From: a bacterium
GTDB taxonomy: Bacteria > Vulcanimicrobiota > Vulcanimicrobiia > Vulcanimicrobiales > Vulcanimicrobiaceae
Assembly (NCBI GenBank): GCA_021832345.1
Contig: JAKBKY010000011.1
Location: 1-32,199, forward strand
Direction of reading: 5' to 3'
DNA: 32,199 bases
The number at the start of each line of letters is the position of its first letter. Position 1 is the stretch's first letter. Position numbers and translations under genes: made by a program. The notes under the pieces are model-generated. The model was not told the origin of the DNA. It searched no databases and worked only from the letters and a program-made list of their open reading frames with translations. Shown piece by piece: positions 1-32,199 of this stretch.

Positions 1-1
1 G

Positions 2-118
2 CAGCATCCGCGTGCGCAGTATCTGGTGGGTCGCGACGCGCAGATGCAGGCCATCGTCGCGGGCCTGCCCGCGGCAGCGCGCGACCATCTCCTGCGCCGC
101 GCCCTGCGCTTGCCGTAA
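2..118 (+). CDS. short-chain dehydrogenase/reductase, C-terminal end only (partial)
   Basis: An open frame enters from the left edge and stops at TAA 116-118, giving 38 residues. They contain YLVGRDAQMQAIVAGLP followed by a basic helix ending in RRALRLP. This resembles the C-terminal tail of NAD(P)-dependent short-chain dehydrogenases, where a YLVG-D-A segment precedes a final arginine-rich helix. The Rossmann core and the catalytic Tyr-Lys pair would lie outside the window, so substrate and exact family cannot be given. The gene is convergent with, and partly antisense to, the frame of the DUF2339 fragment to its right. The call rests on the tail pattern alone. Confidence 0.55.
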   Translation, partial: QHPRAQYLVGRDAQMQAIVAGLPAAARDHLLRRALRLP

Positions 119-496
119 GTCGCGCTCAAAGAGCGGCTGCGTCCGCCCGTAGAAGCGTTCCCCGCCGAAGACGAGCGCAACCCCGGCGAGTAGGCCGAGC
201 GTCACTCGGCCGCTTGGGCCAATCCATCCGTTCGCAAACGCATAGTCGATGAAGAAGGCGACGCCGAGCAGCAGCGTCATCGCACCGATCGCGAGCAGGA
301 TGCGCCCACCGAAGAAGCGCTCTACGTCGATTGCCGGCCGCGTCGCCGGGCGAGAGACGGGCGCATGGGTCGGCTGTGCCGGCTGCGGCGCGGCGGGCGG
401 CGGTGCGGCTGCATCGAGCCGGTCAGCGAGCTGCGCCACCGATGTCTCTACGCGAGCAAGGCGCGCTTCTAACGCCGCCAGAGCATCCTCGTTCAT
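116..496 (-). pseudogene. DUF2339 membrane protein, N-terminal fragment (gene cut off)
   Basis: From ATG 496 the minus strand encodes a coiled-coil-like N-terminus (residues 1-30), an Ala/Pro-rich linker (30-55) and FFGGRILLAIGAMTLLLGVAFF, followed by IDYAFANGWIGPSGRVTLGL and LLAGVALVFGGERFYGRTQ. GGR...IG...LLLGVAFF..YA..N.WIGP.GRV is characteristic of the first two membrane helices of DUF2339 proteins, which are usually several hundred residues long with many more helices. Resemblance ends near residue 127 (about position 118). Beyond that the frame stays open to the window edge but is antisense to the dehydrogenase tail and no longer membrane-like. The gene therefore appears truncated, either by a real rearrangement or by an assembly join. 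No clear ribosome binding site precedes the ATG. Confidence 0.65.
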
Positions 497-533
497 GCGC
501 GCTGCTTCGCCGCACGGGCCAGTGCCATCGCCT

Positions 534-671
534 ATGGGGCGGGTGGGTGAAGTGCTCAACGATGGCTACCGCGGCATCCCGACCGGGTTTGCCGAAGGAG
601 CGCTAGCAGCGGATGAGCTAGCGCGCTCGATCCCGGAGCACTACGCGTTACTTGGGCGACATTACGGATGA
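534..671 (+). other. possible small ORF or gene fragment of unknown nature
   Basis: A 45-codon frame from ATG 534 to TGA 671 ends in ELARSIPEHYALLGRHYG, which reads more like a protein end than the surrounding shadow frames. It has no obvious ribosome binding site and no recognised family. It overlaps the 3' end of the convergent uridine-kinase-like gene by 24 bp. It could be the remnant of a gene cut at the same disturbed locus as the DUF2339 fragment, or chance. Nothing else was seen between 497 and 647. Confidence 0.15.
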
Positions 672-1364
672 GGGCGGTTCCTGCCAGCGCAGGATCCGCG
701 GTCTGGCAGGGTCACGATTATCCACCAGAATGTGGGCGCGTTCGCTCGGACGGACCGAGGAGAGGTAGAGCCGCTGTCCCGCCGCGTATCGCGCCCAAAA
801 ACGGCGTTGCAATTCCTCAGGTGAAGTACCGGGGCCGATGTCGCGGATCAGCGATCGCCGGAGCGTCTCGTCAAAACCAACCTCTAGGAAAATACACAGA
901 TCCCAAGCATTCGCCAACTCTCGTCGCTGCGCGAAAACACCATCAAAAAGCAGAACCTCATTCTCCGTTGCTTCACGCATCGGCGCATCAACTGCTACAT
1001 CCACCCGCCAATCAAACGTCGCCGTGCGATACCGCCGATGACCGTCTGGGCCAAGAGGATCGAGTAATGCAGTGCGGACGGCATCGTAGTCAAACGAGTC
1101 GTAGTAGAAACCTTCCGGCGAGTCCACGCCACGACGGTAGCGTGCCGCGCGCGGTCGGTGGAACCCGTCGATTGACGCTCGAATGACCGGCCTGTCGTGC
1201 CTCTCGATGTAAGGCACGAGTTCATCAGCCAGCGTTGTCTTACCGGCGCCGTCGACGCCGTCGATTGCAACTCTCAGCGGATGCGTTCGGGGCACGGTGA
1301 TGATTGCATCGCCAAGCCGGCGTAGCAACTCCTCACGCGTGGTAGCTTGTACTTCTGCGGTCAT
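648..1364 (-). CDS. uridine kinase-like P-loop nucleoside kinase
   Basis: This is a 238-residue cytoplasmic P-loop protein. The Walker A motif GVDGAGKT lies at residues 36-43. A DGFHRPR segment at 66-72 and FYYDSFDYDA near 87-96 match the substrate-lid region of the uridine kinase/phosphoribulokinase-like group. A Walker B-like LLFDGVF lies at 138-144, and the arginine-rich stretch after 165 would form the lid. Members phosphorylate uridine or cytidine, but many short actinobacterial-type relatives carrying DGFHRPR are uncharacterised, so the substrate is not certain. It starts at ATG 1364, has no operon partner, and diverges from mazEF across a 197-bp gap. Confidence 0.8.
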   Translation of the reverse strand: MTAEVQATTREELLRRLGDAIITVPRTHPLRVAIDGVDGAGKTTLADELVPYIERHDRPVIRASIDGFHRPRAARYRRGVDSPEGFYYDSFDYDAVRTALLDPLGPDGHRRYRTATFDWRVDVAVDAPMREATENEVLLFDGVFAQRRELANAWDLCIFLEVGFDETLRRSLIRDIGPGTSPEELQRRFWARYAAGQRLYLSSVRPSERAHILVDNRDPARPRILRWQEPPSSVMSPK

Positions 1365-1526
1365 CGCTCGACGTCGACGCTTAGCCCGTGCGCTCGGAAA
1401 CGCCTGCGACCCAGTTCGCTAGCGGATGTTAAACCTGCGGGCGCAGAACCGCACGAAGCGCGCGCGGCCCGTTTACGTGGCTGGAGCTTCGCCGATTTCC
1501 CAGAGCAGGTTGGGCGTGGAAGGGGA

Positions 1527-1562
1527 TTGACGGGAGCCAGCTTCAGGTGTATATACATTGTA
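1527..1562 (+). promoter_or_regulatory. mazEF promoter with palindromic operator, probably leaderless
   Basis: TTGACG (1527-1532) and TATATA (1550-1555) are separated by exactly 17 bp, a good sigma-70-type promoter. The -10 lies inside the perfect 10-bp palindrome TGTATATACA (1549-1558), a plausible site for autorepression by the AbrB-fold MazE protein. The ATG at 1562 is 7 nt past the last -10 base, where transcription should begin, so the mRNA is probably leaderless. The rest of 1365-1526 shows no gene. Confidence 0.6.
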
Positions 1563-1837
1563 TGAACACTAGGAAGCCGGTGGCTTCACGAGGCGCGTTT
1601 CATCAAGACGCCCGTGTCTTTAAATCGGGGAACTCGCTTGCGCTTCGGATCCCGAGCGCCATCGCCAAACGGGTCGCCCTTGAAGACGGGGCTGCCGTCG
1701 AGATGGCGGTGGATGACGGAGTCATTTCGGTGCGCAAGGCGCCATTGCGGGCGCTCGCCGATCTCATCGAAGGTATCACGCCGCAGAATCTGCATGAGCC
1801 GCTCTTCGATGAACTGACCGGCACCGAGCGTTGGTAG
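1562..1837 (+). CDS. mazE: MazE-family antitoxin (AbrB/SpoVT fold)
   Basis: This 91-residue protein has an AbrB/MazE swapped-hairpin domain. VFKSGNSLALRIPSAIAKRV (residues 19-38) is the classic K/W-GNS-A-RIP motif, followed by GAAVEMAVDDGVISVRKA (43-60). The acidic C-terminal tail (NLHEPLFDELTGTERW) fits the toxin-wrapping segment of MazE antitoxins. The in-frame upstream ATG at 1547 would overlap the -10 element, so ATG 1562 is preferred. The stop overlaps the mazF start by 7 bp, so the two are co-translated. In the family, MazE neutralises MazF by direct binding and represses the operon through its AbrB domain. Confidence 0.88.
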   Translation: MNTRKPVASRGAFHQDARVFKSGNSLALRIPSAIAKRVALEDGAAVEMAVDDGVISVRKAPLRALADLIEGITPQNLHEPLFDELTGTERW

Positions 1838-2175
1838 ACGCGTACATTCCCGACAGCGGAGATATCGTGTGGTTCTCGCTGGATCCCCAGCGTGGGCGTG
1901 AGCACGCCGGCCGTCGGCCGTTTCTCGTCCTCTCACCCCGCGCCTATAATGCGAAGACATCGCTGTGCGTGGGCGTTCCGATAACCTCACAACGCAAGGG
2001 CTATCCCTTCGAGGTTCCGCTAAAATCGGGCGGCTCGATCGACGGCGTTGCCCTCGCCGACCAGGTCAAGAGCCTGGATTGGCGGGCGCGGTTCGCGGAG
2101 TTCGCCGAGAGCGCGCCGTCGACAACGCTGCGCTCCGTGCGTCGCCTCTTGGCAACGTTTCTTGATCTAGCCTGA
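1831..2175 (+). CDS. mazF: MazF-family endoribonuclease toxin
   Basis: This is a 114-residue PemK/MazF protein. It opens with YIPDSGDIVWFSLDPQ and GREHAGRRPFLVLSP (residues 5-36), whose DIVW and GREH.GRRP elements form the beta-barrel core and RNA-binding loop. PITSQ (50-54) and ADQVKSLDW (76-84) are the other conserved blocks; the R28/R29 region and T52 correspond to catalytic positions in the family. The only suitable start is TTG 1831, overlapping the mazE stop. MazF toxins cut mRNA at short motifs; the target sequence cannot be read from this protein. It appears intact. Confidence 0.9.
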   Translation: MVDAYIPDSGDIVWFSLDPQRGREHAGRRPFLVLSPRAYNAKTSLCVGVPITSQRKGYPFEVPLKSGGSIDGVALADQVKSLDWRARFAEFAESAPSTTLRSVRRLLATFLDLA

Positions 2176-2298
2176 GGGCATGGTCATAGCAGCCGCGGTC
2201 AGCCAGGCCGATCCCCCGAACCAAGGATCAGCAAGCGATAACGCGGTACCCGTTACCCAACCCCGCTAGTGCGGTGGCCAGGAGCCAAGGGAGGTATC

Positions 2299-4182
2299 AT
2301 GCAGCTCTTTGCGGGTGCGACAGCCGACTTTCTACGCTACGACGAAAAACGCGAGATCGATAAACAACTCTCGGTTAGCTATCTCGATTACTACGGCTAT
2401 GCGGTGTCGGCTTCCGAGGCGAATTCCTGGCGTCATTCGTTGCATGCCGTGGCTTCTCAGATCCGCGACATGAATCTGCTCAAACATGGCATTATTCTGG
2501 AAATGCAGTTGCCGCTTACCTCAAGGCGATTGGATTGCATGCTCACTGGTATCGCCTCCGATGGGACGCCGTCGGCCACAATTATCGAACTAAAGCAGTG
2601 GAGCATGGCCGCTCCGGCGGAAGAAGACGAGTGTGTCGAAGTTGACATGGGCCGTAGCCGGCGTACGCAACTCCACCCGTCGGTGCAGGCAGCTTCCTAC
2701 GCGACATATCTTCAGGACAATCGCAGCGTGTTTTATGAAGAACCTTGCGTCGCGCTCTCGTCGTGCAGTTGGCTCCATAATTTCCAACAAGACCCGAGTT
2801 CAACATTACTTGACAAAGGAAAGTTTGGGGATGCCCTTGCGGTCGCACCCCTGTTCTGTGCGAATAACACCGACGAACTTGCCGTGTTCATCGACGAGCG
2901 CGTGGGGCATGGCCCCGGGCTGGAGGTTCTAGAGCGGGTTATCAGTAGCCGTTTCGCGCCAAGCAAGAAGCTCATGGAGTATACTGCGGCAACTATCTCT
3001 GGCACCGCTGCTTACACTCTGCTCGATGAACAGCGCGTCGCTTACGAGAAAATCCTTAGTGCTGTCCAACGCGCCCTGCGGCGTGGGGAACGCAGCGTCG
3101 TCCTGATTGAAGGCGGTCCCGGGACAGGGAAGTCCGTGGTCGCCCTCAACGTCATGGCAACGCTCCTTGGGCGGCATGTCCGCGTGTCGCATGCAACAGG
3201 ATCAAAGGCCTTTACGGAAAACCTGCGGAGCGTGCTCGGACGCAGAGCCGGTTCAAGTTTCCGCTACTTTAACAGTTTTACGCAAGCAGCCGACGGTGAC
3301 CTTGATGTCATCCTTTGCGACGAGGCCCATCGCATTCGGATGAGTAGCAACTCGCGGTTTACTCCTGCCGGTCGACGTAGTGATCGTCAGCAAGTGGACG
3401 AGATCATCGACGCAGCAAAAGTGGCTGTATTTTTTATTGACGATCGGCAAGGTGTGCGCCCGGACGAAGTGGGCTCGTCGCGACTCATCCGTGAAGCCGC
3501 CGCAGCGCATGACGCGCGCTTCGCTCAGGAGCGCCTCGAAGCGCAGTTTCGTTGTGCCGGCTCCGACGCGTACATCGACTGGGTCAACGCACTCCTGGGG
3601 CTTGGTGCATCCAGCGAGGGGGCCTTCGAGCTGGTTGACGGCGGCTTTGATATACGTGTTTACAACTCACCCGAGGAAATTGAGCGCGAACTACTCGGTC
3701 GGATTGCGCAAGGCGCCTCGGCTCGTATGACCGCCGGGTTCTGCTGGCCCTGGTCGGATCCGCGCAATGGAAAATTGGTCGAGGATGTGGTCGTCGGAGC
3801 CTATCGCCGCCCGTGGAACGCCAAGCCGGATGGCGTGTGTTTGCCGGCCGGTGTGCCCAAATCAAGTTTCTGGGCGACCGATCCCAAGGGGTTTGCGCAG
3901 GTTGGCTGCATCTATACGGCTCAGGGATTCGAGTTTGATTACGTCGGCGTGATTTGGGGCCCAGATTTGGTTTATCGAGCAGCAGATGGCGGTTGGCAAG
4001 GCGTCAAGGCTGCGTCACAAGATCGAAACGTCAAGCGCGCGTCGACGGACGAGTTTATCCACTTGCTCAAGAATACATATCGCGTACTTCTGACGCGTGG
4101 GATGAAGGGATGTTATCTTGCCATCTCCGACATCGAAACTCGCAACTATATTTCTGGCCTGCTTTGCAACGCGCGCGCCTGA
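2299..4182 (+). CDS. PD-(D/E)XK nuclease-like / DUF2075 (Schlafen-type SF1) helicase fusion
   Basis: This 627-residue protein starts at ATG 2299 behind a strong Shine-Dalgarno sequence (AAGGGAGGT). The N-terminal half (about 1-235) contains RRLDCML (D79) and ATIIELKQWS (E97, K99), a D...E-x-K arrangement like the PD-(D/E)XK nuclease core. The second half is a DUF2075 superfamily-1 ATPase: Walker A GGPGTGKS (272-279), DEAH (341-344), FIDDRQ (379-384), QFRC (416-419), IYTAQGFEFDYVGVIWG (538-554) and NTYRVLLTRGMKG (592-604). All motor motifs look intact. DUF2075 proteins are often found in defence or mobile loci, and here the gene follows mazEF directly. A role in anti-phage defence or nucleic-acid processing is inference. 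It is lower in GC than the arginine genes, which is compatible with transfer. Confidence 0.85.
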   Translation: MQLFAGATADFLRYDEKREIDKQLSVSYLDYYGYAVSASEANSWRHSLHAVASQIRDMNLLKHGIILEMQLPLTSRRLDCMLTGIASDGTPSATIIELKQWSMAAPAEEDECVEVDMGRSRRTQLHPSVQAASYATYLQDNRSVFYEEPCVALSSCSWLHNFQQDPSSTLLDKGKFGDALAVAPLFCANNTDELAVFIDERVGHGPGLEVLERVISSRFAPSKKLMEYTAATISGTAAYTLLDEQRVAYEKILSAVQRALRRGERSVVLIEGGPGTGKSVVALNVMATLLGRHVRVSHATGSKAFTENLRSVLGRRAGSSFRYFNSFTQAADGDLDVILCDEAHRIRMSSNSRFTPAGRRSDRQQVDEIIDAAKVAVFFIDDRQGVRPDEVGSSRLIREAAAAHDARFAQERLEAQFRCAGSDAYIDWVNALLGLGASSEGAFELVDGGFDIRVYNSPEEIERELLGRIAQGASARMTAGFCWPWSDPRNGKLVEDVVVGAYRRPWNAKPDGVCLPAGVPKSSFWATDPKGFAQVGCIYTAQGFEFDYVGVIWGPDLVYRAADGGWQGVKAASQDRNVKRASTDEFIHLLKNTYRVLLTRGMKGCYLAISDIETRNYISGLLCNARA

Positions 4183-4615
4183 ATACAGGCGCAGCCCTCT
4201 CTTACGCCAGCGGCTGGTCGCGCTTCAGACCGTGGCCTAGGAGCTATGATCGTGAGCGGCAACCCGGCCACCGCGTCCATCCTGCGCTCCGAGCTGCTCG
4301 CCCGCCGTGCCCTGAGTAAGGGCGATGTAAGGTCGCCCCAATACAGTAGGTCTTACGTCCCCGTTGCTCGTGGAGACGTGAGGGAGAGGCTATGCGGCCC
4401 TTTGGGCGCGCCCGGTGTTTGGCTGCGTTGCCGCCCCCAGGGCCTGCGGGGCAGAGCGCCGCAACCGCTGGGCCGGTAGACGGGCGAAGACCCAGCGAGG
4501 GGCAGGTGCCTTTCATGCTATACTTTCATCCAAGCGGCCGACGGCGGTGCACTTGGCCACGGCTGATGTCACAGGAAATTAGCTTTCACTTGCGACCGAA
4601 AGAGGAACAGAGACT
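4183..4615. other. 433-bp intergenic region with stem-loop potential, no gene recognised
   Basis: No convincing protein gene was found on either strand. There is a long-range inverted repeat GTAAG (4327-4331) / CTTAC (4352-4356), extendable with a G-T pair, and a GC-rich stretch (about 4420-4500) with several short self-complementary segments, for example GGGCGAAGACCC. I compared it by eye with SRP RNA, tmRNA and common riboswitch consensus elements and saw no match. It probably holds the end of the helicase transcript and the leader of the 4616 operon. Confidence 0.4.
4516..4524 (+). promoter_or_regulatory. extended -10 promoter for the 4616 operon
   Basis: TG-C-TATACT (4516-4524) is a good extended -10 element. 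No -35 match lies 17 bp upstream, which is usual for extended -10 promoters. The predicted start near 4531 gives an 85-nt leader before ATG 4616, which is preceded by AAAGAGGAAC as a ribosome binding site. Confidence 0.4.
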
Positions 4616-5692
4616 ATGAAGCTTCGTGTACTCGGTGCCGCCGCAACGGTGCTTGCGGTCCTGCTCATCGCATTCTCCGCTCACCCGGCGTCGGGCAACG
4701 GTATGCGGCGCTCGGCTCACCCAAAGCCGACCCCGACCCATACCCCGCTCTTTTTGCAGTACAACGAAATTTCGCGCATGCTCCTGGCTTCGGCTCCGGT
4801 GCCGGCGCCCGGGAGTTTCCCCGCTGATTACGCCGCCATCGAACAGGCGCTCAATGCACCGCCGTCGGCCCCACATGGTATGGGCGGCATGCTCGGCCAC
4901 ATGATGGGCGGCAAATACGCGGCAGCTATGCAGGCCGCGAATGCGGCGATGATGGCGATGAAGTACGGCACGCTCACGCGGTACACGTACGTGCACAACT
5001 GCTACCGTGTCGACTACCCCGCGTACAAGACCGCCGTGGTTCACAAGTGCGGCAAGAACGGCATCTTCACGCTGGAGTTGCCGCAGAAGAAGTGGTGTTA
5101 CGGCGACCGGCCGGAGGGCTGTCTGCAATCGACCGGATACGGCTCGGGCGGAGGCGGTGGTGGGGGTTCCGTCCGGGGAGGCACAGGGCAGCCCCAGAAG
5201 GGTCTCGCCGACATAAAGATCTCATCGTCGAGTCATGGACTCGGACCCAAGACGATCGTCGGCTATCACACGCGAGGAACGCAGGTGACGATGCATCTCA
5301 AATCCAGCAACGCGACGGGGGCGTGCCGGGATGGAGAGACGACCTTCGACGTGCAGCGCTACGCGTCTACCATCGACAAGCCCCGCCCCTACTGCCCTCT
5401 GCGCGGGGTGAAGCGGGTACCGCCGCGGAGCGTTCTCCCGATGATGGGTGGGTGCAAAGCACGCCGGATGAATGAATCAGTGGCAGGCAAAGGGTTGGGC
5501 GCGAGCAGGCAGCTCTCGCTCTACACGTTGATGACGTTCGAGGCCGGGGGCATGATGGGCGGATCGATGCCCAGCCACGGTGCGGGCGGCAAGATGCACA
5601 TGCTCAAGGAGCGTGGCAATATCCAGTGGCTCACCAAGGAGGAGGTTAAACCCCTCTTCGTGATCCCGCCCGGCTTCACGCAGGTGCCGTAG
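4616..5692 (+). CDS. secreted Met/Gly/His-rich protein of unknown function
   Basis: This 358-residue protein has a clear signal peptide (MKLRVLGAAATVLAVLLIAF, cleavage probably after HPASG). The mature part is predicted to be exported and lacks a recognised domain. Noteworthy segments are HGMGGMLGHMMGG (about 87-99), a poly-glycine linker (YGSGGGGGGGS, about 175-185), pairs of cysteines (HNCYRVDY, HKCGKN, KWCYGD, EGCLQ) and a second GGMMGGSMPSHGAGGKMHM run near 312-330. The two Met/His/Gly clusters resemble metal-chelating patches, and copper binding is possible, but this is inference. It abuts the following propeller gene (stop 5690-5692, start 5693), so the two form an operon. Confidence 0.75.
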   Translation: MKLRVLGAAATVLAVLLIAFSAHPASGNGMRRSAHPKPTPTHTPLFLQYNEISRMLLASAPVPAPGSFPADYAAIEQALNAPPSAPHGMGGMLGHMMGGKYAAAMQAANAAMMAMKYGTLTRYTYVHNCYRVDYPAYKTAVVHKCGKNGIFTLELPQKKWCYGDRPEGCLQSTGYGSGGGGGGGSVRGGTGQPQKGLADIKISSSSHGLGPKTIVGYHTRGTQVTMHLKSSNATGACRDGETTFDVQRYASTIDKPRPYCPLRGVKRVPPRSVLPMMGGCKARRMNESVAGKGLGASRQLSLYTLMTFEAGGMMGGSMPSHGAGGKMHMLKERGNIQWLTKEEVKPLFVIPPGFTQVP

Positions 5693-6655
5693 GTGAAGCA
5701 ACGCTTCATATCCGGCCGTGGACCGGTCGTGCGTACGCTTCGTGCGGTCGGCATGCTGGCGATCTGCGCCACGACGCTGACGGCAGCGACGCACGCCGGG
5801 AGACCCGCGGCCAAGCCGTCGCAATGGCTCTACGTCTCCGACTCCACGCACACGCTGCGAGCCTACAAACTGCCGCTCTCAAGTGCGCCGCGAGCCGTGG
5901 CGGTCCTGACCAATCCAGGTAACGGCCCGGGATACGGTCTAGCGGTAGACCGCTCGGGGCGGGTGTATGTGGCGGAGGCGAATGCCGATCTCATCGGGGT
6001 CTTCGCTCCGAACAAGAAGACCGGCCGGATGGTGAAGATGGCGTCGATTCAAACGGCCAAGCCGGCGTATGATGTCGCGGTCGACGCGGCGGGCAATCTG
6101 TATGCGGCCGAGCCGAGCGGAAACGCCATCGAGGTCTTTAGAGCGCCCATCAAGAGTTCGAGCCGGGCGGCTTTCAGCATCACCGGAGGCATCGAGAACG
6201 CGTACGGGCTGGCATTCGGCCCGCACGGCGTGCTCTTCGTCTGCAACGACCGTTCGGTGAAACAGTACCATCCGCCGTTTCGGGCGGGGAGCCGGAGCGC
6301 CGGCACCGTCGCGGTCTCGGGTCAATCGCAGCCCGACTTCGGGCAAGGCATCGTCGTCGACACCAAAGCCGATGTCTTCTTCGGATACGGCACCTTGGTC
6401 CACGTGACAAAGCCGCCGTATACGAAAGGGGCCTCCAGCGCCTACGACATTGTACTGCCGCCCCATGCCGTCGTGATGTACCTTACCTTCGATCGTCGCG
6501 GTAATCTCTACGTTGCCGCGCAGTTCGGCTCGGGAAATGCGCACAACGGCGTCTACCTCTTCAATGCTCCGCTCAAGAGCGGTGCGCCGAACGCCTATGC
6601 TCGCTTCATTCCGCTCGATCAGGCGACGGGTTTAACCGTCGCACCGAAGCCGTAG
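5693..6655 (+). CDS. secreted NHL/SMP-30-like beta-propeller protein
   Basis: This 320-residue protein starts at GTG 5693, immediately after the upstream stop, implying translational coupling. A basic, hydrophobic N-terminus (VRTLRAVGMLAICATTLTA) is a signal peptide. The rest has repeated blades of the type GYGLAVDRSGRVYVAEAN, YDVAVDAAGNLYAAEPSGN, YGLAFGPHGVLFVCNDR and YLTFDRRGNLYVAAQFGSG, the D-x-x-G-x-L/V-Y-V-A pattern of NHL/SMP-30-type propellers. Such proteins are exported binding or lactonase-like domains; no metal-site residues could be assigned, so an enzyme activity is not claimed. Confidence 0.78.
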   Translation: MKQRFISGRGPVVRTLRAVGMLAICATTLTAATHAGRPAAKPSQWLYVSDSTHTLRAYKLPLSSAPRAVAVLTNPGNGPGYGLAVDRSGRVYVAEANADLIGVFAPNKKTGRMVKMASIQTAKPAYDVAVDAAGNLYAAEPSGNAIEVFRAPIKSSSRAAFSITGGIENAYGLAFGPHGVLFVCNDRSVKQYHPPFRAGSRSAGTVAVSGQSQPDFGQGIVVDTKADVFFGYGTLVHVTKPPYTKGASSAYDIVLPPHAVVMYLTFDRRGNLYVAAQFGSGNAHNGVYLFNAPLKSGAPNAYARFIPLDQATGLTVAPKP

Positions 6656-6697
6656 TGGGGCAAAGCTCTGCAGGTTGCAAACACTTACGAGGTGATC

Positions 6698-7384
6698 GTG
6701 CGTAACGTTCTATGCGTGGTTATGGCTATGCTGTTCCTGATCGTTCCAAGCGCTTCCATTGCCGGCCAACCGAACCTTAGCCGATGGGGTGCTGTGCCAC
6801 AATGGCGGGTCGACTACAGCTTCTCTATGAAGCGGTCGGGAACGGAGGGCTGTGGTACGTCTTTTAATCGTTCGGAGACGCTGACTGGATCGGGCCTCCT
6901 CAAGCGCACGATCGACGCAAATCCCTTAGGTATGGTGGTGTGGAAAGACAAACGCGCCGTTCAATCAGGAAAGGCTCAAAAGACGAGTGTCACAAACTGC
7001 TCTGATCCACCCGATTGCAATGACGCATCAACGGAGTCGGGGACAGCCTCTGGGACACTTCCAAGCGTCATACGACTCGCAATTTACCCGACCGAGGGAA
7101 CGTACAACGTACGAATAACGGTCAAGAAGCAATTCTACGGTAACCTCATCCACAGAGCACAGTTCATGAATAGGATTGGGGTCTGCGTAACCTACACGAC
7201 AGTCTATAAAAAGAACGTACAAGGCGGCAGATATATCGATATCGGTGGGCCTTTGCCGACTTCCGGCAGAGCGCTCTCTGGGACTGCGCCCCTTGATACC
7301 AATAACGGTGTGTTTTCCATTGATCCGCCACGCAGCCCGGATACCCATGAGATCCTGCATTGGTCTATCACCCCGGTCCCGTAA
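6698..7384 (+). CDS. secreted all-beta protein of unknown function
   Basis: This protein is 228 residues from GTG 6698, chosen because ACGAGGTGAT gives it a Shine-Dalgarno at good spacing; GTG 6692 is the alternative. A signal peptide (VLCVVMAMLFLIVPSASIAG) precedes a mature domain with alternating polar/hydrophobic beta-type segments (WRVDYSFSMKRSG, YNVRITVKKQFYG, CVTYTTVYKK) and four or more cysteines that could form disulfides in the periplasm. It follows the propeller gene by 42 bp on the same strand. Its style (short secreted beta protein beginning with a WRVDYS-like strand) resembles the 11182 gene (WDGSYSVKY), suggesting a distant relationship. No family was recognised. Confidence 0.65.
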   Translation: MRNVLCVVMAMLFLIVPSASIAGQPNLSRWGAVPQWRVDYSFSMKRSGTEGCGTSFNRSETLTGSGLLKRTIDANPLGMVVWKDKRAVQSGKAQKTSVTNCSDPPDCNDASTESGTASGTLPSVIRLAIYPTEGTYNVRITVKKQFYGNLIHRAQFMNRIGVCVTYTTVYKKNVQGGRYIDIGGPLPTSGRALSGTAPLDTNNGVFSIDPPRSPDTHEILHWSITPVP

Positions 7385-7487
7385 AATGCTCGACCGTGCC
7401 TGGGCTGGGGATTGGGCCATGAAGCTGCCGAACGCTCAACACAGCCACCAGAGCGCTGTCGCGGGCTGTTCGACGCTTCGATAGTTT

Positions 7488-7727
7488 CTAAAACAGTTGG
7501 CGCGTCAACTCGTCGCGGTCGAGACGCTGCACTACGGCGATCTCCGAAATGATTGCCGCTAGGGTGCCTGCGCGTAGCGGGTCGTGGTTGGGCACGGTCA
7601 CGTGATGGGGATACGGAAGATCGCACGTTAGGCGGATGTGGCTGCCGGTTTGACGCGTGGCGTGGTAACCCAGGCGGCCAAGCCGTTTAACCAGCTCGGC
7701 GCCGGAGATGTCACGCGGGAGCCTCAT
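7488..7727 (-). CDS. hicA: HicA-family mRNA interferase toxin
   Basis: This 79-residue protein has a double-stranded RNA-binding-like fold: ISGAELVKRLGRLGYHATRQ (residues 7-26), then TGSHIRLTC with the family catalytic histidine at H30, and VTVPNHDPLRAGTLAAII (43-60), the conserved H-x-x-L-x-x-GTL-x-x-I ending. HicA toxins bind and cleave mRNA. Its ATG overlaps the stop of the upstream antitoxin as ATGA, so the pair is translationally coupled. The protein looks complete. Confidence 0.9.
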   Translation of the reverse strand: MRLPRDISGAELVKRLGRLGYHATRQTGSHIRLTCDLPYPHHVTVPNHDPLRAGTLAAIISEIAVVQRLDRDELTRQLF

Positions 7728-7930
7728 ACGGCGATGACTTCCTCGTGCGTGAAGTGAAGCCGGATAAGGCTGGGAACGTGCCCCTCATCGTAGTGACAGC
7801 GGACAGCATCGCGCACCTGCTCGTGCAGGCTCTCTAGGTCGTCCGCTTCGGTGAAAATCGACTCGCCGAGGGCGCGTGCAGTATAACCGCCCTCGGCGGC
7901 CGGCTCGACAAGAAACAGAACCTCATTCAT
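7724..7930 (-). CDS. hicB: HicB-like antitoxin (short form)
   Basis: This is 68 residues from ATG 7930. It has the fold pattern NEVLFLVEPAAEGGYTARAL - GESIFTEADDLESLHEQVRD - AVRCHYDEGHVPSLIRLHF, as in the short partial-RNase-H-fold partners of HicA. It lacks the C-terminal helix-turn-helix or ribbon-helix-helix of classical HicB, so DNA binding would need another surface. The upstream in-frame start (7978) lies outside the predicted transcript. It is the first gene of the pair, with the toxin overlapping at ATGA. Confidence 0.8.
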   Translation of the reverse strand: MNEVLFLVEPAAEGGYTARALGESIFTEADDLESLHEQVRDAVRCHYDEGHVPSLIRLHFTHEEVIAV

Positions 7931-7964
7931 GGTTGTCTCCAAATGCGCATATCCCCTACTCGCT

Positions 7965-7994
7965 AGTATAGAGCACACACCCTGTGTGTGTCAC
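7965..7994 (-). promoter_or_regulatory. hicBA promoter with palindromic operator
   Basis: On the minus strand, GTGACA (7994-7989) and TATACT (7970-7965) are spaced by 18 bp. Between them sits an inverted repeat, CACACAC-CCT-GTGTGTG (7974-7990). A repressor bound there would block polymerase, as expected for an autoregulated toxin-antitoxin operon. The start would be near 7958, about 28 nt before ATG 7930. Confidence 0.5.
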
Positions 7995-8249
7995 GGTGCG
8001 CCACCGCATGAGCCCTTGAACGCTGTCGGCGACTCTTGCGGATCGGGGATCGGTGGATGCTCGATGACATACTCGTTATGCCACGTCGAGGCCGGCATCG
8101 ATCGGGCCCAGCGGTTAGGACGCATCGGCTTCGACGTGTTGGCGGGCCGCCGATGGGCCCGGGCCCACCGAGTGGTCGTGCCGGCGTTCCCGAACGCGCG
8201 CGAAGTCATCGTCCGATCCGGAGAATGCGCCGATCGTTTTTGAGTAACC
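7995..8249. other. intergenic stretch without a recognised gene
   Basis: Frames on both strands here give only low-complexity, Arg/Pro-rich translations with no family resemblance. The one distinct element is a perfect 14-bp palindrome, TGGGCCCGGGCCCA (8154-8167). It lies downstream of the lipoprotein gene that ends at 8250 and upstream of the hicBA promoter, and may serve as a GC-rich hairpin. Confidence 0.3.
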
Positions 8250-10595
8250 TTAGCGACGTACGAGTGAAAGCCTGCCGACGTACTGCCGTGGATAGTTCGA
8301 GCCGCTGATGAACCAGAGGGCGCAGTCGGCGGTTTTAACGAGGCCGTCGATCGGTGTTCCATCGAGTGGATACTCTCGCAGCGTTCCGCTCGGCGATACG
8401 AGCGCGATCTGCGGAACGCTTTCGGCAACATAGAGGGTCCCGTTACAGCCCGATGCCAACGCCGTCACGCGGACCGTTGCGTTCGGAAGGTGGTATGCTG
8501 CGAGCAGTCCATGCGCGCTCATGCGATAGATCGCGGTGCCGCGAGCGAGCCACATCTCCCCATGCGTTCCGCTTGCGAGAAGCTGCTCTTCGAAGTTGCG
8601 CGTGCGCGATCGATAAGGTAGCGGAACAGACGAAAAATGACCACCAGGCGTCACGCGCGCGAGTCGCGATGGCGTCAGAAACCAGAGCGTACCGTCACTT
8701 CCGTCGCGCAGGACGAGCACATTCCCGTAGTTGGCCGGAACGTGAAATGTGCGTGATCCGTCCGCGCGAACGATCGCGTTGTTTGGGTGCGAACGGGCGT
8801 ACCACGCGGCGCCGTTCGGCCCGATCGCCAGGCGAATGCCGATAGTAGGCAGTTGTGTGTTGTAATTGCTGAGTGTGTGGGTTTTCTCGCTTCCGTTCGC
8901 AGCGAGTGCGGTGATCGTCGAACGGTAGATGTCGTTAAACCACACGGTTCCATGGGCGTCAGCGACGATCTCGCCGGCTCGCGGTTTCGGCGTTTGGTTG
9001 CCCAATAGCCGGAGGTGGAATGCGCCGTCGCGGGTTACGGTTCCGATCGCGTCTTCCATGTTCATCGCGCCGGCGGAGAGCGTGAAGGCGACTCCGCCAT
9101 TTGGAAGGGGGGCCAGCGGACCGACCCACCATTGCTTTATGAACGATTGCGATGGCGGAATGGCGTAGCGAACGAGCGCGACGCGGTAGCGTGGCGCTCG
9201 TACTGCTGCGATGTGCAGAGGAACGTGTTGTTCGCGCACATCGTGGAACAGCAACTCTCGTGAAGACCTTCCATGGTGGCCGTTGCAGATCACTGCAATG
9301 TAGCCACTCCACGGCACGAGCGTTTGGACATCTCGACAGGCGACGTCGCCGACCATTCGCGGCGTACCGTCATGTCCAAAAGCCACGAGCGCGTTTCCAA
9401 CGATTGCATAGCGAGAGCCGTCTGCGAGTCGTACGACGGGCGAGCGCAACGTCCCCGGCAACGGATGCGCAAGCATCAGCCCTACGGTGCTGCGCGCAAG
9501 TGCGAGCCGGTCGTGCAGGCGCAGCAAGATTACGCCGTTCTCGAATGCCGCCAATACCGACGCGTGCGTAAAACGCATAGGATGCGCGTTTCCCGGCTTC
9601 GTCTCGGCATCATACCTATACCATGTGCCACCGACCCGAATGTACACGTATCCGGCCGCAACATGAGCCAGCACCGGCGTCTCGTGATAGATCCCGGCGT
9701 TTCTTGCCGGATCGGGCGCATAGGTGTAGGAGTCGAGCACTTTGCCGTTTTCCAGATCGATCGCGGATATTGTCATTGGGATGTAGTTATCGAGCTGTTC
9801 CGGGGCCCAGGTGCTGTCGACGTAGGCGACGCCACGGCGATAACCGAGGATGCCGTATGAGGAAGTCACCCAGCGCACGTGGCCCGTGCGTGCGTCGAAT
9901 GCATACAGGTCGCCGTGTAGAATTGCGCCGTCATCGCTGAATTGCTGCAGGACCAATCCGTCGTGTAGCGTTGGGGGGCGTTGGCCAAGCAGGCTGTCAC
10001 CCGCACCCGGAGAGCGCCATAGGCGCGCTCCGGTGGAGGGATCGAAGGCGCTGTAGACCTCGCTACCGCCGGCGAAAAGCACGCCACCTGCAACACCGGC
10101 CGGAACGTCGGCCTCAATCGTATAGAGTTGGCGGCCGTCGCGGCGCGAGAACGCGATCGTGGAGCCGGGGATACTCGCCGGCGCCAGTACGCCGGCTGGT
10201 ACAGGACGCAGATTATACGATTGCGCATCGAGGGTCTTATCCCAGGCGATCCGCGCCGTTCGCAGATCGAAAGCCACGATTTCGTGTCCAATGCCCCAGT
10301 ACGCCATTCCCCAGCCGGTCTTCGCCGGGTCGATCTGCACGTCTGGAGGAAGGCTACGCTGCATGATCGGAGCGGCAGCAACGCCCGCTGGCTCGACCGT
10401 GCGCCCGATCGTGATAGATAACGGGATCGTAGATTCACCCGGCGGCGCCGGCGACGGCGAGACCGCGCTCGGAGTGAACGTGACATCGGGGGAAGGGTGT
10501 TTCCCCTGCGCGCCGGCGCAGCTCGTACAGAACAGTGCGACCAGCAGCGTACTCCAGAGCGCTCCCCGCAGTGATGTTGGGGTCGGTGTGTTCAT
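8250..10595 (-). CDS. lipoprotein with two beta-propellers (PQQ-like and Vgb-like)
   Basis: This 781-residue protein starts at ATG 10595. The N-terminus has a hydrophobic stretch ending in LVALFCTSC, a lipobox-like site, followed by a Pro/Ser-rich linker, so it is probably membrane-anchored outside the cytoplasm. Residues about 75-330 contain PQQ-propeller-type blades (HEIVAFDLRTARIAWDKTL, SAFDPSTGARLWRSPG, YAFDARTGHVRWVTSS). The C-terminal 300 residues carry Vgb/streptogramin-lyase-like blades (GTVWFNDIYRSTITAL, IGPNGAAWYARS, DGTLWFLTPSRLARVTPGG, GEMWLARGTAIYRM, CALWFISGS). The function is unknown; no PQQ enzyme catalytic residues were assigned. It is monocistronic. Confidence 0.75.
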   Translation of the reverse strand: MNTPTPTSLRGALWSTLLVALFCTSCAGAQGKHPSPDVTFTPSAVSPSPAPPGESTIPLSITIGRTVEPAGVAAAPIMQRSLPPDVQIDPAKTGWGMAYWGIGHEIVAFDLRTARIAWDKTLDAQSYNLRPVPAGVLAPASIPGSTIAFSRRDGRQLYTIEADVPAGVAGGVLFAGGSEVYSAFDPSTGARLWRSPGAGDSLLGQRPPTLHDGLVLQQFSDDGAILHGDLYAFDARTGHVRWVTSSYGILGYRRGVAYVDSTWAPEQLDNYIPMTISAIDLENGKVLDSYTYAPDPARNAGIYHETPVLAHVAAGYVYIRVGGTWYRYDAETKPGNAHPMRFTHASVLAAFENGVILLRLHDRLALARSTVGLMLAHPLPGTLRSPVVRLADGSRYAIVGNALVAFGHDGTPRMVGDVACRDVQTLVPWSGYIAVICNGHHGRSSRELLFHDVREQHVPLHIAAVRAPRYRVALVRYAIPPSQSFIKQWWVGPLAPLPNGGVAFTLSAGAMNMEDAIGTVTRDGAFHLRLLGNQTPKPRAGEIVADAHGTVWFNDIYRSTITALAANGSEKTHTLSNYNTQLPTIGIRLAIGPNGAAWYARSHPNNAIVRADGSRTFHVPANYGNVLVLRDGSDGTLWFLTPSRLARVTPGGHFSSVPLPYRSRTRNFEEQLLASGTHGEMWLARGTAIYRMSAHGLLAAYHLPNATVRVTALASGCNGTLYVAESVPQIALVSPSGTLREYPLDGTPIDGLVKTADCALWFISGSNYPRQYVGRLSLVRR

Positions 10596-10598
10596 ATG

Positions 10599-10624
10599 GG
10601 ACAATGCCTTTCGTCGCATTGTCC
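10599..10624 (-). promoter_or_regulatory. inverted repeat in the 5' leader of the propeller lipoprotein
   Basis: A perfect 9-bp inverted repeat, GGACAATGC / GCATTGTCC with an 8-nt spacer, ends 3 bp before the ATG at 10595. In RNA it would place the only purine-rich ribosome-binding candidate (GAAAGG) in the loop and at the stem edge. It could be a DNA operator or a translational control hairpin. Confidence 0.35.
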
Positions 10625-11181
10625 TGGTTCACTGCAAGCGTGGACTGATCCCGATCTGCCGCTTGCCACGCTACAATTCGCTGTCCGACGCCTCATGGGC
10701 TGCGATACCGCAAGCTGCCGCATTAGAGATCCCTGGGACGACCGAGTCAAGTGCCTCCGTCAACACGTCGCCGGAGCTCCACGCGCTTCGCAATCGCTTC
10801 GCAATTCTGTTCGTCGACGAGCGCGGCTTCGGATTGTCGCACCCGATCCCGTGTAAGCTCTGGCCAGTGCAAGACCCGTCGATCTACCGAGAAGCGGCGC
10901 TGAGGGCCAAGGTGTTCTTCACCGAAGGCCTCCACAAGCACCTCACGCGTCGGCCACCCTGCGCGCGCCGCCGATCCCCGCGACGGCATGAACGCCTCGG
11001 CCCACCCAGGCTTTTTGGTGCCCGCCGGGCCGAAGCGGGTTCCACGTATCGCCAAAGCGGCGGCGCGGCCTGCCGGAGGCCCCGAAAACCGCCGGAATCA
11101 TCCGGCGTCGGCTCGAATGGTGTGGTCATATGGGGAATCCCGGTTTAAAACGTATCCTCGCCTGGATGGGGAGCTAATTCT
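10625..11181. other. 557-bp intergenic region, no gene supported
   Basis: Open frames exist on both strands because of the high GC content, but none has a convincing start or a recognised domain. A minus-strand patch (about 10997-11025) reads KKPGWAEAF, like the tail of AbrB-type antitoxins, but no AbrB core lies next to it. The promoter of the gene at 11182 must lie at the right end. The element CATATGGGGAAT at 11127-11138 recurs at 21527-21538, a similar distance before another gene start. Confidence 0.35.
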
Positions 11182-11946
11182 ATGAGAGTACGACGGTTCT
11201 GCCTTCTCGGATTGAGCCTGCTTATCGTCAATCCGGCGTTACTTGCCGCCCAGCCAGTGGGCATCCAATCCACGCGAGTACACGGCGCAGGCCAATCCCC
11301 TTCTCCCCATCACCACGCCCGGCAAGCGGCAACCCATATCTCCGCAGCAACTTTGGCTGCAATACCCGAGTGGGACGGCTCCTACTCGGTCAAGTACGTC
11401 AACAACGTCACCGTTCCCGCCGGATACGGAAGCAACCGTTACGCCAAATCCGAGACCACTCACGGGCATGTCAGACTCCGCTTCGTGCGGAAATGGCGCC
11501 AGATCGGCGAAGGGGCTGGCTGGTATTTTGTCTACCAGGGGCAGGCGCACGCGCGCGCATCGTATGACGCTTCCGAAATCTCGAGCTCATCGTGTGACGA
11601 CTACTCGATCAGGGCCTACGGAAAGACCACATCAGCGTTTGCCAATCTAGAAATCGCCCCTAAGCATTACTCGTGGTTTGTCAACGAATTCACCGTGAAA
11701 GCCATCACGTCACTACCCAATTGTTCCAGCCAGTCCCCTGGAAAAAAGGAAACGGTTGGCGACTTCGCAGGTGTATCCTCGATTCGGCTGCCGCGCCGCT
11801 CTCCCGTCCTCTGCGGCACCTTGGACATCACCTACATCGGAGTTGGAGTTCACCACCTGTCGGTCCAATGGATGTTCGTCCCGAAAGGTCAGGGCCGCCA
11901 ATTTGTCCCCGACTGCGTTCACATCGTGAAGGTGAAGCGAGAATAG
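11182..11946 (+). CDS. secreted all-beta protein of unknown function
   Basis: This is a 254-residue protein at ATG 11182, with GGGGAGC as a ribosome binding site. A signal peptide (RRFCLLGLSLLIVNPALLAA) leads into a His/Ser-rich linker and then beta-type strands (WDGSYSVKYVNNVTVPAGYG, HVRLRFVRKWRQIG, GWYFVYQGQAHARASYD). Several cysteines (SSSCDDYS, LPNCSSQ, VLCGTLD, PDCVHIV) suggest a disulfide-bonded periplasmic or extracellular domain. No family was recognised. It is convergent with argD, and the 179 bp between them show no gene. Confidence 0.65.
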   Translation: MRVRRFCLLGLSLLIVNPALLAAQPVGIQSTRVHGAGQSPSPHHHARQAATHISAATLAAIPEWDGSYSVKYVNNVTVPAGYGSNRYAKSETTHGHVRLRFVRKWRQIGEGAGWYFVYQGQAHARASYDASEISSSSCDDYSIRAYGKTTSAFANLEIAPKHYSWFVNEFTVKAITSLPNCSSQSPGKKETVGDFAGVSSIRLPRRSPVLCGTLDITYIGVGVHHLSVQWMFVPKGQGRQFVPDCVHIVKVKRE

Positions 11947-12125
11947 CCGCCCGCCGTGCGATGTCGAATCTTTCGTCATCGTGGCAACGTGTCGAACCAC
12001 GATAGTAACCCGCATTCGGCGAACCCCTCAAACGCACGTTCGCCATGTAGAACTGCCCACCGGCTACTGGCCGGCTTTCAACTGCAGAGTCCCATCGCCG
12101 GACGTCAAACAGAGACAGTTCAGTT

Positions 12126-13328
12126 TCACTTTGGAATATAGAACTCGTTAGCAACCGAGCCGAGCGTCTCCGTCAACACGTTGATCTCGTCTCGTGTGAT
12201 GATGAGCGGCGGTGCGAAGCGCAGCGTGTTTCCGCCGGCGGTGCCGACGAGTACCCCGCGCTCGCGTAGCGCTGCAGCGAATTCTGCGGCTTGGTGCGGT
12301 GCTTTCACCGGTAGCGCGAGCAGCAAGCTGCGCCCGCGCGGCTCCGCAAAGAGCCCCGAAAAGTCGCGCGCGACGCCCTGCAGTCGTTCCATCGCATAGG
12401 CCCCGACCGCGCGCACGTGCGCATCGAGATTCAGTTCGTCCCGAACGCGCAGGTGCGCCAGCGCAGCCGCGGCACTCACGGGCGAACCTCCGAAGGTCGA
12501 TCCGTGATCCCCAGGCAGGAAGCCGTCCAGCGCGCTCGCGCCGACTAACATTGCCCCGATCGGCAAGCCGTTGCCTAGCGCCTTCGCCATCGTGACGAGA
12601 TCCGGGCGCACGCCAACGCTTTGAAACGCGAAGAGATCGCCCAGGCGCCCCATGCCGCATTGAATCTCATCGAAGACGAGCAACGCGCCGCGCTCGCTGC
12701 AGAGTTCCCGTGCGCGTGCCAGAAACTGCGCGCTTGCCGGATGCACACCGCTCTCGCCCTGGACCGGTTCGACGATGAACGCCGCAACGCGTTCGTCGAT
12801 CGCCTCTTCCAGCGCAGCGCTATCGTTGAACGGCGTGAAGGCAAAGTCGCCCGGCAGCGGCCCGAAGCCGACGCGATAAGCCGGGTTCTCGGTGGCGGCC
12901 AGCGCGCCGTAGGTGCGCCCATGAAAGGAGCCGCTGCACGCGAGGATCGTCGTTCGGCCCGGTTCACCTCGACGGTACGCGAGTTTCCGCGCGAGCTTGA
13001 TCGCCGCTTCGTTGGCCTCCGTGCCGGAGTTGCAGAAGAAGGCTCGCGCGAACCCTGAACGCCGGGTGAGCTCCTGCGCGAGTCTCCCCGAGGGCTCGTG
13101 GTAGTAGAGATTGCTTGCATGCACGAGGGTCCGCGCCTGCGTCGCCACCGCGTCGGCGATCGCCGGGTGCGCATGCCCAAGCGCACAGACGGCGATCCCG
13201 GCGATCGCATCGAGGTAGCGCCGACCGCGATCGTCGATGAGGTAGCATCCCTCTCCGGAGACAAAGCACACCGGAGCGCGCGCGTAGTTCCCCAACAGCG
13301 CGTTCTCGCCGTCGAATACCTCGCTCAT
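12126..13328 (-). CDS. argD: acetylornithine aminotransferase
   Basis: This is a 400-residue class-III PLP aminotransferase, the usual ArgD length. Motifs include FFCNSGTEANEAAIKLARK (97-115), the PLP phosphate site, VFDEIQCGMGRLG (218-230) with D220/Q223, and VTMAKALGNGLPIGAM (245-260) with the Schiff-base lysine K249. It transfers an amino group from glutamate to N-acetylglutamate semialdehyde. ATG 13328 overlaps the argJ stop as ATGA, and the resulting N-terminus (ENALLGNYARAPVCFVSGEG) matches the family start. It is the last gene of the arginine operon. Confidence 0.95.
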   Translation of the reverse strand: MSEVFDGENALLGNYARAPVCFVSGEGCYLIDDRGRRYLDAIAGIAVCALGHAHPAIADAVATQARTLVHASNLYYHEPSGRLAQELTRRSGFARAFFCNSGTEANEAAIKLARKLAYRRGEPGRTTILACSGSFHGRTYGALAATENPAYRVGFGPLPGDFAFTPFNDSAALEEAIDERVAAFIVEPVQGESGVHPASAQFLARARELCSERGALLVFDEIQCGMGRLGDLFAFQSVGVRPDLVTMAKALGNGLPIGAMLVGASALDGFLPGDHGSTFGGSPVSAAAALAHLRVRDELNLDAHVRAVGAYAMERLQGVARDFSGLFAEPRGRSLLLALPVKAPHQAAEFAAALRERGVLVGTAGGNTLRFAPPLIITRDEINVLTETLGSVANEFYIPK

Positions 13329-14548
13329 GTGCGGTAGCTCGCATTGATGCGCACGTAGTCGCGCGAGAGATCGCAGCCCCACGCGGTCGCGCCGGCCTCG
13401 CCAAGGCCCAGATGCACCTCGACGACGATCTCGTGTTGTTCCAGCTCTGCATGCGCCTGCGCCTCGGAGAGCCGTTCGATCCCGCCTTCGTCCACCCAGG
13501 GCTTGTCGTTGAGCACCAGCGACCAGCGCGCCGGATCGACCCCGGCCTTCACCGCTCCGGCCGCCGCGATGATGCGTCCCCAGTTCGGATCCTCGCCGTA
13601 GAGTGCCGTCTTGACGAGGTTGGAGTTGATGATCGCCCGGGCCACCGTGCGCGCTTGCGGCTCATCGTGTGCACCCAGCACACGTACCTCTAGGCGTTTG
13701 GTCGCGCCCTCGCCGTCATCTACCATGGCGAGCGCAAGGTCGAGCGCAACGCGGCGGAACGCAAGCAGAAAGGCCGGCGGCGGAGCAGCATCGCCGACCG
13801 GTGCAAACGCATACACCGCATCGTTGGTGGACATATCGCCGTCCACCGAGATCATGTTAAACGTCTCGTCGGTCGCCTGCCGTAGCGCGGTGTCGAGACT
13901 CGCGCGCTGCATCGGCAGATCGGTTGCAATGAACGCGAGCATCGTCGCCATGTTGGGGGCGATCATCCCCGAGCCTTTGGCAACTCCACCGACCACGTAG
14001 CGCTTCTCCTGATGGTAGAACGCGTAGGCCGCGAGCTTGGGAACTCGATCGGTGGTCATGATGGCTTCGGCGGCGTCGTGGGCGGCCTTGCCGCCCTCCT
14101 CGAGTTGTGCAACGCAGCGTTCCAGCCCGCGCTGCACGCGATCTAGCGGCAACGGTACGCCGATGACGCCCGTCGAGGCGACCACGACCTGCGTCGCTGC
14201 GATGCCGAGCAGCGCACCGGCTTGCGCGGCGGTCGCACGCACATCGCGTTCGCCGCGCTCGCCCGTGCAGGCGTTGGCGCAACCGGAGTTGCAGACGAGC
14301 GCGCGCATCGTGGCCCCCTCGGCTGCCAGATGCTCGGCGCTCACGAGAATCGGCGCGGCCTTCATCTCGTTGGTGGTCACCACCGCTGCACAGAGTTGCT
14401 CGCGGTCGAAGGTGACGAGCGCCAGATCGCGCTTGCGCCGTTTGATGCCGGCGTGAACGCCGGCCAGGCGTACGCCGGGCACACTGCCAAGCCCGCCGCG
14501 CAGCGCGATCAATCGCGTTTGGTTCTCAGGCAAGGGCGGTGCGAGCAT
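13325..14548 (-). CDS. argJ: glutamate N-acetyltransferase / amino-acid acetyltransferase
   Basis: This 407-residue protein carries the autoproteolysis site GMIAPNMATMLAFIATD (194-210), with T202 the expected nucleophile that becomes the N-terminus of the beta chain. Other family blocks are LVCNSGCANACTG (84-96) and the C-terminal SRDYVRINASYRT. ArgJ moves the acetyl group from N-acetylornithine to glutamate, closing the cyclic pathway; bifunctional forms also use acetyl-CoA. No argA is present here, so a bifunctional enzyme is plausible but unproven. Its ATG lies 23 bp inside argC, the longest overlap in the operon. Confidence 0.95.
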   Translation of the reverse strand: MLAPPLPENQTRLIALRGGLGSVPGVRLAGVHAGIKRRKRDLALVTFDREQLCAAVVTTNEMKAAPILVSAEHLAAEGATMRALVCNSGCANACTGERGERDVRATAAQAGALLGIAATQVVVASTGVIGVPLPLDRVQRGLERCVAQLEEGGKAAHDAAEAIMTTDRVPKLAAYAFYHQEKRYVVGGVAKGSGMIAPNMATMLAFIATDLPMQRASLDTALRQATDETFNMISVDGDMSTNDAVYAFAPVGDAAPPPAFLLAFRRVALDLALAMVDDGEGATKRLEVRVLGAHDEPQARTVARAIINSNLVKTALYGEDPNWGRIIAAAGAVKAGVDPARWSLVLNDKPWVDEGGIERLSEAQAHAELEQHEIVVEVHLGLGEAGATAWGCDLSRDYVRINASYRT

Positions 14549-15494
14549 GCAAGCCTTCCTCCTCGGGATACCCGAGCATGATGTTGACGTTCTGAATGGC
14601 CTGCGCCGCAGCGCCCTTGCCGAGATTATCGATCGCGCAGATCACGCGCACCATCGCGCCGCGGACATCGACGCGGATCTCCGCATCGTTGGTGCCCACC
14701 ACGGCAGCCACGCTTGGAACGCGTTCGTTTGTGAGCACGCGCACGAACGGCTCGTCGCGATAGGCTGCGTCGTAGGCCGCCGCGATCGCTTCCGGGTCGG
14801 GTGGGCAGGCGTAGAAGGCGTAGACGTCGACCAGCATGCCTCGTGCCAACGGCACGACGTGCGGCGTAAACGTGATCGGCAGCTCGACGCCACGGCGGCG
14901 CAGCTCCTGCGCGATCTCGGGCTCGTGGCGATGCCCCTGGAGCGCATACGCACGAATATCGCCGCTCACTTCGGCAAAGAGCGATCCAAGCTGCGGCGTA
15001 CGCCCGGCACCGGTGATTCCGCTCTTGGCGTCGATGGCGATCCCAAGCGGCATCGCGGCTCGCACGAGCGGCAGCAGCGCCAAGAGCGACGCGGTGGGGT
15101 AGCAGCCGGGGTTGGCGACCAGCCGCGCGCCGGCAATCGTTGCGCGATGGTATTCGGGCAGCCCATAGACGGCCAGCGGATCGAAGCGATAGTCGGCCGA
15201 GAGATCGACCACGCGCGCACCCTGCGCAAGAAACTTCCCCACCTGCGCGCGGGCCTCCCCCGATGCGCCGGCGATGATAACGATATCGCCCGGCGCAAGC
15301 TGCGCAAGCACCGCTCCGGATGCTGCGAAATGCAGCGTGCTGCGCCGCAAGTGCGCAAACGTGTCCGCAACGCAGGCGCCTGCGTGCGTTCGACTCTCGA
15401 AGATGCCGGCTTCAAGGCGCGGGTGCCCTTCGATCCAGGCAATCGCTTCGGCCGCGGCATAACCGCCCGCGCCCCAGACGTGGACGCGCGTCAT
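14526..15494 (-). CDS. argC: N-acetyl-gamma-glutamyl-phosphate reductase
   Basis: This is a 322-residue NADPH-dependent reductase. It has a Rossmann start (VWGAGGYAAAEAIAWIEGHP, 6-25), the catalytic cysteine C131 in VANPGCYPTASLLAL (126-140), and the substrate/His region GHRHEPEI (187-194). It reduces ArgB's product to N-acetylglutamate semialdehyde. Most ArgC proteins have a LALPHG stretch after the second beta strand; here that place reads IIAGASGEA (73-81). The protein is therefore a divergent subtype, though the catalytic Cys and His are kept. ATG 15494 overlaps the argH stop as ATGA. Confidence 0.93.
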   Translation of the reverse strand: MTRVHVWGAGGYAAAEAIAWIEGHPRLEAGIFESRTHAGACVADTFAHLRRSTLHFAASGAVLAQLAPGDIVIIAGASGEARAQVGKFLAQGARVVDLSADYRFDPLAVYGLPEYHRATIAGARLVANPGCYPTASLLALLPLVRAAMPLGIAIDAKSGITGAGRTPQLGSLFAEVSGDIRAYALQGHRHEPEIAQELRRRGVELPITFTPHVVPLARGMLVDVYAFYACPPDPEAIAAAYDAAYRDEPFVRVLTNERVPSVAAVVGTNDAEIRVDVRGAMVRVICAIDNLGKGAAAQAIQNVNIMLGYPEEEGLHARTALA

Positions 15495-16903
15495 GGCAGG
15501 TGCTCCAAGGCGGCCAGCTCTTCGGCGAGCGCATCGAGCGCACGCGCAACGCAGACAGGCGACGTCGATCCTTCGGTGCGTTTGGCGGCGACGCTGGCTG
15601 CGGCGTCGAGCGGCGCAGAGAACGCCGGGTTATCGAGCGTCGCGCCGAGTGCCTGCAGGTCGCTTGCATCGAGGGCACGCCGCGCCTCTTCAGCCAGGCA
15701 GACGCGAGCGCCGACCAGGCTATGCGCTTGCCTGGCATCGAGCCCGCTCGCGACCAGCGCTTCAGCGAGATCCGTGGCCACGACGTAGCCGTCGTTTGCG
15801 GCAGCGTTCATCTTCTCCGCAACGAAGGTTACGTCGTCCAAGGCTCGAGCAAAGGCGTCGAGCAAGCTCATCGCACGTTCGATGCAGCCGATTGCAAGGC
15901 GCTTGCACTGCTGCAGATCGCGGTGGTAGGAGAGCGGCAGGCCGATGAGCGTCGTCAGCGCTCCTGTGTAGGCTGCGGTGACCTCATGCGCTCCACCGCG
16001 CACCAGTTCGAAGATGTCGGGATTGCGCTTCTGCGGCATCAGGCTTGAGCCCGTCGAAGAAGCATCGCCGATGCGCACGTAGCCGAATGGTCCGCCGGCC
16101 CAGACGACCAACTCCGCGCAGATGCGCGAGGCCGATGCGCAGGCGCGCACCCAGGCATGCGCGCAATCCAGCAACGCATCGCGCGTGCCGATCGCATCGA
16201 GCGCATTACGCGAGGGCTCTGCAAAGCCGAGCAGGTTCGCCGCTGCGCGTCGGTCGAGCGGTAAGCTCGACCCTGCAAGCGCTGCAGATCCGAGCGGCAT
16301 CGAGTGCATCGCTTCCGCCGCTACGGTCGCAAACGCACGCGCCGCGCGAGCGAAGGGCTCGGCGGCCGCAGCGAGCCAGAACGCAAGTGAGATCGGCTGC
16401 GCCGGCTGCCCATGCGTGGTGCCGGCCAGCAGCGTGCCTGCGGCAAGCTCCTGACGCGCGCGTTCGAGCAGTCGCTGCGCGATCGCCAGGCAGCGGTTCT
16501 TCCCGGCCTGCGCGCGCGCAGCGGCATAGAGGCAGAGCGTGGTCGCAACCTGGTCGTTGCGGCTGCGCCCGGCATGGAGCCGGGCGCCGGCTACCGGCGC
16601 GAGCTCCCGAACGCGTGCGTCGATGGCGCCGTGAATGTCCTCTGCGCCGCCGCTGCGCGCCGCCGCCGCAAAGGAGCCGTCACCGATCTCGCAGACGACG
16701 GCATCGAGCGCCGCACGCAGCGCATCCGCCGTCTGCTCGTCGATGATGCCGCCGCCGGCTAGCGCACAGACGTGCGCCTGCGAACAGCGCGCATCGAACG
16801 CCGCCAGCGGCAGATCGTCTTCAAGCGACGAGCCAAACGCCAGCAGCTCCGGATCGGCGGCACCGCGAAAGCGACCGCCCCACTGCAGGGTCTGCGATGT
16901 CAT
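15491..16903 (-). CDS. argH: argininosuccinate lyase
   Basis: This 470-residue fumarase/aspartase-superfamily enzyme is of normal length. The three conserved blocks are HAGRSRNDQVAT (110-121), TTHGQPAQPISL (162-173) and the superfamily signature GSSLMPQKRNPD (285-296), whose second serine is the catalytic base region. It splits argininosuccinate into arginine and fumarate. A longer in-frame extension to 16957 exists, but ATG 16903 gives the canonical LQWGGRF start and overlaps the argG stop as ATGA. Confidence 0.95.
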   Translation of the reverse strand: MTSQTLQWGGRFRGAADPELLAFGSSLEDDLPLAAFDARCSQAHVCALAGGGIIDEQTADALRAALDAVVCEIGDGSFAAAARSGGAEDIHGAIDARVRELAPVAGARLHAGRSRNDQVATTLCLYAAARAQAGKNRCLAIAQRLLERARQELAAGTLLAGTTHGQPAQPISLAFWLAAAAEPFARAARAFATVAAEAMHSMPLGSAALAGSSLPLDRRAAANLLGFAEPSRNALDAIGTRDALLDCAHAWVRACASASRICAELVVWAGGPFGYVRIGDASSTGSSLMPQKRNPDIFELVRGGAHEVTAAYTGALTTLIGLPLSYHRDLQQCKRLAIGCIERAMSLLDAFARALDDVTFVAEKMNAAANDGYVVATDLAEALVASGLDARQAHSLVGARVCLAEEARRALDASDLQALGATLDNPAFSAPLDAAASVAAKRTEGSTSPVCVARALDALAEELAALEHLP

Positions 16904-18114
16904 TGGGCAGTGCCGATCCCCAGATGCGCCAGCCGGTCGAACGGTAGCCCGTAACACCGAATAAATCCATCGGCAGCATGGTGATCGAAGCGGTCGCCCT
17001 CACCATACGTCGCCAGGTGCTCATCGTAGAGTGCAAACGGCGAGCGCAGGCCGATCACGGTTGCACTGCCCTGATGCAAGCGCATGGCAACGTCGCCCGT
17101 GATGCGCGTAGCAAAGGAGCCGTTGAACGCATCGAGCGCGCTGCGCAGCGGCGAATGCCAGAGCCCGTCGTAGGCAAGCTCTGCATAGCGCCGATCGACG
17201 CCGGCTTTGAAGCGCAGCTCATCGCGCGTGAGGACCAGTCGTTCGAGCGCTTCGTGCGCGAGAAGAAGAAGCGTCGCTGCGGGCGCTTCGTAGAGTTCGC
17301 GTGACTTCACGCCGATCACGCGGTCTTCGATGAGATCGATTCTCCCGATGCCGTGCGAGCCGGCTAGTACGTTGAGCTGTGCGAGCAGGGCGGCGCCGCT
17401 GATGGCTTCAACGCTCGGAACGCCCCGCTCAAAGTGCACGACGATCTCGCTTGGCAGCGTTGGGCGGTTCTGCGGCGCGGCCGTCCAGGCGAAGGCATCC
17501 TCCGGCGGCGCCGCCCACGGATCTTCCAGCACTCCCGCTTCAATCGAGCGGCCCCAGAGATTGGCATCGATCGAGTAGGGCTTGCTAGAACTCTGCGACA
17601 CCGGAATGCCGTGCTCGGCGGCATACGCCATCGCATCGGGGCGTGAGAGCGGCGATTGGCGCAACGGAGCGCGCACTTCGAGAGTCGTATCGAGCGCCCG
17701 GACGGCCAGCTCGATGCGCACCTGGTCGTTCCCCTTGCCGGTGCATCCATGTGCGACCGCGTCAGCCTTCACCGCTCGCGCAGTCTCGACCAAGAGCGCG
17801 GCGATCAAGGGGCGCGAGAGCGCGGCACTGAGCGGATAGACGCCTTCGTAACGGGCGTTGGCGGCAAGTGCGGGCAGCACGTACTCGCTGACAAAGCGCT
17901 GCCGGGCGTCGATCGTATGCGCCTGCCGCGCGCCCAGCGCCAGCGCCTTGGCGCGAACCTGCGCGATCTCGTCGGCGGCACGCGCTCCGATCTGCGCGTC
18001 GCTCTCACCCAAGTCGGCCGTCATCGTGACCACCTCGTGCCCTTCCAGGAGCAAGCGCTTGAGCAAGACCGAGGTGTCGAGGCCGCCGGAGTATGCTAAG
18101 ACGATCGTGCTCAC
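16900..18114 (-). CDS. argG: argininosuccinate synthase
   Basis: This 404-residue protein begins with the ATP-pyrophosphatase loop (VLAYSGGLDTSVLLK, residues 5-19). It continues with a citrulline-binding region (NARYEGVYPLSAALSRPLIA) and HGCTGKGNDQVRIE, both diagnostic for ArgG. It condenses citrulline and aspartate at the cost of ATP. Translation starts at GTG 18114, which overlaps the argR stop as GTGA. Length and motifs are complete. Confidence 0.96.
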   Translation of the reverse strand: MSTIVLAYSGGLDTSVLLKRLLLEGHEVVTMTADLGESDAQIGARAADEIAQVRAKALALGARQAHTIDARQRFVSEYVLPALAANARYEGVYPLSAALSRPLIAALLVETARAVKADAVAHGCTGKGNDQVRIELAVRALDTTLEVRAPLRQSPLSRPDAMAYAAEHGIPVSQSSSKPYSIDANLWGRSIEAGVLEDPWAAPPEDAFAWTAAPQNRPTLPSEIVVHFERGVPSVEAISGAALLAQLNVLAGSHGIGRIDLIEDRVIGVKSRELYEAPAATLLLLAHEALERLVLTRDELRFKAGVDRRYAELAYDGLWHSPLRSALDAFNGSFATRITGDVAMRLHQGSATVIGLRSPFALYDEHLATYGEGDRFDHHAADGFIRCYGLPFDRLAHLGIGTAQ

Positions 18115-18584
18115 GCGGCGCTCGTTCCACGCAGGTCGAGAAAGCGCTGAACGAGCATCGCAGTCTTGGTTGCATCGCGCACGATGACGAGGATGGTATC
18201 GTCTCCGCCGATCGTCCCCATCACTTCGGGCCAGGCCGCTTCGTCGAGCGCACAGGCTACCATCATCGCGCTGCCCGGAGGGGTCTTGAGCACGATGAAG
18301 TTGCCACTGCCTTCGGCCTGAAGCACGAGTTCGGCGACGACGCGATGCAGTCGGCTGACATACTGCGTGGAAGCGCTTGGGACGACATATTTAAAGAGCG
18401 CGTCATCCTCGCTCTCGCCCTTTATCGGCACCTTGACCAAGCCAAGCTCCTTGATATCGCGAGAGACCGTCGCTTGTGTCGCATCGAAACCGGAGGCAGA
18501 GAGTAACGAGACCAACTCGTCCTGCGAGTGGATCGGGCGCGTCGCGACAAGCGTAAGGATCGCGCGCTGGCGGCGCTCTTTCAT
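18111..18584 (-). CDS. argR: arginine repressor ArgR
   Basis: This 157-residue regulator has an N-terminal winged helix (RRQRAILTLVATRPIHSQDE to ATQATVSRDIKELGLVKVP) and a C-terminal arginine-binding hexamerisation domain ending with MGTIGGDDTILVIVRD. ArgR with bound arginine represses biosynthetic promoters at ARG boxes; the palindrome between argF and argB is the obvious local target. The gene sits second in its own operon, so it would be autoregulated. ATG 18584 overlaps the argF stop as ATGA, and GGAAAGGAAC provides a ribosome binding site. Confidence 0.95.
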   Translation of the reverse strand: MKERRQRAILTLVATRPIHSQDELVSLLSASGFDATQATVSRDIKELGLVKVPIKGESEDDALFKYVVPSASTQYVSRLHRVVAELVLQAEGSGNFIVLKTPPGSAMMVACALDEAAWPEVMGTIGGDDTILVIVRDATKTAMLVQRFLDLRGTSAA

Positions 18585-19558
18585 AAGGTGGTTCCTTTCC
18601 CATCGGTCATGAGTGCAAGTAAGAGCGCCTTCTGCGCGTGGAGGCGATTTTCGGCTTGATCGAAGACCAGGCTGCGCGTGCCGTCGATCACCCCGGCTGC
18701 AACCTCTTGCCCGCGATGAGCAGGTAAGCAGTGCATGAAGATCGCGTGCGATGCTGCATAGGTGAACGACGCTTGCGTCACCGCGTAGGGCAGAAGCATC
18801 GCGCTGTTGCGTTCGTGCAGATGCTCGTCGCCCATCGACGTCCACACATCGGTGTAGACGACATCGGCGCCTCGCAGTGCGCGGATCGGATCGGTGAACG
18901 CGCGCGCCTCGCCGCCGCGACCGGCACCCAGCTTCGCCAGATGAGCGAGCATGGCTTGGCTTGGCCGATGGGAGAGCGGTGTCGCAAAGCGCATCGATCC
19001 ACCGAGCATCACCACGGCCTGTGCGAGCGAATGCGCCACGTTGTTGCGCCCATCGCCGAGATAGACGACGCGCAGACCCGCAACCGAACCGAAGCGCTCT
19101 TCGATCGTCAGGATGTCGGCGAGCGCCTGGCAGGGGTGGGCGCGAGCGGAGAGGCCGTTGATCACCGGAATACTCGCTGCGCGTGCGAAGCGTTCGAGCG
19201 GTTCGTGCGCGTGCGTTCGCACGACGATGGCGTCGACGTAGCGGGAGAGCACGCGCGCCGCGTCTTCAGGGCTCTCGCGTGTGCCGACGAGCATCTCGTT
19301 GCCGGCGGCGAAGAGCGCCTCCCCGCCCAGCGTCGTGATGGCGACTTCGAAGGAGACCCGCGTTCGCAGGCTCGGCTTTTCAAAGAGCAGTGCGAGCGTG
19401 CGGCCGCGCAGCAAGGTGCGGGCCGAAGGCGCAACGCCGGCCTTGAGCTCGTGCGCCAGGCGGAGGATCCCGCCCAGCTCGTCCGTGCTCAGGTCGGCCG
19501 GTTCCAGGAAACTTCTGCCCTGCAGCGGGTTGGCAGGGGCTAGCGGCGTGGCATACAT
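18581..19558 (-). CDS. argF: ornithine carbamoyltransferase
   Basis: This is 325 residues from ATG 19558. The carbamoyl-phosphate motif is FEKPSLRTRVSFE (59-71), a known variant of S-T-R-T-R. HPCQALADI (141-149), TDVWTSMGDE and the ornithine/catalytic Cys loop FMHCLPAHRGQEV are all present. It makes citrulline from ornithine and carbamoyl phosphate. A second start, ATG 19579, lies seven codons upstream at the centre of the operator palindrome, 6-8 nt after a -10-like element. If the mRNA is leaderless, that ATG is the true start and adds MCINIHL. It is the first gene of the minus-strand arginine operon. Confidence 0.94.
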   Translation of the reverse strand: MYATPLAPANPLQGRSFLEPADLSTDELGGILRLAHELKAGVAPSARTLLRGRTLALLFEKPSLRTRVSFEVAITTLGGEALFAAGNEMLVGTRESPEDAARVLSRYVDAIVVRTHAHEPLERFARAASIPVINGLSARAHPCQALADILTIEERFGSVAGLRVVYLGDGRNNVAHSLAQAVVMLGGSMRFATPLSHRPSQAMLAHLAKLGAGRGGEARAFTDPIRALRGADVVYTDVWTSMGDEHLHERNSAMLLPYAVTQASFTYAASHAIFMHCLPAHRGQEVAAGVIDGTRSLVFDQAENRLHAQKALLLALMTDGKGTTL

Positions 19559-19562
19559 CAGG

Positions 19563-19595
19563 TGTATATTTATGCACATGTCGCATAAATATGCA
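19563..19595. promoter_or_regulatory. ARG-box-like operator and divergent promoters of argF and argB
   Basis: TGTATATTTATGC (19563-19575) and GCATAAATATGCA (19583-19595) form an inverted repeat of 13-bp arms with one mismatch around a 7-nt spacer. The AT-rich dyad with ATAAATAT cores resembles ArgR operators. The spacer contains ACATGT, which supplies ATG on both strands: + 19578-19580 for argB and - 19579-19577 for argF. -10-like hexamers (TATATT 19565-19570 on +, CATATT 19593-19588 on -) precede them by 7 and 8 nt. No good -35 was found at standard spacing for these hexamers. Confidence 0.7.
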
Positions 19596-20390
19596 AGCCT
19601 GCCTCCTCGGTCGACCCTGGTTCTCAAGTATGGGGGCAGTGCGATGGCCGGCCTCCCCGGGGAGGAGGTGCTCGCCGAGGTCGCGGCGCTGCATGCGCAA
19701 GGGCACGGCGTCCTCCTCGTGCATGGGGGCGGCCCCGAGATCGACAGCGCGCTGGCAGCGGCCGGCCTGGCGAGCGAGCGCATCGACGGCCTGCGCGTTA
19801 CCACCGAAGCGACGCTGGCGGTGACGGAGATGGTGCTCTGCGCAACGATCAATAAGCGCTTGGTCCGGGCGCTTGTCGCAGCCGGAGTGCGCGCCGTCGG
19901 CATCAGCGGAGAAGATGACGGCCTGCTGCGTGCACGGCGTTCGCAGCGTTACGACGGCAAGCTCGGCTTCGTCGGTGAGGGCGTTGCCTGCGAGCCGCGC
20001 TTGCTGCACGCGCTGCTCGCAGCCGGCATCGTGCCGGTGGTCGCGCCGCTGGCGCTGAGCAAGGATGCAACGCACGCGCTCAACGTCAACGCCGATGAAG
20101 CCGCAGGCGCGGTTGCGGGTGCCATGCGTGCTGCAGCGCTGCTCTTCGTCACCGATGTTGCGCGCCTACGCGCCGTCGCCGATGATCCAGCGAGCGCTAT
20201 CGACCGGCTCACCGTTGCGCAGGCGCGCGCGTTCTTGCTTAGCGATGCATGCCGCGACGGCATGCGCCCGAAAGTACGCGCAGCGATCGCCGCGCACGAA
20301 GCCGGCGTGAAGGCTGTCTATCTCTGTGCATCGGGGCCCGAGGCGATTGCGCGCGCGCTCGACGACCAGGATGCAACCGTCCTCGCCTGA
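19578..20390 (+). CDS. argB: acetylglutamate kinase
   Basis: This 270-residue amino-acid kinase has STLVLKYGGSAM (12-23), with the catalytic lysine region, VHGGGPEID (48-56), and HALNVNADEAAGAVAGAM (166-183), with the conserved N-x-NAD-x-A. The second phosphate-binding lysine is in GMRPKVRA (228-235). It phosphorylates N-acetylglutamate. Start options are ATG 19578 or 19572, both inside the operator. A longer open frame upstream only reads through argF antisense. There is no Shine-Dalgarno, consistent with a leaderless transcript. Confidence 0.94.
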   Translation: MSHKYASLPPRSTLVLKYGGSAMAGLPGEEVLAEVAALHAQGHGVLLVHGGGPEIDSALAAAGLASERIDGLRVTTEATLAVTEMVLCATINKRLVRALVAAGVRAVGISGEDDGLLRARRSQRYDGKLGFVGEGVACEPRLLHALLAAGIVPVVAPLALSKDATHALNVNADEAAGAVAGAMRAAALLFVTDVARLRAVADDPASAIDRLTVAQARAFLLSDACRDGMRPKVRAAIAAHEAGVKAVYLCASGPEAIARALDDQDATVLA

Positions 20391-20460
20391 GGGGCAATCG
20401 CAGCTAAGCCGTGCGCCTGCCGGCCGCGTATCGGTTCGATCCGAAGGAAGCTTTCTCGGA

Positions 20461-20580
20461 CTCGAAAGTGAAGCGCTTCATGTCGCCGCTCATGCGCTGG
20501 ATGTAGGCGCGGTACTCGTGACTAACGATCACGCTTTCCGCCACGTGCCGGGCTTGCGTATCGAAGACTGGAGTGCGTGA
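20461..20580 (+). pseudogene. VapC/PIN-domain toxin, C-terminal remnant
   Basis: The last 39 codons before TGA 20580 encode HVAAHALDVGAVLVTNDHAF followed by RHVPGLRIEDWSA. This matches the C-terminal end of VapC/FitB PIN-domain toxins: A-AHAL--GA-LVT-D, with the conserved acidic residue in TND, then F--VPGL-IEDW. The region before 20461 has no PIN start or earlier acidic residues in any frame, and no VapB antitoxin is seen. The 70 bp to argB hold only non-coding sequence. It is therefore a decayed toxin-antitoxin locus. Confidence 0.65.
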
Positions 20581-20606
20581 GCGAACGTATGTCAGGTTTT
20601 CTGCGC

Positions 20607-21305
20607 TTAGCTGAACTGCAGGCTGACGACCGAGATCGCCGCATCCTTCACACCGAGCCGCTTTGCGAGATTCCGAAGCAGCAACATATCGCGGTCCAAC
20701 CGCTGATTGACCTCTTTGAGCGTCTTCCCTTCGACGCTGAGCCCGACGTCTACGCCTTGCGGTTCGCCATGCGCGGCAGCGTTCGAGAGGCCGAAGACCG
20801 AGATCGTACTGCCGTTTGACAGCCTGTAGCGAACGGCGAGCACGACCGGGCCGCGCGCGCCGATCGTAACTACTGCCCGGCCTATTGCGACGCGCTTTAC
20901 CAGAGGCTGCGAGGCTTGAAAACTACTCTGCTGGGCGGAAGAATGACCGCGGAACTCGGTCACTGATCGCGCGTTACCGAGACGGGCATGCAGAAACATC
21001 GCGATAGTCGCCGCTTTCGTGTACGCATCCTTCAATGCTGCAGTGTACACGCCGCTATTCGCCGTCGATGATCCGCTAAGCGACCCTCTCCATACGTTTG
21101 CCCTGAAGTAGCTATGGCGCGGTGCGCTCGTCGACGCGTCCTTACGAAGGTTGCTCATAAAGCGATTGATCCGGCTAGCTGGGAGGCGAACCACGACACT
21201 CTCGTTCGCGCTGGCTCGGCGGACAGGGCGAGAGAACGGGACGGGATGTTGGGCGCAACTCACAATAAGAGGGATGCACGCAATGACTATAAGCAAGCGC
21301 TTCAT
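20607..21305 (-). CDS. putative SIMPL/DUF541-like lipoprotein
   Basis: This 232-residue protein has a short signal sequence MKRLLIVIACIPLIVSC, whose final LIVSC is a lipobox, so it is probably a lipoprotein. The middle has LKDAYTKAATIAMFLHARLG followed by NARSVTE, which resembles the A-x-x-KA-x-x-LA-x-x-LG...V-x-SVSE helix-strand unit of SIMPL (DUF541) proteins. The end has KRLGVKDAAISVVSLQF. The rest is weakly conserved, and the usual N-terminal beta strands are not obvious, so assignment is tentative. It converges on the vapC remnant and diverges from the frameshifted gene at 21584; no gene is seen in 21306-21583. Confidence 0.5.
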   Translation of the reverse strand: MKRLLIVIACIPLIVSCAQHPVPFSRPVRRASANESVVVRLPASRINRFMSNLRKDASTSAPRHSYFRANVWRGSLSGSSTANSGVYTAALKDAYTKAATIAMFLHARLGNARSVTEFRGHSSAQQSSFQASQPLVKRVAIGRAVVTIGARGPVVLAVRYRLSNGSTISVFGLSNAAAHGEPQGVDVGLSVEGKTLKEVNQRLDRDMLLLRNLAKRLGVKDAAISVVSLQFS

Positions 21306-21583
21306 GCCGTGGCCCGTTCGCGATCATGAGGAGCCCCCCTTCGAAGGCCGCCATCCCGCGAGCGTTGTTCGCGGAGATTCTGCGACTGCTCGCCGAACTA
21401 CGCTCGCCTCCGGCTCTCGTGCCGATATGGAGCGTGAAACCGGCCGTGGCGTGTGGGTTCGCCTCTCGCGTCCCAAAAGGGGGCCAAGCCCCGTCATCAC
21501 AGCGCCGGGCCGTGCGACCGGACCGGCATATGGGGAATATCGGATGATTGTGCTAAACGAGTTCATTCGCTAACAACGCCATC

Positions 21584-22634
21584 GTGGTCTGCGCTATCGT
21601 TCTCGCACTGCTGTGTATTATTGCATTTCATCGTCTGCTGCAGGCGCAACGGTTGCCTGGACGCTTATCCATCTCGCTTCGGCGACAATCGGTGGCAATC
21701 GATTTGCGAACGCACGATGGGAAAGCCGTGTTGGTGGCCTTTAGCCTCGGCGATGATTACTCGATCGACCAGCGCAGGCTTCGCTTCATTGCAAGGCGTT
21801 ACGGTGTTGCAGGCGCATCGAAGCGGCGCCTGGCCGCGACGATCGGCGTACCCCGCTTCGTTCCGCCGCGCGGTACACGGGGTGAGCTTTCACGCGCCGC
21901 CGGGGCGCCCGGGGTTCTATCGTGTCGCGTTGCAGGCCGAGCCGGGATTCGCGAGCACGCGCAGCGGCAGCGTCTTGCCCTACGGCGACTGGAGTCGAGC
22001 CGATGCGACCCTGCACTTCAACATGTGGTGGCCGCATGATACGTACGGCGATTCGAGCCTCGCGCGCATGCGTCGTCGCTGGGTTGGCAAGAACATGTAT
22101 GGCTTCGGAGGCATCGCGCTCGGGTGCCAGCCGAAATGGCTCAATATCTACAATGCCGCGACGCCTGTGCGCGTTCGCGCCGTTGTACGCGATCGAGGCC
22201 AAGTCGAGGAGCTTTGGACCGGGACGACCGTTCACTGGGGAAACGACGCCGCGCGACGCTTCTTTGCGATGAGCCCGTTGCGCTTCATCGTCGAGCGCCC
22301 CATCGCGAAGCCGCTGGGCTTCGGGGGATCAACGCAGCGAACGAGCGAGCGGTGTCCCGCCGTCGTCCTTGCCGACTGGCAGGTCAGTGAGATGTTCAGT
22401 AGCGTGCCGCCGCCGAAATCGATCAGCGTTCAGAACATCGGTACGCCGTTGCGGATCGGCATGTCGCGCGCTGACGTCGTGTGGCTCAACGGGTTTCCAA
22501 ATGAGTTCGGCGATCGCGTCGCACTGCTGAGCCAACGTGTTTGGGCGTACGACGATGGGCCTGGTGATGCATACCATGTGACGTTTCGAAACGGTCGAGT
22601 TGCCGCGTTCACGAAACCTGTGGGGCTACCGTAG
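21584..22634 (+). pseudogene. membrane-anchored protein with BamE/SmpA-like end, frameshifted
   Basis: From GTG 21584 the first frame encodes a hydrophobic anchor (VCAIVLALLCIIAFHRLLQ) and a basic region up to ATIGVP (about residue 90). It then loses coherence, and the next frame continues with VHGVSFHAPPGRPGFYRVAL to a stop at 22634. Dropping one C from the CCCC run at 21851-21854 joins the frames as ATIGVPASFRRAVHGVSF, giving one protein of about 349 residues. The final 60 residues (GTPLRIGMSRADVVWLNGFP to FRNGRVAAF) resemble the SmpA/OmlA (BamE) fold: G-M-S--V----G-P...Y-V-F-nGrV. The break may be a real frameshift or a homopolymer error. The function is unknown. Confidence 0.6.
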
Positions 22635-22745
22635 CCGATGCGATATCCGACCGCGAGAACGCGGAGGCCTTCCAGCAACGTCATCTTCGCAACGGCGCAG
22701 AGCGCGATAAAGGTCGCGCGCTGCCGCAAGCGCGAAGAGGAGCGC

Positions 22746-23444
22746 ATGCTGATTGTTGAAGCGCTTACCAAGCGCTTCCAAGATACCTATGCCGTCGATG
22801 ACCTGTCATTCGAGGCGCGCCCGGGTGAGATCGTTGCACTGCTCGGGCCCAACGGCGCCGGGAAGAGCACGACACTGCTCTGCATGTCCGGGCTGATACG
22901 GCCCGATTCCGGCAGCTTTTCGTGGAACGGAGCGCTCCTGGGAGCCCGGCGCGCACGGACCCTTGCGCTGATCCCCGAGACGCCCGTCCTCTACGAGGCC
23001 CTGACCGTCTGGGAGCATCTTGTCTTCACGACCCAAAGCTGTAACGTGGCTGCCGGCTGGCAGCAATGCGCCGAGGTTCTCCTCGAACGCTTTGCTTTGG
23101 TCGACTATCGAGACAAGCTTGGCGGCGAGCTCTCCAAAGGCATGAAGCAGAAGACCTTGATCGTCGCGACACTCTTGGTGGATGCGCCGGTTCTCCTCGT
23201 CGACGAACCAATGATTGGGCTCGACCCCGCTGCACAGCGGGAGCTACGCGAAGAGCTCCTGCGGCTTCGCAGTGACGGAAAAGTGGTGATCGTGAGCACA
23301 CATATGCTCGACATCGCCGAATCTATCGGCGACCGTGCATTGATCCTAAAGCGCGGGCGTTGCGTGTTCTGTGGTTCTCTTCGCGACCTCCCCGCGCACG
23401 GTGCAGAGAGTCTTGAGGGCGCGTTTCTTCGTGTGACCGCATGA
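22746..23444 (+). CDS. ABC transporter ATP-binding protein
   Basis: This 232-residue nucleotide-binding subunit starts at ATG 22746 behind GAAGAGGAG. It has Walker A GPNGAGKST (34-42), the signature region GGELSKGMKQK, Walker B VLLVDEP with MIGLD, and the H-loop STHML. The layout fits DrrA/EcsA-like ATPases of ABC-2-type exporters. The stop overlaps the start of the following permease as ATGA, so the two subunits are made together. The substrate cannot be told. An open frame extends upstream to 22638, but it lacks a ribosome binding site. Confidence 0.92.
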   Translation: MLIVEALTKRFQDTYAVDDLSFEARPGEIVALLGPNGAGKSTTLLCMSGLIRPDSGSFSWNGALLGARRARTLALIPETPVLYEALTVWEHLVFTTQSCNVAAGWQQCAEVLLERFALVDYRDKLGGELSKGMKQKTLIVATLLVDAPVLLVDEPMIGLDPAAQRELREELLRLRSDGKVVIVSTHMLDIAESIGDRALILKRGRCVFCGSLRDLPAHGAESLEGAFLRVTA

Positions 23445-24985
23445 ACGACCTGCATGCACTCTGGTATCTCGAGCGCTGCCGGATCATCAATTCAACGCGC
23501 GGCATCATCTGCAAGCCGAGCCGCGCCGTACTCTGGATTCTGACGCTCGCCTGGCTGGTTGGTATGTTCGTTCTCCATCTGTTCGAGATGCGCGCGCACA
23601 GTTACCCTTTCCCTGCGCTCGCTGAACCGTATGCCTCGATTGCAGCGGGACTGTTCCTCGGATTTGCCGCAATCAACTTGTACGCAGCGCCATCCGTCGG
23701 CGATCCCGCCTTTGCAAATCCGGCGGACGCCTATTTCCTCGCACGCTCGGTGATCCCGGCTGCGCTGATTTCGTTTTGGCTCCAGTGCCGCAATTTTGTT
23801 TTGGTATTCGCACGAGCATTCGTGTTCGGTCTGCTCATGGCAGTCTACTACGCGCACGCACACATGCTTGGAGCTGCGCTTACACTCCTCTTGGCGCTTT
23901 CGTTTGTTTCCCTAGCACGGCGACCGGCGTATCTCGCTGCTCGCAGGTTCCCACGTACCATGCAGGCACTGCTGGCCGCCGCGGGTACGATTGGTGTGCT
24001 CGTTGCCGCCATTCCGGCGCTCGCTCTAGCGCTGCCGGCTCTTCAACCGACGAGCGCCACGATCGTACGTCTTGACTTGGGCGCGGTCGTGCTCCGGCTT
24101 TGGAACGGGGATCCGCTCGCACTCGGCGTGTTTGCGGCGCTTGTGTTTGCGATGATCGGGTTGAGCGCGCTCGGTACTGGAGAGTTGATCCCCGACCTCT
24201 ATGAACACGCGCAGAAGCAAACGTTGCGGTTGCGGCGTCTTCGCTTGGGAACGAAAAGTTGGAAGAGCCGGCCTGGCGTCGTGAACGCAAGTGGCTCCAC
24301 GTCGCTACGTGGCCCGGCAGTCGAGCTCTGGAAGCACGCCGCATCCATGCGTCGCAGTCGCGGCATGCAGCAACTGGCCGCGAGTGTTGCCGGTGGTGCA
24401 TTCTGCGGAGCTCTTTGCGGACTGATTGCTCTGCGTTCGCCTCAGGTCGCGATGACGGCCGGGGGCACCGTTCTGATCATTTGGACATTCGGGCTGGTCA
24501 TGGCTCGCGTCGGCCTCACGCGGGATTTGCGGCAGCCGCTGTGGTGGATGGGCGATGGCTCGCTAACCGCAAAACTTGCAATGGGCGCAGTGGGCAGTTC
24601 GTTGCTCGCCGTGGTGTTTCTGGCGAGCGCCACGTTGGTCGGCGCGATCATCACCCGCTCCGTGCCGGTTTTCGTCGTTGGACTCACGATCGCTGTTGTT
24701 GTTCCGCCTGCCGCTCGTGCTTTGGCGATCCTGGGATTCTCGCTTTTGCCGTCAGCCGTCGATCGGCGCGGCCCGGGCTACATCGTGAACGTCCTGTTCC
24801 TGTACGGCTCGTTGATTGTGCCGGCGATCACCGCCGGGGCTTTAACAGCCTTTGGTAGTTCAGTCCTGTTGTTGATTTTTGGCGTAGTCGTCAGTTACGG
24901 TGCTCAAGGTGTTCTGGCCCTGACGATCGCCGCCTCGCGCATCGACGAGCGCGGCGTCGAGTTCGCCAATGCGGGCGAAGGTTAA
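23441..24985 (+). CDS. ABC exporter permease-like integral membrane protein
   Basis: This 514-residue protein has about 10-12 hydrophobic segments, for example VLWILTLAWLVGMFVLHLF, AAGLFLGFAAINLYAAP, TIGVLVAAIPALALALPAL, VAGGAFCGALCGLIAL and LTIAVVVPPAARALAILGF. A basic cytoplasmic loop (KQTLRLRRLRLGTKSWKSRP) divides two halves. It resembles the long putative-ABC-exporter permeases that pair with a lone ATPase, and it overlaps the ATPase gene by 4 bp, so the two form one transporter. It ends with TTAA shared with the convergent VIT gene. Confidence 0.8.
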   Translation: MNDLHALWYLERCRIINSTRGIICKPSRAVLWILTLAWLVGMFVLHLFEMRAHSYPFPALAEPYASIAAGLFLGFAAINLYAAPSVGDPAFANPADAYFLARSVIPAALISFWLQCRNFVLVFARAFVFGLLMAVYYAHAHMLGAALTLLLALSFVSLARRPAYLAARRFPRTMQALLAAAGTIGVLVAAIPALALALPALQPTSATIVRLDLGAVVLRLWNGDPLALGVFAALVFAMIGLSALGTGELIPDLYEHAQKQTLRLRRLRLGTKSWKSRPGVVNASGSTSLRGPAVELWKHAASMRRSRGMQQLAASVAGGAFCGALCGLIALRSPQVAMTAGGTVLIIWTFGLVMARVGLTRDLRQPLWWMGDGSLTAKLAMGAVGSSLLAVVFLASATLVGAIITRSVPVFVVGLTIAVVVPPAARALAILGFSLLPSAVDRRGPGYIVNVLFLYGSLIVPAITAGALTAFGSSVLLLIFGVVVSYGAQGVLALTIAASRIDERGVEFANAGEG

Positions 24986-25686
24986 ACGGCTCTTCCGATC
25001 GCGGCGCCGATGAGTGCCGTGACGCCCATCGCGAATGCGCCCCAGAAGCTCACGCGCAGCGTGGCCTTCCAGATAGGGGCTCCTCCCGTTTTCGCGCCGA
25101 GCGCACCCAACAGTGCCAGAAACACAAGAGATCCGAGTGCAACGGCGGGTATGAGCCACTGGGATGGTGCCGTTAGAGCCGCAACGAGCGGTAGTGCGGC
25201 GCCGACGGAGAACGTCGCAGCCGAGGTTAGCGCCGCTTGGATAGGGCGTGCCGTCATCACTGCGGAGATACCAAGCTCGTCCCGGGCGTGGGCGCCAAGC
25301 GCATCCTTTGCCATGAGTTGATCGGCGACTTTAAACGCAAGGTCCGGCTCGACGCCGCGCTTGACATAAATCTGCGCTAACTCGTTACGCTCCGACACGG
25401 GCTCGCTTGTGAGTTCCTCTTGCTCTCGCGCGAGGTCGGCTTGTTCTGTGTCCGCTTGTGAACTGACGGAGACATACTCCCCGGCTGCCATGGACATGGC
25501 GCCGGCGACGAGCCCGGCGATGCCTGCGAGGAGGATATCGGCGCGTACGACAGAGGCTGCGGCTACTCCGATGATCAGGCTTGCTGTGGAGACGATGCCG
25601 TCATTGGCGCCGAGCACGGCTGCTCGCAGCCAGCCGATGCGGGAGACAAGATGCGTTTCCGGATGAGGGGTGCGCGAACGTCTCAC
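24982..25686 (-). CDS. VIT1/CCC1-family iron/manganese transporter
   Basis: This is 234 residues from GTG 25686, chosen because PHPETHLVSRIGWLRAAVLG is the usual VIT N-terminus; TTG 25746 would add 20 unlikely residues. The first helix, AAVLGANDGIVSTASLIIGV, and the second, GLVAGAMSMAAGEYVSVSSQ, carry the metal-pathway residues of the family. An acidic cytoplasmic stretch (ADLAREQEELTSEPVSERNE), three more membrane segments and a C-terminal helix follow. Family members move Fe2+/Mn2+ out of the cytosol. The gene shares TTAA with the end of the ABC permease and lies 13 bp after the DUF5069 gene on the same strand. Confidence 0.9.
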   Translation of the reverse strand: MRRSRTPHPETHLVSRIGWLRAAVLGANDGIVSTASLIIGVAAASVVRADILLAGIAGLVAGAMSMAAGEYVSVSSQADTEQADLAREQEELTSEPVSERNELAQIYVKRGVEPDLAFKVADQLMAKDALGAHARDELGISAVMTARPIQAALTSAATFSVGAALPLVAALTAPSQWLIPAVALGSLVFLALLGALGAKTGGAPIWKATLRVSFWGAFAMGVTALIGAAIGRAV

Positions 25687-25699
25687 GGGCCGGCAGTCG

Positions 25700-26140
25700 T
25701 CAGCGTTGCGCAAACATGCGGCGATCGTCGGCGTCAACGATATCAACGATCGTGCGGAGCTCTGGATTAGCGCTCAGTGTTTCTGCGTAAGCAGAGCGCA
25801 CATAATCAGGGTCCTCTGCATGCTGCGGCGTAATCTTGCATAGCGTCGCATTGATGGAAGGATACAGCGAGGTGTCGACATGCTCGCGCAGCCACGCTGC
25901 AACGTCATCGTCGTCGCGCGCTCGGAGTATCACATCGCGCAGTTGGGCTTCGTGAATCCCCAAGCGTTCGAGGAGAAAACCGGAGATGCCCTTGATCTTG
26001 CCGTTGATGAAGTAGCACCCGGTCCAGCCACCGGGCAGCGACGCCCGTAGTTTATCAATCGTACGCGGCATGAGCATCAGGCCGTCGAGCTTGTCGTAGC
26101 AGTTCCTGGGCGATCGCTGGCGCAGGTCGAGCGGTGTCAT
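25700..26140 (-). CDS. DUF5069 domain protein
   Basis: This is 146 residues from ATG 26140. The pattern DLRQRSPRNCYDKLDGLMLM followed by PRTIDKLRASLPGG (residues 5-38), then GISGFLLERLGI and DDVAAWLREHVD, matches the DUF5069 family, small soluble proteins of unknown function with an R-SPR...G....R-IDK-RA core. A longer open frame up to 26413 is non-homologous, Arg/Pro-rich and not needed. It lies upstream of the VIT transporter and may be co-transcribed with it. Confidence 0.8.
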   Translation of the reverse strand: MTPLDLRQRSPRNCYDKLDGLMLMPRTIDKLRASLPGGWTGCYFINGKIKGISGFLLERLGIHEAQLRDVILRARDDDDVAAWLREHVDTSLYPSINATLCKITPQHAEDPDYVRSAYAETLSANPELRTIVDIVDADDRRMFAQR

Positions 26141-26221
26141 GGTAGTAGCCGTTCGGTGGAGCCTTTGCCGTCCCTGGAGACGCGTGGCGCATAAGCCCGG
26201 CAAGGGGTCCAAGGCGTCTGC

Positions 26222-26249
26222 CTCAGGGTATCGCGTTCGCGATACTGAG
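26222..26249. repeat. inverted repeat (hairpin or operator)
   Basis: GTATCGCG-TT-CGCGATAC (26228-26245) is a perfect 8-bp dyad, flanked by CTCA (26222-26225) and TGAG (26246-26249). A 12-bp stem with a two-base GG bulge is possible. It lies 82-109 bp upstream of the DUF5069 start, in the gap before the broken regulator. It could be an operator or a strong RNA hairpin. Confidence 0.35.
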
Positions 26250-26360
26250 CTTGCACGGTGTTGCAGCCACGGTTCTACCGTCGGGGAGCATAACGGCCGC
26301 AGCAGAGTTTTACGATGAGGAGATAGGCGGAACGGCTCGTTTATAGTACATACTAGACGC

Positions 26361-26546
26361 GTGAGCCTGCGACTTTTTGGGACGCCGGTCCGGACATGAA
26401 TCCTGCTGACCATCGCGCTTCCGGAAAGCTCCTACCCCCGAGAGATCGCTCGGGTGACTGGGGCTCCGCTCATGAGCGTTCAGCGCATCGTCAACGATTA
26501 TGAGCGTCAAGGCGTTCTCGCTTCGCGGCGCGTCGAGGTGCTATGA
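26361..26546 (+). pseudogene. winged-helix regulator remnant with an in-frame TGA
   Basis: From GTG 26361 the frame reads SLRLFGTPVRT, then TGA (26397-26399), then ILLTIALPESSYPREIARVT followed by GAPLMSVQRIVNDYERQGVL and ASRRVEVL before TGA 26544-26546. Read through the stop, it is a typical small winged-helix (ArsR/MarR-like) DNA-binding domain: LFGTPVRT-R-ILL...YPREIARV-GAP---VQR-V---E-QGVL-SRRV. The stop lies where relatives have arginine, which a CGA to TGA change would explain. The end also lacks the wing and C-terminal part. TAGTA-CA-TACTA (26344-26355) precedes the GTG. It is inactive as it stands. Confidence 0.6.
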
Positions 26547-26618
26547 ACGGGTGTGTTTTCTGGCCACGGGTGGACCTTTCTCCGCCAAGTGGAAAGTATC
26601 CACGGAACTGGGCCAGCT

Positions 26619-27548
26619 TCATCTCTCGTTCGTTCGGTCGCGAGGGTGGGCATCCTCGTAGCCCCGGCGCATATGCTCGAGGGAGATGTTCGTGTAGATC
26701 TGGGTCGTTGAAAGACTCTCGTGGCCGAGCAGTTCCTTGATCGTCATTAGGTCGGCGCCGTTCTCAAGCAGATGAGTCGCAAATGAATGGCGCATGACAT
26801 GCGGCGTTACGTGTTTGGCCAACCCCGAGAGCTGGGCGAACTCGGTAAAGATCACCCAGGCCTGTCGATGTGAGAGTCGAGCGCGTCGCTTGGAGAGAAA
26901 CAGCGCTTCGTCCGCGCTACGCTGCCGAACGCCTAAGTAGGCACGAATCGCCTCGGCCGCCGCTCGGTTGATGAAAACCGTCCGTTGCTTGTTGCCCTTT
27001 CCGATCACGCGCATCACCCGGCGCTCGATATCTACGTCGCTCAGGTTGAGCGCAACCAACTCTGCTCGACGGATGCCGCTGGCGTAGAGGACCTCCATGA
27101 TCGCGATGTCGCGCAATCGCTGGACCGGCGTCTTGCCCGCGACGCGGGTGCGCAGCAACGTTGCCACCTCGACTTCAGACATCACCTGAGGCAGCCGTTT
27201 TGCCGCTTTCGGCGGAGGAACGTCGAGCGCCGGATTGTCGGCTCGCCGTCCCTCACGCTTTTGGAGAGAAAAGTACCCGCGCAAGGCCGCCAGTTTGCGA
27301 CGAACCGAGACCGGCGAGTACTTGCGCGGACCCATCAGTTCCATGACGAAGCGGCGCACGTCCGATGCGCTAGCCTCGGCCAGCTTGAAAAAACGACTCG
27401 TCTTGGGATGCCCCGGCTCTAGAAACGCACCGAAGATCTCGACATCGCGCGCGTACTCCTGCGCAGTGCGGGCGGCCTGGCCGCGCTCCAGGCGCAGGTA
27501 TGCCGCAAACTCTGCGATCGTGGCATCGGCCGGGACATACGAACTCAC
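26619..27548 (-). CDS. tyrosine recombinase XerC/XerD-type
   Basis: This is a 309-residue integrase-family protein of typical Xer length. The N-terminal SAM-like core-binding domain (about 1-105) contains FAAYLRLERGQAARTAQEYARD in its usual place. The catalytic domain has R160 in SGIRRAEL, K184 in GKGNKQR, H250 and R253 in HVMRHSFATHLL, H276 in LLGHESLSTTQIY, and the nucleophile Y285. All active residues are present. XerC/D resolve chromosome dimers at dif, but phage and integron relatives look similar; the lack of nearby integrative features favours a housekeeping role. It is divergent from the ArsB-type gene across 154 bp. Confidence 0.9.
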   Translation of the reverse strand: MSSYVPADATIAEFAAYLRLERGQAARTAQEYARDVEIFGAFLEPGHPKTSRFFKLAEASASDVRRFVMELMGPRKYSPVSVRRKLAALRGYFSLQKREGRRADNPALDVPPPKAAKRLPQVMSEVEVATLLRTRVAGKTPVQRLRDIAIMEVLYASGIRRAELVALNLSDVDIERRVMRVIGKGNKQRTVFINRAAAEAIRAYLGVRQRSADEALFLSKRRARLSHRQAWVIFTEFAQLSGLAKHVTPHVMRHSFATHLLENGADLMTIKELLGHESLSTTQIYTNISLEHMRRGYEDAHPRDRTNER

Positions 27549-27702
27549 CGGTGCGTCTCCACGGCCTCTTCCCTCACAGGTTCCTCACCGCACCAAATCA
27601 TTGTTTGTGGATATTAGCCCGGCTGTGCAGAACTCCTTCGCGGTGCTGCGCCCGTGGCCGAAAGCAGGGTTGGCGCCCTCTCTCGGGTACCGTGCGCGAT
27701 GG

Positions 27703-28944
27703 ATGATGACGACGATCTTGGCGCCGACGATTGCAGTAGGGACGATCGCCGGCATGTTGGCGCGCCCTTGGCGGTTGCCCGAGTGGGTCTGGGCCTTGGG
27801 GGGCGCGGCGGCGATGGTTCTCGTCGGGGCGGTGCCGCTGGACGGAGCCTGGATTGCCGTGGGACAGGGCAACGAGGTCTATGCGTTTCTGGCGGGCATC
27901 ATGGTGCTCTCGGAGATCGCTCGCCAGCAGGGGGTCTTTGCCTGGCTCGTCGAGGGAGCGCTGCGTGCGGCGAACGGGTCGAGGAGTCGTCTCTTCAGCA
28001 TCGTCTTCGGCGTAGGCGTGGGCGTCACCGCAGTGCTCTCCAACGACACGACGGCGGTGGTCTTGACCCCGGCCGTCTTGACGGCGCTGGCTCGTACGGA
28101 CGCAGATCCTTTGCCGTACCTCTTTGCGTGCGCCTTCGTAGCCGGGGCTGCCTCGTTCGTGCTGCCGATCTCCAACCCGGCGAATCTGGTGGTCTTCGAC
28201 GGGCGATTGCCGACGTTGCTCTCCTGGGTCGCGTTCTTCGCCGCCTCGGCAGCGGTCAGCATCGTTTTGACCTACATCCTCCTACGCGTGGCGTTGCGTG
28301 CTGGGCTTCAGGGTGGCTACACGCTCACAGGGGAGCCGGCGAAGCTGAATCGTACGGGGCGGGTGGCCTTGATCGCCGTGAGCGTGGCCGCTGCGCTCCT
28401 GGTGCTGGCCAACGCCCTCGGCATCCCCATCGGGATCGTTGCGGCCGGCGCCGGGGCCTTAGCCTTGGCGGTGGTGACGGCGGTCGATCGACACACGCCG
28501 CGCTACGTAGCGCACCATGCCTCCTGGGGGATGATTCCGCTGGTGGCAGGGCTCTTTGTGGTGGTCGCCGGCCTGAATGCGGCGGGCGCGCTGTTATGGG
28601 CTGAGCGCTTCTTCTCGTTCGCTGCGAGCCTGACGCCGTCGGCGGGTCATGTCGTTGTCACCGTCGCCGTGGCGCTGGCCTGCAACCTCGTCAATAATCT
28701 GCCGATCGCCCTCTTTGCGGGCTCGGCGATCCGCAGTGTGGCCGTCGCGCCGACGCTGGTCCACGCCACGCTCGTTGCGGTGGATCTCGGGCCAAACCTT
28801 TCGGTGATGGGATCCCTAGCCACGATTCTGTGGCTGACGGCGCTGCGTCGCGAAGGCATCCGAGTGACGCCGTGGCAGTTTTTCCGGCTGGGAGCCGTGG
28901 TAACGCTGCCCGTTCTTCTTCTTGCGGTCCTGACCGTCCGATGA
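27703..28944 (+). CDS. ArsB/NhaD (IT superfamily) ion transporter
   Basis: This protein is 413 residues from ATG 27703 (ATG 27706 is equally possible), with about ten membrane segments. Family marks are GNEVYAFLAGIMVLSEIA, then FGVGVGVTAVLSNDTTAVVL with the conserved N-D-T/G helix break, FVLPISNPANLVVFDG, and in the second half ACNLVNNLPIALFAG. These paired N-D-T and N-N-P motifs are typical of ArsB arsenite permeases and relatives. No arsR, arsC or arsA lies nearby, so arsenite export is only a possibility; Na+/H+ exchange or anion transport are alternatives. A longer upstream reading frame to 27235 is antisense to the recombinase. Confidence 0.85.
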   Translation: MMTTILAPTIAVGTIAGMLARPWRLPEWVWALGGAAAMVLVGAVPLDGAWIAVGQGNEVYAFLAGIMVLSEIARQQGVFAWLVEGALRAANGSRSRLFSIVFGVGVGVTAVLSNDTTAVVLTPAVLTALARTDADPLPYLFACAFVAGAASFVLPISNPANLVVFDGRLPTLLSWVAFFAASAAVSIVLTYILLRVALRAGLQGGYTLTGEPAKLNRTGRVALIAVSVAAALLVLANALGIPIGIVAAGAGALALAVVTAVDRHTPRYVAHHASWGMIPLVAGLFVVVAGLNAAGALLWAERFFSFAASLTPSAGHVVVTVAVALACNLVNNLPIALFAGSAIRSVAVAPTLVHATLVAVDLGPNLSVMGSLATILWLTALRREGIRVTPWQFFRLGAVVTLPVLLLAVLTVR

Positions 28945-29111
28945 CGACCATCGGAATGGTCGCCCAGATGCAACTGCTGGAATTCACCGTGCCCTAGCGG
29001 CGGCGTTACAAGCGGCACGAGCCTCGCGGATCGCCCTGCGGTCGCTTTCTGCCGTCCGGTTGGCGGCAAGTATCTCTTCGCGGCACTGTTTGATAGAGTA
29101 GGAGCGCGGGC

Positions 29112-29534
29112 TTAGACATAACTGACGTTGACCCAGAAGCCGCCGTCTTCGGCGCGTGTCAATATAGAGTATACCGCTTCGAGTTCCGCATCGATGCCCA
29201 TGATCTCGCGCGCGCTGAGGGCACATTCCGCAGCGTTGTGCCAGAGGATGCGCTGGGCCCGTTCGAACGCCAAACGCAGGCGTTCGGGGGTGGTCTCAAG
29301 GACGATCCAATCGATCTCATTCTGCGGCGGTACGATCCGCCAGCCAAAGCCGGCGGGCCGGGCCTCTTCATCCGGGTCGAACGCGTGGGGAATCGCTCCC
29401 AGCACGTCAATCGTCGCAGCATCGTCGGCGCTGAGCGGCACGCCGAGGTCCTCCAGCCGCAGAATATAGTGGAAAAACGCCGCATTGCCGACGCTGTAAG
29501 CACCCGCCGGCGACGCGACGTTAACGTGGATCAT
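29112..29534 (-). CDS. hypothetical protein coupled to malate dehydrogenase
   Basis: This 140-residue soluble protein has no recognised family. The start, ATG 29534, directly touches the mdh stop (TAG 29537-29535), so it is almost certainly translated with mdh. It has an acidic composition and two amphipathic segments: TPERLRLAFERAQRILWHNA and the SAREIMGIDAELEAVYSIL helix. It begins and ends in beta-like strands (MIHVNVASP, GFWVNVSYV). No catalytic motif, signal peptide or membrane helix is seen. The 167 bp between its end and the ArsB-type gene contain no supported gene. Confidence 0.75.
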   Translation of the reverse strand: MIHVNVASPAGAYSVGNAAFFHYILRLEDLGVPLSADDAATIDVLGAIPHAFDPDEEARPAGFGWRIVPPQNEIDWIVLETTPERLRLAFERAQRILWHNAAECALSAREIMGIDAELEAVYSILTRAEDGGFWVNVSYV

Positions 29535-30548
<1,014 letters not shown>

Positions 30549-30619
30549 CTAAAGGAAACGTGAGGAATCTGTCAAAAGTCGTTGCGCCGGAAATGGACTG
30601 CGCCCAAGCTCAGCATGTT

Positions 30620-31783
30620 ATGAATGAAGCACCCACTGCTCCCCAACCCTTGAGCCAGACCGGCCTTCGCGGCGCGGTCGTCGGCGACACGCGGCTCTCC
30701 TCCATCAACGGTGAAAAAGGCGAACTCATCTACCGGGGGATAAACATCCACGACCTGGCGAGCTCTTCGACGTTCGAAGAGGTTGCGTACCTGCTGTGGT
30801 TCGGCACCCTTCCCACCAAGACGCACCTCGACGAGTTTCGTGCGAACCTCAACCGGCATCGTGCACTGCCGTCGGGACTCCTGGCGATCCTGCGGGATCT
30901 TCCCAAGAACGGGACGCCCATGGATGCGCTTCGCACTGCCGTCTCCGCGCTGGGGCTCTTCGATTCCAGCGTCAACGACATGTCGCGGGATGCGCAGTTC
31001 GAAAAAGCCCTGAAGCTCACCGCTCTGGTTGGGACCATCCTGGCCGCCTACCACCGCATCTCCAAGGGGCTCGAACCGGTTACGCCCGATCCGGCGCTCG
31101 ATACCGCCGCAAACTTCCTGTACATGTTCACGGGCACGGTGCCCGATGCAAAGGCGGTTCGCGTTCTCGACGCTTCGCTGATTCTGCACGCCGATCACGG
31201 GATGAACGCCTCGACTTTCGCTGCAATCGTGACCGCCGCCACGCTTTCGGACATGTATGCAGCGGTAACCTCAGCAATAGGGGCGCTCAAAGGCCCGCTG
31301 CACGGCGGCGCCAACGAAGGCGTCATCCACAACTTGCTTGAGATCGGCGATATCAACAACGTGAACGCCTGGGTCGAAAAGAAGTTCGCTGCTCGCGAAA
31401 AGATCATGGGCTTCGGCCATGCCGTGTACAAAGCGTACGATCCACGAGCTACCGAACTCAAGCGCATCGCAAAGGAGGTCGGCGCGTCTGCCGGCACGAC
31501 CAAGTGGGTAGAGATGACCGAGCGCATGGAGCAAGCGGTGTGGGACTCCAAGCAGCTCTATCCAAACGTCGATCTCTACTCCGCGTCGGTGTACTACACT
31601 CTCGGCATTCCGACCCCGTACTTCACTCCGGTATTCGCGATCAGCCGTGTTGCCGGCTGGTGCGCGCACTGCATCGAGCAGTACGCGGACAACAAGCTGC
31701 TTCGCCCCCGGGCAAACTACGTGGGCGCACGCGGCGTGACGTACGTACCGGTCGCGGAGCGCAGCGCAGACATCGTGCTGTAA
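30620..31783 (+). CDS. gltA: citrate synthase
   Basis: This is 387 residues from ATG 30620. The in-frame ATG 30593 would add nine residues, and neither start has a strong Shine-Dalgarno. Catalytic elements are complete: H193 in ADHGMNAS, H228 in GPLHGGANEGV, H267 in GFGHAVYKAYDPR and D318 in YPNVDLYS. The length and the GELIYRGINIHDLA start fit the shorter Gram-positive/archaeal-type citrate or 2-methylcitrate synthases, rather than the longer NADH-regulated E. coli type. It condenses oxaloacetate with acetyl-CoA. Divergence from mdh supports the TCA role over 2-methylcitrate. Confidence 0.93.
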   Translation: MNEAPTAPQPLSQTGLRGAVVGDTRLSSINGEKGELIYRGINIHDLASSSTFEEVAYLLWFGTLPTKTHLDEFRANLNRHRALPSGLLAILRDLPKNGTPMDALRTAVSALGLFDSSVNDMSRDAQFEKALKLTALVGTILAAYHRISKGLEPVTPDPALDTAANFLYMFTGTVPDAKAVRVLDASLILHADHGMNASTFAAIVTAATLSDMYAAVTSAIGALKGPLHGGANEGVIHNLLEIGDINNVNAWVEKKFAAREKIMGFGHAVYKAYDPRATELKRIAKEVGASAGTTKWVEMTERMEQAVWDSKQLYPNVDLYSASVYYTLGIPTPYFTPVFAISRVAGWCAHCIEQYADNKLLRPRANYVGARGVTYVPVAERSADIVL

Positions 31784-31795
31784 CCTCCCACGCGT

Positions 31796-31841
31796 TGCCG
31801 TAGCGTCGTGCTTTGATTCCGCGAGCCGCGACGCTACGGCA
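31796..31841 (+). terminator. long hairpin after citrate synthase, terminator-like
   Basis: TGCCGTAGCGTCG (31796-31808) and CGACGCTACGGCA (31829-31841) are perfect 13-bp inverted arms around a 20-nt loop, starting 13 nt after the gltA stop. There is no T-run after it, so it is not a classical intrinsic terminator. It may still end or stabilise the gltA transcript. Confidence 0.45.
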
Positions 31842-31958
31842 CGTCGCCGCTCGCGGTAGAGCGGATTCGCAGCCGCACGGCGAACGCAGGAGCACCATGA
31901 TCGAGGGTCATGAACTGCCGGCAGGAGTACGGGCGATTATAGGCGAACATGCGTTCGT

Positions 31959-32199
31959 ATGAAGCTGGCCGCCTGGGCAAAGCGCCAAGGAATCGCCTAT
32001 TGCACCGCCTGGCGTTGGGTCCGACACGACCGGATGCCGGTGCCCTGGAGGCGCACGCCGAGCGGCACGATTCTGGTCGATCAGCCTGTAGCCTCTCCGT
32101 CACCGTGCGGACCCGTAGCCTTGTATGCGGTTGACCGACTACGCGACGCGCAACGGCATGAGTGTCATCAAGAGCGTGGCGGAAATCGGGTCGGGACTG
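31959..32199 (+). pseudogene. tnpA: IS607-family transposase TnpA (serine recombinase), 5' part, internally deleted
   Basis: From ATG 31959 the frame encodes the MerR-like DNA-binding start of IS607 TnpA: KLAAWAKRQGIAYCTAWRWV (2-21), RMPVPWRRTPSGTILV (25-40), a linker, then VALYA (53-57). Relatives continue with an RVSS-DQ segment holding the catalytic serine. Here, directly after VALYA, the family sequence resumes in the +1 frame at 32128 as RLTDYATRNGMSVIKSVAEI followed by GSGL, to the window edge. About 15-20 codons, including the catalytic serine, are missing and the frame is shifted, so the enzyme is inactive unless this is an assembly error. A tnpB partner, if any, would lie beyond the window. 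Confidence 0.7.

Follow-up and report, generated by a model that had tools for sequence, protein, structure and literature searches.

A candidate ArgR operator that may double as a divergent, nearly leaderless promoter in an arginine cluster of Vulcanimicrobiaceae

The putative ArgR operator described here, the single one of its arginine cluster, probably also drives transcription in both directions and leaves hardly any untranslated leader. ArgR binding, promoter activity, transcription start sites and leaderless translation are all deduced from sequence comparisons. The site lies between argF and argB in a window (the whole stretch of DNA that was analysed) of 32,199 nucleotides, in which the following features are relevant:

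12126-18114, minus strand: argG-argH-argC-argJ-argD, identified by NCBIfam matches, downstream of argF-argR on the same strand
18111-18584, minus strand: argR, arginine repressor of the ArgR/AhrC type (TIGR01529, 138.7 bits against a cut-off of 130.45)
18581-19558, minus strand: argF, ornithine carbamoyltransferase (TIGR00658/NF001986), start ATG 19558-19556
19563-19576: ARG box 1, core TGTATATTTATGCA (full 18-mer 19561-19578), conserved in 54 non-redundant loci; consensus compared with PMC4865122
19565-19570, plus strand: TATATT, putative -10 element of argB, 7 nt from ATG 19578
19569-19574, minus strand: CATAAA, putative -10 element of argF, 10 nt from ATG 19558
19577-19581: spacer of 5 bp that separates the two box cores and holds the argB start codon
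19578-20390, plus strand: argB, acetylglutamate kinase (TIGR00761, 208.8 bits), start ATG 19578
19582-19595: ARG box 2, core CGCATAAATATGCA (full 18-mer 19580-19597), within argB codons 2-6
19591-19596, minus strand: TTGCAT, weak -35-like element of argF as read from the sequence, on the outer edge of box 2 and 16 bp ahead of CATAAA

The genes argF-argR-argG-argH-argC-argJ-argD putatively form one operon. The stop codon of argF and the start codon of argR overlap as ATGA (18581-18584, minus strand), suggesting that argR may be translationally coupled to argF; were this so, ArgR would control its own synthesis via the operator. Among named relatives, those nearest to the ArgB protein come from metagenome-assembled genomes of Candidatus Eremiobacterota.

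Positions 19563-19595 read TGTATATTTATGCA-CATGT-CGCATAAATATGCA, a 33-bp dyad having 14-bp arms complementary at 12 of 14 positions. The hexamer ACATGT (19576-19581) occupies the centre, and supplies an ATG to either strand (19578-19580 on the plus, 19579-19577 on the minus strand); the two triplets have two bases in common. The dyad and the two overlapping ATGs, already pointed out in a preliminary description of the region, are directly read in the sequence. When a degenerate version of the dyad was searched allowing up to 3 mismatches, 19563-19595 was the sole match in the whole 2.34-Mb genome, and exactly one match per genome was found in 58 of 99 genomes of the same family, which are non-independent samples, the named ones being metagenome-assembled genomes. 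The reversed pattern, used as control, gave 0 matches in the same 99 genomes. The single match, its recurrence once per genome and the empty control indicate that the dyad is real, and beyond chance. Most of the 17 genomes which carry argR but no pattern match do have the site, with shifted spacing or more mismatches. Each arm of the dyad is a palindrome in its own right, and matches an ARG box. Box centres are 19 bp apart, which leaves 1 bp between the 18-mers, and the length of the spacer is fixed within this 19-bp class. In the genera g33 and g19 the centres are spaced by 20 bp, the spacer is one base longer, and 2 bp separate the 18-mers. Conservation in relatives had been set beforehand as a test: the dyad and the argB ATG passed it, the ACATGT centre did not. 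CATATG is commoner at the centre, and mostly places the minus-strand ATG outside the argF frame. Some species of genus g19 show drift of both the spacer and box 2 (loci L202 of genome G105 and L114 of G104; for example TGTATATTTATACAATATAAAGTATGTTTATGCA in L202), apparently showing the element caught in transition.

Box 1 holds -10-like elements facing both directions, and the two hexamers, TATATT and CATAAA, overlap by 2 bp on opposite strands. TATATT, TATTAT or TATAAT is present in every locus of the 19-bp class in which argB starts in the operator; on the argF side, CATAAA, CATAAT, TATAAA or TATAAT is found in nearly all loci. A scan with the sigma-70 consensus gave no -35/-10 pair above threshold at the operator, and no recognisable -35 was found there for argB. 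The -10-like hexamers initially noted ahead of either ATG are indeed present, TATATT ending 7 nt before the plus-strand ATG, TATTTA or CATATT ending 6 or 8 nt before the minus-strand ATG. For the argF -10, however, the opposite arm is a less likely position than box 1, which also holds the argB -10. If 6-7 nt are assumed between hexamer and start, the predicted argB and argF start sites lie 15-17 bp apart; start sites of bidirectional promoters in E. coli are most often 18 bp apart (PMC12825309). A T-rich half of box 1 as the mark of whichever side has a promoter (TGTATA for argB; TATAAT for argF in g9) did not prove general, since g19 has TGCATA on the argB side though argB starts there.

The start codon of argB falls inside the operator in 25 loci from 10 genera, 7 nt after the TATATT/TATTAT/TATAAT hexamer in 20 loci and 10 nt after it in the remaining 5. 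In g33 and g19, where boxes are spaced by 20 bp, the start, either ATG or GTG, shifts along to 8 nt. No alternative start codon occurs between the spacer start and the conserved KYGG motif in 11 of the 25 loci, the window included, where no in-frame start is found from 19578 on to residues K17-Y18-G19-G20 of ArgB. Spacer GTG or TTG triplets were also considered as argB starts in g26 and g21, and discarded because of in-frame stops in g26, and alternative starts with a Shine-Dalgarno (SD)-like motif in g21.

In none of the loci was an SD tetramer found within the 17 nt preceding argF. On the argB side one occurs in the window only, CAGGTG at 19559-19564, located 7 nt before an in-frame ATG at 19572. 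The claim that there is no room for an argB SD is thus inexact for the window. All relatives compared lack the motif, so that CAGGTG is probably accidental. The hypothesis of an ordinary ArgR operator with short-leadered mRNAs, initiated further upstream for one or both genes and translated either without SD or from ATG 19572 via CAGGTG, draws on this motif, on the ATG found at the place of 19572 in most relatives, and on the failure to detect a strong -35. That ATG is there since box 1 contains TTATGCA, and it is missing in L008, L013 and L083, which have TATACA in box 1 and the spacer ATG only. Furthermore, a promoter placed further left would fall in argF coding DNA, one placed further right in argB coding DNA. 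Taken together with the confinement of CAGGTG to the window, these observations make a short-leader arrangement unlikely.

The favoured view that argB mRNA lacks a leader was examined against 832 kb of the window genome, processed as 20-kb stretches with a home-made gene caller, whose errors in calling starts dilute the signal. TANNNT, a sequence whose presence upstream of the start is a criterion for inferring leaderless genes in bacteria (PMC3160421), was found 6-7 nt before the start of first genes 14 times versus 4.1 expected (Poisson p about 9e-5), and SD motifs peak at -9 to -14. Refining the hexamer to TATAAT-like -10 sequences gave 13 occurrences versus 2.5 expected, a figure which is illustrative only, as the motif was picked after looking. 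This genome probably has a minority of leaderless genes, and uses SD motifs as well. As for argB, the leaderless signature is there: TATATT, 7 nt and ATG form a conserved series, accompanied by no SD in relatives and by the non-conserved CAGGTG in the window. The early suggestion of a leaderless argB mRNA is thus supported by the geometry of the site, the lack of a conserved SD, and the modest genome-wide peak of -10 hexamers 6-7 nt before starts. On the other side, 10 nt separate the -10-like hexamer from the argF start in the window and in most cases, with values of 7-11 nt among relatives and of 7 nt in family f2. The argF leader would then measure about 0-4 nt, and may be a few nt long rather than absent. 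It seems thus probable that argB is leaderless, and argF near-leaderless.

The start of argF had been placed inside the spacer, so that both genes would start there, with the two ATGs interlocked in ACATGT and each -10 in the opposite arm. Such geometry does exist in the window, where the argF frame is open from the ATG at 19579, and four relatives have an in-frame ATG at the same position. Yet, 52 of 52 scorable loci keep an in-frame start, ATG in 46 and GTG in 6, which lies 2-6 bp beyond the outer side of box 1 and corresponds to 19558 of the window. Loci in which argF alone has the operator, argB being elsewhere (genera g9, g31 and g15, among others), have this outer start too, and so do L025-L027, which belong to another family of the order. 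An in-frame spacer ATG is available to argF in only 10 of 54 loci (window, L006, L012, L073, L075, L080-L083, L120), at two different positions, that of the window being found in five of the 10; all 10 loci also retain the outer start. Many relatives have ATA in place of the spacer ATG, or an in-frame stop inside the operator. The minus-strand ATG at 19577-19579 has therefore been rejected as argF start because not conserved among relatives, and joint initiation from the spacer is regarded as very unlikely. On the evidence of conservation argF starts at ATG 19558, which makes the interlocking of the two start codons incidental; their exact arrangement is a coincidence of the window genome.

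The site is viewed as an ArgR-type operator because it matches the ARG box, argR is the next gene after argF, and arginine genes flank it on both sides. At the sequence level it has what is expected of ARG boxes, which are imperfect 18-bp palindromes, usually paired, located at promoters of arginine genes where the genome also codes for ArgR. The encoded repressor matches solved ArgR structures (best group 3ere/3fhz/3laj/3lap, E=6e-31), and keeps both the recognition-helix motif TQATVSRD and the motif GTIGGDDT. That the dyad serves another regulator has only a slight chance of being correct. The 1-bp gap between the 18-mers might be taken in this sense, as the gap measures 3 bp in E. coli (PMC6245113) and 2 bp in Streptomyces clavuligerus (PMC3293853). 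However, separations in S. coelicolor range from 1 to 208 nt (PMC3293853), and the values of 1 bp in the window and 2 bp in g33 and g19 are at the small end, but inside, of the reported range. In addition, the 14-base core of box 2 differs from the Streptomyces ARG-box consensus, AWTGCATRWWYATGCAWT (PMC4865122), by one mismatch, at the first base, an argR gene with intact motifs resides in the same cluster, and the site adjoins argF in every genome. The notion that the dyad acts not as a DNA operator but as an RNA hairpin of some leader transcript is suggested by its palindromic nature and is next to untenable, as the dyad runs across the start codon of argB into its coding sequence, serves two opposite genes, is made of boxes each of which is a palindrome matching a known protein site, and leaves no leader space either way.

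The repressor gene was found in 57 of 58 operator-bearing genomes. The co-occurrence (Fisher p about 5e-11) is confounded by the joint loss of the whole cluster, for which reason it is not used as proof. About one fourth of the genomes of the family lack argF, argR and the operator together (among which G063-G070, G035, G013 and G009), and several of them are 94-98% complete, suggesting that the arginine cluster has been lost, or replaced by a divergent one.

According to the operator-promoter model favored here, when arginine is plentiful ArgR would bind the two tandem ARG boxes, whose centres are 19 bp apart, and a hexamer sitting on the pair would mask the argB start codon along with the cores of the two promoters. 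Within box 1 the -10 elements would work face to face, TATATT firing right into argB, and CATAAA left into argF-argR-argGHCJD. Transcription of argB would start at about 19577-19578, on the ATG itself, giving rise to a leaderless mRNA; that of argF would start at about 19561-19562, so that some 3-4 nt of leader would precede ATG 19558. Box 2 would be the argF -35 region and also argB codons 2-6. A single repressor footprint would thus block both promoters. The first proposal of an ArgR-type operator spanning the argB start codon and the two promoter cores is supported by the sequence, ArgR binding being the predicted component.

Box 2 is coding DNA as well, and encodes in part the N-terminal tail of ArgB, MSHKYAS. 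The third position of argB codons in box 2 is G or C in 27 of 140 cases (19%), a few of which come from five g26 and g21 loci later set aside, versus 80% in the remainder of the same genes. Such a low value indicates that selection acts on DNA, and the H-K/N-Y-A tail of ArgB is, judging from this bias, a translation of operator sequence. Other members of the family have an argB that begins past the operator, or sits at another place; the overlap is thus a feature of some lineages, and not a requirement of ArgB. A wider proposal, to which we give slightly less than an even chance, is that a fused element exists throughout the family: box 1 would be at once a half-operator and the shared -10 region of opposite promoters, box 2 a half-operator, the argF -35 region and the ArgB N-terminus, and both mRNAs would be effectively leaderless. 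If so, RNA polymerase could transcribe toward only one side at any moment, and the argF-argB pair would be silenced by ArgR from one site, argB start codon included.

In the argECBH region of E. coli the ArgR operator lies over the divergent promoters, and compared with the leaders made there, those predicted at the window locus are absent, or a few nt long. The resemblance resides in having divergent arginine genes controlled by one ArgR operator, as reported for the bipolar argECBH control region in the account of Piette et al. 1982 cited in PMC4258820, though here the arrangement is predicted from sequence. In contrast to argECBH, the pair is made of argF and argB, the control region spans about 37 bp, and a start codon is located between the boxes. 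The site may be thus described as a compressed, apparently leaderless counterpart of the bipolar E. coli region. The consensus TGCATRWWYATGCA and the tandem boxes are shared with the Streptomyces argCJBDR operator, which has two 18-bp boxes (PMC3293853); the gap measures 1 bp here (19 bp between centres) rather than 2 bp, and the operator extends over a start codon. ARG boxes within coding DNA have a precedent in B. subtilis, where one box resides inside the argC coding region (PMC3293853). That is a single-box second operator, whereas box 2 is half of the sole operator, and encodes the ArgB N-terminus. As in bidirectional promoters with a symmetric -10 (PMC12825309), the putative opposite -10 elements share bases, and the predicted starts, 15-17 bp apart, are near the 18-bp mode; here, differently, the symmetry would also form a repressor site, and predicted starts are on, or beside, start codons. 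Finally, in leaderless genes TANNNT precedes the start by about 12 bp (PMC3160421), and argB resembles such genes in that a -10-like hexamer stands 7 nt ahead of its ATG and a conserved SD is lacking, but differs in being part of a divergent pair within one operator. In the literature searched, neither an arg operator nor leaderless transcription has been described in Eremiobacterota, and nothing was found on this point by combining ArgR, leaderless and start codon.

The operator, if confirmed, would extend ArgR control to Eremiobacterota, a little-studied bacterial phylum. It would also provide a compact case of a repressor site dictating protein sequence, as operator codons account for the additional residues at the ArgB N-terminus, and makes the combination of bidirectional promoter and leaderless message testable on one 40-bp fragment.

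Away from the arginine genes, the plus strand of the window encodes at 1562-2175 an ordinary type II toxin-antitoxin pair, in which the gene of a MazE-like antitoxin (PF04014) comes first and overlaps that of a PemK/MazF-like toxin (PF02452). A 637-aa protein having a Schlafen group 3 DNA/RNA helicase domain (PF09848) is encoded directly after the pair, at 2269-4182 on the same strand, and the neighbourhood is possibly defence-related.
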